From: Geothrix sp. 21YS21S-2
GTDB lineage: Bacteria > Acidobacteriota > Holophagae > Holophagales > Holophagaceae
NCBI RefSeq assembly: GCF_030846775.1
Contig: NZ_CP132910.1
Span: 2,452,001 to 2,516,000, forward strand
Reading direction: 5' to 3'
Length of the DNA stretch: 64,000 nucleotides
Under the pieces are notes generated by a model. That model saw nothing but the letters and a program-made list of their open reading frames with translations, was not told the origin of the DNA and searched no databases. A program made the translations under genes and the position numbers. Shown here piece by piece: positions 1 to 64,000 of the stretch (within the stretch, counting starts at the first letter, position 1; each line of letters begins with the position of its first letter).

Positions 1-243
1 GTGCAGGAGGGAGTACATGAGCATGGACACGTGGCCGCAGGAGAGCACGAAGCGGTCCCGGTCCGCCCACAGGGGGTTGGCCGGGTGGTGCTTCAGGAAC
101 TTCGTCCAGAGCACGTAGGCCGCGGGGGCCTGGGCCATGGGGGTCCCGGGATGGCCGCTGTTGGCCTTCTGGACGCCGTCCATGGCCAGGCAGCGGATGG
201 TGTCGATGCAGAGTTTGTCGATGTTCGTGGCCGCGAAGGTCAA
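1..243 (-). CDS. tkt: Transketolase, N-terminal part (cut by window edge)
   Basis: This is the first 81 codons of a thiamine-diphosphate transketolase, which moves two-carbon units in the pentose phosphate pathway. The translation contains [20 protein letters not shown] and then [12 protein letters not shown] and [11 protein letters not shown], the conserved transketolase N-terminus that contacts the cofactor and substrate. The start is TTG at 243: an in-frame TAA lies two codons upstream, and a GAGG stands about 8 bases before it. The gene lies 38 bases behind pyrG on the same strand and is probably cotranscribed with argS and pyrG. The rest lies outside the window. Family assignment is certain; whether it is the only tkt copy cannot be seen. 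Confidence 0.93.
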
Positions 244-281
244 GAGTTACCTCATGGAATGGTCAGATTGTCTCACGCCTG

Positions 282-3717
<3,436 letters not shown>

Positions 3718-3827
3718 GCCCGCTCCATGACAATCCACCAACCGGAAGCCAGGGGCCTCCAACCAGGATGAAGGAACCGGGGCCCGCCGGGAAGCCCCAA
3801 CTTTGGCCTTTGTTCAGGTCTTTCCCC

Positions 3828-3855
3828 TTGAATTCAGGGCTGGCGGAGGTATGAT
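3828..3855 (+). promoter_or_regulatory. Sigma-70-type promoter of rpsT
   Basis: TTGAAT at 3828-3833 and TATGAT at 3850-3855 are separated by 16 bases; the -10 box matches the consensus at five of six positions. Transcription would start near 3862 and leave a leader of about 75 bases before the rpsT ATG at 3938. S20 synthesis is known to be feedback-controlled through its leader in enterobacteria; no such element was identified here. Confidence 0.6.
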
Positions 3856-3937
3856 GATTCTTCGCCTTCATGGGCGACATTCAGTCTGTCCGTACGCCTT
3901 GCGGGTCGAATTATCAGGTATCCAGGAGTCAGGATTC

Positions 3938-4201
3938 ATGGCCAATCACAAGTCCGCCGCCAAGAAAGCCGCCCACGACGTGGAAGCTCGTCTGCGCAAC
4001 CGCGCCAACCGTTCCACCATGAAGTCCGCCATCAAGCGGTTCCTCACGGCGGTCGCGACCGGCAACAAGGCCGAAGCCACCACGCTTCTGCCCAAGACCC
4101 TCGGCGTGGTCGACAAGGCCTGCCGCAAGGGCGTGCTGCACAAGAACGCCGCCAACCGCTACAAGAGCCGCCTGACCCTCAAGGTCAACGGCCTGGCCTA
4201 G
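3938..4201 (+). CDS. rpsT: 30S ribosomal protein S20
   Basis: Ribosomal protein S20 binds 16S rRNA in the small subunit. The 87-residue basic product starts MANHKSAAKKAAHDVEARLR and contains the typical NRSTMKSAIKRF and KGVLHKNAANRYKSRL segments; the length is usual for the family. The ATG at 3938 has AGGAG about 10 bases upstream. The open frame reaches upstream to 3803, but that part overlaps the predicted promoter and is not S20-like. The gene is monocistronic and ends 19 bases before a strong hairpin. Confidence 0.98.
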   Translation: MANHKSAAKKAAHDVEARLRNRANRSTMKSAIKRFLTAVATGNKAEATTLLPKTLGVVDKACRKGVLHKNAANRYKSRLTLKVNGLA

Positions 4202-4219
4202 GCCTTCCGGCCCAGCCCT

Positions 4220-4249
4220 GGAACAGCCCGGCCTCGGCCGGGCTGTTCC
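4220..4249. terminator. Hairpin between rpsT and gluQRS
   Basis: A perfect inverted repeat with 14-base arms (4220-4233 and 4236-4249) around a TC centre lies in the 54-base gap between two convergent genes. There is no T-tract on either side. Position and symmetry suggest a bidirectional transcription end, but the missing T-run means intrinsic termination is unproven. Confidence 0.6.
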
Positions 4250-4255
4250 GCGTAC

Positions 4256-5161
4256 CTACATCCATGACGCGGGTACCGCCACGGGGCCCGAGGGGACCTT
4301 GGCCCAGCTGAATCCGGGGAGCAGTTCCTCCAGGCCGGCCCGCTCCGGGCGCTCCAGGCACCCCAGGCTCCACCCCAGCCACCCCAGCACCCGCGCCGCG
4401 TCCACGCCCCGGTGGGCCAGCAGCGCCAGGCCCAGGGCCCCGTCCCGCTTGCCGAGCCTCGATCCGTCGGGGGCGGTCACCAGGCCCAGGTGTCCGTAGG
4501 CCGGGCGCGGGAGCCCCAGGGCCTCCTGGAGCCTTGCCTGGGTGGCGGTGACTCCGCGAAGGTCCTGGCCGCGGACGATCTCGGTCACGCCCTGGCCGCC
4601 GTCGTCCACTACCACGGCCAGATGGTAGGCGTAGCACCCGTCCCGGCGGTGCAGGAGGGGATCCCCGGTGAGGGCGGCGGGGTCGTCCTGCTGCGGCCCC
4701 AGCAGGAGGTCCTCCCAGGCGACGGACCCCTCCGGCACCCGGAAGCGCAGGGCGTCGGGCCGCAGGAAGGGCAGCGGCCGGTGGCGGCAGGTGCCCGGGT
4801 AGGGACGCAGGCCGTCCTCGCCGTGGGGCGCCGAGGCCATGCCCGCCAGGTCCTTGCGGGTGCAGATGCAGGGGTAGAGCAGGCCCGCCCCGAAGAGCCG
4901 CTGCAGCGCGGCCTGGTAGGCGCCCTTGCGCCGGGACTGCCAGAGGACGGGCCCGTCGCTCTCCAGGCCCAGGGCCGCCAGGTCCCGCAGCTGCGCCTCC
5001 CCCAGGGTGGACCGGCACCGCGCGGTGTCCACGTCCTCCATGCGGATGAGCCAGCGCCCGCCAGCGGCCCGGACGGAGAGCCACGAGGCCAGGGCCGTGC
5101 GGAGGTTGCCCAGGTGGAGCTCCCCGGTGGGGGAAGGAGCGAAGCGGCCGATGCATGCCAT
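4256..5161 (-). CDS. gluQ: Glutamyl-Q tRNA(Asp) synthetase
   Basis: This is a shortened paralogue of glutamyl-tRNA synthetase (YadB/GluQRS family) that attaches glutamate to queuosine in tRNA-Asp. It has 301 residues, and the anticodon-binding domain of true GluRS is absent. Visible hallmarks are GRFAPSPTGELHLGNLRTAL at the start (HLGN replacing HIGH), the zinc ligands in YPCICTRKDL followed by YPGTCR, and LGKRDGA where KMSKS would be. The ATG at 5161 begins exactly at the conserved MACIGRFAPSPTG. A GGAG lies very close upstream, so translation may be modest. It converges with rpsT. Confidence 0.92.
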   Translation of the reverse strand: MACIGRFAPSPTGELHLGNLRTALASWLSVRAAGGRWLIRMEDVDTARCRSTLGEAQLRDLAALGLESDGPVLWQSRRKGAYQAALQRLFGAGLLYPCICTRKDLAGMASAPHGEDGLRPYPGTCRHRPLPFLRPDALRFRVPEGSVAWEDLLLGPQQDDPAALTGDPLLHRRDGCYAYHLAVVVDDGGQGVTEIVRGQDLRGVTATQARLQEALGLPRPAYGHLGLVTAPDGSRLGKRDGALGLALLAHRGVDAARVLGWLGWSLGCLERPERAGLEELLPGFSWAKVPSGPVAVPASWM

Positions 5162-5313
5162 GGCTCCAGGATACCTGTGTGGCCATGAAAGGATTGGGAA
5201 ATTCCCATTCCAAATTTATAGATTTTCCCACTTGGCAGCTCCCCGGATTCCCGGTTCAATCGAGGCACTCCCACCCCCGGGAGGCATTCAAACCCTTATT
5301 TATAGGAGCATCC

Positions 5314-5622
5314 ATGGCCTGCGGCCCGCGCACCCCCCTGCCCGTCCTGACCCCCGAAGACCTCGCCCACGTGCGGGGCTCCGGCGGCACCCTCGACCTC
5401 TCCTTCACCGCGCCCCCCTTCCAGGGGCAGGTGGGCCTGACCCAGTCCGGACCCCACGGCTCGGTGTCGGGAACCCTCACCACCGACGGCCACACCTGGG
5501 CCGCCGGCCTCCAGACCTCGGTGAGCCCCTCGCCGAAGGTGAACCTCGGCGGCTTCGCCAGGACGGACGGCCGGAACTGGGAGGCGGGCGTCTCGGCCCG
5601 GATACGCTTTCTGACGGCCTGA
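5314..5622 (+). CDS. Small protein of unknown function
   Basis: This 102-residue protein belongs to no family I recognise. It is rich in Gly, Thr and Ser, with alternating polar and hydrophobic runs (TLDLSFTAPPFQGQVGLTQS, GSVSGTLTTDGHTWAAGLQT) that suggest short beta strands. There is no clear signal peptide or membrane segment. The frame is open from 5155, but ATG 5314 has AGGAG five bases upstream and was chosen. It ends 14 bases before the next gene, so the two may be cotranscribed. Confidence 0.6.
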   Translation: MACGPRTPLPVLTPEDLAHVRGSGGTLDLSFTAPPFQGQVGLTQSGPHGSVSGTLTTDGHTWAAGLQTSVSPSPKVNLGGFARTDGRNWEAGVSARIRFLTA

Positions 5623-5636
5623 GCCATAATCCAGGG

Positions 5637-6425
5637 ATGCGTTCCTGGTCCCCGATCCTCAGGGCCGTCCTTGCCCTGGCGGCCGCCTATGCCCTGCTCC
5701 TGGCGGTGGCCCGTTCGGGCCTCCTGCCCGCCGCCCTCCAGGGGCAGCCGGCGGTCCTGCTCATGGGCATCCTGACCGCGGGTTTCGCGTTGGGGATGGG
5801 ACTGGGGCCCCGGTGGGTGCCGGGGCTCCTGTTCCTGCCCTGGCTCCTGGACCTGCTGCTGCGCCACATGCCCCCCACCTGGGTGTGGCCGGCGGCCCTG
5901 GCGGGACTGCTCCTGGTATACGGCGGTGGGATCCTCACCCGGGTGCCCCTCTACAACTCCAACCGGGCCGCCTGGGAGGCCCTCCTTGGCCTGTGCCCCC
6001 CGGGGCTGGTGCGCCTGGCCGATCTCGGGGCAGGACTCGGCGGTCCCCTGGCCTTCCTGGCCCGGGCGCGGCCCGACGGGTTCTTCCTGGGCGTGGAGGC
6101 TTCGCCCCTCACGTTCGCCGCGGCCTGGCTCCGCACGCTGCCGGTGCGGGGCAACTGCAAGATGCACTGGGGCAGCCTCTGGAACCAGGATCTCTCGGGC
6201 TTCGAGGTGGTCTACGCCTTCCTCAGCCCCGCCCCGATGCCCGCCTTGTGGGAGAAGGCCCTTCGCGAGATGCGGCCGGGGACCCTGTTCGTGAGCAACA
6301 CCTTCGAGGTGCCCGGCCGGGCGCCCACCCTGCGGATCCCCCTGCCGGGGCGCAAGGACGCGTGCCTGCTCGCGTACCGCATGGAGGGGATCCCATCCGG
6401 GCCCGAACCCGGTAGGATCGAATGA
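5637..6425 (+). CDS. Membrane-anchored class I SAM methyltransferase
   Basis: The 262-residue product has two parts. Residues 1-105 hold about four hydrophobic segments (for example ILRAVLALAAAYALLLAVA and AALAGLLLVYGGGIL). The remainder is a Rossmann-type methyltransferase domain with motif I as LADLGAGLGGPLAFLARARP, an acidic residue after the second strand in FFLGVEASPL, and a later FEVVYAFLSP strand. It is therefore probably an inner-membrane-bound S-adenosylmethionine methyltransferase; the substrate is unknown. Its TGA stop lies next to the metallopeptidase gene. The start at 5637 was chosen from the beginning of the hydrophobic region and the short spacing from the gene before. Confidence 0.75.
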   Translation: MRSWSPILRAVLALAAAYALLLAVARSGLLPAALQGQPAVLLMGILTAGFALGMGLGPRWVPGLLFLPWLLDLLLRHMPPTWVWPAALAGLLLVYGGGILTRVPLYNSNRAAWEALLGLCPPGLVRLADLGAGLGGPLAFLARARPDGFFLGVEASPLTFAAAWLRTLPVRGNCKMHWGSLWNQDLSGFEVVYAFLSPAPMPALWEKALREMRPGTLFVSNTFEVPGRAPTLRIPLPGRKDACLLAYRMEGIPSGPEPGRIE

Positions 6426-6442
6426 TCGAATTGGAGCTGCCC

Positions 6443-8464
6443 ATGACCTTCTCCCGCAACCTGGCCGCGCTTTGCGCGTTCACCGCCTGCGCCGTCGCGG
6501 CGCCGCCCCCCGCCCCCAGGGCCGACTACCTCGCCGGCGTCATGGACACCACCGTCGACCCCGGCGTGGACTTCTTCACCTACGCGGTGGGCGGCTGGCT
6601 CAAGCGCAACCCCATCCCCCCGTCGGAATCCGCCTGGGGCATCGGCAAGGTCCTGCGGGAGCAGACCTACGCCAACCTCCGCAAGATCAACGAGCAGGCC
6701 GCGGCCCATCCCGCAGACGCCGACGGGCGCAAGGTCGGGGACTTCTGGGCGGCCGCCATGGACGAGGCCCGCATCGAGCGCCTCGGCCTCCAGCCCCTCC
6801 AGGCCGAATTGGCCAAGGTGGACGCCATCCGCACCGCCCGGGACGCCGTGAACCTGGCCTTCGCCTGGAGCCCCCTGCGCACCCGCGCCTTCTTCGCCCT
6901 TTCGGTGGAACAGGACGAGAAGAACAGCGAGGAGATGGCCCTTCACCTCTACCAGGGGGGCCTGGGCCTGCCCGAGCGGGACTTCTACTTCAACCCCGAG
7001 AAGGGCGTCGCGAAGATCCGGGAAGCCTACCTCGCCCACCTGGACCGGACCCTCCACCTCCTGGGCCGCCAGCAGTCCGGGGCGGCCGCCATCCGGGTCA
7101 TGGCCTTCGAGACCGCGCTGGCGAAGGCGGCCCGCAGGCTCGAGGACCTCCGGGACCCCGAGAAGAACTACAACAAGATGACCCCGGCGGAGCTGACCGC
7201 CTCGCGCACCCCCTCCATCGTCTGGGCGGACCGCTTCCGGGAATGGGACCTCCGCCCGGCCACCGTCATCGTCGGCCAGCCCGAGTTCTTCGGGGCGCTG
7301 GAGACCCTGCTGGCCGCCACCCCCGTGGAGGTGCTCCAGGACTACCTGCGCCTGCGCCTGGCGGACACCTACGCCGACTACCTGGGCAAGGCCTTCCAGG
7401 ACGAGGACTTCAAGTTCCACGGCCAGGCCCTCTCCGGCCAGCGCCAGCCCCGGGACCGCTGGAAGCGCGTCCTGGACGCCCAGGAACAGGCCATGGGCAT
7501 GCTGCTGGGCAAGCTCTTCGTGAAGGAATACTTCACGCCGGCCGCCAAGCTCCGCTACGAGGCCATGGTCGAGGGGATCCGCGGCGCCTACAAGGAGCGC
7601 ATCGAGCGCCTGGACTGGATGAGCCCGGCCACCAAGGCCAAGGCCCAGGCCAAGCTCGCCGGCATCACCCCGAAGGTGGGCTATCCGGACCGGTGGAAGG
7701 ACTTCTCGGCCCTGGTGGTCGCCCGGGACTCCTACTGCGCGAACATGATGAACGCCTCCCGCTGGCGCTTCGCCGACATGCTCGCCAAGTACGGCAAGCC
7801 CGTGGACCGCACCGAGTGGCACATGACCCCCCAGACCTACAACGCCTACTACAACCCCTCCAACAACGAGATCGTGCTCCCCGCCGCCCAGATGATGGTC
7901 CCGGGCGTGGCCGACGCGGACCTGGACGACGCCCTGGTGTACGGCTACACCGGCGGCTCCACCATCGGCCACGAGATCACCCACGGGTTCGACGACGAGG
8001 GCCGCCAGTTCGACGCCAAGGGCAACCTCACCGACTGGTGGACGAAGGAGGACGGCGAGAAGTTCAACGCGCGGGCCGAGGGCATGATCCGCCAGTTCGA
8101 CGCCTACGAGCCCCTGCCGGGCCTCCACATCAACGGCAAGGCCAGCCTGGGCGAGAACATCGCCGACTTCGGCGGGATCCTGCTGGGCATCGACGCCTTC
8201 AAGAAGACCGAACAGTACCGCAAGGGCGAGAAGATCGGCGGCCTGACCCCCATGCAGCGCTACTTCCTGGGCTATGCCCTGGGCTGGATGACCCAGCAGA
8301 ACGACGAGGTGCTGCGCACCCGCCTGCTCAGCGACGTGCACGCCCCCGCCAAGTGGCGCGTCCTCGGCCCCCTCTCCAACATCCCCGAGTTCCACCAGGC
8401 CTTCGGCGTCAAGGAAGGCCAGCCCATGTGGCGCTCCAAGGCCGACTGCCTCCGCATCTGGTAG
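6443..8464 (+). CDS. M13-family zinc metallopeptidase (neprilysin/PepO-like), secreted
   Basis: M13 peptidases are large zinc endopeptidases cutting oligopeptides. The zinc motif GHEITHGFDDEGRQF has its first His at about residue 510, followed by ENIADFGGI with the third ligand Glu. NAYYNPSNNEIVLPAAQMM is the conserved substrate-binding strand, and the protein ends KADCLRIW, like the usual CxVW tail. The 673 residues match the family. The N-terminus MTFSRNLAALCAFTACAVAA looks like a signal peptide, so the enzyme should be periplasmic or exported. An upstream ATG at 6422 overlaps the previous stop, but GGAG at 6433-6436 fits the ATG at 6443 better. The gene abuts the convergent PfkB gene with no gap. 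Confidence 0.93.
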   Translation: MTFSRNLAALCAFTACAVAAPPPAPRADYLAGVMDTTVDPGVDFFTYAVGGWLKRNPIPPSESAWGIGKVLREQTYANLRKINEQAAAHPADADGRKVGDFWAAAMDEARIERLGLQPLQAELAKVDAIRTARDAVNLAFAWSPLRTRAFFALSVEQDEKNSEEMALHLYQGGLGLPERDFYFNPEKGVAKIREAYLAHLDRTLHLLGRQQSGAAAIRVMAFETALAKAARRLEDLRDPEKNYNKMTPAELTASRTPSIVWADRFREWDLRPATVIVGQPEFFGALETLLAATPVEVLQDYLRLRLADTYADYLGKAFQDEDFKFHGQALSGQRQPRDRWKRVLDAQEQAMGMLLGKLFVKEYFTPAAKLRYEAMVEGIRGAYKERIERLDWMSPATKAKAQAKLAGITPKVGYPDRWKDFSALVVARDSYCANMMNASRWRFADMLAKYGKPVDRTEWHMTPQTYNAYYNPSNNEIVLPAAQMMVPGVADADLDDALVYGYTGGSTIGHEITHGFDDEGRQFDAKGNLTDWWTKEDGEKFNARAEGMIRQFDAYEPLPGLHINGKASLGENIADFGGILLGIDAFKKTEQYRKGEKIGGLTPMQRYFLGYALGWMTQQNDEVLRTRLLSDVHAPAKWRVLGPLSNIPEFHQAFGVKEGQPMWRSKADCLRIW

Positions 8465-9364
8465 TCACAGCTCCCGGAAGGCCCGCTCCAGCTGCTCCCG
8501 CGTGATGAGGGAGCCGGTGCTGGCCTTCTGGGCGCAGGTCCACCGCGCCGCGATCTGGCCCCGGAGCACCGACTCCTCCAGCGGCCGCCCCTCGAGCACA
8601 TGGCTCGCCAGGAACCCCACCGCCAGCCCGTCCCCGGCGCCGTTGGTGTCCACGACGGGCAGGTCCGAGGCCACGGGGGGGAAGTACCGCACCTTGCCCG
8701 CCGCGCCCAGGGCGCAGCCCTTGGCCCCCATGCCCGAGATGACGATCTGCCGCGGGTTCCGGGCCAGCAGGGCGCGGATGAGGGGCCCGGGGCTTCGATG
8801 GTTGGCCGCGGAGAGGAAGAGGATGTCGGACCCGTTGATGAAGTCCTGGCGGTAGGGGTCGTCCAGGCCCACCACGTCCTGCAGGTCGCAGGCCACCACC
8901 AGGCCCTCCTGCCGGGCCGCGGGCAGGAGCCCGCGGGCCCAGTTGGGCAGGTGGAAGTGGGCGAGGCGCGCCCCCTTGAGGATCCGCCGGCAGAGCTCCA
9001 GGTCCGGCCGCAGGTCCATGTGGCCCTTGCCGTCGTAGAAGTTCTTGCGCCGGCCGTCGAGGCTCATGAGGTTGACGCTGCGGCTGGTGCCCTCGGGGTC
9101 CAGGAAGAGCCCGCGCAGGTCGATGCCGTCCCCGGCGAGTTCCTCGCGGATGAAGCGCCCGCTGAAGTCGTCCCCCACGCACCCGATGAAGGCCGTGGCC
9201 AGGCCCAGCCGCGCGTAGCCGCGGGAGGTGTAGCCCCCCGCCTGCCCCACGTAGTCCAGGTCCAGGGTGAAGTTGGCCTCGACCTTGAAGTCGATGTCCC
9301 TGCCGGGAAGATAGACGTTCGTGTCGATGCCGACGTTGCCAACGACGACCACATCCGCTGCCAT
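8465..9364 (-). CDS. PfkB-family carbohydrate kinase
   Basis: This is a ribokinase-fold sugar or nucleoside kinase of 299 residues. The N-terminal substrate side has VVVVGNVGIDTNVYLPG and the glycine motif YVGQAGGYTSRGYARLG; the C-terminal signature VVDTNGAGDGLAVGFLASHV carries the catalytic Asp and the anion hole. The exact substrate cannot be read from sequence. GGAGG precedes the ATG at 9364. It lies 22 bases behind the nitronate monooxygenase-like gene on the same strand, suggesting one transcript, and its stop directly touches that of the convergent metallopeptidase gene. Confidence 0.88.
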   Translation of the reverse strand: MAADVVVVGNVGIDTNVYLPGRDIDFKVEANFTLDLDYVGQAGGYTSRGYARLGLATAFIGCVGDDFSGRFIREELAGDGIDLRGLFLDPEGTSRSVNLMSLDGRRKNFYDGKGHMDLRPDLELCRRILKGARLAHFHLPNWARGLLPAARQEGLVVACDLQDVVGLDDPYRQDFINGSDILFLSAANHRSPGPLIRALLARNPRQIVISGMGAKGCALGAAGKVRYFPPVASDLPVVDTNGAGDGLAVGFLASHVLEGRPLEESVLRGQIAARWTCAQKASTGSLITREQLERAFREL

Positions 9365-9386
9365 GGCCTGCCTCCAGGCCCCCAGT

Positions 9387-11147
9387 CTATTCCTGCAGGC
9401 GCGTCAGACCATAGTCCTGGGTGATCTCGCCGATGAGGTCCCGCACGTGGACAAGCTCGTTGAGCTTCCAGCCGTTGCTCCCGGTGAAGAAGAGCCCGGA
9501 CTCCGTGTCCCCGCCCCAGGCGTCCCCGAGGCTGTCGGCGATGCAGTAGCCCACGCGCTCGGCGCCCTTGCCGTGCTCGCACGGGGAGACGCAGTTGCTG
9601 ATGCACTTGATGCGGGGGGCGACGCCCTCGGCGATGCGGCGGTGGAGGGCGGTCTTGACGCCCCGGGCCGGCATGCCCACGGGGGACCCGTGCAGCGCGA
9701 TGGTGTCCTTGTCGGCCTTGAGGATCACGCCCTTGAAGTTGAGGTGGGCGTCGCACTCGAAGGTGCCGATGAACCGCGTGGCCATCTGGACTCCGCCGGC
9801 GCCCTTCGCCATGAGGCGGTCGATGTCCTCCCGGTCCCACACGCCGCCGGCGGCGATGACGGGGAAGTCGCCCCACTGGTCCCGCTCCTGGATGACCGAG
9901 GCCAGGAGCGCGTCGAGGCTGAAGGCCGGGTCCGCGCACTGCTCCAGGGAGAATCCCTGGTGGCCGCCGGATTCGGGACCTTCCAGCACCACGGCGTCCG
10001 GGAGGCGGTTGAACTTGCGCTGCCAGGTCTTGCAGATGAGCTTCAGGGCCCGGGCCGACGAGACGATGGGCACCAGGGCCACGTCGGCGTCGCCCACGTA
10101 CTCGGGCAGGGACAGGGGCAGGCCGGCCCCGGAGATGATGAGCTGGGCCCCGGCTTCCACCGAGTCCCGTACCACGCGTTCATATTCGTTGATGGCGCAC
10201 AGGATGTTCACGCCAACCGCGCCGTGGCCGCCGGCGATTTCCAGGGCGCTGCGCAGGATCCGCTTGAGGGCCGGGGTGCTGTTGAGGTTCTCGGCCTGGA
10301 GGGGCCGGCCCTGCACGGAGTTGGAGACCTCCGGGTACCGGTACCCGGTGCCGATGGCCGAGACGATGCCGATGCAGCCGCAGCGGGCCACGTTGCCCGC
10401 CAGGCGGTCCCAGCTCACGCCGATGCCCATGCCGCCCTGGATGACCGGGTAGGGGATGTCCAGGTTCCGGATGCGAAGGCGCGGAAGTTCGGGGGCGGGG
10501 TGGTCCACCAGGTTCTCGAGGGCGGGCTCGCCCATGACCTCGGCCAGGCGCTTGCGGAAGGAGGCCAGGAAATCGGCCGCCCCTTCCCGCAGGAGCGCGG
10601 GGGTCCTCAGCTGGAGGCCGGCGGCGCCCTCGGAGAGCAGGACCCGGCCCTCCCCCTCGGCGCCCACGGGCGCGAAGCAGGGAAGGTTCGTGGAGCGGAT
10701 CATGCGGCGGAGCCGGTCGGAAAGCCCTTCGCCTTCGGCCGCGAGGAGGGCGGACGCACCCTGGGCCTCGGCCAGCACGGCCTCGTCCTCGTCCCGCACC
10801 TCCACCACCCTCGGCAGGCCCCAGGCCCGCAGGGCCTCCAGGCGCTCGGGGAGGATTTCCGATCCGTGCATGACGAAGGCGGCCAGGTTCTGGGCGGCGG
10901 TTTCCATCCGGGTGGAGAAGTCCCCCAGGACGCCCCGGAAGTCCAGGCCCAGTTCCCCGCCCTGGCGCAATTCGGCCAGGCGCTTGAGCAGGGCCTCGGT
11001 GTCGGGGAAGGCGGGCATGCGGATCACCCCCACCCCTCCGGCGCCCGCGAAGGCGGCCGCCAGGGCATCGGTGGAGAAGGGATGCCACCCCTGGAAGAAC
11101 ACTGGAGTATCCGCCCCGAAGGACTGGAAAGTTCTGCGTCTGGTCAT
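9387..11147 (-). CDS. Nitronate monooxygenase-like flavoprotein with extra N-terminal domain
   Basis: Residues from about 225 to 586 match the FMN-dependent nitronate monooxygenase (YrpB/2-nitropropane dioxygenase) barrel: YPVIQGGMGIGVSWDRLAGN, GAVGVNILCAINEYERVV, DAVVLEGPESGGHQG, FPVIAAGGVWDREDIDRLMA and GAGGVQMATRFIGTFECDA. The C-terminus carries four cysteines in CISNCVSPCEHGK and YCIADS, possibly binding metal. The protein is 586 residues, much longer than the usual 320-380. The N-terminal 220 residues begin PVFFQGWHPFSTDALAAAFA followed by GGVGVIRMPAF, which resembles a decayed copy of the same barrel start. It is followed by the PfkB kinase gene. True activity is uncertain. Confidence 0.8.
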   Translation of the reverse strand: MTRRRTFQSFGADTPVFFQGWHPFSTDALAAAFAGAGGVGVIRMPAFPDTEALLKRLAELRQGGELGLDFRGVLGDFSTRMETAAQNLAAFVMHGSEILPERLEALRAWGLPRVVEVRDEDEAVLAEAQGASALLAAEGEGLSDRLRRMIRSTNLPCFAPVGAEGEGRVLLSEGAAGLQLRTPALLREGAADFLASFRKRLAEVMGEPALENLVDHPAPELPRLRIRNLDIPYPVIQGGMGIGVSWDRLAGNVARCGCIGIVSAIGTGYRYPEVSNSVQGRPLQAENLNSTPALKRILRSALEIAGGHGAVGVNILCAINEYERVVRDSVEAGAQLIISGAGLPLSLPEYVGDADVALVPIVSSARALKLICKTWQRKFNRLPDAVVLEGPESGGHQGFSLEQCADPAFSLDALLASVIQERDQWGDFPVIAAGGVWDREDIDRLMAKGAGGVQMATRFIGTFECDAHLNFKGVILKADKDTIALHGSPVGMPARGVKTALHRRIAEGVAPRIKCISNCVSPCEHGKGAERVGYCIADSLGDAWGGDTESGLFFTGSNGWKLNELVHVRDLIGEITQDYGLTRLQE

Positions 11148-11285
11148 GTTGGGATGCTCCGTCGGGCCTTGGGAGTTCCGCAGGGCCAGATATTATGTAT
11201 TTCATCTTGGCAGAGAGGGGAACTTTCTAAGCTAGATTTAAGAAGACGGCTGGAGTTTCCGAAACACGAAGTGGGAGCTTTGTAC

Positions 11286-12152
11286 ATGTTTTTCATAATC
11301 GGTCTGGTTGTGGTTATCGGGGCCGTCATGGCCGGTTATCTCATGGAGGGAGGTAAGATCCACGTCCTCCTCGAGCCGCTGCCCGCCGAAGGCACCATCC
11401 TGTTCGGGGCGGCCATCGGCGCCTTCCTGGCCGGCAACACCATGAACACCATCAAGTCCGTGGTCGCCAACATCGCCAAACCTCTCAAAGGCAGCAAATA
11501 CACCAAGGCCGTGTACATGGAGTCCCTGATGCTCCAGTACGAGGTCTACGTGAACATCAAGAAGGGCGGCCTGCTCGCCCTGGAGCAGGACGTCAACGAC
11601 CCCCACAGCTCCAACATCTTCAAGAAGTACCCGGCCGTGATGCACGACCACCACGCCATGGATTTCTTCTGCGACTCCATGAAGCTCCTTATTAATGGTT
11701 CAGCCAAGATCGACGAGATCGATCAGGTCATGGATATGGATCTTGACGTGCATCACGCCGAATCCGCCGCCCCGGGCGCAGCGGTCGGGGTCATGGCCGA
11801 CGGGTTTCCCGCCTTCGGCATCTGCGCCTGCGTCATGGGCGTGGTGATCACCATGGGCTTCCTGGACCAGCCCCCCAACGTCATCGGCGGCAAGGTCGGC
11901 TCGGCCCTGGTGGGCACCTTCCTGGGCATCTTCCTGGCCTACGGCGTCTTCCAGCCCCTGTCCAAGAACATCGACCAGGTGCTGGCCGCCGAGGGCGCCT
12001 TCTTCAACGCCCTGCGCGCGGGCCTGGTGGCCTTCGGCAACGGCGCGGCCCCGGTCACCGCCGTGGAGTTCGCCCGCCGCAACATCCCCTCCCCCGAGCG
12101 CCCCGGCTCCCAGGAACTGGAAGAAGTGGTCCGCCAGATCAAGCCCCGGTAA
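11286..12152 (+). CDS. motA: Flagellar motor stator protein MotA
   Basis: MotA and MotB form the proton-driven stator in the inner membrane. This 288-residue protein begins MFFIIGLVVVIGAVMAGYLM, with a second hydrophobic segment at TILFGAAIGAFLAGN, a long cytoplasmic loop, and the last two membrane spans in GICACVMGVVITMGFL and VGSALVGTFLGIFLAYGVF. GGGAG lies 8 bases before the ATG at 11286. The frame is open far upstream, but that part is antisense to the preceding gene. motB follows after 6 bases. No other flagellar genes are nearby, so motAB stands alone here. Confidence 0.93.
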   Translation: MFFIIGLVVVIGAVMAGYLMEGGKIHVLLEPLPAEGTILFGAAIGAFLAGNTMNTIKSVVANIAKPLKGSKYTKAVYMESLMLQYEVYVNIKKGGLLALEQDVNDPHSSNIFKKYPAVMHDHHAMDFFCDSMKLLINGSAKIDEIDQVMDMDLDVHHAESAAPGAAVGVMADGFPAFGICACVMGVVITMGFLDQPPNVIGGKVGSALVGTFLGIFLAYGVFQPLSKNIDQVLAAEGAFFNALRAGLVAFGNGAAPVTAVEFARRNIPSPERPGSQELEEVVRQIKPR

Positions 12153-12158
12153 CCCCAG

Positions 12159-13034
12159 ATGGCCGAGCAGCAGCCCGAAGTAAAAATCAAGTTCGTCAAG
12201 AAGAAGGGCGGCCACGCCGCTGCCCACGGCGGCGCCTGGAAGGTGGCCTACGCCGACCTGGTCACCGCCCTCATGGCCTTCTTCCTCCTCATGTGGCTGC
12301 TGGCCAGCGCCTCCTCCAACACCAAGGCCGGCATCGCCGGCAGCTTCCAGGATCCCAACTTCTTCAACACGGAGAAGGGCAAGGCCATCATGGAAGCGTA
12401 CAAGATGGAGAAATCCGGCATCCTCCCCGGAGGCCGCGGCATGAAGGAGGGCACGGGGGACGGGGGCAGCGGCCCCGAGGCCGTGATCATCGAGGAGGAC
12501 TCCGGCGAGAAGGAACGCAAGACCATGGAGGAGACGGCCCAGACCATCGACAAGGCCTTCCGGGAGGACAAGCTCCTCCAGGCCTTCTCCAACCAGATCT
12601 CGTTCGAGTTCACCGCGGAGGGCCTGCGCATCCAGGTGCAGGACCGCGCCGCCCAGGTGCTCTTCGACTCAGGCTCGGCCACCCTCAAGCCGTACACCCT
12701 GGCCATCCTCAAGGAGATCGCCCAGGAGCTGGGCAAGCTCCCCAACCACATCCTCATCGGGGGCCACACGGACGCCGTGCAGTACCCCAACCAGGCCTAC
12801 ACGAACTGGGAGCTGAGCGCCGACCGCGCCAACTCCGCCCGGCGTGTCCTGGAGTCCTCGGGCCTGCGCGCGGGCCAGGTGCAGCGCGTCACCGGCTACG
12901 CCGCCACCCAGCCCCTGGAGGACAAGGATCCCAAGGACCCCCAGAACCGGCGCATCTCCATCGTCGTGCTGTCGAGCGCCACCGAGAAGGCCGAGACCGA
13001 ACGGCAGAAGGTCGTTCCGCCCAGGAAGAAGTAG
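12159..13034 (+). CDS. motB: Flagellar motor stator protein MotB
   Basis: MotB pairs with MotA and anchors the stator to peptidoglycan. It has 291 residues. After a short basic N-terminus comes the single membrane helix VAYADLVTALMAFFLLMWLL, with the proton-carrying Asp at residue 33. A periplasmic linker follows, then an OmpA-like peptidoglycan-binding domain with LFDSGSATLKPYTLAILKEI, ILIGGHTDA and NWELSADRANSARRVLE. It starts 6 bases after motA and is surely cotranscribed with it. The basic tail KVVPPRKK is unremarkable. Confidence 0.95.
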   Translation: MAEQQPEVKIKFVKKKGGHAAAHGGAWKVAYADLVTALMAFFLLMWLLASASSNTKAGIAGSFQDPNFFNTEKGKAIMEAYKMEKSGILPGGRGMKEGTGDGGSGPEAVIIEEDSGEKERKTMEETAQTIDKAFREDKLLQAFSNQISFEFTAEGLRIQVQDRAAQVLFDSGSATLKPYTLAILKEIAQELGKLPNHILIGGHTDAVQYPNQAYTNWELSADRANSARRVLESSGLRAGQVQRVTGYAATQPLEDKDPKDPQNRRISIVVLSSATEKAETERQKVVPPRKK

Positions 13035-13047
13035 GGCCGGGCCGGCC

Positions 13048-13497
13048 ATGCGAATCCTCCCCATCCTCCTGGCCGCACTTCCCCTCCTGGCCGCCCCCGA
13101 CCGGAGGGCCCTGGACGTGACCCTGCGCGTCGACGCCCCGCGGGCCGTGGCGGCGGGGTTCGCGCCCCCCTTCCGGGTGGAGCTGGCCTTCGTCGTGGAG
13201 AACCCCGGGCTGCGCGTGGTGACCTTCTCCGGCCAGTGCCCCTGGGAGGACCCGTCCCGGCCCCTGGTCCACCTGTGGAAGAGCGCCCTCGTCCTGGACC
13301 CCCTGAACCGGGCCCGCGCCCTCAAGGCCATCCGGTACCTCGTCAAGGACCGCGCAGGCAGGACCGTGGCCGCCTTCAACGGCCGGGACGCCCGCATCCG
13401 GGCGGAGACCCTCAAGGGCGTCGTCCTCCACCTCAGGGTCGGCACGCTGGGCGAACCCGGCGCCGCCGTGGAGGACATTGTGGAGCTGGAGTTCTGA
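13048..13497 (+). CDS. Small exported protein of unknown function
   Basis: The 149-residue product starts MRILPILLAALPLLAAPDRR, a short signal peptide, and is otherwise a probable beta-sandwich: strands such as LDVTLRVDAPRAV, RVELAFVVENPGLRVVTFSG and GVVLHLRVGTLGEPG. No family was recognised; an intracellular-proteinase-inhibitor-like or Ig-like fold is possible. It begins 13 bases after motB, so it may be read from the same transcript, but no clear ribosome-binding site is visible before the ATG at 13048. Confidence 0.6.
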   Translation: MRILPILLAALPLLAAPDRRALDVTLRVDAPRAVAAGFAPPFRVELAFVVENPGLRVVTFSGQCPWEDPSRPLVHLWKSALVLDPLNRARALKAIRYLVKDRAGRTVAAFNGRDARIRAETLKGVVLHLRVGTLGEPGAAVEDIVELEF

Positions 13498-13610
13498 AAC
13501 CTGCGTCACCCCTTAACTTAAATTAACTTCGGCCCGCCCTTCCGAAGCGAGACCATGATCCCGCTGGGTGGGCGGGCTCGTCTTCGTCCGCATCCACCTG
13601 CGGAAAATCA

Positions 13611-13630
13611 CGGGAACCCCTTGGTTCCCG
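13611..13630 (+). repeat. Hairpin in the leader of the C10 peptidase gene
   Basis: Perfect 8-base arms (13611-13618 and 13623-13630) with a CCTT loop lie 40 bases before the start codon at 13671. No T-tract follows. It could end transcription from the upstream genes or be a leader structure; the sequence does not decide. Confidence 0.35.
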
Positions 13631-13670
13631 GATTCCCGCCTGACGCCACGCGGAGTGCCCTGGAGGATCC

Positions 13671-16600
13671 ATGCGACTGCTGCCCCCCCGTTCCCGTTTC
13701 ACGGCCCTGGGGTTTCTCCTGGCCGCAGGCACCGCCGCCCTGGCCGCCCCGGTCACCGCGACCCAGGCCGGCATCGCCGCCGGCGCCTGGCTCCAGCGCA
13801 CCCCCAGACCCCTTGAGACCCCGCTGCAGGCCGGACTCGCCGGCATCGAGAGCCACGTGGACACCGACGGCCGGATCCTCTTCCACCAGGTGAAACTGGA
13901 CGGCGGTGGATTTCTCGTCCTGGCCCCCGACGACACGCTGGAGCCCGTCATCGCCTTCGCCGCCCGGGGCAGCCTGGAACCGGACCCCGAGAACCACCTG
14001 TTCCTGATGCTCCAGCGGGACCTCCGCACCCGTCTCGACGTGATGGTCAAGGCCCGCGACGCCAAGGGCCCCGGCCTCGTGGAAGCCGCAGCCAGCAAGG
14101 CCCAGTCCCGGTGGAAGACCCTCCTGGGAACCTCCGGCATGCTCGCCTCTTCCGTGGGCAGCGTCCCGGACGTGCGGGTGGCGCCCCTGGTGGGCAGCAC
14201 CTGGAACCAGGGCAAGGCCGGCGGGAAGGTCACGTTCAACTATTTCACCCCGTCCTACAGCGTCTGCGGCTGCGTGGCCACCTCCATGGCCCAGCTCATG
14301 CGCTTCCACCAGTGGCCCACCGCCGGCATCGGGGTGAAGAGCTTCAAGGTCACCGTGGATTCCGCGACGCAGTTCCTGAACACCCGCGGCGGGGACGGAC
14401 AGGGCGGCCCCTACGCCTGGGCCTCCATGCCCCTGAAACCCTCCACGTCGACGACCGACGCCGAGCGCCAGATGATCGGCTCCCTGTGCTACGACGCGGG
14501 CCTTTCCGTGAACATGTCCTACACCAGCACCAGCTCCAGCGCCAACGCGCTGCTGATCGACAACGCCCTCCGGGACACCTTCAAGTTCGCCAACGCCATC
14601 AACGGCTACCGGTGGGACGGCACGGACCTCCTGGAAATGACCGGCAACGGCCTCACCCGGATGGTCCAGCCCAACCTGGACGCCGGCTACCCCGTGCTGC
14701 TCGGCATCGAAGGCGACGGCGGGCACAGCATCGTCTGCGATGGTTACGGGTACAACGGCGCCACCATCTACCACCACCTCAACCTGGGCTGGGGCGGCAG
14801 CGAGGATGCCTGGTACAACCTCCCGGCCATCGGCACCGACTACAATTTCAACCTGATCGACCTCATCACCTACAACGTCTTTCCGCAAGGGGCCGGGGAG
14901 ATCCTCAGCGGGCGGGTCACTGACGGTTCCGGGAACCCCGTCGCCGGCGTGACCGTCACCGACGGCATCCTCAGCAGCACCACCGGCGCCACGGGCATCT
15001 ATGCCCTGAAGGGGATCGCCCCGGGCGCCACCACCGTCACCGCGGCCAAGACAGGGCTCGCCTTTCCCCAGGCCGTCCTCGTGCATGAAGACGTGTCCCA
15101 GGATGGAGCCACCACCGGCAACATCTGGGGCGTCGACCTGGTCCAGGGCACAGGCGCCACTCCCGTGGTGTCGCCGCAGCCTGTGGCGCAGAGCGCGAAG
15201 CTGGGCGGCTCCGCGACCTTCACCGCCGGTGCCGTCGGCCTGGGCCCCCTGCACTTCCAGTGGACCAAGAACGGCACCGCCGTGGGCACCGACAGCCCGG
15301 TGTACACCCTGGCCGCCGCCGCGGCCACCGACGACCAGGCCGCCATCGGCCTGAAGGTCACCGGCTCCCAGGGCACCGCCGACAGCGTCCCCGTGCCCCT
15401 GAGCGTGGTGCGGCTCTTCAACGGCGACTTCGAAAGCGGCAGCAAGGGCTGGAACCTCTGGGACGACAGCGTCGTCCTGGCCGACGGCGCCTACGCCGAA
15501 GTGACGCCCCACGGCGGCGCCAGGTGGCTCTGCATCGGCGACTGGTCCGCGCCCTGCACCGACTTCGCCATGCAGGACATCGAACTCCCCGCCTCGGGCA
15601 CCATGGACCTCGCCTTCTGGGCGGGCATCGCCAACAAGGCCTCCACCCCTGCCGCCGCCACCAACCTCTTCAAGGTGATGGTCCTGGACACGGGCGGGAA
15701 CACCCTGGCCACCCTCAGGACCCTGGACAACACCTCGGCCGCCGTGGACGGCACCGGCAAGGTGGTGTGGGTTCCCTACGGCCCCTACAGCCTCGCGGCG
15801 TGGAAGGGGCAGACCGTGCGCCTGCGCATCGAGTCCGTACAGCCCGGGGCCGCCAACACGGGCACCGTCTTCGCCATCGACGACGTGACCCTGACCCTGG
15901 GCGCCTCGGGCCCCGCCGCCGCCCTGGCCCAGGGCCCCCGCACCATCGCCACGGGAGGCCAGGCCTCCTTCTCCGCCACGGTCACCGGCTTCACCGCCGA
16001 CAACCGGGTGGACTGGACCGTGAGCCCGGCCTACGGCGCCTTCAGCGCGGCGCGCACCGCCGGGGACGGCACCGCCACCCTCTTCACGGCGGGCGCGGCA
16101 GCGGGAACCTGCACCGTCACGGCCACCCCCGTGGAGACCGGGGCCGCGGCCAGCACGACCCTGGCCCTGGTGGACCCGGCCGCCGTCACCGTGGGCCTGG
16201 CGCCCCTGGCTCCCACGGCGATCCTCGGGCAGGCCGTCGCCTTCGCCTCGACCGTCACCCCCCTCACCGACGCGTCGGTGACCTGGACCGCCACCGGCGG
16301 GACCTTCAGCGCCACCGGCGGCACCACGGCGACGTGGTCGTCGGCCTCGCCGGGAACCTACACCGTCACCGCCACCAGCAACGGCGCGCCCTCCCGGTCC
16401 GCCTCCGCCACCGTGCAGGTCGTGGACCTGGGCGCCCTCGCCCTGGCCGTGACGCCTCCGGCCGCCACCCTGCGCCCGGGCGGGACCGCCACCTTCACCG
16501 CCTCCGGCGACCTGGGCTTCGGCGTGGACTGGACCCTCACGGCTCCCGCCACCCACGCCGACGCGGGCCTCGCCTCCACGGTCACCGCCCCCGCCGCCGT

Positions 16601-16841
16601 GCCCCTGGCCACCACCACCTATACCCTCACCGCCACCCACAAGCTCGCCCCCGCGGTCAAGGCCACCGCGGTGGTCACGGTCAAGGGGCTGGACCTGGAC
16701 GGCGACGGCGCCCTGGGCCTTTCCGACCTGCTGGCCTTCGCCGGGCAGTGGGGGAGGAACCCCGCCAGCCCCGCCAACTTCAAGGGCAGCGGCACGGTGG
16801 ACGACACCGACCTGGCCACCCTCCTGACCCAGCTGCAGTGA
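13671..16841 (+). CDS. Secreted C10 (streptopain-like) cysteine peptidase with Ig-like domains and dockerin-like C-terminus
   Basis: The 1056-residue protein has a signal peptide (FTALGFLLAAGTAALA), a propeptide-like region, and a C10 peptidase domain. The nucleophile is about Cys201 in CGCVATSMAQLMRFHQWP and the catalytic His about 352 in GDGGHSIVCDGYGYNG, followed by HLNLGWGGSEDAWYNL. Next come a carboxypeptidase-regulatory-like domain (ILSGRVTDGSGNPVAGVTVT), a jelly-roll-like region, several Ig-like repeats rich in Thr and Ala, and a terminal LDLDGDGALGLSDLLAFAGQ that looks like a dockerin or EF-hand calcium loop. GGAGG precedes the ATG at 13671. A lipoprotein gene follows. It probably acts outside the cell in protein breakdown. 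Confidence 0.88.
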   Translation: MRLLPPRSRFTALGFLLAAGTAALAAPVTATQAGIAAGAWLQRTPRPLETPLQAGLAGIESHVDTDGRILFHQVKLDGGGFLVLAPDDTLEPVIAFAARGSLEPDPENHLFLMLQRDLRTRLDVMVKARDAKGPGLVEAAASKAQSRWKTLLGTSGMLASSVGSVPDVRVAPLVGSTWNQGKAGGKVTFNYFTPSYSVCGCVATSMAQLMRFHQWPTAGIGVKSFKVTVDSATQFLNTRGGDGQGGPYAWASMPLKPSTSTTDAERQMIGSLCYDAGLSVNMSYTSTSSSANALLIDNALRDTFKFANAINGYRWDGTDLLEMTGNGLTRMVQPNLDAGYPVLLGIEGDGGHSIVCDGYGYNGATIYHHLNLGWGGSEDAWYNLPAIGTDYNFNLIDLITYNVFPQGAGEILSGRVTDGSGNPVAGVTVTDGILSSTTGATGIYALKGIAPGATTVTAAKTGLAFPQAVLVHEDVSQDGATTGNIWGVDLVQGTGATPVVSPQPVAQSAKLGGSATFTAGAVGLGPLHFQWTKNGTAVGTDSPVYTLAAAAATDDQAAIGLKVTGSQGTADSVPVPLSVVRLFNGDFESGSKGWNLWDDSVVLADGAYAEVTPHGGARWLCIGDWSAPCTDFAMQDIELPASGTMDLAFWAGIANKASTPAAATNLFKVMVLDTGGNTLATLRTLDNTSAAVDGTGKVVWVPYGPYSLAAWKGQTVRLRIESVQPGAANTGTVFAIDDVTLTLGASGPAAALAQGPRTIATGGQASFSATVTGFTADNRVDWTVSPAYGAFSAARTAGDGTATLFTAGAAAGTCTVTATPVETGAAASTTLALVDPAAVTVGLAPLAPTAILGQAVAFASTVTPLTDASVTWTATGGTFSATGGTTATWSSASPGTYTVTATSNGAPSRSASATVQVVDLGALALAVTPPAATLRPGGTATFTASGDLGFGVDWTLTAPATHADAGLASTVTAPAAVPLATTTYTLTATHKLAPAVKATAVVTVKGLDLDGDGALGLSDLLAFAGQWGRNPASPANFKGSGTVDDTDLATLLTQLQ

Positions 16842-16855
16842 TTGCCGAGGCACCC

Positions 16856-17428
16856 ATGAACAAGCGCATCCTCCTCCCGGTCCTTCTCGGCGCCCTCCTC
16901 GCCTGCGGCGGGGGTGGCGGCGGCGGCAAAACCACCCCCGCCACGGCCACGTCCCTGGCCTACGCCGATCCCACCGCCGGCACCTACCTCCTGAAGAAGA
17001 ACGCCACCCTCAGCACCCCGTCCCACCTCGTGCTGGAGCTGTGGGGCCCCGCGGGCGCCACGGGCTGCGGGGTGACGGCGGCCTTCACCCTGGGCGGCAC
17101 CGCCGCCTCCTGGCGCAACGTGAACGCCGCGGACGCCGCCGGCACGTATGTGGCCAACGGCACCGCCTTCGACCTGGGAACGGGCACGCCCATCCTCAAG
17201 GGCAAGGTCACCGGCGCCGTCCTCGCCGCCACCGTGGCCGAGAAGGGCACGACCGCCCCCAAGGCCCTGGACAAGGCGCTCCTGCGCCTGGCCCTGGACC
17301 TCCAGGCCGGCCTCGCCCCGGGCGCCGCGGCCACCCTCGTCCCCGATGCCGCACGATGCAAGGTCCTCCTCGCGGACGGCACCCTGGCGCCCATCACCAT
17401 CGCGGTCTCGGGCATCGCCGCCCAGTAG
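16856..17428 (+). CDS. Putative lipoprotein
   Basis: The 190-residue product begins MNKRILLPVLLGALLACGGG, a clear lipoprotein signal with lipobox LLAC, followed by a glycine linker. The mature part is rich in Ala, Thr and Gly and probably beta-structured, with two further cysteines (TGCGV and ARCKV) that might pair. No family was recognised. It lies 14 bases after the C10 peptidase gene and may be cotranscribed, so it could accompany the peptidase at the outer membrane. The open frame extends upstream, but there it is only a shadow of the peptidase gene. Confidence 0.72.
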   Translation: MNKRILLPVLLGALLACGGGGGGGKTTPATATSLAYADPTAGTYLLKKNATLSTPSHLVLELWGPAGATGCGVTAAFTLGGTAASWRNVNAADAAGTYVANGTAFDLGTGTPILKGKVTGAVLAATVAEKGTTAPKALDKALLRLALDLQAGLAPGAAATLVPDAARCKVLLADGTLAPITIAVSGIAAQ

Positions 17429-17483
17429 CCTCCCCCGCCGGGGCGAGCCGGGGTATGGTTGAAGGACATCCCGGAGAATCCCC

Positions 17484-18077
17484 ATGACCCAGGTCGTCCT
17501 CGCAGCCCTGTTCACCGCGCGCCACGGCTGCGGAGCCGCCCTGGAGGCGGAGGCCGCGCGGATCGTGGGCCCCACCCGTGCCGAGCCGGGCTGCCTGCGC
17601 TACGAGCTCCACCGCGACCCCGGGAACCCCGGCGTCATCGCCTACCTTGAGACCTGGGCGGACGCAGGGGCCCTGGAGGCCCACCGCAGGAGCCCCCACG
17701 TTCAGGCCTGGCGCGCCGCCGCGGCCGACCTCATCGCCTCTCGCGACGTGCGCACCCTGGAGCCGCTGGGCATGCCCGGCCCCATGGCCGCGGGGCCCCT
17801 GGCGGTCCTCGCCTTCGTCACCGCCCGCCCCGGCTGCGAAGCCGCCCTGGCCGCCGAGCTCGGCAGCATGGTGCCCCCCACCCGCCTGGAGCCGGGCTGC
17901 CTTCGGTACGACCTCCACCGCGACCCGGCCAACCCCGCCAGCCTGGCCTTCCTGGAATCCTGGGAGAGCCGCGGCGCCCTGGCGGCCCACATGGCCACGC
18001 CCGCCTTCCGCGCCTCCCGGGACCGCCAGAAGGACCTGGTGGAGGCCGTGGAGATCCATGTGCTGGAACCCGTGTAG
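17484..18077 (+). CDS. Protein with two tandem ABM (quinol monooxygenase-like) domains
   Basis: Antibiotic-biosynthesis-monooxygenase domains are small dimeric ferredoxin-like folds of about 95 residues. Here two copies are fused in 197 residues. Copy 1 has PTRAEPGCLRYELHRDPGNP and AYLETWADAGALEAHRRSPH; copy 2, from about residue 105, has PTRLEPGCLRYDLHRDPANP and AFLESWESRGALAAHMATPA. The copies are clearly related, so an internal duplication is likely and the chain may fold as a pseudo-dimer. GGAG lies 7 bases before the ATG. The substrate is unknown; many members are merely annotated as putative quinol monooxygenases. Confidence 0.85.
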   Translation: MTQVVLAALFTARHGCGAALEAEAARIVGPTRAEPGCLRYELHRDPGNPGVIAYLETWADAGALEAHRRSPHVQAWRAAAADLIASRDVRTLEPLGMPGPMAAGPLAVLAFVTARPGCEAALAAELGSMVPPTRLEPGCLRYDLHRDPANPASLAFLESWESRGALAAHMATPAFRASRDRQKDLVEAVEIHVLEPV

Positions 18078-18240
18078 CGGGTTTCCCGCCCAGACGCTCC
18101 AGGACATCCCCGGATGTTCCGACCTCCCAGGGAAAAGGGGAAGCCTCTCGTGCCGGTGGCGCAATTTCGCTTCAGGTATCAATCCGGTGTCTTTTCCTGG
18201 GGCCGGGAATGGGCAATCATGACTGGAAGGTGGCATCTGC

Positions 18241-18882
18241 ATGCCGCCAGTGGGGGTGGAATGGTGCTGGGCGCCTGGAGCGATGGCCGTGGGTAGGATT
18301 TCCCGCTTCCTGGACGACCTCCTCCGCCTGCGGAAGGAGCAGGGGGTCATGGCGGCGCTGCACCACCTCCGCCAGCGGATTTCCTACGTGTCCGAGACCC
18401 TTCTGTTCGAACGGTACGCAACCGGCGCCGCCCATGTGCTCCCGGAGGGCATGCGCGCGATCACGGTGCATTCCGAGGAGGATCCGGGCCTGGATCTCCT
18501 GCGCCGGTCCGGTGGGGAGCTGAACCCCGGCTACTTCCGGCGCTCCGCGGTGGCCGGCGTGCTCTGCGTCGGAGACGAGGCGGTGGGGCACCGGTGGGAA
18601 TTCCCCTACAGCCCCCTGGCCCGGCACCTGGGTCCCAACGCCACCTACTTCGGCAAGGCCTTCGTTCGCCCGGAATTCCGAGGGAAGGGGTACAACCGTG
18701 AGCTGCTTCGCTTCATGGAGGGACGCCTCCCCAAGGGCACCCGGATCCTCATGGAGGTCGACCCGGCCAACGTCTCAAGCCAGCGGAGCCTGCTCAGGGC
18801 CGGCAGCACCCTGGTGGGCACGCTTCAGGTGATCACCATCTTCACCATCCTGGTACGGGTCCGGATCCGGCCCGCCGCCTAG
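18241..18882 (+). CDS. GNAT-family N-acetyltransferase
   Basis: The core FGKAFVRPEFRGKGYNRELL contains the acetyl-CoA pyrophosphate-binding loop RGKGYN, followed by ILMEVDPANVSSQRSLLRAG, which matches the later GNAT strands and the Asn-x-x-Ser helix. The acceptor is unknown. The length is 213 residues from ATG 18241 (AAGGTGG upstream). The first 14 residues look poor, and ATG 18283 or GTG 18289 (with GGAG 8 bases before it) are real alternatives, giving about 199 residues. The hydrophobic end VITIFTILVRVRI is unusual and may be a final strand. Confidence 0.72.
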   Translation: MPPVGVEWCWAPGAMAVGRISRFLDDLLRLRKEQGVMAALHHLRQRISYVSETLLFERYATGAAHVLPEGMRAITVHSEEDPGLDLLRRSGGELNPGYFRRSAVAGVLCVGDEAVGHRWEFPYSPLARHLGPNATYFGKAFVRPEFRGKGYNRELLRFMEGRLPKGTRILMEVDPANVSSQRSLLRAGSTLVGTLQVITIFTILVRVRIRPAA

Positions 18883-18944
18883 GAGGCCGGCCCGGCCCTC
18901 GGGGGGTGGAGCCTGGCGCCACGGCAGGTCTGGATCTGCCGCGG

Positions 18945-18968
18945 CGATGTATGAGATAACAGACATCG
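18945..18968. promoter_or_regulatory. Candidate ModE-type operator before modBC-mop
   Basis: A 24-base imperfect palindrome with perfect outer arms CGATGT and ACATCG (9 of 12 base pairs symmetrical) lies about 60 bases before modB. Its total length and the CG ends agree with the ModE box of the Escherichia coli modABC promoter as I remember it. No modE gene is in the window, so the regulator is inferred. Confidence 0.4.
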
Positions 18969-19028
18969 ACCCTGGAGTCCGCTTGGAAGGCCCCGCCCCG
19001 CAGTCCGCCATCCCCGGAAGACCCTGAC

Positions 19029-19694
19029 ATGGACTGGGAGGCCATCCGTCTGAGCCTGCGGCTCGCAGGCTGCTCCGTGGCCCTGCTGCTGCCCATCGGC
19101 ATCCTGCTGGCCTGGCCTCTGTCCCTGGGACGGTTCCGGGGCAAGGTGCTCCTGGAAGCCCTCACGTCCCTGCCCCTCATCCTCCCCCCGACGGTGCTGG
19201 GCTTCTACATCATCGTCGCCCTGGGACCCCGCAGCCCCATCGGGGCGGCCTGGGAGCACCTCACGGGCGCGCGGCTCGTCTTCAGCTTCCAGGGCCTGCT
19301 CCTGGCGCAGGTCGCCACCAACCTGCCGTTCTTCCTCCAGCCCCTGGTGGCCTCCCTGGGGGGCGTGGACCGGCGCCTCCTGGAGGTGGCCGCGACCCTG
19401 GGCTCGAGCCCCCTGGGCGTCTACCTCCGGGTGGCCCTGCCCCTGGCCTGGCGCGGCCTGCTCTCGGCCATGATCCTCAGCTTCGCCCACGCCATCGGGG
19501 AATTCGGGGTCGTGCTGATGGTGGGCGGGAATCTGCCCGGGACCACCCGCACCGCCTCCATCGCCCTCTTCGACCAGGTGCAGGCCTTCGACATGGCCGG
19601 CGCCAACCGCACCGCCCTCCTGCTCCTGGCCTTCGCCCTGGCGGTGCTCTCGGGCACCGCCTGGCTCCGTTCCCGGGAGCGCCCATGGGCCTGA
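19029..19694 (+). CDS. modB: Molybdate ABC transporter permease
   Basis: ModB is the inner-membrane channel of the molybdate importer. The 221 residues contain about five to six hydrophobic segments, and the cytoplasmic loop docking to the ATPase is seen as LLEVAATLGSSPLGVYLRVA followed by PLAWRGL. LILPPTVLGFYIIVALG and FAHAIGEFGVVLMVGGNLPG are typical of ModB. GGAAG lies about 8 bases before the ATG. It overlaps modC by 10 bases. The periplasmic binding protein gene modA, normally just upstream, is not in this window. Confidence 0.9.
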   Translation: MDWEAIRLSLRLAGCSVALLLPIGILLAWPLSLGRFRGKVLLEALTSLPLILPPTVLGFYIIVALGPRSPIGAAWEHLTGARLVFSFQGLLLAQVATNLPFFLQPLVASLGGVDRRLLEVAATLGSSPLGVYLRVALPLAWRGLLSAMILSFAHAIGEFGVVLMVGGNLPGTTRTASIALFDQVQAFDMAGANRTALLLLAFALAVLSGTAWLRSRERPWA

Positions 19695-20767
19695 GGGCGT
19701 CGTTCACCAGGACCTTCCCCCAGGGCCCCACCATCCGCGGCGAACTGGAACTGGAGCTGGGCAGGTTCAGCCTCACCGTGCTCTTCGGCCCCTCGGGCTG
19801 CGGCAAGACCACCCTCCTGCGGTGCCTGGCCGGGCTGGAGACCCCCGACCACGGCTCCATCCGGGCCGCGGACGCGACCTGGTTCGGGCCGGGCCCCTTC
19901 GTCTCCCCTTCCCGGCGGGGCATCGGGTACGTCTTCCAGGACTCGGCGCTCTTCCCCCACCTCACGGTGGCGGGAAACATCGCCTACGGACTCCTGGGCC
20001 GCCCCCGGGAGGAACGGCAGCGGCGCGTGGAGGAGCTGGTGGAACTCATGGGCCTCCGGGGCCTGGAAGGCCGGCGCTCCCGGGAGCTCTCCGGCGGCCA
20101 GAAGCAGCGCGTGGCCCTGGCGCGGGCCCTGGCGCCCCGGCCCCGCCTGGTCCTGCTGGACGAGCCCTTCGCCTCCCTGGACCGCTCCGCCGCCGACCTC
20201 CTCCGCCACAACCTCCGGCAGATCCTTCGCGCCCTGGACGTCCCGGCCGTCCTGGTGACCCACGACCCGGTGGAGGCCCTGGCCCTGGGCGACCGCATGC
20301 TGCTCATGGACCAGGGCCGCATCGTGCGGGACGGCGCCCCCGCCGCCGTCCTCGCCGGCGCCGGCGGCGCCCCCGGCGACCAGGTGGGGGCCGTGGTGCG
20401 GACCCGGGTGACCGGCACCCAGGAGGGCCTCCTGCGCCTGGCGGCGGGGTCCGCGGAACTGTTCGCCCCGGACCCCGGCGGCGCCGGCCGGGAGGCCTAC
20501 GCCTGCATCCGGGGCGAGGGCGTGTCCCTGGAGCGCGGCCCCCACGGCCTGATGACCCAGCGCAACCGCCTTCCCGCCACCATCACCGGCCTGGAGCCCC
20601 TGGGCGCCCTCACGCGGGTGGTCCTGGACGCGGGCTTCCCCCTCCACGCCCTCATCACCACCTGGGCCGCCCAGGATCTCGAACTGGCCGCCGGCCAGGA
20701 GGTGCATGCCCTCATCAAGGCCAGCGCCATCCAGGTGGTGCCCATCGAGGAGCCTCCGGGTGCATAA
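19685..20767 (+). CDS. modC: Molybdate ABC transporter ATP-binding protein
   Basis: ModC powers molybdate import. It is 360 residues. The ABC domain shows Walker A GPSGCGKTT, Q-loop YVFQDSALFPHLTV, signature LSGGQKQRVALARAL, Walker B LVLLDEPFASLD and the switch His in VLVTHDPVEAL. From about residue 230 the C-terminal region is a TOBE-type oxyanion-sensing domain (RLPATITGLEPLGALTRVVL, LITTWAAQDLELAAGQEVHA). It overlaps modB and is followed after 36 bases by a free-standing mop domain gene, so the three are one operon. Confidence 0.92.
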   Translation: MGLRASFTRTFPQGPTIRGELELELGRFSLTVLFGPSGCGKTTLLRCLAGLETPDHGSIRAADATWFGPGPFVSPSRRGIGYVFQDSALFPHLTVAGNIAYGLLGRPREERQRRVEELVELMGLRGLEGRRSRELSGGQKQRVALARALAPRPRLVLLDEPFASLDRSAADLLRHNLRQILRALDVPAVLVTHDPVEALALGDRMLLMDQGRIVRDGAPAAVLAGAGGAPGDQVGAVVRTRVTGTQEGLLRLAAGSAELFAPDPGGAGREAYACIRGEGVSLERGPHGLMTQRNRLPATITGLEPLGALTRVVLDAGFPLHALITTWAAQDLELAAGQEVHALIKASAIQVVPIEEPPGA

Positions 20768-20803
20768 TCAGCCCCTCGGGGCGGCCGCCCCGCGGAGGTG
20801 GAC

Positions 20804-21013
20804 ATGAAACTCAGCGCCCGCAACGTCCTGAAAGGCCGCATCACGAAGGTGAACCACGGCGCCGTGGAATCCGAGATCGTCATCGAGCTCAGCCCGGGCG
20901 TGGAGATCGTCTCCACCATCACCAAGGCCTCCGCGGAGGGCATGGGCCTCAAGCCCGGCATCACCGCCCACGCCATCATCAAGGCCTCGAACGTGATCGT
21001 CGGCGTCGACTGA
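20804..21013 (+). CDS. mop: Molybdenum-pterin/molybdate-binding protein (single TOBE domain)
   Basis: This is a 69-residue molbindin, one Mop/TOBE domain that oligomerises and buffers molybdate in the cytoplasm. The sequence KLSARNVLKGRITKVNHGAV and EIVIELSPGVEIVSTITKAS is the standard Mop fold, ending ITAHAIIKASNVIVGVD. GGAGG with five-base spacing sets the ATG at 20804. It lies in the modBC operon, consistent with molybdate storage or homeostasis. Confidence 0.9.
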   Translation: MKLSARNVLKGRITKVNHGAVESEIVIELSPGVEIVSTITKASAEGMGLKPGITAHAIIKASNVIVGVD

Positions 21014-21029
21014 GGGGCGGCGGAACCGG

Positions 21030-21656
21030 TCACACCGCCTTGCGGTGGTAGTGCCGCCTGGCCTTGGCCCGGTTTCCGCAGCTGCTCATGGAGCACCAGC
21101 GCCGGGTGCCCGCCCGGCTTCGGTCCAGGAACAGCCAGGTGCACTGGGGCCCCGCGCATTCCCGGATCCGGCCCCGGTCCTCCGAGGCCAGCAGGTCCGC
21201 CGCCGAGCGCAGGATGGGCCACAGCGGAGCGTCCAGGGAGGACCCTTCCCAGCCCCACCGGAATCCGCCCTCCCCCGGTTCGAGACGGAGGTGGCCCAGG
21301 GCGTCCGCCAGGGCCCGGTTGAAGATCCGGAGGTCGCCCGGCCGCGCCGGCCGTCCCGCCGCGCTGTCCGAACAGAGCCCGAAGATGGCTTCCCGCGCCT
21401 CCCGCGCCCGGACCAGCGCCGCCCGGGCGGCCGCGGGCTCCTCCCGGACCCGCCGGGCCAGGACCTCCTCCAACGCTTCGTCCACCAGGCCGGCCTGCCG
21501 CGCGAAGGCGGCCACGTGGACCACCGACTGGAGCTGATCACTCTCCTCCCGCTCCCGGTCCGGCCAGGTGTTGGCGAAATCCAGGCAGAGGCTGCCGCCG
21601 GACCGATCAAAGGAGGGCGTTGCGAGGAGGGCGTCCATGCCCTCAATATAACCCAT
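21030..21656 (-). CDS. CGNR zinc finger / ABATE-domain regulator
   Basis: This family has an N-terminal ABATE domain, thought to sense a stress or ligand, and a C-terminal CGNR zinc finger presumed to bind DNA. The N-terminus shows GGSLCLDFANTWPDR, and the C-terminus shows ECAGPQCTWLFLDRSRAG and RRWCSMSSCGNRAKARRHY, giving the C-x4-C and C-x3-CGNR ligand pattern. It is 208 residues. ATG 21656 has AAGGG six bases upstream; ATG 21638 is a weaker alternative. It is divergent from the phosphatase gene, and the two share a short promoter region, so it may regulate that gene. That is inference. Confidence 0.85.
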   Translation of the reverse strand: MGYIEGMDALLATPSFDRSGGSLCLDFANTWPDREREESDQLQSVVHVAAFARQAGLVDEALEEVLARRVREEPAAARAALVRAREAREAIFGLCSDSAAGRPARPGDLRIFNRALADALGHLRLEPGEGGFRWGWEGSSLDAPLWPILRSAADLLASEDRGRIRECAGPQCTWLFLDRSRAGTRRWCSMSSCGNRAKARRHYHRKAV

Positions 21657-21665
21657 AAACGACCC

Positions 21666-21694
21666 TTGACAGGTTATTGGCCGGGAATTATCTT
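21666..21694 (+). promoter_or_regulatory. Strong sigma-70-type promoter of the PP2C gene
   Basis: A perfect -35 box TTGACA (21666-21671), a 17-base spacer, and TATCTT (21689-21694, four of six matches) lie 30 bases before the start codon at 21725. The -35 box is within 10 bases of the divergent CGNR gene start, so a regulator bound here could affect both genes. Confidence 0.72.
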
Positions 21695-21724
21695 AACCGC
21701 CACGAATGCGTGAGGAGGTTATCC

Positions 21725-22702
21725 ATGACGCCCACCGAGACCCTGCTGCTGGACCGTCTCACCGCCGGCCGGGACCACCTGGCCCACCTGGCCTCCGCGG
21801 CCCACGAGGAGCGCCTGGCGGACCTCCTGCGCCGGGTGGACGGCGCCATCGGCGCCCTGGAGACCGGCCGCTGGGGCACCTGCTGCGTGTGCCGGGAAGC
21901 CGTCCCCCCCGACCAGCTGGCCCGGGATCCCCTCCTGCAGGTGTGCCTGGACTGCCTCACCCCCGAAGCCCGCCGCGCCCTGGAGCGGGACCTGGAGACG
22001 GCCGGACGGGTCCAGCGCGCCCTCCTCCCCGCCCCTTTCACCACCTGCGACGGCTGGGAGGTGGCCCACCTCTGGGAGCCCAGGGGCGCCGTCTCCGGCG
22101 ACCACGTGGACCTCATCCGCCCCCTGCGGCCGGGGGACCCGCTGCACCTCCTCCTGGGCGACGTGGCCGGCAAGGGCGTCGCCGCGTCCCTCCTGCAGGC
22201 CCACCTCAACGCCCTGTTCCGGGCCCTGGCGCCCGCGGGCCAGCCGCTGACGGACCTGCTGGCCCAGGCCAACGGGCTCTTCGCCCAGGCCACCCTGACC
22301 ACCAGCTACGCGACCCTGGCCGCCCTCCGCCTCGCTTCCGGCGGCGAGGCGGAACTGGCCAACGCGGGCCACACCCAGCCTTTGTTGGCGGATGACCAGG
22401 GCGTGCGCCCCGTGGCGGGCGGCGGCCTCCCCCTCGGCCTCTTTCCCGATTCCGTCTTTCCGCGCCAGGACCTCGTCTTCCGTCCCGGGCAGACCCTCCT
22501 CCTCTACACCGACGGCTGGACCGAGGGAACGAAGGACGAGGAGGAGTTCGGAATCGGCCGGGCCGCCGCTGCGCTGGGCCAGGCCTTCCGGCTGCCCCTG
22601 CCGGAGCTGCTTGCGGCCTGCCGGGCGGCCCTGGACCGGTTCCTGGAGGGCGCGCCCCGGCAGGACGACCTCACCCTGGTGGCGGTGCGGTGGGCCGGCT
22701 AG
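21725..22702 (+). CDS. SpoIIE-type PP2C phosphatase with DksA-like zinc finger
   Basis: This 325-residue protein appears to be a serine/threonine phosphatase of the SpoIIE/RsbU group. Metal-binding Asp residues are visible in SGDHVDLIRPL, LLLGDVAGKGVAASLL and RQDDLTLVAVRW. The first 80 residues carry a zinc finger with Cys53, Cys56, Cys74 and Cys77 (C-x2-C-x17-C-x2-C), the spacing of the DksA/TraR finger, after a helical stretch. The phosphatase domain has SGDHVD where GGDYYD is usual. AGGAGG lies six bases before the ATG. It may act in a partner-switching pathway, but no anti-sigma partner is nearby. It overlaps the stop of the convergent gene by 4 bases. Confidence 0.85.
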   Translation: MTPTETLLLDRLTAGRDHLAHLASAAHEERLADLLRRVDGAIGALETGRWGTCCVCREAVPPDQLARDPLLQVCLDCLTPEARRALERDLETAGRVQRALLPAPFTTCDGWEVAHLWEPRGAVSGDHVDLIRPLRPGDPLHLLLGDVAGKGVAASLLQAHLNALFRALAPAGQPLTDLLAQANGLFAQATLTTSYATLAALRLASGGEAELANAGHTQPLLADDQGVRPVAGGGLPLGLFPDSVFPRQDLVFRPGQTLLLYTDGWTEGTKDEEEFGIGRAAAALGQAFRLPLPELLAACRAALDRFLEGAPRQDDLTLVAVRWAG

Positions 22703-24720
22703 AACTTGCGCGGATTCACCGGATACGCCGAGAGCACGACCTGCGCCGAGGTCCCGTCCTCCAGGGGCACCCGCAGGGTGACCACGTCGAAGCAGGGGGT
22801 CTCCTTCCAGGCGCCCTGGGCCTGGTAGCGGCCGACGGGGGCGTCCATCCAGCAGGGCGTGTGGAGGATGCCGCTGGGGTCGTAGCGCTTGACCACCTTG
22901 CCCGCCTCCCCGGCCCGCGCCAGGCCCTTGGACAGGAGCGCCAGGAGCCCCTCCCGGGTGCTCGCCGCGGCGTTGAACTGTCCCCGGCCGTTGGGCAGGC
23001 CGTGGCTGTGCCGCTTCAGGATGTGCGCGATGCGGTCGTCGCTCAGGTGCAGGTCAAGGGATTCCAGGACGTCGAAGGCGTTGCCGGGCAGGGAGGCCGG
23101 CGCTTCCTTGGCTTCCGGGACCGGAAGGGAGGCCTTCTTCTCCTCCAGGCCGTGCGTGACCGTGGCCACGGGGCCCGCGTCCACCTCCTCCACCGTGGGC
23201 AGCTCCCGGTTCAGCGCCCGTTCCCGCCGGAGCTTTCCGGAGAGGCGCACAGGCTCGGCGCGGGTCTGGGGGGGAGGGACGGTCCAGCTGGAGGACGCGT
23301 CCCGGGGGACCGGCAAAGGCCCGGCCGGGCGGAAGGCCCCCAGCATCGAACGGCCCACCAGGGTGAAGTAGACCTTACCCCCCGGCCCGCACGCGATCTC
23401 CCCGGGCACCAGGCCGTCCAGGACCTCCCAGCGGGTCATCACGAAATCCGGCGTGATCCGCCCCAGGGCCGGGGGGGACTGCGTGGTGAACCAGACCGTG
23501 CCGTCCGGGGCGCAGGCGAGGCCCCGCAGGCGCATATCGGACGGGCCGACGGCGGGAAGGATGAACTCGCGGGAGATCCCCAGCTCGCCTCCCACGGACT
23601 CCACGACGCCCAGGGTGTTGGTTCCCGGCGCCAGGAACCACACCTTCCCGGGAAGGCCGGCCGCCAGGCGCAGCGGACGGCTGCCGGGGGCCAGGGGCAG
23701 ACCCTCCACCCGCTTGCACGCGAGGTCCACGACCGTGACCTCATCCCGGGAGGGATGGACCCCCACCAGGGCTTGACCGCCCGGCACGGCCGCCATGCTC
23801 TGGAAGCTGAAGGTCCCCATGGGATAGCTCTTGCAGACCAGCGGGTTGGTGACGGAATTCCGGGCCTCCAGGTGGAGGAGGCTGGCACTTGAGCCGTCGC
23901 GGGGCGGGATGGAGGCGAAGAGGTCGCTCCCCTTCCCCGGCGCGGTGGCGGTCACGCCCCTGAACAGGTCCGGCTGGTCGAAGGTCGTGAACCGGCCCGA
24001 ATACAGGGCCGTATCGGGAAACATGGCCACCCGGGTGTCCAGGAAGGACCACAGGTTGTTCCGGCCGTCCCGTCCCAGGGCCCGCTGGGCCTGCCCGCCG
24101 TTGACGCCGCTCCAGAGCTCGTACGTCGCGCCGTAGGGACTCATGATCCAGCTGCGCTGCGTGCCCGGCTCCTGCAGGAACAGGCCGCCGGTGGTGCCCA
24201 CCTCGATGCGGTTGGGGATTCCCGCGCCGTCGTCCAGGAGGTAGACCATGGCGGTGTCCTTCAGGGCGTCCTCGGGCTCCGTGTCGAAGAAGGGGTGCAA
24301 CCTGGCCCCGGACAGGTTCAGGCCCACGGCGTCCGAGAGATCCGTCCGGATCAGGCAGGCCCCGTCCAGGCGGGCGCCGGCCATGCGGGCGCGGCGCAGG
24401 CTGGCGCGGGTGAGGTCGGCGCCGGCGAGGTTCGCGCCCACCAGGTCCGAATCGTCCAGGTTGACGCCCCGGAGGCTGAGCCCCCGGAGGTCCATGCCCG
24501 AAAGGTCGCTCCGGGAAAGGGCGGCCCCGGGCCGCAGCTCCTCCTTGGCCGGCCTGCGCAGGGACTCCGGCGCGGGGGCCAGGAGGGCCGCCTCGACCTT
24601 CTTCTTCGCCTTGGCCGAGCCGGATGCCGTCTTGGGGGGCATGGCCAGGACCGGGAGGACCCCCAGGAGCGCCCATGCTGCCCGCCTGGACGATATTGAT
24701 CTGCAGAAATCAAACAACAT
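22699..24720 (-). CDS. Exported pentapeptide-repeat/beta-propeller protein with toxin-like C-terminal domain
   Basis: The 673-residue product has a signal-like N-terminus (AAWALLGVLPVLAM), pentapeptide repeats at about 69-141 (LSGMDLRGLSLRGVNLDDSD and similar), then a beta-propeller like virginiamycin B lyase or YncE proteins (LRGLACAPDGTVWFTTQSPP, GEIACGPGGKVYFTLVGRS). The last 127 residues form a separate domain with His566 and His571 in RIAHILKRHSHG, GRGQF, and VVLSAYPV near the end. That pattern resembles RNase domains at the C-termini of contact-dependent toxins, but I cannot test this. GGAG six bases before ATG 24720 fixes the start. No immunity-like gene adjoins it: rsgA lies upstream and a convergent phosphatase gene downstream. 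Confidence 0.7.
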   Translation of the reverse strand: MLFDFCRSISSRRAAWALLGVLPVLAMPPKTASGSAKAKKKVEAALLAPAPESLRRPAKEELRPGAALSRSDLSGMDLRGLSLRGVNLDDSDLVGANLAGADLTRASLRRARMAGARLDGACLIRTDLSDAVGLNLSGARLHPFFDTEPEDALKDTAMVYLLDDGAGIPNRIEVGTTGGLFLQEPGTQRSWIMSPYGATYELWSGVNGGQAQRALGRDGRNNLWSFLDTRVAMFPDTALYSGRFTTFDQPDLFRGVTATAPGKGSDLFASIPPRDGSSASLLHLEARNSVTNPLVCKSYPMGTFSFQSMAAVPGGQALVGVHPSRDEVTVVDLACKRVEGLPLAPGSRPLRLAAGLPGKVWFLAPGTNTLGVVESVGGELGISREFILPAVGPSDMRLRGLACAPDGTVWFTTQSPPALGRITPDFVMTRWEVLDGLVPGEIACGPGGKVYFTLVGRSMLGAFRPAGPLPVPRDASSSWTVPPPQTRAEPVRLSGKLRRERALNRELPTVEEVDAGPVATVTHGLEEKKASLPVPEAKEAPASLPGNAFDVLESLDLHLSDDRIAHILKRHSHGLPNGRGQFNAAASTREGLLALLSKGLARAGEAGKVVKRYDPSGILHTPCWMDAPVGRYQAQGAWKETPCFDVVTLRVPLEDGTSAQVVLSAYPVNPRKF

Positions 24721-24790
24721 GCCACACTCCTCACGGTCCCAAGCGGAGTGGCCCGGAGAAGCCGGAAGTTCCCCCGGCGGTCCAGTGGCG

Positions 24791-25894
24791 TCATCGCTTC
24801 CGCAGGGCCTTCTGGGCCTTGCTGATCTGGCGCCACTTGTCCTCGCGCTCCCGCCGAAGGCGCTCGTCGGTGCGGGCGGCCTCGAACGCCACCTCCCGGC
24901 GGAGCTGGAGGAAGTGTCCGAAGCGCTTGGCGTCCAGGAGGCCGTCGGCGACGGCCTTCCGCACGGCGCACCCCGGCTCGGATTCGTGGGCGCAGTCCCG
25001 GAACCGGCAGCGGCCGGCGAACGCCGCGACCTCGGAGAAGGCGCCGTCCAGATCGGCGCCATCCGCGAGGAGGCCCACTTCCCGGATGCCCGGCGTGTCG
25101 ATGAGGCAGCCGCCCCCCGGGAGCGGGAACAGCTCCCGCGCGGTGGTGGTGTGCCGGCCCCGTCCGTCCGAATCCCGCACCGCCCGGGTGGCCTGGGCCG
25201 CCTCGCCGAGGAGGGCGTTGAGGAGGGTGGACTTCCCGGCGCCGGAAGAGCCCGCCAGGACGCCCGTGAGCCCCCCTTGCAGGCAGGCGCGCACCTCCGC
25301 CACTCCCAGGCCGGTGGGCGCGCACACGGTCAGGACCTGGACGCCGGGCGCCACCCCTCCCATCCGGGCGGCGAAGGCTTCCACCCGGTCGTTGAGGTCC
25401 GCCTTGGTGAGCACGACCACGGGCCGCGCCCCGCTGCCCCAGGCCAGGGCGAGCAGCCGTTCCAGGCGGGCCGCATTGCAGTCCCGGTCCAGGCCCATGA
25501 CCAGCAGGACCACGTCCAGGTTGGCGGCCAGGCACTGGGGCCGGCCGTCCGGGCCCTGCCGCGTGAGCGAGGGCCCCCGGGGCAGCAGGTCGACCATCAG
25601 GGCCCGGGCGTCCCCCGGTTCCCGCCGCAGGACGAGCCAGTCCCCTGCGCAGAGGGTCAGGCCTTCGGCCCGGAGCCGCTCCCGGAGCCTGCCCGAAGGC
25701 GTGCACAGGCACTCGCCCGCGGCCGTCCGGACCAGGGCCAGGCCCCGGGCCGCCGCCACCACCCGTCCCGGTTCGCAAAGGGGCGGGATGGGCGCCCGGA
25801 ATTCAGGATCCCTCGGCCAGCCGAAGCTGGACAGGGGTTCGCAAGGGTTCAAGGCGGGGCCGGTGCCCGCCGGAGCGTTCATTGGGTGTGTCAT
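24791..25894 (-). CDS. rsgA: Ribosome small-subunit-dependent GTPase A
   Basis: RsgA helps mature the 30S subunit. It is a circularly permuted GTPase of 367 residues. The motif order is G4 VVVLTKADLND, then G1 GVLAGSSGAGKSTLLNALLG, HTTTARELF (G2 region) and G3 CLIDTPGIREVGL. An N-terminal OB-fold region comes first, and the C-terminal zinc site is seen in CRFRDCAHESEPGC. The start at 25894 (ATG) has only a weak AGGA upstream; ATG 25882 is possible. The propeller-protein gene follows 70 bases later on the same strand. Confidence 0.93.
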   Translation of the reverse strand: MTHPMNAPAGTGPALNPCEPLSSFGWPRDPEFRAPIPPLCEPGRVVAAARGLALVRTAAGECLCTPSGRLRERLRAEGLTLCAGDWLVLRREPGDARALMVDLLPRGPSLTRQGPDGRPQCLAANLDVVLLVMGLDRDCNAARLERLLALAWGSGARPVVVLTKADLNDRVEAFAARMGGVAPGVQVLTVCAPTGLGVAEVRACLQGGLTGVLAGSSGAGKSTLLNALLGEAAQATRAVRDSDGRGRHTTTARELFPLPGGGCLIDTPGIREVGLLADGADLDGAFSEVAAFAGRCRFRDCAHESEPGCAVRKAVADGLLDAKRFGHFLQLRREVAFEAARTDERLRREREDKWRQISKAQKALRKR

Positions 25895-26106
25895 GGCTGG
25901 AGGTTCCTGGATGAAGCTTCGCTCAAGCCCCGGACCGGGGCGTCCTTGAGAGGCCCAGGGGCCGCGGGTCTAGGCCACGGCCCCGGAGACCGCAACCGTC
26001 TCCAGGCTCATCCTCGTTGTCGCATGCAGCAGGCGCATCCACACTCCGCCCCCAAGGCTACAGCGCAGCCTGCCGGAAGGCAATCCCTCCCCTGGAAGAC
26101 GGTGCC

Positions 26107-27138
26107 TCAGCGGCCCTGGGACAACTGGTAGCCCTGGACCTTCAGGGCGGGATCCCGGTTGGGATCGTAGGACGTGTCGTCGGTGTAGATCAGGTTCCCG
26201 CTCGCATTGACCCAGCGGCGCTTCCAGGCCGCCGTGTCCCGCTCGATCCTGCCGGTGAACGGGTTCCGGTAGTCGTTCTGGGTGGTGAGCGTCAGGTACA
26301 TGTCCCGCTGGATGCTCTCCTGCGTCCTCCGCCTCCCTTCGGCGATCTCCCGGTCCAGGCGCTGGAGGTCCTGCTGGGTGCGGTCCAGGATCCGCTGGCG
26401 CTGCCCCTGGCCCCGGAGCTCCCCCTCGATCCACCGCGGGTTCCAGTCCCCGGAGCCCTGGATGACGGCGAGGACGGGTTCCCACGCGGCGAAGGCCTCC
26501 TCGGGAGCGCGGATGAACAGCGTCATGCGGTTCTTCCACAACCCCCCGCCGGCGCGGCCATAGTCCTCGATGACCGTCAGGAGCCGCTCCAGGTAGCGCC
26601 GTCCGTCCTCCTCGTACGCGACCGTCACGAGGGCCGCCTGGTAGCCCATGTCGGTCACCGTCATGAGCTCCCGGGGCACGGCCTGCCGATAGGCGGCGGC
26701 CAGGGCCGGGAGGTTCCTGCGGTCCCGGACCACGAGGTTGCGGGCCCGGGGATGGGCGTAGGGCACGGCCACCTCCACCAGGAACCGCCCCGCGTCCCGT
26801 TTGTTGCGCACCAGGGCGTTGTTGAAGACCGCCCCCTCCCGGTTGCCGAAGGCCCGGGACCCGTCCACGCACAGCATCTCGGGCAGCCAACGGATCATCA
26901 CCGTCCCGGCGGGGTCGCTCTTGGCGGCCAGGTCGAACTTGCATTCCGTCATGTTGAGCGCGCCCCCGTGGCGCTCGTCCAGGATGCGGAAGGCGCCCCC
27001 CTCCAGGGACCACCCCCGGGGCACCAGGAGGGTGAGCGCCTTCTCCCGCGGCTCGGCCCGCCGCTCGAAGACCAGGGCCCGGGGAGGCCCCTGGGCGGAC
27101 AGCAGGCATGCGGCGAGGAGCACGAAAGCTCGGATCAT
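26107..27138 (-). CDS. Exported protein of unknown function
   Basis: The 343-residue product has a signal peptide (MIRAFVLLAACLLSAQG). The body reads like a mixed alpha/beta domain (ALTLLVPRGWSLEGGAFRIL, YLERLLTVIEDYGRAGGGLW, MTLFIRAPEEAFAAWEPVLA) and then a charged helix (RQRILDRTQQDLQRLDREIA). The end contains NASGNLIYTDDTSYDPNRDP. No family was recognised with confidence. GGTGA precedes the ATG. It is divergent from the DUF1264 gene, with 106 bases between. The 211 bases between it and rsgA hold nothing I recognise. Confidence 0.65.
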   Translation of the reverse strand: MIRAFVLLAACLLSAQGPPRALVFERRAEPREKALTLLVPRGWSLEGGAFRILDERHGGALNMTECKFDLAAKSDPAGTVMIRWLPEMLCVDGSRAFGNREGAVFNNALVRNKRDAGRFLVEVAVPYAHPRARNLVVRDRRNLPALAAAYRQAVPRELMTVTDMGYQAALVTVAYEEDGRRYLERLLTVIEDYGRAGGGLWKNRMTLFIRAPEEAFAAWEPVLAVIQGSGDWNPRWIEGELRGQGQRQRILDRTQQDLQRLDREIAEGRRRTQESIQRDMYLTLTTQNDYRNPFTGRIERDTAAWKRRWVNASGNLIYTDDTSYDPNRDPALKVQGYQLSQGR

Positions 27139-27244
27139 GGGTCACCGCCCGGTCTGGATTTGAACCCATTCTACCACCCCAGGGTGGAAGGGCCCCTCGG
27201 GCGGCATCGAAGGGAGGTGGAAACCCACCCTGGAGCCTCCGATC

Positions 27245-27928
27245 ATGAACCGCATCCCCTTCCTGTTTGCATGCCTTCTCTCCGCCCTGCCCGCGGCCCC
27301 GGCCCGGCCCCAGGAGGCGGCCCCCCTCAGGAACGTGAACGCCTACTTGTGCGGACTGCATTTCTACAACGGGCGCCAGGACCGGCAGGTGATTGCCCAT
27401 CACTATTGCGCCCACGCGGCCGACGGCCTGATGCAGTGCGTCATCTACGATTCCAACCGGCGGAACGCCCGGCTCATCGGCATCGAGTACGTCGCCACCG
27501 CCCAGGTGTTCGCGGGGCTCCCCGCCGGGGAGAAGCGGCTCTGGCACAGCCATGCCTACGAGGTCGCCTCGGGACTGCTCCTGGCCCCCGGCCTTCCCGG
27601 CGCCGCGGAGAAGGCGATGATGAAGGACTTCGCCACCACCTACGGCAAGACCTGGTACACCTGGCAGGTGGACCGGGGCGATCGCCTGCCCCTGGGCATC
27701 CCCCAGCTGATGATGGGCTTCACGGCGGACGGACAGGTGGATCCGAAACGGGTGGCGGAACGGGACCGGGACCTGGGCACGTCCACCGCGGAAAAGCGGC
27801 GCCAGCGGGCGGACCTGCCGGTGCCCCCGGTGGCGCCCGAGGCGGATGCCTGGCGGAACGGAGTTCCCGAGCAGCTGGAGCTCAGGCCCCAGGGTCCGCC
27901 GCCCGTGACGCGCATTCCCATGCACTGA
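27245..27928 (+). CDS. Exported DUF1264 (oil-body-associated-protein-like) protein
   Basis: This 227-residue protein has a signal peptide (MNRIPFLFACLLSALPAAPA) followed by a DUF1264/OBAP domain, named after plant seed oil-body proteins and also found in bacteria. The diagnostic parts are LCGLHFYNGRQDRQVIAHHY, MQCVIYDSNRRNARLIGIEY and LWHSHAYEVASGLLLAPGLP. The biochemical role of the family is unknown. Export of the bacterial protein, inferred from the N-terminus, suggests a cell-envelope role. The ATG at 27245 has GGAG upstream. Confidence 0.8.
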   Translation: MNRIPFLFACLLSALPAAPARPQEAAPLRNVNAYLCGLHFYNGRQDRQVIAHHYCAHAADGLMQCVIYDSNRRNARLIGIEYVATAQVFAGLPAGEKRLWHSHAYEVASGLLLAPGLPGAAEKAMMKDFATTYGKTWYTWQVDRGDRLPLGIPQLMMGFTADGQVDPKRVAERDRDLGTSTAEKRRQRADLPVPPVAPEADAWRNGVPEQLELRPQGPPPVTRIPMH

Positions 27929-28055
27929 CCCGGATCAGCCGGGACGGTGATGATCGCCGCGAAGGTGCCCATGGGAGATTCCGCTGAAAAACAGGCAAAT
28001 ATCCTGAACGGCCCTGACGGCGAAGTGGTAGGGTGGGGCACATTCGTGGTGATCC

Positions 28056-31000
28056 ATGGCCAGGTACGCGTTGGAAGCGTTGGTCGACCTGGAGCAGATC
28101 CGGCAGCTCATGGAATCGCACCACCTGTCCTCCGGCATGGCCTGCGCCCTGTTGGACCCGAATGAGGAAAAGCTCATCTCGGTGGGCTGGCAGGACATCT
28201 GCACCCGCTTCCACCGGGAGAACCCGGTCACGGCGGCGCGGTGCCGGGAGAGCGATGCCTGCATCAAGGCCCACCTGGCGGACCCCGGGGGCCGGATGCT
28301 GGAGTACCGCTGCGGAAACGGGATGATCGACGTCGCGATGCCCATCCTGGTCGACGGCGAACTCCTGGGCACCATGTTCGCGGGCCAGTTCTTCCGCGAG
28401 GAGGATCCGCCGGACCGCGCGTTCTTCGTGGCCCAGGCCCGGGCCCTGGGTTTCGACGAGGCGGCCTACCTCCAGGCCCTGGACCGGGTCCCCACCTTCA
28501 GCAGCGCCTACATCCACCGCGAGGTGCTCTTCCTTCAGCGGATCGTGAGGCTGCTGGCGGAGATCGGACTGAAGAACCTCCAGCTGCGCCGGGAGATGGA
28601 GGAGCGCCGGCAGGCGGAGGAACAACAGCAACGCCTGAACCGGGAACTGCGCGCCATCAGCAACTGCAACCAGGTCCTCATGCGGGCCGAGGACGAGCAT
28701 CTCCTGCTGGACGCCATCTGCAGGATCATCTGCGAGGAGGCCGGCTACCACCTGGCCTGGGTGGGCTATGTGGAGCACGACCCGGACAAGACCATCCGTG
28801 TGGTCGCCCGGGCGGGCTGCGGGGAAGGCTACCTTCTGGCGGAACGCCTCACCTGGGCGGACACGGATCATGGCAAGGGACCCGCCGGATGCGCGGTCCG
28901 CACCGGCCGTCCCGTTTGTTTCCAGGACCTGGATGCCAACGCGGGCCCGGGCCCATGGCGGTCGAACGCGCGGGAACGGGGCGACCGGTCCACCCTGGCC
29001 CTGCCCCTGGGCACCGAGGGCGCCGAGCCCTTCGGGGTCCTCGGGATCTACTCGACGGAATCCGGCGCGTTCACCCAGGAGGAGATGCGGCTCCTGGAGG
29101 AACTGGCCGGGGACCTGGCCTTCGGCGTGACGGTCCTGCGGGCGCGGGAGGTGCGCAAGCGGGGCGAGGCCGTCATGCGGGCGCGCCTGCGCCTGCTGGA
29201 ATTCGCCAGCTCCCATTCCCTCGACGAGCTGCTCACCGCGTCCCTGGACGAGATCGAGGCGCTCACGGGCAGCACCATCGGCTTCTACCATTTCGTCGAG
29301 CCCGACCAGCGCACCCTCCACCTGCAGACCTGGTCCACGAACACCTTGAAGAACATGTGCTCGGCCGAGGGCAAGGGGAGCCATTACCCCATCGACCAGG
29401 CCGGAGTCTGGGTGGACTGCGTCCACCTGGGCGGCCCGGTCATCCACAACGACTATCCGAACCTGCCCCACCGGAAGGGGCTTCCGGAGGGGCACGCCCC
29501 CGTCCTCCGGGAGGCCGTGGCGCCGATCCTCCGGGGCGGCCTGATCAAGGCGATCATCGGCATCGGCAACAAGCCCACGGACTACCAGGAAACCGATCTG
29601 GAGATCCTCTCCCAGCTGGGCGACCTTTCCTGGGACATCGCCGAACGCATGCGGGTCGAGGCGGCGGTGGAGGTCCGTGAGGAGGAATACCGCTGCCTGG
29701 CGGAGCATTCCCCCGACAATATCGTCCGGTACGACCGCGCGTGCCGGACCCTCTATGCCAACACCCGGTTCAAGACCACCATGTCGGTGTCGGAGGCCGC
29801 GATCCAGGGCAGGACGCCCCTGGAGCTGGCCGCCCAGGAAGGGCATGGCCGCCCCGGCGAGATCGAGCGCTACCAGGCCGTCCTGAGCCGGGTCATCGCC
29901 AGCGGGGAAGCGGCGGATGTGGAACTGAGCGTCCCCGACGGCACCGGCGAGCTCCGGACCCACAGCGTGCGGTTCGCGCCCGAGCGCGACGCCGACGGGC
30001 GGATCGTGGGGGCGCTGGCCTTCGGGCGGGACATCACCGAGCAGCAGAAACTCGCAGAGCAGCTCCGGCAATCCCAAAAGATGGAAGCCATCGGCAAGCT
30101 GGCCGGCGGCGTGGCCCACGATTTCAACAACCTCCTCACGGCCATCATCGGGTTCAGCAACCTGGCGAAACGGAACCTGGGCGCCGGGACCCCTTCGGAT
30201 GGCTACCTCGACCAGATCCTGGCCGCGGCGGACCGGGCCGCCAACCTGACCCGCGCCCTGCTGGCCTTCAGCCGGAAACAGCTCCTCCTGCCCCGGCCGG
30301 TGGACCTCAACGGCATCGTCCGGAACGTCGAGAGCCTGCTCCGCCGCCTCATCGGCGAGGACATCGACCTGGTCATCCACCTGGCGGATTTCCCCCTGAC
30401 CGCCATGGCCGACCCGGGCCAGATCGAGCAGGTCCTCATGAACCTCGCCACCAATGCCCGGGACGCCATGCCCGACGGCGGCCGGCTGGCCATCACCACC
30501 GAACGGAAGGACCTCGGCAAGGACGTCATCGGCGCCCAGGGGTTCGGGGCGGCGGGCCGGTACGGGCTGATCACGGTGTCCGACAGCGGGACCGGCATGG
30601 ACGAAGCGACCCGGGCGAAGATCTTCGAGCCCTTCTTCACCACCAAGGAGAAGGGGAAGGGCACCGGCCTGGGCCTGGCCATCGCCTACGGCATCGTCAA
30701 GCAGCACGAAGGCGCCATCAACGTCTACAGCGAGCCGGGCAAGGGCACCTCGTTCCGGATCTACCTGCCCCTCGTCGGCGAGCTCGTGGAGGACGCGGAT
30801 CCGGAGCGGGAGGCGGCGGAGCCGCAGGGCGGCAGCGAGACCCTGCTGCTGGTGGAGGACGACCCGGACGTGCGGGCCCTGGCCGGCACCGTCCTGCGGG
30901 AAGCCGGCTACCGCGTCCTGGAGGCCGTGGACGGACAGGAAGCGCTGGAGCGGTTCCAGGCCCAGGCGAAGGAGATCGACCTGCTGATCATGGACGTCAT

Positions 31001-31205
31001 CATGCCGCGGATGGGCGGGCGGGAGGCCCACGATCGCATCCGGGGCCTGGACCCCGGCGTCAAGGTCCTCTTCATCAGCGGCTACACCGCGGACGCCCTG
31101 GATTCCGAAGGCTTCTTCGGCAACGACACCCGCTTCCTGGCCAAGCCCATGAGCCCGGTGGAACTGCTGCAGAAGGTCCGGGCGATCCTGGACGGCACCG
31201 GCTGA
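28056..31205 (+). CDS. Hybrid sensor histidine kinase (PocR-GAF-GAF-PAS-HisKA-HATPase-REC)
   Basis: This is a soluble, apparently cytoplasmic, 1049-residue hybrid kinase. Domains in order are: PocR-type ligand-binding domain, about 10-175 ([52 protein letters not shown]); GAF, about 205-365; GAF, about 375-540 ([19 protein letters not shown], also typical of GAF domains in hybrid kinases); PAS, about 550-670; histidine-phosphotransfer domain with His688 in [20 protein letters not shown]; ATPase domain ([35 protein letters not shown]); and a receiver with Asp980 in [13 protein letters not shown]. PocR domains bind small carbon compounds in some relatives; the ligand here is unknown. No response regulator gene is next to it. 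Confidence 0.92.
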
Positions 31206-31210
31206 CGGGT

Positions 31211-31861
31211 TCAGGCGCCCTTCGCCGTAGGGATCCCACCCAGCCCTTCGGCCCACATGCGGACCAGCTCGAAGCGCACCTTGAGTTCGCGGAGGTTCCA
31301 GAGGATCCGTTCCAGCTCCGCGGGGCTGAAGCGTTCCAGGCGGCGCTTCGCGTCCGTGGCCGTGGAGACCCCGCCCAGGGCGGAGATGGGCGTGTAGTCC
31401 ACGGGCTGGTCCAGGTAGGCCTGGAGGCGGCCCAGCTGCTGGTAGAAGTTGGCCAGCTCCTCGGCCTGGGCCTTGGGGAAGCGCTGCACGGACTGGTCCG
31501 CCAGCGCCATGCCCCAGGCCGAGCTCTTGAGGTTGCCGGCGGTGTGCTGGATCGAGAGGTTCCCCAGCTCCTTCGGGAGGGTCCAGGTGCGCTGGCTGCT
31601 CCGGGCCTCCTGGAGGCTCTCCAGGGCGGCGATGGTCAGGGCCAGGTTCCGGGGCAGGTCCTGGTTCGCGACGGCCAGGTTGTGGAGAGCCTTCCGGTTG
31701 CCTTCGGTCTCCCGGAGCACGGACGCCAGGGCCGCCTGGGCCACCCGCCGCTGCACCCGGGCGTGGTTCCAGCTGTCCAGGCCCAGGGCCATGAGCAGGC
31801 CCAGGAAGGTCGCGAAAAGGGATTTGGCGAAATGCTTGATAGGCTCGTGAAGGTTCTGCAC
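31211..31861 (-). CDS. Single-span membrane protein of unknown function
   Basis: The 216-residue protein has one N-terminal membrane helix (FAKSLFATFLGLLMALGLDS) and a soluble, mostly helical remainder with coiled-coil-like runs (ALASVLRETEGNRKALHNLA, AEELANFYQQLGRLQAYLDQ). No family was recognised; the layout resembles small stress-related membrane proteins. The frame is open to a TTG at 31891, but GTG 31861 has GGAG seven bases upstream and starts just before the helix, so I chose it. It converges on the hybrid kinase gene with a 5-base gap. Confidence 0.62.
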   Translation of the reverse strand: MQNLHEPIKHFAKSLFATFLGLLMALGLDSWNHARVQRRVAQAALASVLRETEGNRKALHNLAVANQDLPRNLALTIAALESLQEARSSQRTWTLPKELGNLSIQHTAGNLKSSAWGMALADQSVQRFPKAQAEELANFYQQLGRLQAYLDQPVDYTPISALGGVSTATDAKRRLERFSPAELERILWNLRELKVRFELVRMWAEGLGGIPTAKGA

Positions 31862-32069
31862 GGCGGAACTCCAGGTTGGGGGATGGCTCAATCATAGCGG
31901 GAGCCCGGGCGCGATGGCTCCGGCGGGCCGCAGAGGAACGCCCTGGCTGGCTGAGATGGACGGGGCGAAGTCGTTCGCGATCACGGATCCGTTTTGCGGC
32001 CGCCAGGTCTGGATTTGGGACGGTCCATCCCGGATCCGGGACGCGAAGCCCGTCCCCGGGTCGATGGCT

Positions 32070-32099
32070 GAATTGTAGTTGTTAATATCATTACAATTC
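32070..32099. promoter_or_regulatory. AT-rich inverted repeat, candidate operator of the permease gene
   Basis: Perfect 8-base arms GAATTGTA (32070-32077) and TACAATTC (32092-32099) enclose 14 AT-rich bases. The whole site is far richer in A and T than its surroundings and ends 22 bases before the ATG at 32122. It could be a repressor site overlapping the promoter; no regulator gene adjoins it. Confidence 0.45.
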
Positions 32100-32121
32100 T
32101 CAAATCGGCACGCGTTTGGCC

Positions 32122-34527
32122 ATGCCCCTGGTTCACCTTCAAGCCGTTTTTCGTATCCGGGGGCGCGCGGTGGCGGGATTCTTCCGACAGCTTGGGCAGG
32201 TTTTCCGGTCCCTCCGGCGCTCGCCGGGGTATGCCGCGGCTGCGGCGCTCACCCTGGCCATCGGACTGGCGGGTGCGCTCGCGGCCCTGGCCCCGGCCTG
32301 GGACGTGCTGGGGCATCCCTTCCATTTCCGGGATCCGGGACGGGTCGTCTGCCTTTCCGGGGAAGGACCGGAGGGCGCGGCCTTCCTGCGCCCGGTCGGC
32401 GCGCCGGATTTCGGGGACCTGCAGAAGGAGGTCCGGACCCTGGAGGGCCTCGCCGCCTGCAGGGACAGCACCCTCGACCTGGAAACCCCCGAAGGGAGCC
32501 GGCAGGTGCGCACGGCCCTGGTCAGCGCGGGATTCTTCGGCGTGCTCGGCCTGCCGCTGGGCCATGGCCGGGACTTCACCTCCGAAGAGTCCGCCCCGGG
32601 AGGGGCCCCCGTCCTCATCCTGACCGACCGGTTCTGGCGCCGGGCCTTCGGCGGCGACCCGGGCGCCGTGGGCCGGAGCCTCAACCTGGACGGCGTCCCG
32701 CATCGGATCGTCGGGGTCCTGGCGCCCCAGCGCCGCCTTCCCTTCTTCATGGGCGATGCCGTCGCGTTCCAGCCCCTGGTGTTCCGCTCGGGGGAACGGG
32801 GGCGGGCCAGGCCGAGCTGCTTTGTCTTCGGGCGGCTGGCGAAGGGAGCCTCCCTGGCCGCCCTCCAGCTGGAGCTGGACCGTCTGGCGCCCTCCCTGGG
32901 GCCGCCCCGGCCCGCGGGTGACCGTTCCTGGGGGATCAAGGCCCGCGGCCTGCTCGCGTATTGGCGGGCACGCGAGGCGCCGGCGCTGGCGATGACCATC
33001 CTTTCAGGGGTTCTGATCCTGCTGCTGGCCTGCGCCAACACCGCCCACCTCATGCTGGCCCGGAACCTCGACCGCACCCGGGAATGGGGCCTGCGCTCGG
33101 CCTTCGGGGCCGGGACCTTCGGCATGGGCCGGCCCATCCTGGCGGAGGCGGCGGTGCTGTGCGGCTTCGGCGGCCTTCTGGCCGTGGGCTTCCTGGCGGG
33201 CCTCGGGAGGCTGGACCTCCTGCCCGGGGAGGCCCTTGGCGGGCCGGTCCCGGGGCTCATGGCCGGGGCCCTAGGGGCCTCGGTGCTCCTGACGGCCTTC
33301 CTCCCCATCCGCTGGGCATCGCGCCTGGATCTCAACGAAGCCCTGCGCGAGGGAGGCACGGCCTCGGCGTCCAGGGGCAGCACCTTCCTGCGCGGTTGGC
33401 TCGCGGTGATCCAGTTCGCGCTGGCCTTCGCCCTGCTGGTGGGCGCCGGCATGAGCCTCCGGGCCCTGGAGCGGCTCCGGAACATCGACCCCGGCTACCA
33501 CCTCGCGGACCTGAGCGTGGCCATCGTGACCTTGCGGGGCGGCGGCGATGTCCAGGCCCGGGGTCTGGCCTTCCAGCGCCAGGTGCTCCAGTCCTTGAAG
33601 GAGACGCCGGGCATCCAATCGGCCGCCATGTCCAACACGCGGCCCCTGGTCGACCAGGGCCACAACGGCAACGTCTGGCCGGAGGGAGGCCAGGGGTACC
33701 TGGAGGCCGGCCAGCATGCCGTCAGCCCGGAGTATTTCCAGACCCTGGGAATTCCCCTTCTGGCGGGCCGGAATCCGGAAGAGCGGGAGGCGGGAGCCTG
33801 CCTGGTCAGCCTCCAATTCGCCCGGCGCTGCTGGGGGGAGGCGGCGGCCCTGGGCCGGACCCTCCACCTGGGCGCTGCGAACGGGCCGGCCCTCGAGGTC
33901 GTGGGGGTCGTCGGGGAAGCCCGCATGAGCCGGCTCGCCCGGGAACCCATCCCGGCGGTCTACACGCCCCTGGCGCTCCGGGATTCCGGGTACCTGACGA
34001 TCTACGTGCGCAGTTCCGCCCCGGCCGCCGCACTCCAGGGCATCGTGAAACAGGTGGTTCGCCAGGCGGACGGGAACGCCCGATTCCGGGAATTCCAGAA
34101 CCTCGCGGCCCGGGCGGCCCAGGAAGGCGAGGAGCCCAGGCAGATTCGCGGGCAGACGCTGGCGGCGGGACTGCTGGCGGCCCTCCTGGCCGGTGTCGGG
34201 CTGGCCGGCACCCTCTCCCAGGCCGCGGCCCGGCAGAAACGGGAATGGGGGATCCGCCTGGCGCTCGGCGCCACGCCGGTCCAGCTCTTCGGACGGGTGT
34301 TCCGCCGGGTCGCGTGGCTCCTGGGTTCGGGCCTGGTCCTGGGCGGCGCCCTGACCTGGGGGTTGTCGCGCGTCCTGCGGCACCAGTACCTGGGCGTCGA
34401 GGCCGCCGACCCGGCCATCCTCGCCCCCGCGGTCCTGGCCCTGGGACTCACGGGCCTCGTGGCGGGGCTCACCCCCGCCCTGCGGGCCGCGCGGACCCAG
34501 CCCGCCGCGGCGCTTCGTTCCGAGTGA
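32122..34527 (+). CDS. ADOP-type (MacB/FtsX-like) ABC transporter permease
   Basis: The protein has the layout of acidobacterial duplicated orphan permeases: MacB-type periplasmic domain plus FtsX domain, twice, in about 800 residues. The first helix is in SLRRSPGYAAAAALTLAIGL. The first FtsX half has ILLLACANTAHLMLARNLDR and REWGLRSAFGAG, and the second has LLAGVGLAGTLSQAAARQK and REWGIRLALGATPVQL. No ATPase gene is adjacent, as is usual for this group. Substrate unknown. The start is uncertain: ATG 32122 was taken, but GTG 32170 begins closer to the first conserved residues and follows a G-rich stretch. An inverted repeat lies just upstream. Confidence 0.83.
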   Translation: MPLVHLQAVFRIRGRAVAGFFRQLGQVFRSLRRSPGYAAAAALTLAIGLAGALAALAPAWDVLGHPFHFRDPGRVVCLSGEGPEGAAFLRPVGAPDFGDLQKEVRTLEGLAACRDSTLDLETPEGSRQVRTALVSAGFFGVLGLPLGHGRDFTSEESAPGGAPVLILTDRFWRRAFGGDPGAVGRSLNLDGVPHRIVGVLAPQRRLPFFMGDAVAFQPLVFRSGERGRARPSCFVFGRLAKGASLAALQLELDRLAPSLGPPRPAGDRSWGIKARGLLAYWRAREAPALAMTILSGVLILLLACANTAHLMLARNLDRTREWGLRSAFGAGTFGMGRPILAEAAVLCGFGGLLAVGFLAGLGRLDLLPGEALGGPVPGLMAGALGASVLLTAFLPIRWASRLDLNEALREGGTASASRGSTFLRGWLAVIQFALAFALLVGAGMSLRALERLRNIDPGYHLADLSVAIVTLRGGGDVQARGLAFQRQVLQSLKETPGIQSAAMSNTRPLVDQGHNGNVWPEGGQGYLEAGQHAVSPEYFQTLGIPLLAGRNPEEREAGACLVSLQFARRCWGEAAALGRTLHLGAANGPALEVVGVVGEARMSRLAREPIPAVYTPLALRDSGYLTIYVRSSAPAAALQGIVKQVVRQADGNARFREFQNLAARAAQEGEEPRQIRGQTLAAGLLAALLAGVGLAGTLSQAAARQKREWGIRLALGATPVQLFGRVFRRVAWLLGSGLVLGGALTWGLSRVLRHQYLGVEAADPAILAPAVLALGLTGLVAGLTPALRAARTQPAAALRSE

Positions 34528-34531
34528 GGAA

Positions 34532-34558
34532 CCGGCCCTCCGCCCTCCGGAGGGCCGG
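34532..34558. terminator. Hairpin between the ADOP permease and propeller genes
   Basis: An 11-base perfect stem (34532-34542 with 34548-34558) and a five-base loop begin 5 bases after the permease stop, between convergent genes. No T-run is present. Placement supports a transcription end point; mechanism is unproven. Confidence 0.5.
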
Positions 34559-34587
34559 CACGACCCCCCTGGAGGGCGGCGGGCGCA

Positions 34588-35910
34588 TCACAGGCCCGCG
34601 GTTCCGGGTTCGGACAGGGTGATGCGGGACAGGGTCCCGGCGGTGCCGGCGGCCAGGACATCCCCGGATTCCGTGAAGGTGGCGTTCACCTGCGTGTCCC
34701 CCGACAAAGGCGCCTCTCCGGACCCGAAGTGGCAGACCGGACTCGCCGTGGCCGTGGCCTTGTCGACCCGCCAGACGGTGAGGTCCGGGATGCCGGAGAC
34801 CAGCAGGAGGTTCCGGGCCGGGTGGTACTCCAGGTGACCGACGGCCAGGCAGTAGGGATCCTGGAACCGGTGCAGGATGCGGTCCGTGACCCGGTTGTCG
34901 ATGTGCTGGATCTCACCGTCGCCGAACCCCACGAACAGGTTGGTGTCGCTGTACCGGGCGTGGGCGAAGAGGTCCTTCTTGCCGAAGGTGGCCTTGAAGG
35001 CGGGCGGGATCGCGCCGCCGACCCGGGTGTCGTAGATGAGCAGGGTGCCGTCATCCAGGGTCAGGCTGGGGCAGATGCCCTGGTTCCATCCGGGCCAGGC
35101 CACCGAACCGATGACGCCGGTCTGCTCGAGCTTCCGGAACGCCTCCGGCCGCTCCAGGTCCACCAGGGTGAGGCCGCGGTCGTATCCGCCCGCCGCGAAC
35201 TGGGCCCTGTTTCCCTGGTTGATGGCCAATTCCCGCAGCGTGGCCTTGTGGATCTCGGGCAGCTTCCCATGGATGGCAAGCTGGTTCGATGGGCTGAGGG
35301 AGACCAGATGCAGGGCCCCTTCGCCCGTCGAAACGATGGCGAGTTCCGGATGGATCCATTCCACCAGGCGCACCTCGCCATCCTGTTCGGAAAATCCCAG
35401 CCTGCCCAGCAGGGCGTCCTTGCCGGCCAGGTTCGAGGCATCCATGCACGCCAGCCAGTGCGACTTGGCGCCGGGCGTGTCGGTGCCCAGCAGGCACCGG
35501 GTGTCCTCGGCGGCGGGCCGGGTCAGGGAAAGACCCTGGTGCGCGGGAAGGGCCTTGTCCTCCAGCAGGGCGGTCATTCCCCGTTCGACCTTGGAGGTGA
35601 ATCCCGGCAATCCGGCCGTCCGCGGGTTGAATCCCGAGATGGTAAGGAAGTTGGACTTGGCGGCCGGCCTTGTGCTGGACGTGGAACTGGAGCTGGAGCT
35701 GCTGCCCCTGCCTGGAGCGGCGGAGGGATTCAGGCTGGGGCAGGTGGAGGAGCTGGAGCTGGAGGAGCCGGCCTGCACGACGGCCGGGGTTTCGCGGGTT
35801 CCGTTCCTGCCGGAAGGGCTTCCGGCCCGCGGAACCATGGCCGAGGTGGCCACACCGATCCCCAGGAGCAGCGCAAGGCGCGTTTGATGTGGTAGCGTTG
35901 GAATTCTCAC
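34588..35910 (-). CDS. Exported WD40-like beta-propeller protein with poly-serine tracts
   Basis: The 440-residue product begins with a signal-like segment (TRLALLLGIGVATSA). Two runs of seven consecutive serines follow (near residues 49-55 and 70-76), separated by TCPSLNPSAAPGRG. The rest consists of propeller-type blades (LRELAINQGNRAQFAAGGYD, TLDDGTLLIYDTRVGGAIPP, FVGFGDGEIQHIDNRV, LEYHPARNLLLVSGIPDLTV). No enzyme motif is seen; a binding or scaffold role outside the cytoplasm is likely. The start is GTG 35910 with AAGGAG six bases upstream. The serine tracts come from a short repeated DNA unit and may vary in length. Confidence 0.75.
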   Translation of the reverse strand: MRIPTLPHQTRLALLLGIGVATSAMVPRAGSPSGRNGTRETPAVVQAGSSSSSSSTCPSLNPSAAPGRGSSSSSSSTSSTRPAAKSNFLTISGFNPRTAGLPGFTSKVERGMTALLEDKALPAHQGLSLTRPAAEDTRCLLGTDTPGAKSHWLACMDASNLAGKDALLGRLGFSEQDGEVRLVEWIHPELAIVSTGEGALHLVSLSPSNQLAIHGKLPEIHKATLRELAINQGNRAQFAAGGYDRGLTLVDLERPEAFRKLEQTGVIGSVAWPGWNQGICPSLTLDDGTLLIYDTRVGGAIPPAFKATFGKKDLFAHARYSDTNLFVGFGDGEIQHIDNRVTDRILHRFQDPYCLAVGHLEYHPARNLLLVSGIPDLTVWRVDKATATASPVCHFGSGEAPLSGDTQVNATFTESGDVLAAGTAGTLSRITLSEPGTAGL

Positions 35911-36123
35911 GTGGTTCTCCTTGGACGTGTCAGCAGATGGGTCTGACTCATCCTGTATGAACCGTATATCGGATGGGTTCCTTCGGTCGAAGACAGGGAC
36001 GGCCGTGCCCGTGTCCCGCCGGAGGGCTTCGTTCCGGGTGACAGACCGGCCGGCTCGGGTTTACAGTCCCTCAGGAAATTCACGCCGGGTTTCCGGAGGT
36101 TGCACCTTCCCCTGGAGGATGGA

Positions 36124-36681
36124 ATGACGGTTTCCGTCTTTGTCGGTGTCAGCGTCGACGGGTTTCTCGCACGCCCGAACGATGATCTCGATTGGCTTCC
36201 CGAAGGGGAGGACGAGTCTCACGGCTACGTTGAATTCCTGGCGGGCGTGGATGCGCTCGTCATGGGGCGGAGGACCTTCGAGAAGGTGCTGACGCTCGGA
36301 GAATGGCCCTATGGTTCCAAACGGGTCGTGGTCCTGAGCGGCCATCCCCTGGACCTGGCCCGGGCCGGGGGCGGCCCCGTGGAGCAGATGGCGGGGTCGC
36401 CCGACGGGATCATCGACCAGCTCGCCGCAAGGGGCATCACCCACCTCTACGTCGATGGCGGAGTCACCATCCAGGGGTTCCTCCGGGCGGGAAGGGTCGA
36501 TCGCCTCATCATCACGCGCGTGCCGGTGCTCATCGGCGAGGGCATTCCCCTGTTCGGAACCCTGCCTCACGATGTCCACCTGCGCCATGTCGCCACCCGC
36601 GACTTCCCCAGCGGCCTGGTCCAGACGGAATATGCCGTCACCGGGCATCGGGCGCCATGGGTGGCGACGGCCCGACCTTGA
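36124..36681 (+). CDS. Dihydrofolate reductase/RibD-C-family protein
   Basis: This 185-residue protein has the DHFR-like fold shared by the RibD C-terminal domain and YyaP/YwjB-type reductases. It starts MTVSVFVGVSVDGFLARPND and contains DALVMGRRTFEKVLTLGEWP, VVVLSGHPLDLA and HLYVDGGVTIQGFLRAGRVD, with the terminal LIGEGIPLFGTL segment usual in the group. It probably uses NADPH; the true substrate is unknown and it need not act on folate. GGAGG lies five bases before ATG 36124. The 295 bases after it hold no gene I can support. Confidence 0.85.
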   Translation: MTVSVFVGVSVDGFLARPNDDLDWLPEGEDESHGYVEFLAGVDALVMGRRTFEKVLTLGEWPYGSKRVVVLSGHPLDLARAGGGPVEQMAGSPDGIIDQLAARGITHLYVDGGVTIQGFLRAGRVDRLIITRVPVLIGEGIPLFGTLPHDVHLRHVATRDFPSGLVQTEYAVTGHRAPWVATARP

Positions 36682-36977
36682 AATCATCCGCCTGACCGCA
36701 GCCCGGGGCCTGGAAGCGAAGGCGTGACCCGGAACGGTTTCGGGAACCAATGCGAAGTTGGGTCCACCCATTCGAAGGGCGGATTTCCCCGCCCGCACAA
36801 CCCGCGCCATCCACCCCAACGTCATGAAAGGTCCGCCCCTACGTAGGAATTGGGCAAGGCCCTCCTTCGTGAGGTCCTTCACCATCCCGGGATCCAGAGG
36901 GCAACGCCAGGTGCGGGTTCGAAGGGGTGACGGCACCCGCCGGCGCTGAAGGATCCCGACCACCTGGAGAAGAAGAG

Positions 36978-38171
36978 ATGTACAACCCGCTCCCGAAACC
37001 GCTCAACGCGCCCGCCCATGCGCTACGCTCGCCGCTCGTCGCGGCCGCCCTGGTGCTGGCCTCCGGCGCCTCGCTTCAGGCCGGTTCCGCCTTCGTTGCC
37101 ATCGAGAACCAGATGGAGTACGACTGGTCCGTGCTGGATATGAAGGCCCATCTGGAGAAGGGTGGGGTGGTGCTCAAGGTGCTGCCCTTTGAGCCGAAGG
37201 ATCCGGGCCCGGTGGCGGCCACCGGCCTGGAGCCGGGCGCGCACCTGCTGCCGGCCCGGTCCAAGGTGCTCCTGCAGTTCGAGTTCCCGGCGGAGCCTCC
37301 CACCCTGGAACTCTACCTCATGCGAAAGGAGGATGATTTCGGCAGGGTCCAGGGCAATGCCCTGCGGCTTGCCTTCGCCACGCCGGCCGAGAACAAGGCC
37401 CAGCAAGGAGCGCGGCTGGGCACCCGGGAAACCCCCTATTGCACCTTCACCATCACGCCCAGCGGGTCCCTGGAACACACCCCCGGGGCGGCCCTGGACG
37501 GGACCGCCGGCAGCACCCAGGAACCGCCCTCGCCGTCCGTGCATTCCCGGGGCCTGGCCTTCGCTTCCGACCTGGAGGAACCCGTCAACGGCCGCATCCT
37601 GGCGACGCCCACCTACCGGGTCGACCCCTCGCCCCGCACCTCCCTGCCCGCCACGCCGGTCGGGAACGCCCGCCCGGGCGCGGAAAGCAGGAGCTTCCCG
37701 GTCGATTCGCCCGGCCCTCGCGCCCCGTGGCAGCTTCCGGCAGCCATGCACAGGAACCTGGCCGGAAAGGGCTGGTTCGCCGTGCACAACCGCTCCAGGA
37801 GCCCGTGGAGCCTCCGGCCGGCACCGGGCAACGGCCAGAACTACAGCGTGGCGAAGGACGGCGAACTCCGGGCCGTGCCCATGGGCAACCGCATCCAGAT
37901 CCCGGCGGGCGGAAGCGCCGTGCTGGCGTTTGATTCGGACGCCGGCACGTTCGCCCTGGTGGACGCCCAGAGGGGCTGCCGGGCCAACCTCGTGGTCACG
38001 GGCGCGGGCGCGGAGTTCGAATGGTTCAAGATGGACGGCAAGGGAAGCGGGGCGCTTGCCCAGGCCGTCGCCAGCGCCGAGGTGGTGCGCACCCAGACCC
38101 CACGCCTTCTGTGCATCCTTAAGGACGCCTGGCCAGCGGCGCCGGTCTCGCCCAGCGTGCCCCGGTCCTGA
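36978..38171 (+). CDS. Exported protein of unknown function
   Basis: The 397-residue product begins with a signal sequence (LRSPLVAAALVLASGASLQA). Two beta-rich regions, residues about 35-165 (FVAIENQMEYDWSVLDMKAH, LLQFEFPAEPPTLELYLMRK) and 265-395 (GWFAVHNRSRSPWSLRPAPG, QIPAGGSAVLAFDSDAGTFA), are joined by a Pro/Ser/Thr-rich linker. The two halves may be related: both open with an Asn-containing FVAIEN/WFAVHN strand. No known family was identified. GGAG and GAAGAG precede the ATG at 36978. Confidence 0.62.
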   Translation: MYNPLPKPLNAPAHALRSPLVAAALVLASGASLQAGSAFVAIENQMEYDWSVLDMKAHLEKGGVVLKVLPFEPKDPGPVAATGLEPGAHLLPARSKVLLQFEFPAEPPTLELYLMRKEDDFGRVQGNALRLAFATPAENKAQQGARLGTRETPYCTFTITPSGSLEHTPGAALDGTAGSTQEPPSPSVHSRGLAFASDLEEPVNGRILATPTYRVDPSPRTSLPATPVGNARPGAESRSFPVDSPGPRAPWQLPAAMHRNLAGKGWFAVHNRSRSPWSLRPAPGNGQNYSVAKDGELRAVPMGNRIQIPAGGSAVLAFDSDAGTFALVDAQRGCRANLVVTGAGAEFEWFKMDGKGSGALAQAVASAEVVRTQTPRLLCILKDAWPAAPVSPSVPRS

Positions 38172-38249
38172 GCCGACGCCCTCGCCACCCTGGCGCCGGT
38201 TCCAGCGGAGGCGGTTTCGCTGGCGGGTTCAGGGCCAGGGGGGAGACGG

Positions 38250-39059
38250 TCAGGCCCCGCCCACCCAATCCCCCGGGCCCGCCACTTCCTTGAGATTGGT
38301 CTTGAAGGCCTTTTCCCGGGGGATGCAGAGAAGGTTCAGGGAGACCAGCGTGCCGAAGACATTCTCCGGATTGCCCGCGAAATTGTCGGCGTGGAACAAG
38401 GGCGGGGTGTGCCACCAGAGACGGTAGTCCATGGCCTGCAGCAGTTCAATGAGCTCCTGGGACTTCTCCCGGCGGTCGTTTTCCACGTAGAGGGCCGGGC
38501 GCAGCCGGTGGAGGGTCTCGGCGGCGCCTTCCAGCACCTGGGCCTCCATGCCCTCCACGTCGATCTTGATGAAGGCACAGGCCCGCAGCCGGTAGGCATC
38601 CAGGATCGCCACGGGCACCTTCTCCCCTTCGGTCTCCTGCTCCAGGCTCAGGCCGCCGAAATTCGCGTCGGCGCCGTAGTCCAGGGACGGAATGTGCGCG
38701 AACCCCGTCCTTCGCCCCAGCCCCTTCTGCTCGGCCACCACGGTGGTGATGTTGTTCATGGCCAGGTTGGCGCACAGCACCTGGAAGAGGATGGGCTGGG
38801 GTTCGAAGGCCAGCACCGCCCCCTGGGGGCCCGCCAGGCGCGCCAGGAGCACCGTGTGGGCCCCCAGATTGGCGCCCACCTCCACCACCATGTCCCCCGG
38901 TCGCACCAGGTGCCGGAAAACCTCCGCCTCCCCTTCGCTGAATTCGCCGTACAGGGCCAGAGAGCGGCCCACGTACTGGTCCCTGGCCGGAAAGAGCATC
39001 CTTCCGTACCGGCATTCCCGGGCTTCGAAGATCGATGGGAACGCGAAGAGGGGATCCAT
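38250..39059 (-). CDS. FkbM-family SAM methyltransferase
   Basis: FkbM-type enzymes methylate hydroxyl groups of sugars or secondary metabolites. The 269-residue protein has motif I in MVVEVGANLGAHTVLLARLA, the acidic residue after strand 2 in AVLAFEPQPILFQVLCANLA, and the family signature AFIKIDVEGMEAQVLEGA. The end TLVSLNLLCIPREKAF is also common in the group. AGGAT precedes the ATG at 39059. Neighbouring genes give no pathway hint, so the substrate is unknown. Confidence 0.87.
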   Translation of the reverse strand: MDPLFAFPSIFEARECRYGRMLFPARDQYVGRSLALYGEFSEGEAEVFRHLVRPGDMVVEVGANLGAHTVLLARLAGPQGAVLAFEPQPILFQVLCANLAMNNITTVVAEQKGLGRRTGFAHIPSLDYGADANFGGLSLEQETEGEKVPVAILDAYRLRACAFIKIDVEGMEAQVLEGAAETLHRLRPALYVENDRREKSQELIELLQAMDYRLWWHTPPLFHADNFAGNPENVFGTLVSLNLLCIPREKAFKTNLKEVAGPGDWVGGA

Positions 39060-39210
39060 GGATACAGATCCTAACCGCCGCCGCCCCGGCTGTCCCGTCC
39101 CGGCAGCCCGAATCCGCGCCCCCCCGCTCCCGTCCGGGCGCGGGGAGCGCGCCTGTCGCCCGTCGTTCGATCACCCTCGCCCATCGGGGATCACGAGGGC
39201 CCATCCAGGA

Positions 39211-39786
39211 TCATTTCCGGACCTCTCCAGGGCCAAGGCCCAGGCGCCTGTTCGCCCTCAGGAGGCCGATGGCTTCAACCATACGCCTGTGGCGCGTTTC
39301 GTCCCGCTTCGCGGCCGATACCCAACCCACATACCGGCGCTGGTGGGAGGGGGGCAGGCCCTGGAAGTTCTTTGATGCGGCCGGGTCGGCCTGGATTGCG
39401 GCCATGAACCAGGAAGGCGGGAAGGGTTCGGCCGATTCTCCGGGAGGCTGTTTGGCCAGATCCAGCGAAGCCAGGCCGGGGGGCGCAAGGAGGCCTGCGG
39501 CCTGCAGCTCCCTGGCCAAGGCGAGGTTGACCGGGGACCACCTGGAATGCCGGGTCCGGGGCGAAAAGCGCTGGGCGAACTTCTCGTCGTCCAATCGCTG
39601 GCGCACGCCGTCAATCCAGCCGAAGCAGAGGGCCTCCAGGAGGGCCTCCCGGTAACCGAAGGCCGCGCCACCCGCAGCCCGCTTGGTGAAGATGAGCCAG
39701 ATTTCCTTCGCGGTGTCGTGATTGCGCTCAAGCCAGTCACGCCAGGCTTTGCGGTTTCCGGGTTCAAGCGTCGTGGTGATCAGCAT
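39211..39786 (-). CDS. YdeI/OmpD-associated-family protein
   Basis: The 191-residue protein matches the YdeI/OmpD-associated family, sometimes called bacteriocin-protection proteins on slim evidence. Typical segments are REALLEALCFGWIDGVRQRL, FSPRTRHSRWSPVNLALARE and FQGLPPSHQRRYVGWVSAAK. The function is not established. The frame is open to 39831, but the family N-terminus begins at MLITTTLEPGNRKAW, so ATG 39786 was taken; the ribosome-binding site is weak. It faces away from the MarR operon, whose promoter begins 76 bases beyond. Confidence 0.8.
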   Translation of the reverse strand: MLITTTLEPGNRKAWRDWLERNHDTAKEIWLIFTKRAAGGAAFGYREALLEALCFGWIDGVRQRLDDEKFAQRFSPRTRHSRWSPVNLALARELQAAGLLAPPGLASLDLAKQPPGESAEPFPPSWFMAAIQADPAASKNFQGLPPSHQRRYVGWVSAAKRDETRHRRMVEAIGLLRANRRLGLGPGEVRK

Positions 39787-39861
39787 GGTGGATCCGAGGG
39801 AGCAGGCGCCCAGCTGGGCTCCAGGGTACACCCGGGCCGGCCAGGGGAGGAGAGGGCATCC

Positions 39862-39890
39862 TTGCGTTTAGTTCTATATCGAACTATACT
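39862..39890 (+). promoter_or_regulatory. Promoter of the MarR operon
   Basis: TTGCGT (39862-39867), a 17-base spacer and TATACT (39885-39890, five of six consensus matches) form a good sigma-70 promoter 26 bases before the first gene of the operon. The spacer holds the palindrome listed separately, so a bound repressor would block RNA polymerase. Confidence 0.72.
39869..39886. promoter_or_regulatory. Palindromic operator inside the MarR-operon promoter
   Basis: TAGTTC and GAACTA arms flank six bases; 16 of 18 positions are symmetrical. The site lies between the -35 and -10 boxes and overlaps the -10. MarR-family dimers bind palindromes of this length, and a MarR gene is the third gene of the operon, so autorepression is the simplest reading. 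Confidence 0.65.
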
Positions 39891-39916
39891 TGATCGAACC
39901 ATTCTCGGGAGGCCTC

Positions 39917-40354
39917 ATGGTCAAGCGGTCGCTCCTTCTGGGCCAACTCAAGGCGAGGTTCCGGCAAGCGCCGGACCTTCCCTCCACCCTCCTCTCCCTG
40001 GAGCGGGCCGCGCTGGACCGTTCCGACCGCCTGGACGCGGATGGGTTCCTGGACCTCTCGGATCCGGAGGTTGTCTACATCGATCCCTTCCTGGAGCAGC
40101 CCATCGCCGGCCTCGAGAACCTGCGAAGCTTCTACAGGCGGGTGATGACGCCCTCCGGCGAGGCCACCCCCGGTGAGATGTCCCATGCCAGGGTGCAGGC
40201 GCTGGGCGACACCGCCGTGATGACCTACACCTACCGGCGCAGGGATGGGGCCGGGCCGGCCTGGAACGCCACCGAGGTCTACCACAAGGGGAGGGAGGGC
40301 TGGCGCATCGTGCACACCCACTGGTCCTTTGGAAAGACGCAGGTGGCCTCGTGA
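39917..40354 (+). CDS. SnoaL/NTF2-like protein
   Basis: The 145-residue product fits the NTF2-like fold used by SnoaL and ketosteroid isomerase relatives: LDLSDPEVVYIDPFLEQPIA, GLENLRSFYRRVM, ALGDTAVMTYTYRRRDG and ending TEVYHKGREGWRIVHTHWSF. The role may be ligand binding or a minor enzyme activity; nothing more specific can be read. GGGAGG precedes ATG 39917. It is the first of three overlapping genes under a MarR-type operator and overlaps the next by 4 bases (GTGA). Confidence 0.78.
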   Translation: MVKRSLLLGQLKARFRQAPDLPSTLLSLERAALDRSDRLDADGFLDLSDPEVVYIDPFLEQPIAGLENLRSFYRRVMTPSGEATPGEMSHARVQALGDTAVMTYTYRRRDGAGPAWNATEVYHKGREGWRIVHTHWSFGKTQVAS

Positions 40355-40803
40355 TCGACAAGGGCTCCCTGCTGGACATCCTGGACCAGGCCGACACCGT
40401 CCTTCTGGCCACGGTGAGCGGTTCGGCCCCGCGCATGCGCGCCATGGTCAACCTTCGGCGGAAGGACCTCTTCCCGGGCCCGTCGGCGTGCGCGCGGGAT
40501 GCGGGGTTCGACGTGTATTTCTGCACGTCGGCCGCGTCAGGCAAGATCCGGGAACTGCGGGCGAATCCCGCGGCCGCGGCCTATTTCGCCCTTCCGCACC
40601 TCGGTCGCGGCGTGATGCTCTCCGGCGTGGCGGAGATCCTTGAATCCCCGGACCTCAAGCGGGCGCTGTGGGACGACAGCTGGAGGAGGTACTGGCCCGA
40701 CGGACCTTCCGATTCCGACTGCGTCGTCGTCAGGCTTGCCGCCGAGACGGCCACCGGCTGGTCCGGGACGGAAACCTTCCACCTGGACCTTCGATCCCTA
40801 TGA
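40351..40803 (+). CDS. Pyridoxamine 5-phosphate oxidase-family (flavin-binding) protein
   Basis: The 150-residue product resembles the small split-barrel flavoproteins of the PNPOx/general stress protein group: LDQADTVLLATVSGSAPRMR, FDVYFCTSAASGKIRELRAN, AAAYFALPHLGRGVMLSGVA and RALWDDSWRRYWPDGPSD. Such proteins often bind FMN or F420 and may reduce small molecules. The start is GTG 40351, overlapping the previous stop; the stop overlaps the MarR ATG. This tight coupling suggests that the oxidoreductase and NTF2-like protein act on the compound sensed by MarR. Confidence 0.8.
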   Translation: MIDKGSLLDILDQADTVLLATVSGSAPRMRAMVNLRRKDLFPGPSACARDAGFDVYFCTSAASGKIRELRANPAAAAYFALPHLGRGVMLSGVAEILESPDLKRALWDDSWRRYWPDGPSDSDCVVVRLAAETATGWSGTETFHLDLRSL

Positions 40804-41231
40804 CCGGGCATCGGCGAGGCGGCTTTCTCATCGCGAAGATCCATCGGATCGGCGGGCGCATCTTCGCCCGGATGCTGCGCGAGCGGGGAATCGAGCTGGA
40901 TCCCGCGCACGGGCGCGTGCTGTTCGTGCTGTGGGAGGAGGGCCCGATGACGATTTTCGAGCTGGCCAAACGCGTCTCCCTCGGGAAATCGACCCTGACC
41001 CATACGGTCGACCGGCTGGAAGCGGCCGGCCAGATCGTCCGGGTGCGCAGTGCCGAGGACCGCCGGAAGGTGATGGTGGAATTGACCCCGGGGAACCAGG
41101 AGCTCCAGGCGCTCTACGGCACGGTTTCACAGGAGATGACCGACCTCTTCTACGGCGGGTTCTCCGAGGAGGAGGCCGACCGGTTCGACGCCCACCTGGG
41201 CCGCGTGCTCGCCAACCTGGAGCGGGCTTGA
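40800..41231 (+). CDS. MarR-family transcriptional regulator
   Basis: The 143-residue winged-helix regulator has the expected helices and wing: GRVLFVLWEEGPMTIFELAK, RVSLGKSTLTHTVDRLEAAG (recognition helix region) and IVRVRSAEDRRKVMVELTPG (wing). ATG 40800 overlaps the preceding TGA. The dimeric protein probably binds the palindrome at 39869-39886 and represses its own operon until a small ligand releases it; ligand unknown. The OLD-family gene starts 31 bases downstream on the same strand but probably belongs to another unit. Confidence 0.88.
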   Translation: MTGHRRGGFLIAKIHRIGGRIFARMLRERGIELDPAHGRVLFVLWEEGPMTIFELAKRVSLGKSTLTHTVDRLEAAGQIVRVRSAEDRRKVMVELTPGNQELQALYGTVSQEMTDLFYGGFSEEEADRFDAHLGRVLANLERA

Positions 41232-41262
41232 TTCCTGCCCGCGCCTGGGCCATCCTCCCTAG

Positions 41263-42909
41263 ATGCAGCTGACAGGTCTGGAGATCGTGAACTTCCGCGG
41301 CATCGCGCGCCTGCGGCTGGAGGTGGAGCCCGACGCCACGGTGCTCTTCGGGGAGAACGCCTGGGGCAAGACCAGCCTGGTGGAGGCCCTGCAGAGCACG
41401 CTCGGGGAGCGGCCCCTGACGGAGGAGGACTTCCACCGCCTGGCCAACGACCGCACCACCATCGCCAGGCGCATGAGCATCACCCTGACCTTCAGGGGAG
41501 ACCCGCATCCGGAGCTGGAACCGGCCGCATGGCGCGACGGGGCGGGCGCGGCGCGCCTGGTGCTCCAGTGGAGCGGGCGGCGGCTGGACCGGGGGCGGGC
41601 CAAGGTCCGCCGGCTCTTCCTGGATGCCCAGGGCCGGGAGATCCCGCTTCCGGAGGGGGAGGCGGCGCGGCTGGCGGACCGGGTCCGCCGGGACCACCCC
41701 CTTTTCGTCTTCCGGGAGCTGCGCCTGGCGGACGGGATCCTGGCCCCGGCCCTGGCCACCGGCCAGGCCATGCACGAGGATCCCGAAAAGGCCGTGGGGC
41801 GGGTGTTCGAGCGGCTGCTCTCCGTGCCCCATCAGGTGCACCCCAGCGAGTTGGCCCGGGGCCTGGAGGCCCTGAGGCGGGTGGCGGAACACCGTCCGGA
41901 GCTCTTCCAGGGCCTCCAGCCGGCCGGAGAGGCCCCGTTCCGCCGGGCCCTGGACATCGCGGAGGCACCCCTGGGCTTCCAGGGCGGGGACGCCCTGGCG
42001 GACCTGGCCCGGCACGCCGGGGCGGGCATGCGGCAGGTGGTCCTCCTGACCCTGGTGGGGGCCCTGCTCCAGGCGGAGGCCGGGGCCTCCCTGGGCAGGG
42101 GCGCCCGGCCCATCCTGGTGCTGGAGGATCCCGAGACCCACCTGCACCCCATCCAGTTGGCCACCGCCTTGAACGTGGTGTCCCAGCTCCCGGTGCAGAA
42201 GCTGATCACCAGCGCCAGCGGAGCGCTCATGGCCGGCTTCCCCATGCGGGCCCTGCGCCGCCTGGTGCGCCGCAACAACGACACCGCGGTCTTCCCGGAC
42301 CCCGACGGACCCGCCCTGGGCCCCACCGAGATGCGCCGGGTGGCCTTCCATGTGCGCACCCACAATGCCGACAGTCTCTTCGCCCGGGTCTGGCTCCTGG
42401 TGGAGGGGGAGACCGAGGCCTGGCTCCTGCCGGAACTGGCCCGGGTCTGGGGCCTCAACTTCCCGCTGGAGGGGATCCACTGCGTGCCCTTCGCCCAGGC
42501 GGGGCTGGCCCCCCTCCTGGCCTTCGCCGACCGCTTCGGCCTGCCGTGGCACCTCATCGCGGACGGGGACGAGGCCGGCCGCCACTACGTGGCCCGGGCC
42601 CGGAAGCTCCTCAAGGGCCGGCCCGAGGCCCGGTTCATCACCGCCCTGGCGGATCCCGACCTGGAGCACTTCCTCTGGCGCGAAGGCTACGAGGGCGTGT
42701 TCCGGGGCGCCGCGGGCCCGGTGGAGCCGGAGGCCCCGGCCTCGGTGGTGATCCGCCAGGCGCTGCGCGCCTTCTCGAAGCCCGGCATGGCCCTGGAAGT
42801 GGCGGAGGAAGCCGGCAAGCGCGGCCCCTCCGGCATTCCGGCCCCCCTGGCGAAACTCTTCCGCAACCTGCGGGACAGGGCCATGCCCGCCGGGGGCGCG
42901 GCGGGGTGA
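41263..42909 (+). CDS. OLD-family ATPase-TOPRIM nuclease
   Basis: This 548-residue protein combines an SMC/RecF-type ATPase with a TOPRIM nuclease domain, as in overcoming-lysogenisation-defect (OLD) proteins and the YbjD group. Visible motifs: LEIVNFRGIARLRLEVEP at the start, Walker A FGENAWGKTS (residues 29-38), Walker B ILVLEDPETHLHP, and TOPRIM acidic clusters VEGETEAWLLPEL, LIADGDEAGRHY and DPDLEHFLW. OLD nucleases are linked to anti-phage defence in several bacteria; some work alone and others with a UvrD-like helicase (Gabija). No helicase gene is next to it, so it looks like a stand-alone form. The start is ATG 41263, just before the conserved N-terminal strand. Confidence 0.87.
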   Translation: MQLTGLEIVNFRGIARLRLEVEPDATVLFGENAWGKTSLVEALQSTLGERPLTEEDFHRLANDRTTIARRMSITLTFRGDPHPELEPAAWRDGAGAARLVLQWSGRRLDRGRAKVRRLFLDAQGREIPLPEGEAARLADRVRRDHPLFVFRELRLADGILAPALATGQAMHEDPEKAVGRVFERLLSVPHQVHPSELARGLEALRRVAEHRPELFQGLQPAGEAPFRRALDIAEAPLGFQGGDALADLARHAGAGMRQVVLLTLVGALLQAEAGASLGRGARPILVLEDPETHLHPIQLATALNVVSQLPVQKLITSASGALMAGFPMRALRRLVRRNNDTAVFPDPDGPALGPTEMRRVAFHVRTHNADSLFARVWLLVEGETEAWLLPELARVWGLNFPLEGIHCVPFAQAGLAPLLAFADRFGLPWHLIADGDEAGRHYVARARKLLKGRPEARFITALADPDLEHFLWREGYEGVFRGAAGPVEPEAPASVVIRQALRAFSKPGMALEVAEEAGKRGPSGIPAPLAKLFRNLRDRAMPAGGAAG

Positions 42910-42918
42910 CCGAACGAA

Positions 42919-42939
42919 AGACCGCCCTTGCGGCGGTCT
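42919..42939 (+). terminator. Hairpin after the OLD-family gene
   Basis: Perfect 8-base arms (42919-42926 and 42932-42939) with a CTTGC loop begin 10 bases after the stop. The next 20 bases are AT-richer than average but lack a true T-run. It probably separates the OLD gene from the protease gene. Confidence 0.5.
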
Positions 42940-43091
42940 GACAAAGCCTTAAATTACTTGCGTTCTTCTTGCATTCCGTTTCCAGGCCCACACGGTCTCC
43001 GCTCCCCCCGCCGTCCCGGGGGCCGGTGATCCGTGTGCGCTCACCCTGGCGATTCATTCCCCCCGCGGTCCTGAAGGGAGGCCTTGAAGCC

Positions 43092-46000
43092 ATGCCGAAC
43101 GTCAAGCTGATCATCCCCAATCCGCCAGGCACTCCGCTGGCGCATCTCAGGCACCTGGCCGGCACGGCGGTGTCGGACCAGCGCTCCCTTGGGGCGCATT
43201 TCACCCTGGCGGATCTGGGGATTCCACTCGGAGGGCCGGGCGATGCCTGGGACGTGGCGCATGAAGCGGCCCTCCAGATGCAGAGGCGGTTCCTCGAACC
43301 GGACGTGTCCGCGGGGTTTCCGGAACCCTCCGATCCCGCCGGGACCCGTGAGGCGCTGGCCGAGGAGGACGGCAGGGCCCACGATCAGGTGGAGGGCCCG
43401 CTCAAGGGTCCCGGTTTCGGCTGGCACCGGTTGCCGGACTACGCCCAGCTGGAGGCGGCCCGCCTGGACGCCAATGCCGGCCATCCCTCCGAGACCCGCG
43501 TCGCCATCTGCGATGTGGGCTTCGACCTGGAGCACGAGGCCTTCCCCAGGGACCGGGTCCAGTACGCCCGGAACTTCCTGCCCGACGCCGCCCCCGCCAA
43601 TGTCCGGGACCGGGACGTCCACGGGCTCCTGAAGAACCCCGGCCACGGGACGGGGACGATGGGGATCCTGGCCGCGGGGAAGCTCGGGCCGGACATCGTC
43701 TCGGCCGAGCCCGCAGGGCTGGAATTCTTCCTGGGCGCCGCGCCGGATGCCTTCGTGGTTCCGCTGCGCATCGCCACTTCGGTGGTGCTCTTCAGCGTCT
43801 CCAGCTTCGTGGAGGCGATGGAGTACCTGCTGGATCTCGACGCGCGGGGGATCCACACCGATGTCGTCTCCATGAGCATGGGGGGCGTAGGCAGCGCGGC
43901 CTGGGCCGACGTGGTGAACCGCGCCTACGCCCGGGGGATCCTCGTCGTCACGGCGGCGGGCAACAACGTCCCCCTGGGCCTCGGCCTTCACAGCCCCACG
44001 AGCACGGTGTTTCCCGCGCGGTTCAACCGGGTGGTCTCCGCCACCGGCGTCACGGCCGGGTTCGCCCCCTACGCCACCATCACCGATCTGAAGATGCGCG
44101 GGAACTACGGTCCGCCCAGCAAGATGCGCACGGCCATCGCGGCCTACACGCCGAATTCCCCCTGGGCCTTCTACCGGAACGACCGCAGGATCGATCTGGA
44201 CGGGCAGGGCACCTCCTCCGCGACGCCCCAGGTGGCGGGGGCCGCGGCGCTGTACCTCCGCAAGCACAAGGGGGCCATGGCCGGCTGGGAGCCCTGGCAG
44301 GTGGCCGAGGCCACGCGCCGGGCGCTCTTCCGGAGCGCGCGCCGCACCCATCCCGTGACCGGGGCGCCCCTGCTGGATTGCGATACGTACTTCGGCGCCG
44401 GCCTCCTCGCGGCCCTGGACGCGCTGCAGTGCGCTCCCGAGCAGCCCGGGGCCCCCGAACCCGAGGATTCCGTCTTCCTGCCCGCCCTGGACGTCCTCTT
44501 CGGGAACGCAGGGCAGCCGCTGGCGGGCTGGGAGGGCGAGGACGCGTTCCGGAAGATGCTCTGGCTGGAGACGGTCCAGCTGATCCACCGGGATCCCCAG
44601 GTCGAAGCCGCCGTGGCCGACCCCGACAGCGGTTCCATGAGCGGGGAGGAGCAGGCGAACCTCCGGAAGGCGATCCTCGACAGTCCGGAGGCCTCGGCCA
44701 CCCTGAAGCGGTTCATCGACGCCGGCTACCGGTCCCCCCTGCGCACCCTCCCGCGCAGGCCCATCGACCCGCCTCCCCCGGTCCGGGAGGAGGATCCGCC
44801 GCCCCCCCAGGCCAGGCGGCTCCAGGCCTACGCCTTCGACCCGAGCCTTTCCGGGAGGTTCGAGAGCTTCGGCTTCAACAAGGTCTCCCTCGACGTTCCC
44901 TGGGAGAAGCTGGACCCGGGCCCCTGCGGGGAGTACCTCGCCGTCATCGACCACGACCCCGCCACGGGCTGCTTCTACCCGCCGGTGAACCTGGACCACC
45001 CGCATCTGCTCGCCTCCGAGGGCCTTCCGCAGTCTCCCGGCAATCCCCAGTTCCACCAGCAGATGGTCTACGCGGTGGCCATGCGCACCATCCGGAATTT
45101 CGAGATGGCCCTGGGGCGCCGCGTCCAGTGGTCTCCCCGGATGCGGCCGGGAAGCCCCGACGACAGCGCCTTCGTCCAGCGCCTCCATGTGCATCCCCAC
45201 GCGCTGCGGGAGCAGAACGCCTACTACCATCCCGGCAAGAAGGCCCTGCTCTTCGGCTACTTCCCGGCCGAACCCGCGGATCCCCAGGAGCTCTACACGG
45301 GCGGCATAACCTTTTCGTGCCTGTCCCAGGACATCATCGCCCACGAAACCACCCACGCCATCCTCGACGGCATCTACCGCCGGTTCAACAACCCTACCAA
45401 CCCGGACCAGCTGGCCTTCCACGAGGGCTTCGCCGACCTGGTCGCGCTGCTCCAGCACTTCACCATCGCGAGCGTGGTCGAGTCGCAGGTCCGCAGGGTC
45501 CGCGGCGATCTGAAGGTGGGCAACGCGCTGATGGAGATGGCCCGGGAGTTCGGGGAGGCGACCGGGATGCACGGCGCCCTCCGCACCGCCATCGGCGGCG
45601 GCGCCGATCCGGCCACGGGAAGGCCGGACTACCTCGCCCTCGGCAATACGACGGAGATCCACGACCGGGGCGCGATCCTCGTGGCGGCCGTGTTTGACGC
45701 CTTCCTGAAGATCTACGACGCCAAGACCGCCGACCTCCGCCGCATCGCCACGGGCGGGACCGGCCTCCTGCCCGGCGGCGAGATATCGGCGGATCTCGTG
45801 AGGCGCTTCGCTGGGGAGGCCACGGCCCTCGCCTCCCAGTTCCTGCAGATGTGCATCCGCGCCCTGGACTACTGCCCCCCGGTCGACCTCACGTTCGCCG
45901 ACTACCTCCGGGCCCTGATCACCGCGGACCACGACCTGCTGCCTTCGGATCCCTGGGGCTACCGGATCGCCATCGCCGAAAGCTTCCGCCAGCGGGCCAT

Positions 46001-46646
46001 CTTCCCGGCCAACGTGATCACCTTCGGCGAGGAGACCCTCCTCTGGCACCGCCCGAAGGGGAACTGCGTCAGCCGGATGTTCCAGTCGGCGGGGCAGCAG
46101 CTGGAACTTCTCGCCACCCACCTCCTCCACCTGGATCCGGGGCCCGCCCAGGAGGGCGTTCCCCGCCCCGGGGCCCGGCGGCGGATGTTCAAGCTCGCCC
46201 GCGGCGCCCGGGCGACCCTCCACAACCGGATGCGGGACCATATCCTGGCGCTTCCGGCCGCGGAGCGGGAGGAGATCTCCCGCGAGCTCGGCCTCGACCT
46301 GGGCGGCGAGGCTCCGGTTTTCGAGGTGCACACCGCCACCATCGCCGAACGGCAGGGGCCGGACGGTCGCATGCTCCGGCAGTTCGTCCTGACCTTCCTG
46401 CAGGGGAGGACGTCCGTCGAGGACGGGGTCGAGATCGAGCTCTGGAGCGGCGCGACCGTGCTCCTGGACCGCCACGACCGCTCCGTGCGCTACATCATCA
46501 CCAAGAGCGCCCACAGCCCGGAGCGCGCAGCCCGGAACCGGGCCTTCGCCCTCGCGGAAGCCGCCCGGAACAACCCCTACTTCGCCACCTCGGCCGATCA
46601 GCGCTTCGCCCTGATCCACGCCGCGGGGAGGATCCGCCATGACTGA
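43092..46646 (+). CDS. Cytoplasmic double protease: subtilisin (S8) plus HExxH metallopeptidase domain
   Basis: This 1184-residue protein lacks a signal peptide. Its first half is a subtilase with a full triad: Asp141 (VAICDVGFDLEHEAF), His185 (NPGHGTGTMGILAAG) and Ser375 (GQGTSSATPQVAGAAALYL). A proline-rich linker near 555-575 (PIDPPPPVREEDPPPP) leads to a second catalytic-looking domain with zinc motif IIAHETTHAILDG (His751, Glu752, His755) and HEGFADLVALLQH, where Glu778 may be the third ligand. The last 200 residues resemble nothing I know. GGGAGG lies 10 bases before ATG 43092. It overlaps the MBL gene by 8 bases, so the products probably act together. Two protease types in one cytoplasmic chain is unusual; a defence or self-processing role is inference. 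Confidence 0.85.
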   Translation: MPNVKLIIPNPPGTPLAHLRHLAGTAVSDQRSLGAHFTLADLGIPLGGPGDAWDVAHEAALQMQRRFLEPDVSAGFPEPSDPAGTREALAEEDGRAHDQVEGPLKGPGFGWHRLPDYAQLEAARLDANAGHPSETRVAICDVGFDLEHEAFPRDRVQYARNFLPDAAPANVRDRDVHGLLKNPGHGTGTMGILAAGKLGPDIVSAEPAGLEFFLGAAPDAFVVPLRIATSVVLFSVSSFVEAMEYLLDLDARGIHTDVVSMSMGGVGSAAWADVVNRAYARGILVVTAAGNNVPLGLGLHSPTSTVFPARFNRVVSATGVTAGFAPYATITDLKMRGNYGPPSKMRTAIAAYTPNSPWAFYRNDRRIDLDGQGTSSATPQVAGAAALYLRKHKGAMAGWEPWQVAEATRRALFRSARRTHPVTGAPLLDCDTYFGAGLLAALDALQCAPEQPGAPEPEDSVFLPALDVLFGNAGQPLAGWEGEDAFRKMLWLETVQLIHRDPQVEAAVADPDSGSMSGEEQANLRKAILDSPEASATLKRFIDAGYRSPLRTLPRRPIDPPPPVREEDPPPPQARRLQAYAFDPSLSGRFESFGFNKVSLDVPWEKLDPGPCGEYLAVIDHDPATGCFYPPVNLDHPHLLASEGLPQSPGNPQFHQQMVYAVAMRTIRNFEMALGRRVQWSPRMRPGSPDDSAFVQRLHVHPHALREQNAYYHPGKKALLFGYFPAEPADPQELYTGGITFSCLSQDIIAHETTHAILDGIYRRFNNPTNPDQLAFHEGFADLVALLQHFTIASVVESQVRRVRGDLKVGNALMEMAREFGEATGMHGALRTAIGGGADPATGRPDYLALGNTTEIHDRGAILVAAVFDAFLKIYDAKTADLRRIATGGTGLLPGGEISADLVRRFAGEATALASQFLQMCIRALDYCPPVDLTFADYLRALITADHDLLPSDPWGYRIAIAESFRQRAIFPANVITFGEETLLWHRPKGNCVSRMFQSAGQQLELLATHLLHLDPGPAQEGVPRPGARRRMFKLARGARATLHNRMRDHILALPAAEREEISRELGLDLGGEAPVFEVHTATIAERQGPDGRMLRQFVLTFLQGRTSVEDGVEIELWSGATVLLDRHDRSVRYIITKSAHSPERAARNRAFALAEAARNNPYFATSADQRFALIHAAGRIRHD

Positions 46647-47883
46647 CCCCGAAGTCACCGTCCGCATGTACTGCACGGGCCTGGGCGACTGCCACCTCCT
46701 GACGTTCAGGACGGCCCGCCGGACCAGCCATGTCCTCATCGACTGCGGCTACTTCCCCGGTTCGCCCTTCCCCGGCGTCGGGATCGACGAGATCGTCCAG
46801 GATATCGCAGCCGTCACGGAGAACCGCCTGGACGCCATCGTGGTCACCCACGAGCACCAGGACCACCTGCAGGGCTTCGCCGACGAGGCCGGCCGGTTCG
46901 AGGCCATGGAGAAGTCCGAGCTGTGGATGGCCTGGACCGAGAAGCCGGGCCAGAAGATCGTGCCCTCCTCCCGTACCCTGGCGGCCCTGGAGGCCGCGGC
47001 CCGGGGCCTGGCCGCCAGCGCCGACCCCGAGGCGAGCCGCACCGGGGGGGCCGTCCAGGAGATGCTCGGTTTCTCCCAGGGGACTGCGAGGACCTTCGAC
47101 ACGGTTAAGGGCTGGTTCCCCGCGGCCTCGAGGAAGTACTGGAAACCGGGTGATGTCCTCGAACCCGACTGGCTTCCGGGGGTCCGGGTCCACGTCCTCG
47201 GCCCCCCCGCCGACCTGGCGATGCTGCACAAGAAGACCGGTACGAAGGGCACCCAGATGTATGAGCTGGCGGCCGATCCCTTCGGCTTCGCGGCGGCGGC
47301 GCTCGACGTATCCGAGCCGGGCACGCTGTCGCCCTTCGATGCCAAGTATGCCCGTGCGAAGCTGCCGGATCCCGTCGCCGGCCTCTACGAGGAGGCCTGG
47401 CGCCGCATCGACTCGGACTGGCTCCTGAGCGCCTCGCGTCTGGCGCTCCAGTTGGACACCTACACCAACAACACGAGCCTGGTACTGGCCTTCGAGCTGA
47501 AGGCCTCCGGCCGGGTGCTGCTCTTCGTGGGGGACGCCCAGATCGGCAACTGGCTGTCCTGGCCGTCGGTGAGGTTCACGGATCCCAAGGGCCGCGAGCT
47601 GGACGTCACCTCCGCGGACCTGCTCTCCCGCACCGTCTTCTACAAGGTGGGCCACCACGGGAGCCACAACGCGACCCTGGTCGAAGGCGGCCTCTCCGGG
47701 ATGACCAGCGGGGACCTCCACGCCGCGATCCCCACGAACGCGGCCTGGGCCCAGAGCGCCAAGAACTGGGTGATGCCCAACGCGAACCTGCTCAAGGCCC
47801 TGAACCGCAAATGCGCCAAACCCGTGATGCGAGCCGACAAGCCGGTCAATAAACAGGATCCCTGCATCCAGTTCACGCTCTAG
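46639..47883 (+). CDS. ComEC-type metallo-beta-lactamase-fold protein, partner of the double protease
   Basis: The 414-residue MBL-fold hydrolase has the metal motif IVVTHEHQDHLQGF (His71, His73, Asp75, His76), a later ligand region in RVLLFVGDAQIGNW and YKVGHHGSHNATL (His339). These forms resemble the C-terminal MBL domain of ComEC and related phosphodiesterases or nucleases rather than true beta-lactamases. No signal or membrane segment is seen, so the protein should be cytoplasmic. Its ATG lies inside the end of the protease gene, with GGAGG about 8 bases upstream, so translation is coupled. The substrate could be a nucleic acid or nucleotide; that is inference. Confidence 0.85.
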   Translation: MTDPEVTVRMYCTGLGDCHLLTFRTARRTSHVLIDCGYFPGSPFPGVGIDEIVQDIAAVTENRLDAIVVTHEHQDHLQGFADEAGRFEAMEKSELWMAWTEKPGQKIVPSSRTLAALEAAARGLAASADPEASRTGGAVQEMLGFSQGTARTFDTVKGWFPAASRKYWKPGDVLEPDWLPGVRVHVLGPPADLAMLHKKTGTKGTQMYELAADPFGFAAAALDVSEPGTLSPFDAKYARAKLPDPVAGLYEEAWRRIDSDWLLSASRLALQLDTYTNNTSLVLAFELKASGRVLLFVGDAQIGNWLSWPSVRFTDPKGRELDVTSADLLSRTVFYKVGHHGSHNATLVEGGLSGMTSGDLHAAIPTNAAWAQSAKNWVMPNANLLKALNRKCAKPVMRADKPVNKQDPCIQFTL

Positions 47884-47913
47884 AAGCTGTCCCCGCCTTC
47901 GGGCCGGTCCGCT

Positions 47914-48762
47914 TCACGGTCGTTCAAGGAGCAGTTCCAGGTGCCTCCTGGCCGTCAGGGGATGCCTCACCTGTCGCGGCGAGAAGCCGACCCGCGCCCG
48001 CATGGCATCCGTGAAATGGGCATGGGAAGAGAAACCCGCCTGGCACGCGATGGCCCCGATCGACAGCCTGGGACCTGCGCGCATCAGGTCGAGGGCCTTC
48101 GCCAGTTTCAGGCGCAGCGAATACTCGCGGAAGGGCATTCCCAGATAGCCCGAGATGGCGCGGCTGAGCGAGCATGGCGTCAGCCCAACGGATTCAGCGA
48201 GAGCAGCCAGCGAGCGTGGTTCCGAAGCCTGGACAAGCTGCTCCAGCGCATCTTCCATCCTCCTTCTCAAGCGGCCGGGAAAAACCGGGGCAGGCGCATC
48301 CATGGAGCCGATGGACGCGATCAGGTCGAAGGCGACCAGCTCGCCCGAAAGGTCATCCATCGGCTGTGTCTCCAGGCTCTGCCAGCAATGGTGCGCGATG
48401 AGGGATGCCGCGGAGAGGGGCCTGATTCCGGGCCTGAGGGCTGGAGCAACCCTGGCGTCGGCAAGCGAGAAAAGGGTCGCCTCGATGGGAGCGCCTTCCA
48501 CGCTCGCCATGGAAAGGCATTCTCCAGGTTCGGCAACCAGGGCCATGCCTGGGAGCAGGAGTGCGCGCTTTCCCGATCGGCGGATTGCAAACCGTTTTCT
48601 TGGAAGAATCAAAATCCATTGGGATTCAGGCTGCGGCTCGCTGGACGGTTTGCCGGAGCAGCGCCATGCACCGGCAGTGAGCGAAAGGGTCTGGAGCGTG
48701 GGATGGAACGGCATGAGGATTTCGGCAAGAACGTGGAAGCGGGAAGCGCCGCCATGTTGCAC
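47914..48762 (-). CDS. AraC-family transcriptional regulator
   Basis: The C-terminal 100 residues hold two helix-turn-helix motifs of the AraC type: LAALAESVGLTPCSLSRAIS and IGAIACQAGFSSHAHFTDAM, followed by FSPRQVRHPL. The N-terminal part is a cupin-like sensor with no recognised ligand. Length is 282 residues from GTG 48762, which has GGGAG four bases upstream; ATG 48714 is an alternative. It converges on the MBL gene and is divergent from the TraB/GumN-like gene, which it may control. Confidence 0.85.
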   Translation of the reverse strand: MQHGGASRFHVLAEILMPFHPTLQTLSLTAGAWRCSGKPSSEPQPESQWILILPRKRFAIRRSGKRALLLPGMALVAEPGECLSMASVEGAPIEATLFSLADARVAPALRPGIRPLSAASLIAHHCWQSLETQPMDDLSGELVAFDLIASIGSMDAPAPVFPGRLRRRMEDALEQLVQASEPRSLAALAESVGLTPCSLSRAISGYLGMPFREYSLRLKLAKALDLMRAGPRLSIGAIACQAGFSSHAHFTDAMRARVGFSPRQVRHPLTARRHLELLLERP

Positions 48763-48945
48763 TCTACTCCCGTAAGGATCCCTCCCCCGGGGGTTTCTGC
48801 CACGGCTGGCCCGCCGCCCATCTTGCCCCAGCCGCCGATTCAGGGAAAGCTACATGACGAAGCCCTGCAATCGAAACCGACGTTGATCCTGCGAGGCCCC
48901 TTCCCTCTCGCGTTGAAACCGTTGATCACCATGGAGATTCCGCCG

Positions 48946-49836
48946 ATGCGATTCTGCCCGCGCGCGATCGTTCTCGCCTTTCTTTCAATTCAGCTCGCAT
49001 TTTCGCAAACGAATGCGTCGAAAAAGCCACCCCAGGCGGAATTCATTCTCCTGGGTTCGGTGCATGACATGCACATGAAGCCGGAAATGAAATTTTCCCT
49101 TCCCGACCTTCGACACCAGATTGAATCCATAAGACCGGACCTGATCTGTCTGGAGATCGAGCCGGAGGCTTTCAACTCGTTGATGGAAGGGTACTTCCCG
49201 CCCGAAGCAGCCTATATCGCCGCCATCGCGAACGAGTTGCAGGTACGCGTGGTCCCGACCGACTGGCGCATCGCCAAGGAATGGCAGGATCGTGCGAGCC
49301 GGCAGGTTCCGAAGGATGTCGAGGATCGCATCTCATGCACGCAGGGAGAAATGCTTAAGGCCATCCAACGCGCATCATCCCAGCCGTCGATATTCGATTT
49401 TTTCCACGGTGAATTCCAGCAGCTTGCAGACAGGCAATTCATGCAGAATATGGACGAGAATAGCGCCGCCGACATTTCGAGCGGCGCCTGGCATGAACGC
49501 AACAGGCGCATTGTCGAAAATGCCCTGGATGCGGCAGGCGGCGCTAGAAAAATCCTGTTCGTGTACGGCGCCGCCCACCTGCCTCAGATCGCGCGAGAAC
49601 TGGCGGATCGTGGCTTCGCTTCCTGCCTGGCGCCGAGGATGTTCACCCCGTGCGGAATCCAGCCCCTGTCACCGGTCGTCCTCTCGCGCTGGCGCCGCAA
49701 CCTTGAAAACCTCAAGGCCATTCGCGACGGCCACGTGAAGGTGACCCGGGACAGCTACCTGAAGGTGACGGGCAGCAATCGCATCGCCAACCTGGAAGAG
49801 GCTCTCGCGGTCTACGGCGGGGCGGGAAAGCCGTGA
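48946..49836 (+). CDS. Exported TraB/GumN-like protein
   Basis: The product has 296 residues with a signal peptide (RAIVLAFLSIQLAFSQTNAS). It contains EFILLGSVHDMHMKPEM, IRPDLICLEIEPEAFNSLME and, near the end, KILFVYGAAHLPQIARELAD, the paired His-containing motifs (GSVHD and GAAHL) of the TraB/PrgY/GumN (TIKI) superfamily, some of which are metalloproteases. Activity here is unproven. ATG 48946 has GGAG 9 bases before it; ATG 48931 is also in frame. Codons are noticeably richer in A and T than the neighbours, which may mean recent acquisition. Confidence 0.7.
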   Translation: MRFCPRAIVLAFLSIQLAFSQTNASKKPPQAEFILLGSVHDMHMKPEMKFSLPDLRHQIESIRPDLICLEIEPEAFNSLMEGYFPPEAAYIAAIANELQVRVVPTDWRIAKEWQDRASRQVPKDVEDRISCTQGEMLKAIQRASSQPSIFDFFHGEFQQLADRQFMQNMDENSAADISSGAWHERNRRIVENALDAAGGARKILFVYGAAHLPQIARELADRGFASCLAPRMFTPCGIQPLSPVVLSRWRRNLENLKAIRDGHVKVTRDSYLKVTGSNRIANLEEALAVYGGAGKP

Positions 49837-49947
49837 TTCCCGGGGAAGAGGCCTCCCGGCCACGGGATCCGGACCGGATCGCCACGTGATCGTCCGCGGC
49901 CTGCGTATTCTTCAATTTGCCCGATGTGGCGACCGAAAGGGGACCCC

Positions 49948-50724
49948 ATGCGCTGCCTATTCAACCTGCTCCTCGCATCCGCCTTCGTGGCCCAGGCCCA
50001 GATTCCCGCCCTGAAGACCGGCCGGGAGGTGGTGGAGGCCATGCACGCCCACTGGCAGGGAAGGTGGTACCGCACGCTGGCCTTCTCGCAGCACACGCGC
50101 TCCCTGGCTCCCGACGGAACCGAGACGTTGGGCGTCTGGCACGAGGCCTTGGAGCATCCAGGCAGGCTGCGCATCGATTTTTCGCCCCTCGCCGGGAAAT
50201 CCGGCCTGGTCTGCACGCCAGACCGCATCCACCACTTCAAGGGAGGCTCGCAGACTTCCGTGCAGGAGACCTGGAACCACCTCCTGGTGCTCATCGGTGA
50301 CATCTATTGCCAGCCCGGGTCCAGGTCCCTGATGCAGCTCGAGAAGCTGGGCTTCGATCCCGCCAGGACCCACCGGGCGCAGTGGAGGGGGCGCACCTGT
50401 TTCGTCGTGGGCGCGGAAGCGGGGGACGAACGGTCCAACCAGTTCTGGATCGATGCCGAGACCTTCCTGCTCTGGCGGGTGATCCGGAAGGACCCGGACG
50501 CGCCCAAGGCGATGCGGCGGGAGGTCCGGATCGAGGAGTATCGCCACGTGCAGGGCTACCCCATCGCGGCGAAAATCCACTTCCTGGACGAGGGACGCCT
50601 GTTCTTCAGCGAAGACTACTTCGACATCCGCGTGAATCCACGCCTGGATCCCGCCCTCTTCGATCCCTCCTGCTTCGCATCCGTGCCCATGCCCCTGGGC
50701 TCCTCCCCTGACGGGAAACCCTGA
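49948..50724 (+). CDS. Exported LolA-like lipoprotein-sorting-type protein
   Basis: The 258-residue product has a signal peptide (MRCLFNLLLASAFVAQAQIP) and a beta-rich body (WYRTLAFSQHTRSLAPDGTE, NQFWIDAETFLLWRVIRKDP, REVRIEEYRHVQGYPIAAKI) that resembles the LolA/outer-membrane lipoprotein-sorting fold, in which a half-barrel binds lipid. Similarity is by pattern, so the function is tentative. AAGGGG precedes ATG 49948. The next gene starts 43 bases later and may be in the same transcript. Confidence 0.65.
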   Translation: MRCLFNLLLASAFVAQAQIPALKTGREVVEAMHAHWQGRWYRTLAFSQHTRSLAPDGTETLGVWHEALEHPGRLRIDFSPLAGKSGLVCTPDRIHHFKGGSQTSVQETWNHLLVLIGDIYCQPGSRSLMQLEKLGFDPARTHRAQWRGRTCFVVGAEAGDERSNQFWIDAETFLLWRVIRKDPDAPKAMRREVRIEEYRHVQGYPIAAKIHFLDEGRLFFSEDYFDIRVNPRLDPALFDPSCFASVPMPLGSSPDGKP

Positions 50725-50767
50725 GGAGGGAAAGGGCGTTAACTTCGTTCCCGAAATCGGAGGTCCC

Positions 50768-51766
50768 GTGAGCCCCTGCTACCGCCCCTGGCCCCGCCGG
50801 GCCACCCGCTTCGCCGTTGCCCGGTTCCTTTCCGTCCTGCTGGCCTTCCACCCTGGCGCGTTCTTCCTCACCGCTCAGCCGAGGTGCGTCCACCGGCTGG
50901 AGATCCCGGATCTCTACCCGGAGGGCATCGCCGTGGATCCAGGCACGGGCCGGACCTTCCTCAGCAGCCTCCTGCATGGCGGCATCCTGGCCGTGGCTCA
51001 GAACGGGCGCGCCCGCTGGTTCATCCCACCGGGCCCGGAAGGCCCCTGGCGAACGCTCGGCCTCCAGGTCGATCATCGTCGGGGGCTCCTCTGGATGGCC
51101 TCCAACGGTGGAACGGAGCAGGAACCCGGTGACAGCGCCGTCTTCGCGGCGGACCTGAGGAGCGGGCGGATCCTGCGGCGCATCCCGGCCCCACGGGAGG
51201 GCGCCCACCTCTTGAACGATCTGGCCCTGATGGCGGATGGAACGGTCTACGTGACCGACTCCCGCGCGGGCACCGTCCACCGGATCGCCCAGGGCTCCTC
51301 CCGCATGGAGCCCCTGCTCCCCGCGGGAACCCTGCGCTACCCCAATGGGATCGTGGCCACCCGGGACCAGAAGGCGCTTCTCGTCGCCGCCGGCGGAGCC
51401 GGTCTCTACCGCATCGAACGGCAAGGCGGGGCCGCGCACCCCGTCGCGATTCCTCCGTCTCTGGAGCCGGAGGCCTTCCAGGGCATCGATGGCCTTGCCA
51501 GGCGGGGGGACAGGCTGGTCGCCGTACAGAACGGGCGGGAACCCCCGCGCATCGTGGCCTTCCGGCTCGACCCCTCCGAAACGGAATTGAAAGAGCTGGA
51601 CGTTCTTCTCTCGAACCACCCGGCCCTGGCGGGCATCCCCACCACCGGCGCCTGGACGGGGCGAAACTTCCGGTTCATCGCCAATAGCCAGATCCTTGGG
51701 CTGAAGACCGAACCCCGGAAGCCATCGGAGCCCTTCCTGGTCATGGAAATTCAGGCAACCCCGTAG
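50768..51766 (+). CDS. Exported SMP-30/gluconolactonase-like beta-propeller protein
   Basis: This 332-residue protein has a signal-like segment (FAVARFLSVLLAFHPGAFF) and a six-bladed propeller of the SMP-30/gluconolactonase/LRE type. Typical strands are YPEGIAVDPGTGRTFLSSLL, LNDLALMADGTVYVTDSRAG, YPNGIVATRDQKALLVAAGG and FQGIDGLARRGDRLVAVQNG. The Glu, Asn and Asp positions expected to bind metal appear to be present, but lactonase activity is not certain. GTG 50768 has GGAGG five bases upstream. Confidence 0.75.
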   Translation: MSPCYRPWPRRATRFAVARFLSVLLAFHPGAFFLTAQPRCVHRLEIPDLYPEGIAVDPGTGRTFLSSLLHGGILAVAQNGRARWFIPPGPEGPWRTLGLQVDHRRGLLWMASNGGTEQEPGDSAVFAADLRSGRILRRIPAPREGAHLLNDLALMADGTVYVTDSRAGTVHRIAQGSSRMEPLLPAGTLRYPNGIVATRDQKALLVAAGGAGLYRIERQGGAAHPVAIPPSLEPEAFQGIDGLARRGDRLVAVQNGREPPRIVAFRLDPSETELKELDVLLSNHPALAGIPTTGAWTGRNFRFIANSQILGLKTEPRKPSEPFLVMEIQATP

Positions 51767-51816
51767 GCCCGCGAGGAGGTTGGGCATGGGTAAGAATTGT
51801 GTTCGGCTTTTTTGAA

Positions 51817-51835
51817 TGTTCATTTTATTTGAACA
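51817..51835. promoter_or_regulatory. Operator 1 of the AbiE-like pair
   Basis: This 19-base site has perfect arms TGTTCA and TGAACA around seven bases. A weaker relative (TGTTCG-N7-TGAATG) lies at 51800-51818 just upstream. It sits 24 bases before the -35 box and has the same geometry as the site at 51901-51919. Confidence 0.65.
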
Positions 51836-51858
51836 AACAGGATATTCGAACACTCTCC

Positions 51859-51887
51859 TTGACAACACGCCCTCCCAGGCATATGTT
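51859..51887 (+). promoter_or_regulatory. Promoter of the AbiE-like toxin-antitoxin pair
   Basis: A perfect -35 box TTGACA (51859-51864), a 17-base spacer and TATGTT (51882-51887) lie about 50 bases before the antitoxin start. The -10 box overlaps a further TGTTCG half-site (51884-51889). Inverted repeats flank it on both sides. Confidence 0.7.
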
Positions 51888-51900
51888 CGAGTTTTAGAGA

Positions 51901-51919
51901 TGTTCGCGTTTTTCGAACA
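51901..51919. promoter_or_regulatory. Operator 2 of the AbiE-like pair
   Basis: Perfect arms TGTTCG and CGAACA around seven bases give the same 19-base layout as operator 1. The site starts near the expected transcription start and ends 17 bases before the GTG start codon, a position where a bound protein would block transcription. Confidence 0.65.
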
Positions 51920-51936
51920 ATGCATGGAGTCGAACC

Positions 51937-52980
51937 GTGATCGAACTGGCTGAGGCGGAAAACCTGATCCGGGTAGCCCTCCGAAACTTCGAGGAGCAAA
52001 CCGGTTTCGCTGGCAATCTCATTGCTCCCGGAGACGCACGGCGTGACGAGCAGAAACCCGATCGTCACGATGCCTGGGTCGAAATCATAGGCGGGGACAC
52101 ACGGAATGCCTTCGTTGTCGAGGTGAAGAAGACCATCGGCCGGGTCTGGGCCCTGGAGGATGTGCAGCGCCGATTGAAGGCCTACCCGGCTCCCGGCCTG
52201 TTGTTCACCCGGTATGTCTCCCCGGCACTCGCAAGGCAATGCAAGGACCTGGGCCTGCAATTCATGGACACAGCCGGGAATGCCTATATCAATGAGCCCG
52301 GCATGTTCATCCAGATCACGGGCCAACGCCCCGCGGTCGACCCTTGGGAGGAGACCGCGACTTTCAAGGGCTTCACCCCCGCAGGATTGAAGATCCTCTA
52401 CGCCTTCATCTGCGATGAAGCCCTGCTCAATGCGCCTTTCCGGGAAATCGCCAAGGCCGCCAAGGTCGGGCTGGGCACCGTGGCTGAAACCATCAGGGAT
52501 CTCAGGAGGCAAGGCTTCGCGGTGGTGGACGAGCAACTCAAAAGTCGCCTTTTCAACACCAGGCGACTGCGGGAGACCTGGATTGAAAGCTATCCCATAA
52601 GGCTCCGGAGAAAACTTCAGGGAAGACGGTTCACAGCCCCCGACCCAGAGTGGTGGAAAGAGGCTCGGCCGAGAGACCAGGGTGCCTACTGGGGAAGCGA
52701 AGTTGCCGCGGCCAAACTCACCGGGTACCTTCTTCCCCAAACCTGCACCCTCTATACCCACGGGGATCCCAAGGCCCTCATCCTCCGCTACCGCCTGCGC
52801 CCTGATCCCATGGGGACCATCGAGGTTCTCCAGGCCTTCTGGGATCCCGCCCTGCCGCAGGGACCCGCTCCCAACGAGGATGTGGTGCATCCTCTCCTTG
52901 TCGAAGCTGACCTGAAGGCCATCGATGATCCCCGTACCAACGAAACGGCAAGAATGATCCATGAAAAATTTATTCAATAG
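51937..52980 (+). CDS. Type IV toxin-antitoxin AbiEi-like antitoxin with nuclease-like N-terminus
   Basis: This 347-residue protein precedes and overlaps an AbiEii-type toxin gene by 20 bases, the standard antitoxin-toxin order. The middle (about 145-200) is a winged helix (FREIAKAAKVGLGTVAETIR), suited to DNA binding and autoregulation. The N-terminal 120 residues look like a PD-(D/E)xK nuclease core: Asp45, then VVEVKK with Glu62 and Lys64, then GLLFTRYVSPALARQCKDLG. Whether this part is active is unknown. The start is GTG 51937, directly behind operator 2. AbiEi proteins of other bacteria bind inverted repeats in their own promoter; the repeats here fit that. Confidence 0.78.
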   Translation: MIELAEAENLIRVALRNFEEQTGFAGNLIAPGDARRDEQKPDRHDAWVEIIGGDTRNAFVVEVKKTIGRVWALEDVQRRLKAYPAPGLLFTRYVSPALARQCKDLGLQFMDTAGNAYINEPGMFIQITGQRPAVDPWEETATFKGFTPAGLKILYAFICDEALLNAPFREIAKAAKVGLGTVAETIRDLRRQGFAVVDEQLKSRLFNTRRLRETWIESYPIRLRRKLQGRRFTAPDPEWWKEARPRDQGAYWGSEVAAAKLTGYLLPQTCTLYTHGDPKALILRYRLRPDPMGTIEVLQAFWDPALPQGPAPNEDVVHPLLVEADLKAIDDPRTNETARMIHEKFIQ

Positions 52981-53836
52981 CCTCTTGCGCCCCCTGGACA
53001 CTGCCCTGGTCGTCCTGCTTACGGATGTGGACCAGATCTGCAAGTCCGTCCAGGTGGATTTCTTGCTCACCGGCTCGATGCCCCGGGAAATCGCTCTGTA
53101 CCATGTCTTCGGCCTGGACAAAGGACGAGGAACCGCCGATGTGGACTTTGGCATTTCGGTCCAGTCGTGGGAGCATTTCGAACAGCTCCGAAGCGCCTTC
53201 TTGGACTCGGGCCTGTTCGAAAGGGACCCCAATCCCAGTGTATTTTGGAGCAGGCGCCCTGGCCGCCTTCAAGTCGACCTGGTACCGTTCGGGGCGATCG
53301 AGAAAGACGACGGAACCATTGCTTGGCCGCCCGAGGAACGCCAACGAATGAACGTTCTCGGCTACGAGGCTGCCCTGCGACATGCGTGGAGCTTTCCCCT
53401 TTCAGACAACATCGAGATCCCCATGGCCTCCTTGCCGGGAACTGTCCTGCTAAAGCTGATGGCTTGGCGCGATCGAGGCGAAGCCAGGGGCGGCAAGGAT
53501 GCCCTTGACCTGATGACCATCCTGGAGAGCTACGACCGGGTGTTGGGCCAGGACGCCTTGTTCGGCCCATTCCAGGATCTGCTCGTGGCTTATCAGTTCG
53601 ACCAAGAGGTGGCGGCCGCCCATATCCTGGGCGCCGAAGTCCGGGATATGACTGAGGTCAGGACCCTTGAGGTGATGCTGGAACCTTTCACGGAAAAAGG
53701 ACGAGAATCTTTGAAATCGCACATGATCCGGAAATACCAGGCTGTGGATCGAAGCCGCCCCCTTGCCCGTGCCGGCGGCTTCCTGAATGCCTTGGAGAAC
53801 GGCCTCCGGACTGGACTGGTGGTGCCTGAAGGTTGA
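52961..53836 (+). CDS. Nucleotidyltransferase AbiEii/AbiGii-family toxin
   Basis: The 291-residue product is a nucleotidyltransferase-fold toxin. The key motif is FLLTGSMPREIAL (Gly38, Ser39) with Asp60 and Asp62 in RGTADVDFGI as probable metal ligands, followed by LLKLMAWRDRGEARGGKDAL and DLMTILESYD, which match the downstream lysine and KDxxDL-like elements. AbiEii toxins are thought to use NTPs to modify a cellular target and stop growth, giving abortive infection on phage attack. It overlaps the antitoxin gene by 20 bases, so translation is coupled. Confidence 0.85.
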   Translation: MKNLFNSLLRPLDTALVVLLTDVDQICKSVQVDFLLTGSMPREIALYHVFGLDKGRGTADVDFGISVQSWEHFEQLRSAFLDSGLFERDPNPSVFWSRRPGRLQVDLVPFGAIEKDDGTIAWPPEERQRMNVLGYEAALRHAWSFPLSDNIEIPMASLPGTVLLKLMAWRDRGEARGGKDALDLMTILESYDRVLGQDALFGPFQDLLVAYQFDQEVAAAHILGAEVRDMTEVRTLEVMLEPFTEKGRESLKSHMIRKYQAVDRSRPLARAGGFLNALENGLRTGLVVPEG

Positions 53837-54273
53837 ACTGGATTTGGGAATTGTCATGGTCCGTGTTCCGAGGTCTCCGCTGCTTTTGGTATTGGTGATG
53901 CTCCCCACGCAGCTCCGGCAATTTCACGTAAATGCGTGGGTGAAAGTCATGAATCAGGGTGGTCGGGGGTGCTACCAACCGAATATAAGACTAATGTTTT
54001 CAATGTGCATGTGAGTTCATGTTACTCAAATCCGTACAGTGAAACGCCCCGAGGCGGGGGCGTTTCGTGTGGGATAGTTTGGCGGGGTTGATTAGGTGGG
54101 AAGTGTTTTGCGGGAGTCCCCGATCGTGGGGGGCTGGTCAGATTGAAGGGACAAATGGTGGCGGGAAGCTCCTTGGTTCCTGGAGCGGCAAGCCGGTCCG
54201 GGAGGAACACCTCACGGACAGCTTACGCCTTTCCGGGCGGGGGCGCAATCCTGACCGCCTTTGTCGATTAAAT
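53837..54273. other. Non-coding interval after the toxin gene
   Basis: These 437 bases are lower in GC than the surroundings. Apart from the hairpin at 54041-54066, I see no gene: the short open frames have no ribosome-binding site and no protein-like composition. No tRNA, repeat or integrase trace was seen. It probably marks the right border of the accessory region. Confidence 0.5.
54041..54066. terminator. Hairpin in the interval between the toxin and cupin genes
   Basis: Perfect 10-base arms (54041-54050 and 54057-54066) with a six-base loop lie between convergent genes, about 205 bases from either. No T-run flanks it. A shared transcription end is likely but unproven. Confidence 0.5.
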
Positions 54274-54636
54274 TCAGTTCCGGCCGTAGACGTCTTCCAG
54301 GCGCTCGATGTCGTCCTCGTCGAAGGTGCCGAGGCTGATCTCCAGGACCCGCACGGGGCTGGTGCGGGCGGCTTCGCAGCTGAGGCGGTGGATGCTGCCG
54401 GCGGGGAGCCAGATCTGGGCGCCCTTGTCGGGGGTGAGGACCTTGCCGTCCAGTTCCACGACGACGCCGGCGTCCAGGGCGACCCACAGCTCGTTGCGCA
54501 GGCGGTGGCGCTGGAGGCTGAGCTTGGCGCCGGGGCTGCAGGTGAGGATCTTGACGGTGCAGGGGGTGTTCAGGACGAACTGGTCGAAGCTGCCCCAGGG
54601 TTTGTCGACGTGGAGGGTGGCGGGTTTCTGGGTCAT
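54274..54636 (-). CDS. Phosphomannose isomerase-type cupin protein
   Basis: This 120-residue single-domain cupin matches the C-terminal domain of type II mannose-6-phosphate isomerase/GDP-mannose pyrophosphorylase: KPWGSFDQFVLNTPCTVKIL, PGAKLSLQRHRLRNELWVAL and LPAGSIHRLSC, with the His and Glu metal ligands visible. In many bacteria this domain is fused to the guanylyltransferase; here it is a separate gene 10 bases behind it. Together they could convert mannose-6-phosphate towards GDP-mannose, though isomerase activity of this domain alone is not certain. Confidence 0.85.
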   Translation of the reverse strand: MTQKPATLHVDKPWGSFDQFVLNTPCTVKILTCSPGAKLSLQRHRLRNELWVALDAGVVVELDGKVLTPDKGAQIWLPAGSIHRLSCEAARTSPVRVLEISLGTFDEDDIERLEDVYGRN

Positions 54637-54646
54637 GGGGGGTCCT

Positions 54647-55717
54647 CTAGAGGAGATCGGTGCGGCCCAGGGAGGCCAGGCGCTCGACGATGGTCTTCAC
54701 GTCCTGGGCGCGGTCCTTGCGGCAGAGGAGGAGGGCGTCGGGTTCGTCCACGACGATCAGGTTCTCCAGGCCGGAGCCCGCGATGAGGCGCTTGCCCCCG
54801 AAGATGGCGCAGTTGTTGGATTCGAGCAGGATGACATCGCCCTGGACGACGTTGCCGGAGGCGTCGGGTTCGTGGAACTCCACCACGGCGGGCCAGGAGC
54901 CCACGTCGGACCAGCGGAAGCGGGCGGGGACGACGGCCACGCGATCGGACTTCTCCATGAGGGCGTAGTCGATGGAGAGCTTGGGGAGGCGGCCGTAGGC
55001 CGCGGCGAGCCTGGCGGCGTCGGCGCCGGCGGCCATCCACTCGTCGAGGGGGGCGAGGATCTCGGGGCAGTGGCGGGTCAGTTCGGCGCGCAGGTCCTGG
55101 AGGGTCCACACGAACATGCCGGCGTTCCAGAAGTGGTGGCCGGATTCCAGGTACTCCACCGCCTTCTCGTAGGAGGGCTTCTCGCGGAAGGCCGAGGCGC
55201 CCAGGACCTTGCCCTTGCCCTCGGTCTCGATGTAGCCGTAGCCGGTCTCGGGATAGGTGGGGCGGATGCCGAAGACCACCAGGTCCCTCTTGCGGGAGGC
55301 GTGGTCCACGGCGGTGTCGATGTCCTCCAGGAACTTGTCCTGGTCCCCGATCCAGGAGTCGGCGGAGAGGACCACCATGACGCCGTCGGGGGTGCGGCTC
55401 TCGATGATGGCCAGGGCCAGGGCCAGACAGGGCGCGGTGTTGCGGCCCTCGGGCTCCACCAGGACGTTGCCGGGCGGGAGCTGGGGCAGCATGCGCCGGG
55501 TCTCGGCGGCCAGTTCCTCGGTGGTGACGATGTAGATGTCCTCGGGGAGGAAGGAGGGGGTCATGCGGCTGACGGTGGCGTTGAGGAGGGTCTCCTCCCC
55601 CACCATGGCCAGGAACTGCTTGGGGCGGGCGCCCCGGGACCGGGGCCAGAAGCGCGTGCCGCGGCCGCCGGCCATGATGACCGCGACCTTGCGCGGGCCG
55701 TTCTTGGGCTTTGTCAT
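54647..55717 (-). CDS. manC: Mannose-1-phosphate guanylyltransferase
   Basis: The enzyme makes GDP-mannose from mannose-1-phosphate and GTP for polysaccharide and glycan synthesis. The 356 residues contain the nucleotidyltransferase signature VIMAGGRGTRFWPRSR followed by PKQFL, PEGRNTAPCLALALAIIE, VVLSADSW, the sugar-binding FREKPSYEKA and NAGMFVW, and RFRWSDVGSW. The open frame reaches to 55849, but the protein starts at MTKPKNGPRKVAVIM; ATG 55717 has AGAGGA upstream. It lies in the minus-strand run small exported protein-pfkA-manC-cupin. Confidence 0.93.
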   Translation of the reverse strand: MTKPKNGPRKVAVIMAGGRGTRFWPRSRGARPKQFLAMVGEETLLNATVSRMTPSFLPEDIYIVTTEELAAETRRMLPQLPPGNVLVEPEGRNTAPCLALALAIIESRTPDGVMVVLSADSWIGDQDKFLEDIDTAVDHASRKRDLVVFGIRPTYPETGYGYIETEGKGKVLGASAFREKPSYEKAVEYLESGHHFWNAGMFVWTLQDLRAELTRHCPEILAPLDEWMAAGADAARLAAAYGRLPKLSIDYALMEKSDRVAVVPARFRWSDVGSWPAVVEFHEPDASGNVVQGDVILLESNNCAIFGGKRLIAGSGLENLIVVDEPDALLLCRKDRAQDVKTIVERLASLGRTDLL

Positions 55718-55739
55718 GGATGGTTCCTCTGGATGGGCG

Positions 55740-56708
55740 CTACCGGGCCAGGATGCCTGCCAGCGCGGCCAATTCCTTGGGGGGATTGGGTTTGGGATCT
55801 CGGATGCGGGAGAAGGGGTTGATGACCAGTTCCCCGTGCTGCGAACCAAGATAGAAGGAAGTCTCGCCCGCGGCGAGCCGTTTCACGGCCTCGGCGCCCC
55901 ACATGCTGCCCCAGATGCGGTCCAGGGCCGTCGGACTGCCGCCCCGCTGGATGTGGCCCAGCACCACGACCCGCAGGTCGAGGTTGTACTCGGCCTGGAG
56001 GCGCTCGCTGATCTTGTAGGCGCCGCCGGTGAAGTCGCCCTCGGCGACCACCACGATGCTGGAGCGCTTCCCGCGCTGCCAGCCGGCCTTGAGCTGGGAA
56101 ACCAGGGCATCGTAGCCCTGGTTGTCCGATTCCGGGTAGAGGACGGCCTCGGCGCCGCAGGCGATGGCGGTGTTGACCGCGATCATTCCCGAGCTGCGGC
56201 CCATGACCTCCACCAGGAAGATGCGCTCGTGGGCGCTGGCGGTGTCGCGGATCCGGTCGATGGCCTGGACCGCCGTGTTGAGGGCGGTGTCGAAGCCCAG
56301 GGTCCGGTCGGTGCCGGGCAGGTCGTTGTCGATGGTGCCGGGAATCCCGGCGCAGGGGATGTTGTGTTCCCGGTTGAGGAGCTCGGCGCCGGTGAAGCTG
56401 CCGTCGCCGCCGATGACCACCAGGCCGTCCACGCCGGCGTCCCGGAGGTCCTGGGCGGCCTTGGCGCGCACGGCGGGCAGGTGCCAGGCCTCGCACCGGG
56501 CGGTGTTGAGGATGGTGCCGCCGCGCTGGAGGATATTGGCGCAGTTGCGGGAGGTCAAAGGCCGCCAGTCCTGCTCCACGAGCCCCTGGAAGCCCCGCCA
56601 GATTCCGTAGACGTTGATGTTCAGGGAATCAGCCGTTCGAACGACCGCACGGATGGCGGCATTCATGCCGGGAGCGTCCCCACCAGAAGTAAGTACAGCT
56701 ATTCTCAA
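55740..56708 (-). CDS. pfkA: ATP-dependent 6-phosphofructokinase
   Basis: Phosphofructokinase commits fructose-6-phosphate to glycolysis. The 322-residue protein has the standard bacterial length. The ATP loop is GLVVIGGDGSFTGAELL; the Gly after GGD and the lack of Lys in GIPGTIDNDLPGTD argue for ATP rather than pyrophosphate as donor. Catalytic Asp is in TIDND, and MGRSSGMIAVN and GHIQRGGSPTALDR bind the substrate. The start is TTG at 56708, preceded by AGGAAGGTG and overlapping the stop of the gene before by four bases (TTGA), so translation is probably coupled. Confidence 0.96.
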   Translation of the reverse strand: MRIAVLTSGGDAPGMNAAIRAVVRTADSLNINVYGIWRGFQGLVEQDWRPLTSRNCANILQRGGTILNTARCEAWHLPAVRAKAAQDLRDAGVDGLVVIGGDGSFTGAELLNREHNIPCAGIPGTIDNDLPGTDRTLGFDTALNTAVQAIDRIRDTASAHERIFLVEVMGRSSGMIAVNTAIACGAEAVLYPESDNQGYDALVSQLKAGWQRGKRSSIVVVAEGDFTGGAYKISERLQAEYNLDLRVVVLGHIQRGGSPTALDRIWGSMWGAEAVKRLAAGETSFYLGSQHGELVINPFSRIRDPKPNPPKELAALAGILAR

Positions 56709-57040
56709 CCCTTCACCTTCCTGCTCGATTTGCGGCCACCTTTGGCCGGGAGTTTTTTCGTCTTGGAGGATTTGGAGGATTTTGAGGACTTGGCGGACCG
56801 GGAGGCGCGGCGGGTCTTGCCGGCCTTGGCGCCCCGGGTGTCCTTGAGATGGGTCTCGGGCGGGGGGAGGGGGGGGGGTTCCACGATGCCGCGAGGGACC
56901 GGCGGCAGGTCGCCCTCACCGACGCCCTGGGCCTGGGCCCGCTCCGCGCGGGCCTTCAGGACGGGATCCGGAGGGGGGGGCTGGGCACCCAGGATGAAGC
57001 AGCCGAGGAAGAGAACAATCAATTTTCGGGATCGAACCAT
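56705..57040 (-). CDS. Small exported Pro- and Lys/Ser-rich protein
   Basis: The 111-residue product has a signal sequence (KLIVLFLGCFILGAQ), a proline-rich stretch (EPPPLPPPE) and a highly basic tail with repeated AKSSKSSKSSKTKK. It has low complexity and no recognised family. The tail could bind nucleic acid or the acidic cell surface; this is a guess. Its stop overlaps the TTG start of pfkA, which suggests it is the first gene of the pfkA-manC transcript. Confidence 0.6.
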   Translation of the reverse strand: MVRSRKLIVLFLGCFILGAQPPPPDPVLKARAERAQAQGVGEGDLPPVPRGIVEPPPLPPPETHLKDTRGAKAGKTRRASRSAKSSKSSKSSKTKKLPAKGGRKSSRKVKG

Positions 57041-57097
57041 TCGCCTGACTCCGGGGCCGTCCCCTCCACGATAACCCAGGAGGGTCCCACGGCGAAA

Positions 57098-57619
57098 TCA
57101 CCCCTGCTTGCCTGCCCGCAGCTTCGAGAAGAATTCAGCGATGATGGCGTCGGCCTCGGGCTTGACGATGTCGGCCTCCTGGGCCTTGCGGTCCAGGATG
57201 TCCCGCCCGGCCGACGCGGAGAAGATCGTCTCCTGGGCCATGGGCTGGAGGTTCTTCAGGATGTACTCGGAGACGTCGATGAGGCGGTGGCCCACCTTCT
57301 CCAGCTTCTGGCGGACGATGTCCTGGTACTGGAACAGGTCGTAGACGCCCTGGATGTTGTACGTGCCGTTGTCGGCGTGGAGGGCGATGCTCTCCATCTT
57401 CTCGATGAGGTTGGTCAGGTCGTCCGAGGGGGGCACCAGGCGGGTGAGGATCTCCTGGCAGTCCTTGGCCAGCACCTGGATCTCCTCGAAGCTGTTCTGG
57501 ACGACTTCCATCTGGGAGATCACGCGTTCAGCCCCGCCCTCCTGCTCGTGGGCGATCTGGATGAGCTGGTCGGGGATGGCCGGGGTCCGGGGTTGGCTGG
57601 ACGCGTTCGGATCTGTCAT
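57098..57619 (-). CDS. CheZ-like chemotaxis phosphatase
   Basis: The 173-residue helical protein resembles CheZ, which removes phosphate from CheY to reset flagellar switching. The key helix is GVYDLFQYQDIVRQKLEKVG, where Asp100 and Gln104 keep the D-x3-Q spacing of the CheZ catalytic pair, and the remainder is made of long amphipathic helices (QMEVVQNSFEEIQVLAKDCQ). No cheY or cheA is nearby, but motAB lies 45 kb away in the window. The frame is open to 57652; ATG 57619 was chosen because a promoter -10 box lies between the two. The match is by motif and needs confirmation. Confidence 0.68.
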   Translation of the reverse strand: MTDPNASSQPRTPAIPDQLIQIAHEQEGGAERVISQMEVVQNSFEEIQVLAKDCQEILTRLVPPSDDLTNLIEKMESIALHADNGTYNIQGVYDLFQYQDIVRQKLEKVGHRLIDVSEYILKNLQPMAQETIFSASAGRDILDRKAQEADIVKPEADAIIAEFFSKLRAGKQG

Positions 57620-57637
57620 GTATGCCCCATGCGATGA

Positions 57638-57666
57638 ACTATATTGACCCATCTAGATATCGTCCA
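57638..57666 (-). promoter_or_regulatory. Candidate promoter of the CheZ-like gene
   Basis: Read on the minus strand, TGGACG (57666-57661), a 17-base spacer and TATAGT (57643-57638) form a moderate sigma-70 promoter. Transcription would begin near 57631, leaving about 12 bases before ATG 57619. The short leader makes this tentative. Confidence 0.4.
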
Positions 57667-57731
57667 CCACTGTTACCACCGTTAGAATCCCTATCGCGGA
57701 ATTTCCGTCCCGGCGCGATACACTCCCCTAG

Positions 57732-59594
<1,863 letters not shown>

Positions 59595-59606
59595 TAATCT
59601 TTTCCG

Positions 59607-62306
59607 GTGGAACCCAACCGACCCGACCCCGACGCCCTGCTCAAGACCGTCCAAGAAGAGGAAGCCCGGAAATCGCGGGCCCGGCTGAAGATCTTCTTCG
59701 GCATGGCCCCCGGCGTGGGCAAGACCTTCGCCATGCTGCAGGATGCCCAGCTCCGGATGATGGAGGGCGTGGAGGTGGTGGCGGGCGTGGTGGAGACCCA
59801 CGGCCGGGCCGAGACCATGGCCCTCACCGCCGGCCTGGAGTTCCTGCCCAAGCGCCAGCTGCCCTACCGCGGCGTCCAGATGGAGGAATTCGACGTGGAG
59901 GCGGCCCTCAGGCGCCGCCCCGCGCTGATCCTCATGGACGAGCTGGCCCACACCAACGTGCAGGGCTCCCTTCACGTCAAGCGCTGGCAGGACGTGTTCG
60001 ACCTCCTGGAGGCGGGCATCGACGTGTACTCCACCGTCAACGTCCAGCACCTGGAGAGCCTCAAGGACACCGTGGCCCAGATCACCGGGGTCATCGTGAG
60101 GGAGAGCATCCCCGACACGATCCTCAACCGCGCCGACCAGATCGAGCTGGTGGACATCCCCCCGGAGGAGCTCCTGGAGCGCCTGAAGGAGGGCAAGGTC
60201 TACGTGCCCGACCAGGCCCAGTACGCCTCCGAGCGGTTCTTCCGCAAGGGGAACCTCCTGGCCCTGCGCGAGCTGGCCCTGCGCCGCACCGCCCAGCACG
60301 TGGACGCGGACATGCGCCGCTACATGGAGGCCCAGGGCCTCAAGGGCAGGACCTGGGCCGCCGGCGAGCGCATCCTCGTGTGCATCAACTCGAAGCCCCG
60401 CTCCGCGAGCCTGATCCGCGCCGGGAGGCGCCTGGCGGAGTCCATGGGCGCCCCGTGGATCGCGCTGTACGTGGAGACCGGCAAGCACATCCGCTACTCC
60501 GACGAGGAGCGGGCCCACCTCGAGGACCACCTGCGCCTCGCCGAGCGCCTCGGGGCCGAGACCTCCGTGATCCAGGGGGACCTTTCCACGGGCGAGGACA
60601 TCCTGGCCTTCGCCCTGGCCCACAACGTCACCCGCATCATCCTGGGCAAGCCCACCCGCTCGCGCCTGCCGGCCTTCATCGCGGGCTCCCTGGTGGACGA
60701 CCTGGTGCGGCTGACCAGCACCATCGAGATCCACGTCATCCCCGGGGAGGTCCCCGACACCGCCAGGCGCCGGCGCAAGGCGCTTCCCGCAGGCGCGGGG
60801 CCGGCCCCGGCCCACTTCATCTGGGGCGCGGTCATGGTGGCCGTCATCACCGGCGCGTGTCTCCTCGTGGGCCGCCGTTTCGAACTGGCCGACCACGTCA
60901 TGCTCTACATGCTGGGCATCCTGCTGGTGGCCACGCGCTTCGGGCGGCTGCCGTCGCTCGTGGCCGCGGGCCTCAGCGTCCTTTCCCTGGATTTCTTCTT
61001 CGTGCCGCCCATCCGGTCCTTCGCGGTGGGCGACCTCAAGCACATCGCCACGTTCGCCGTGATGCTGCTGGTGGGAGCCGTCATCGGCAACCTCACGGAG
61101 CGCATCCGCGCGCAGATGCGCCTGGCGCGCACCCGCGAGCAGCGCCTGCGCGCCCTGTTCCGCCTGAGCCGCGAGCTGACCCGCACCTTCGGCTCGCAGG
61201 CCATGATGGACGTCTCCATCCGCATCCTGGCCGACCACTTCCAGAGCAGCATCTCCATCTCGCTGCCGGGCCCCGGGGGGCGGCTCGTGGCCCACCGGGA
61301 CGCCAAGGCCCCGCCCATGGGCGAGGACGAACTGGGCGTGGCCCAGTGGGTCTACGACCACCACGAGGCCGCGGGCCTGGGCACCGACACCCTGCCCGGC
61401 GCCCATGCACTGTACCTGCCCCTCAAGGGCTCCCACGGCCTCATCGGCGTCCTGGGCATCCAGCCCTTGGCCGCGGCCGGCGCCGAGAGCATGGAACCCG
61501 ATCAGCGCCACCTCATGGAGGCCTTCGCGAACCACACCGCCCTGGCCCTGGAGCGCACCATCCTTTCCGAGAAGAACCTGGACACCCAGCGCCGCATGGA
61601 CCGGGAGCAGGTGCGCAGCGCCCTCCTGTCCTCGGTGTCCCACGACCTGAGCATGCCCCTGGCCGGCATCACCTCCGCCGCCCGCGCCCTCCTGGAGAGC
61701 GACGCGGATCTCACCCCCGAGGCCCGCCACCAGCTGGCCGCCGTCATCCACGACGAGGGCCACCAGCTGAGCCGCCTGGTCACCAACCTCCTGGACGCCA
61801 CCCGCCTGGAATCGGGCGTCGAGCTCAAGAAGGAATGGATGGCCGTCCCGGAGCTGGTGGAGACCGCCCTCGCCCGCCTCAAGCCCCTCATGCCCGACCG
61901 CACGGTGAACCTGGAACTGCCCGCCAACCTTCCCCGGTTCCAGGCCGACCCCGTGCTCATGGAGCAGGTGCTGATCAACCTCCTGGAGAACGCCCACCGC
62001 TACTCCCCCCCCGGCCAGCCCGTCGAGATCAAGTCCTGGGCCACCGACCGGGCCCTGACGATCTGCGTTTCCGACCATGGCCCCGGCATCCCCGAGGAGC
62101 AGGAGGAACGGATCTTCGAGAAGCTGGTGCGCTTCCAGCAGGGCGAATCGAGGCTGGGCGCCGGCCTGGGCCTGGCCATCTGCAAGGGCGTCATGGACGC
62201 CCATGGCGGGAAGATCCAGGCCAGCAACCGGCCTCAGGGCGGGGCGAGCTTCAGGATCAGCCTGCCGCTGGAAGGGAAGGCACCGGCCCGGGCCTCCGAG
62301 GAGTGA
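59607..62306 (+). CDS. kdpD: Sensor histidine kinase KdpD
   Basis: KdpD controls the high-affinity potassium pump Kdp through KdpE. The 899-residue protein shows the full layout: KdpD domain with Walker A GMAPGVGKTFAML and LILMDELAHTN (about 25-235), a universal-stress-protein-like domain (about 250-380), DUF4118 membrane region (about 395-500; AVMVAVITGACLLVG, HIATFAVMLLVGAVIG), GAF, histidine domain with His679 in SSVSHDLSMPLAGI, and ATPase domain (INLLENAHRYSPP, GAGLGLAICKGVM). The start is GTG 59607, matching the family N-terminus RPDPDALL. No kdpE or kdpFABC gene is seen in the window. It lies 12 bases behind thiC. Confidence 0.93.
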   Translation: MEPNRPDPDALLKTVQEEEARKSRARLKIFFGMAPGVGKTFAMLQDAQLRMMEGVEVVAGVVETHGRAETMALTAGLEFLPKRQLPYRGVQMEEFDVEAALRRRPALILMDELAHTNVQGSLHVKRWQDVFDLLEAGIDVYSTVNVQHLESLKDTVAQITGVIVRESIPDTILNRADQIELVDIPPEELLERLKEGKVYVPDQAQYASERFFRKGNLLALRELALRRTAQHVDADMRRYMEAQGLKGRTWAAGERILVCINSKPRSASLIRAGRRLAESMGAPWIALYVETGKHIRYSDEERAHLEDHLRLAERLGAETSVIQGDLSTGEDILAFALAHNVTRIILGKPTRSRLPAFIAGSLVDDLVRLTSTIEIHVIPGEVPDTARRRRKALPAGAGPAPAHFIWGAVMVAVITGACLLVGRRFELADHVMLYMLGILLVATRFGRLPSLVAAGLSVLSLDFFFVPPIRSFAVGDLKHIATFAVMLLVGAVIGNLTERIRAQMRLARTREQRLRALFRLSRELTRTFGSQAMMDVSIRILADHFQSSISISLPGPGGRLVAHRDAKAPPMGEDELGVAQWVYDHHEAAGLGTDTLPGAHALYLPLKGSHGLIGVLGIQPLAAAGAESMEPDQRHLMEAFANHTALALERTILSEKNLDTQRRMDREQVRSALLSSVSHDLSMPLAGITSAARALLESDADLTPEARHQLAAVIHDEGHQLSRLVTNLLDATRLESGVELKKEWMAVPELVETALARLKPLMPDRTVNLELPANLPRFQADPVLMEQVLINLLENAHRYSPPGQPVEIKSWATDRALTICVSDHGPGIPEEQEERIFEKLVRFQQGESRLGAGLGLAICKGVMDAHGGKIQASNRPQGGASFRISLPLEGKAPARASEE

Positions 62307-62341
62307 GCAGGGAGCCGGTCAGCGCAACCGGAGGCCCCCGG

Positions 62342-63226
62342 TTACGAAGCCGGACGCATCGGCTTCCGGACGACGAGGTTGCAGCCCTTGACCCGGAGGT
62401 CCTCTTCCGTCAGCCCCCGGAATTCGCGGCAGCGGTGCCGGGCGGCCTCGGGACAGGTCTCGAACAGTTCGACGCGGTCCTTGATGATCTCGAACCCGGC
62501 GGCCCTGAACCCGCCGACCAGTTCGGAATGGCGGAGGCGGTTGGTGTAGAACCCTGAACGGGCGAACCAGTCCCGTTCCCAGAGTCCGGAACCGATGCGC
62601 AGGTTGTTCAGGGTGCCCCCCAGCATGTCCCGGAAGTCCACCCGGTGGGAGCCCACGCCGCCCGGGCGGGTGATGCGGAACAGCTCCCTAAGGTAGGCCG
62701 GCACCTCGGCGCGCCGGACATGCTGAAGCACGGTGTGGGAAATCACCAGGTCGAACGTGTCCCCGGCCTGGCCGCAAAGGCAGGGCAGGCCTTCGGTCTG
62801 GTACCGGACCCTGGATCGGGCCACCTCGGGAGGCAGGGTCACTCCGCACAGGGCCAGGGCTTCGGGCGTGAGGTAGGCCGCGGGCTCGAACAACCGCTGG
62901 ACGTCCACCAGGCAGATCGTCTCGAACCCCGCAGCCAGCGCATTGCCGATGGTGAAGCCGCCTTCCCCCGGTCCCAGTTCCAGGAACGCCTTTGTGGGCG
63001 CCCCCTGGCAGTGGACGAGGGCGCCGGCGTGGCTGTCCCAGACTCGGCGGGCATAGGCCGGGTCTTCCATCCGCCCATGTTCGAACAACCCGAGGGCCTT
63101 CCAGTGGCGGTGCGCAATGGGCACACGGCCCAGAGCCACCTTGATGGCGATCCTCAGCCACCAGGGCAAGCCGATCTGGGCGGCGAGCGTTCGAATCTTC
63201 ATGGACATAATGTCCGTTTGTGCCAC
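62342..63226 (-). CDS. Class I SAM-dependent methyltransferase
   Basis: The 294-residue product has motif I in FLELGPGEGGFTIGNALAAG, a following acidic residue in ETICLVDVQRLFEPAAYLTP, and FDLVISHTVLQHVRRAEVPA then LFRITRPGGVGSHRVDF, as in small-molecule or lipid methyltransferases. The N-terminus is helical and basic and may touch the membrane. The start is GTG 63226 with GAGGG six bases upstream; ATG 63208 and ATG 63202 are alternatives. It converges on kdpD. The 275 bases between it and pilT hold nothing I can support. Confidence 0.83.
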   Translation of the reverse strand: MAQTDIMSMKIRTLAAQIGLPWWLRIAIKVALGRVPIAHRHWKALGLFEHGRMEDPAYARRVWDSHAGALVHCQGAPTKAFLELGPGEGGFTIGNALAAGFETICLVDVQRLFEPAAYLTPEALALCGVTLPPEVARSRVRYQTEGLPCLCGQAGDTFDLVISHTVLQHVRRAEVPAYLRELFRITRPGGVGSHRVDFRDMLGGTLNNLRIGSGLWERDWFARSGFYTNRLRHSELVGGFRAAGFEIIKDRVELFETCPEAARHRCREFRGLTEEDLRVKGCNLVVRKPMRPAS

Positions 63227-63501
63227 CGGCAGCCCTCATCATGGCGATCAACCCACCGGGCCACAAGCCCTCTTTCGTGCGCCTTCCCCGCCCCTGCCGG
63301 TCCAAGGCGACCTTGATATGCACGCTCGTCCTCTTGTCCCCCAGCTACTTCAGCGGCCGCTGCGGGGAGGGCCTCTGCCCCCCTCGGGTTCCTGAAGGCC
63401 CCGGCGTCCTGGTTTTTCCGGGGAGGAACCGTGGGAAGGCCCCGCCTCCCGGCCCTGCTCTGCGCAAATTTCTCCACGCAGGCTTGGGTTGCCTTCGGTC
63501 C

Positions 63502-64000
63502 CTACCTCGCCAGCGTGATCTTGATATCCCCTCCCGGCCCCTGGTCCCCCGGCTTGTTCTGGGGGCGGTTCGGGTCGAGCCGCGGGGCCTGGGGGGCCAG
63601 GGGCGCGCCGCCGGCCTCCCGGCCCAGACCGGAGCTGATGGACATGCCCTTGTCCATGTTGGACCGGGACATCTCGGCGGTGGAGGCGATGCCCTCCAGG
63701 CGGAGCTTGAACTCGCCCACGTTGGTGGCGCGCTTCAGGGCCTCCTCGACGGTGATGAGGCCTTCCTGGAGGAGGAAGTAGAGGCTCTGGTCGAAGGTCT
63801 GCATGCCGTACTGGGACGTGCCCTGGGCGATGACGTCCTTGAGGCCCTTGGTCTTGTCCTTGTCCTCGATGCAGGCCTTGACGGTCTCGGTGGCGATGAG
63901 GACCTCCACGGCGGGCACCCGGCCCTGGCCGTCGGCCCGGGGGACGAGGCGCTGGGAGATGACCGCCTTGAGGACCTGGCTCAGCTGGATGCGGATCTGC
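63502..64000 (-). CDS. pilT: PilT-type twitching-motility ATPase, C-terminal part (cut by window edge)
   Basis: The visible 165 residues end a type IV pilus retraction ATPase. The translation begins IQLSQVLKAVISQRLVPRAD, followed by VPAVEVLIATETVKACI, YGMQTFDQSLYFLLQEGLIT and EEALKRATNVGEFKLRLEGI, all typical of the PilT/PilU C-terminus. The Walker motifs lie beyond the window. A Pro/Gly-rich tail (APLAPQAPRLDPNRPQNKPG) follows the ATPase fold. PilT and PilU cannot be separated from this part alone. Confidence 0.9.
   Translation of the reverse strand, partial: QIRIQLSQVLKAVISQRLVPRADGQGRVPAVEVLIATETVKACIEDKDKTKGLKDVIAQGTSQYGMQTFDQSLYFLLQEGLITVEEALKRATNVGEFKLRLEGIASTAEMSRSNMDKGMSISSGLGREAGGAPLAPQAPRLDPNRPQNKPGDQGPGGDIKITLAR

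Follow-up and report, generated by a model that had tools for sequence, protein, structure and literature searches.

The gene pair described here lies in a 64,000-nucleotide stretch of the genome of Geothrix sp. 21YS21S-2 (the window) and consists of two intact open reading frames, which overlap by exactly 8 bp, stop codon included. The features are listed below with their positions in the window.

43092-46646, plus strand: gene 1, intact open reading frame, fusion of subtilase, linker and predicted gluzincin metalloprotease, 1184 amino acids
43494-44339, plus strand: subtilase (S8) catalytic domain, residues 135-416 (Pfam PF00082, 1.2e-20)
44775-46646, plus strand: core unit, predicted HExxH gluzincin with C-terminal extension, residues ~562-1184 (from homologues and AF2 model)
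45342-45437, plus strand: motifs HETTH (751-755) and HEGFAD (777-782) (from sequence and gluzincin fold)
46639-47883, plus strand: gene 2, intact open reading frame, ComEC-type MBL-fold protein, 414 amino acids
46942-47124, plus strand: MBL insert 1, residues ~102-162, variable in length and modelled as helical
47227-47424, plus strand: MBL insert 2, residues ~197-262, length-variable

The subtilase domain of gene 1 contains the catalytic triad of S8 peptidases, D141, H185 (in GHGT) and S375 (in GTSSATP), which is kept in 53/54, 53/53 and 53/55 homologues, respectively. A proline-rich linker joins this domain to a C-terminal part of about 620 residues, in which H751, H755 and E778 are the predicted zinc ligands and E752 the predicted catalytic residue. 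The His/Glu/His of the HExxH motif, E778 and H857 are invariant in 81 of 81 homologues. In the MBL protein the same holds for H71, H73, D75, H76, D299, H339 and H340 (63/63). Because the active-site residues of the HExxH, subtilase and MBL domains are invariant or nearly so across homologues, their conservation, judged from the alignments, is far beyond chance. The C-terminal part of gene 1 reaches the curated cut-off of no Pfam, NCBIfam or PADLOC model. The M4/M36 Pfam families gave no match at gathering level (best PF01447 with 0.052, in 2 of 17 HExxH homologues), and the HExxH profile, searched against PDB sequences, hit 1npc alone (E=0.69). Both proteins lack a hydrophobic N-terminus: within the first 60 residues, the Kyte-Doolittle mean of 15-residue stretches peaks at 1.06 for gene 1 and at 0.89 for the MBL protein. 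This is in line with a cytoplasmic location of both.

The AF2 model of a stand-alone homologue of the HExxH protein (L087, mean pLDDT 73) matches fungalysin (M36) with a Z of 16.5 over 317 aligned residues at 4.0 A (VIA-align) and thermolysin-like M4 enzymes with Z 14-15.4, the alignments spanning residues ~20-434. Foldseek alone found no significant match for this model; VIA-align, run on Foldseek's list, gave significant ones. The domain models as a gluzincin (MA clan) of the M4/M36-like type, with the HExxH motif, the downstream Glu ligand and a thermolysin-type fold, and in our own reading H857 is placed like the catalytic His of thermolysin. It differs from the M36/M4 peptidases by a sequence identity of 11-17%, by an extra C-terminal part and by the lack of a hydrophobic leader and of a Pfam family match. 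The L087 model also shows weak cystatin/NTF2-like Foldseek matches (E 1-4), which probably stem from its C-terminal strand-and-helix part (residues ~500-600); this part may be a separate regulatory domain.

The MBL protein carries the motifs HEHQDH at residues 71-76 and GHHGSHN at 338-344. Its sequence matches to the LmuA, Avs1a and 6A-MBL models are weak and N-terminal only; NF041809 (Avs1a) is matched with 4.2e-7 over residues 10-80 alone (29 bits versus a cutoff of 420). The structure model (pLDDT 86), based on an alignment from which nine plasmid-record rows were left out and the remaining loci used, superimposes on the nuclease domain of ComEC with Z 23.2 and 255 of 266 residues aligned, with the same kind of metal motifs. 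As nearly the whole ComEC domain is aligned, about 160 residues of the window protein are additional, and these lie largely in the two inserts; unlike ComEC, the protein is free-standing and has no membrane domains. Insert 1 contains F145, conserved in 54 of 63 sequences. Insert 2 contains the single stretch of the model with a pLDDT below 50 (213-232), right at the end of which stand P232 (61/63) and F233 (62/63). Near-invariant residues in a loop that varies in length and appears disordered would fit a protease site and an active-site plug alike, and we infer that this Pro-Phe motif is a candidate site of cleavage or gating. Enzymes of the thermolysin type generally cleave in front of large hydrophobic residues, which makes the Phe a plausible cut site.

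The first-pass annotation of this DNA had described a 1184-residue subtilase with a complete triad, a second domain with HETTH and HEGFAD, the absence of a signal peptide, the overlap of 8 bases and the MBL-fold motifs, and all of these observations were borne out. It had also treated the two genes as partners and the HETTH domain as a zinc protease; adjacency among the homologues, given below, and the gluzincin model agree with this.

Among genome contigs, a scan yielded 272 relatives, 80 of which were kept. About 53 are full-length homologues with the same subtilase fusion, and about 28 match the C-terminal part only, as a stand-alone protein of ~640 amino acids. When added genomes and plasmids are counted together with the scan loci, an MBL gene adjoins the HExxH gene in 91 of 114 loci (50/56 stand-alone, 41/58 fused), and the pairing recurs across many bacterial phyla. 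The conserved unit is the C-terminal HExxH protein of ~620 amino acids together with the MBL gene, and the subtilase is a fusion present in some clades. The original description as a subtilisin/HExxH protease paired with an MBL protein therefore stands for the HExxH-MBL core but not for the subtilase, and the proposed activation of one protease by the other fails as a general mechanism, since the subtilase is a clade-specific fusion. On the tree, the fused or stand-alone state requires two changes and the presence or absence of the MBL gene one. The window protein groups with the betaproteobacterial fusion L022 (gene row: patatin, fusion, MBL), beside a clade of fusions lacking the MBL gene (support 85). 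All 17 fused loci without an MBL gene nearby, three of which are truncated at a contig end, belong to this clade; they include L025, L026, L028, L031, L032, L035, L044, L047, L050, L052, L064, L065, L068, L127 and L128. In six sampled genomes of the clade, the MBL gene was found nowhere. These fusions have lost the MBL gene or never had it, so the pairing is not absolute; the protease has one or more roles that do not depend on the MBL protein, and it can have a target other than this partner. One Mesorhizobium genome (G290; C110, C443) has a fused as well as a stand-alone copy, and MBL and patatin genes accompany the stand-alone one (L160).

Family distances of HExxH and MBL proteins correlate with r=0.79 over 78 loci, a value reached in 0 of 2000 permutations; in the same plain Mantel comparison, which ignores species history, the fused subtilase gave 0.86 against HExxH and patatin 0.45. 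The distribution is patchy (within the phylum, 16 of 247 genomes have a relative), and many stand-alone pairs are located on plasmids (76 plasmid records with a match, 29 with a match over most of the query). No relative was detected in the viral contigs scanned. Two phage records gave a match; one is a 9.5-kb contig labelled 'bacteriophage', without annotation, that has HExxH and MBL genes.

A lipase gene lies within 3 kb of 22 of 50 stand-alone pairs as opposed to 4 of 41 fusions and none of 20 control regions; a recognised lipase is absent at about half of the stand-alone pairs. A patatin-like phospholipase is encoded directly upstream at L071, L077, L087, L095-L099, L104, L105, L126 and L169 and downstream of the pair at L131, L160 and L172, a Tle1-like (DUF2235) lipase downstream at L070, L078, L082, L108 and L177, and a phospholipase-D-like protein 35 bp upstream of the pair on plasmid L176. 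Plasmid pRle248a of R. leguminosarum is one carrier of a patatin-HExxH-MBL locus. Since three unrelated lipase families occupy the same place, they look like interchangeable effectors. The rarity of lipases beside fusions (Fisher p=4e-4, loci counted irrespective of phylogeny) hints that the subtilase takes the place of the lipase; L022 and L034 possess both.

These lipases and the MBL-less fusions bear on an alternative that we consider rather unlikely, namely an anti-phage module in which the MBL protein is not activated by proteolysis. The metalloprotease, with the subtilase where present, would then kill by cutting host proteins or by activating the lipase, and the MBL protein would independently hydrolyse some other substrate, such as a nucleotide signal. 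In favor of this alternative are the fusions that lack the MBL gene yet keep their protease residues intact, and the many loci at which a lipase gene directly abuts the protease gene; the co-variation of the HExxH and MBL families, the ComEC nuclease fold and the inserts with their conserved motif speak against it.

Some plasmid loci adjoin CBASS, Hachiman, SIR2 and ubiquitin-like/ThiF genes. At a threshold of 1e-20, the six genes closest to the pair matched 65 PADLOC models over 20 loci; an equal number of genes from control regions in these genomes, mostly on the contigs that hold the loci, matched 3. As many PADLOC models are redundant, the distinct defence genes are far fewer than 65; by our own estimate, there are roughly ten distinct defence proteins near the pair and four or five in the controls. 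Hymenobacter plasmids L103 and L168, each with a stand-alone HExxH-MBL pair, encode directly upstream an AAA family ATPase annotated as double-strand-break-repair type (L103:5571-7961, L168:6604-8970), a possible sensor. On a further Hymenobacter plasmid (L171:1-7023) genes for an ATP-binding protein, an S8 peptidase of another kind, a further MBL-family protein and ThiF stand in a row beside an HExxH-MBL pair, which makes a second protease-MBL arrangement. A gene annotated as peptidoglycan-binding is located directly upstream at L172:8234-8929, with a relative at L109:2963-3511.

Patatin, Tle1-like and phospholipase D lipases are known exported effectors, and around some plasmid loci the neighbors encode enzymes of lytic type instead of defence proteins. 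An arsenal of antibacterial or exported toxins, of the T6SS or contractile-injection type, would account for the Tle1-like and phospholipase D families at the loci, for the PF01471 peptidoglycan-binding domain on one of 17 HExxH homologues (alignment A1) and for the cell-wall hydrolase, amidase or nuclease neighbors on a few Rhizobium plasmids. We judge it improbable, as both window proteins lack a hydrophobic leader, no secretion-system effector cluster is annotated among the plasmid loci examined, no single trafficking domain is common to the family, and CBASS and Hachiman are among the neighbors. A role in general cytoplasmic proteolysis or in lipid or peptide metabolism, outside any conflict, is very unlikely: metabolic genes do surround some loci, but the patchy distribution, the carriage on plasmids, the excess of PADLOC families over the controls and the interchangeable lipases speak against it. 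Pairing across phyla beside lipases and known anti-phage genes indicates that the HExxH-MBL pair is probably a bacterial immune module. The first-pass suggestion of an immune or cell-death module thus finds backing in the context (plasmids, defence islands, lipase genes), though not in the form of an absolute pairing with the MBL gene.

In the window, an OLD-like DUF2813 ATPase with TOPRIM is encoded just upstream (41263-42906, plus strand; PF11398 5e-60, PADLOC GajA-type 4.6e-80), with close DNA matches in two congeners. This gene is unlikely to form an operon with the pair, since 182 bp with a possible hairpin separate it from gene 1. As the gene downstream of the pair (AraC) is on the opposite strand, the pair probably stands alone as a unit. 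A few kb downstream (51937-53836, plus strand) an AbiEi-like antitoxin and an AbiEii-like nucleotidyltransferase (PF09952 1.2e-30, PF08843 8e-6) likely form a type IV toxin-antitoxin system. Synteny comparison revealed no clean empty site in the congeners, because the flanking blocks match them at unrelated places.

MBL proteins paired with trypsin-like proteases (Hachiman, AVAST) or with a caspase (canu) are pro-nucleases with an active site gated by two inserts, which the partner protease targets (Tuck et al., Science 2025, PMC12799240). In HamM, the best-studied of them, the cuts occur at I118 and I218, on the two inserts (PMC12799240); the inserts of the window protein lie at ~102-162 and ~197-262. 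The pair shares with the trypsin-MBL pairs (HamMAB/Hachiman, Avs1, Lamassu, DRT) a protease that adjoins and co-evolves with a ComEC-like MBL protein with two inserts, a protease often fused to something else, and occurrence in unrelated defence contexts. It differs in that the protease is a predicted gluzincin, with or without a subtilase, instead of a trypsin, in that the MBL gene is downstream, and in that the partners are lipases and not HamA, Avs or LmuA. No STAND NTPase, LmuB/C or RT, the partners of AVAST type 1, Lamassu and DRT systems, is found beside the window pair, and a search of the phylum with the Avs1a model gave one weak genome. With the Canu caspase-nuclease systems the pair has in common the gene order, the MBL nuclease following the protease, as well as accessory genes that vary and a location in defence islands, whereas a thermolysin/fungalysin-type metalloprotease replaces the caspase and lipases recur as neighbors.

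From this comparison, the pair probably works like the gated pro-nuclease/protease pairs and would represent a gluzincin-based variant of that arrangement; its MBL protein may belong to the same nuclease clade. The study also mentions nucleases whose partner proteases come from 'other diverse families', left unnamed in its main text (PMC12799240). The composition of the pair was not found in the Aravind-group conflict-system papers that were searched. The earlier statement that no described system has this composition is hence qualified by the protease-activated pro-nucleases as a precedent, but the gluzincin sets the pair apart from their trypsin-like and caspase partners.

Our favored reading, held with reasonable but far from full confidence, is a cytoplasmic immune module of the abortive-infection type. 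The thermolysin/fungalysin-type metalloprotease, here fused to a subtilase, would be idle until infection is sensed and would then cut the two inserts of the ComEC-type MBL protein, which would cover its active site, unleashing a DNase that would destroy phage and host DNA. Infection could be sensed by the lipase, by the HExxH protein through its C-terminal part or by the subtilase together with its N-terminal region. The phospholipase next to stand-alone relatives (patatin, Tle1-like, once phospholipase D) would act as second effector; in fused versions the subtilase, in the place of the lipase, may be an activator coupled to a sensor, or else one more effector. A two-step cascade is a tentative extension that we hold with low confidence; the subtilase would be the upstream initiator and the metalloprotease the hub that releases both the DNase and phospholipase zymogens, so that two unrelated kinds of killer would be set free at once, the phospholipase coming from several unrelated families. 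If the favored reading is right, proteolytic activation of MBL nucleases would extend beyond trypsin and caspase to a third, mechanistically unrelated class of protease, carried by a mobile core pair across many phyla and often beside interchangeable phospholipases.
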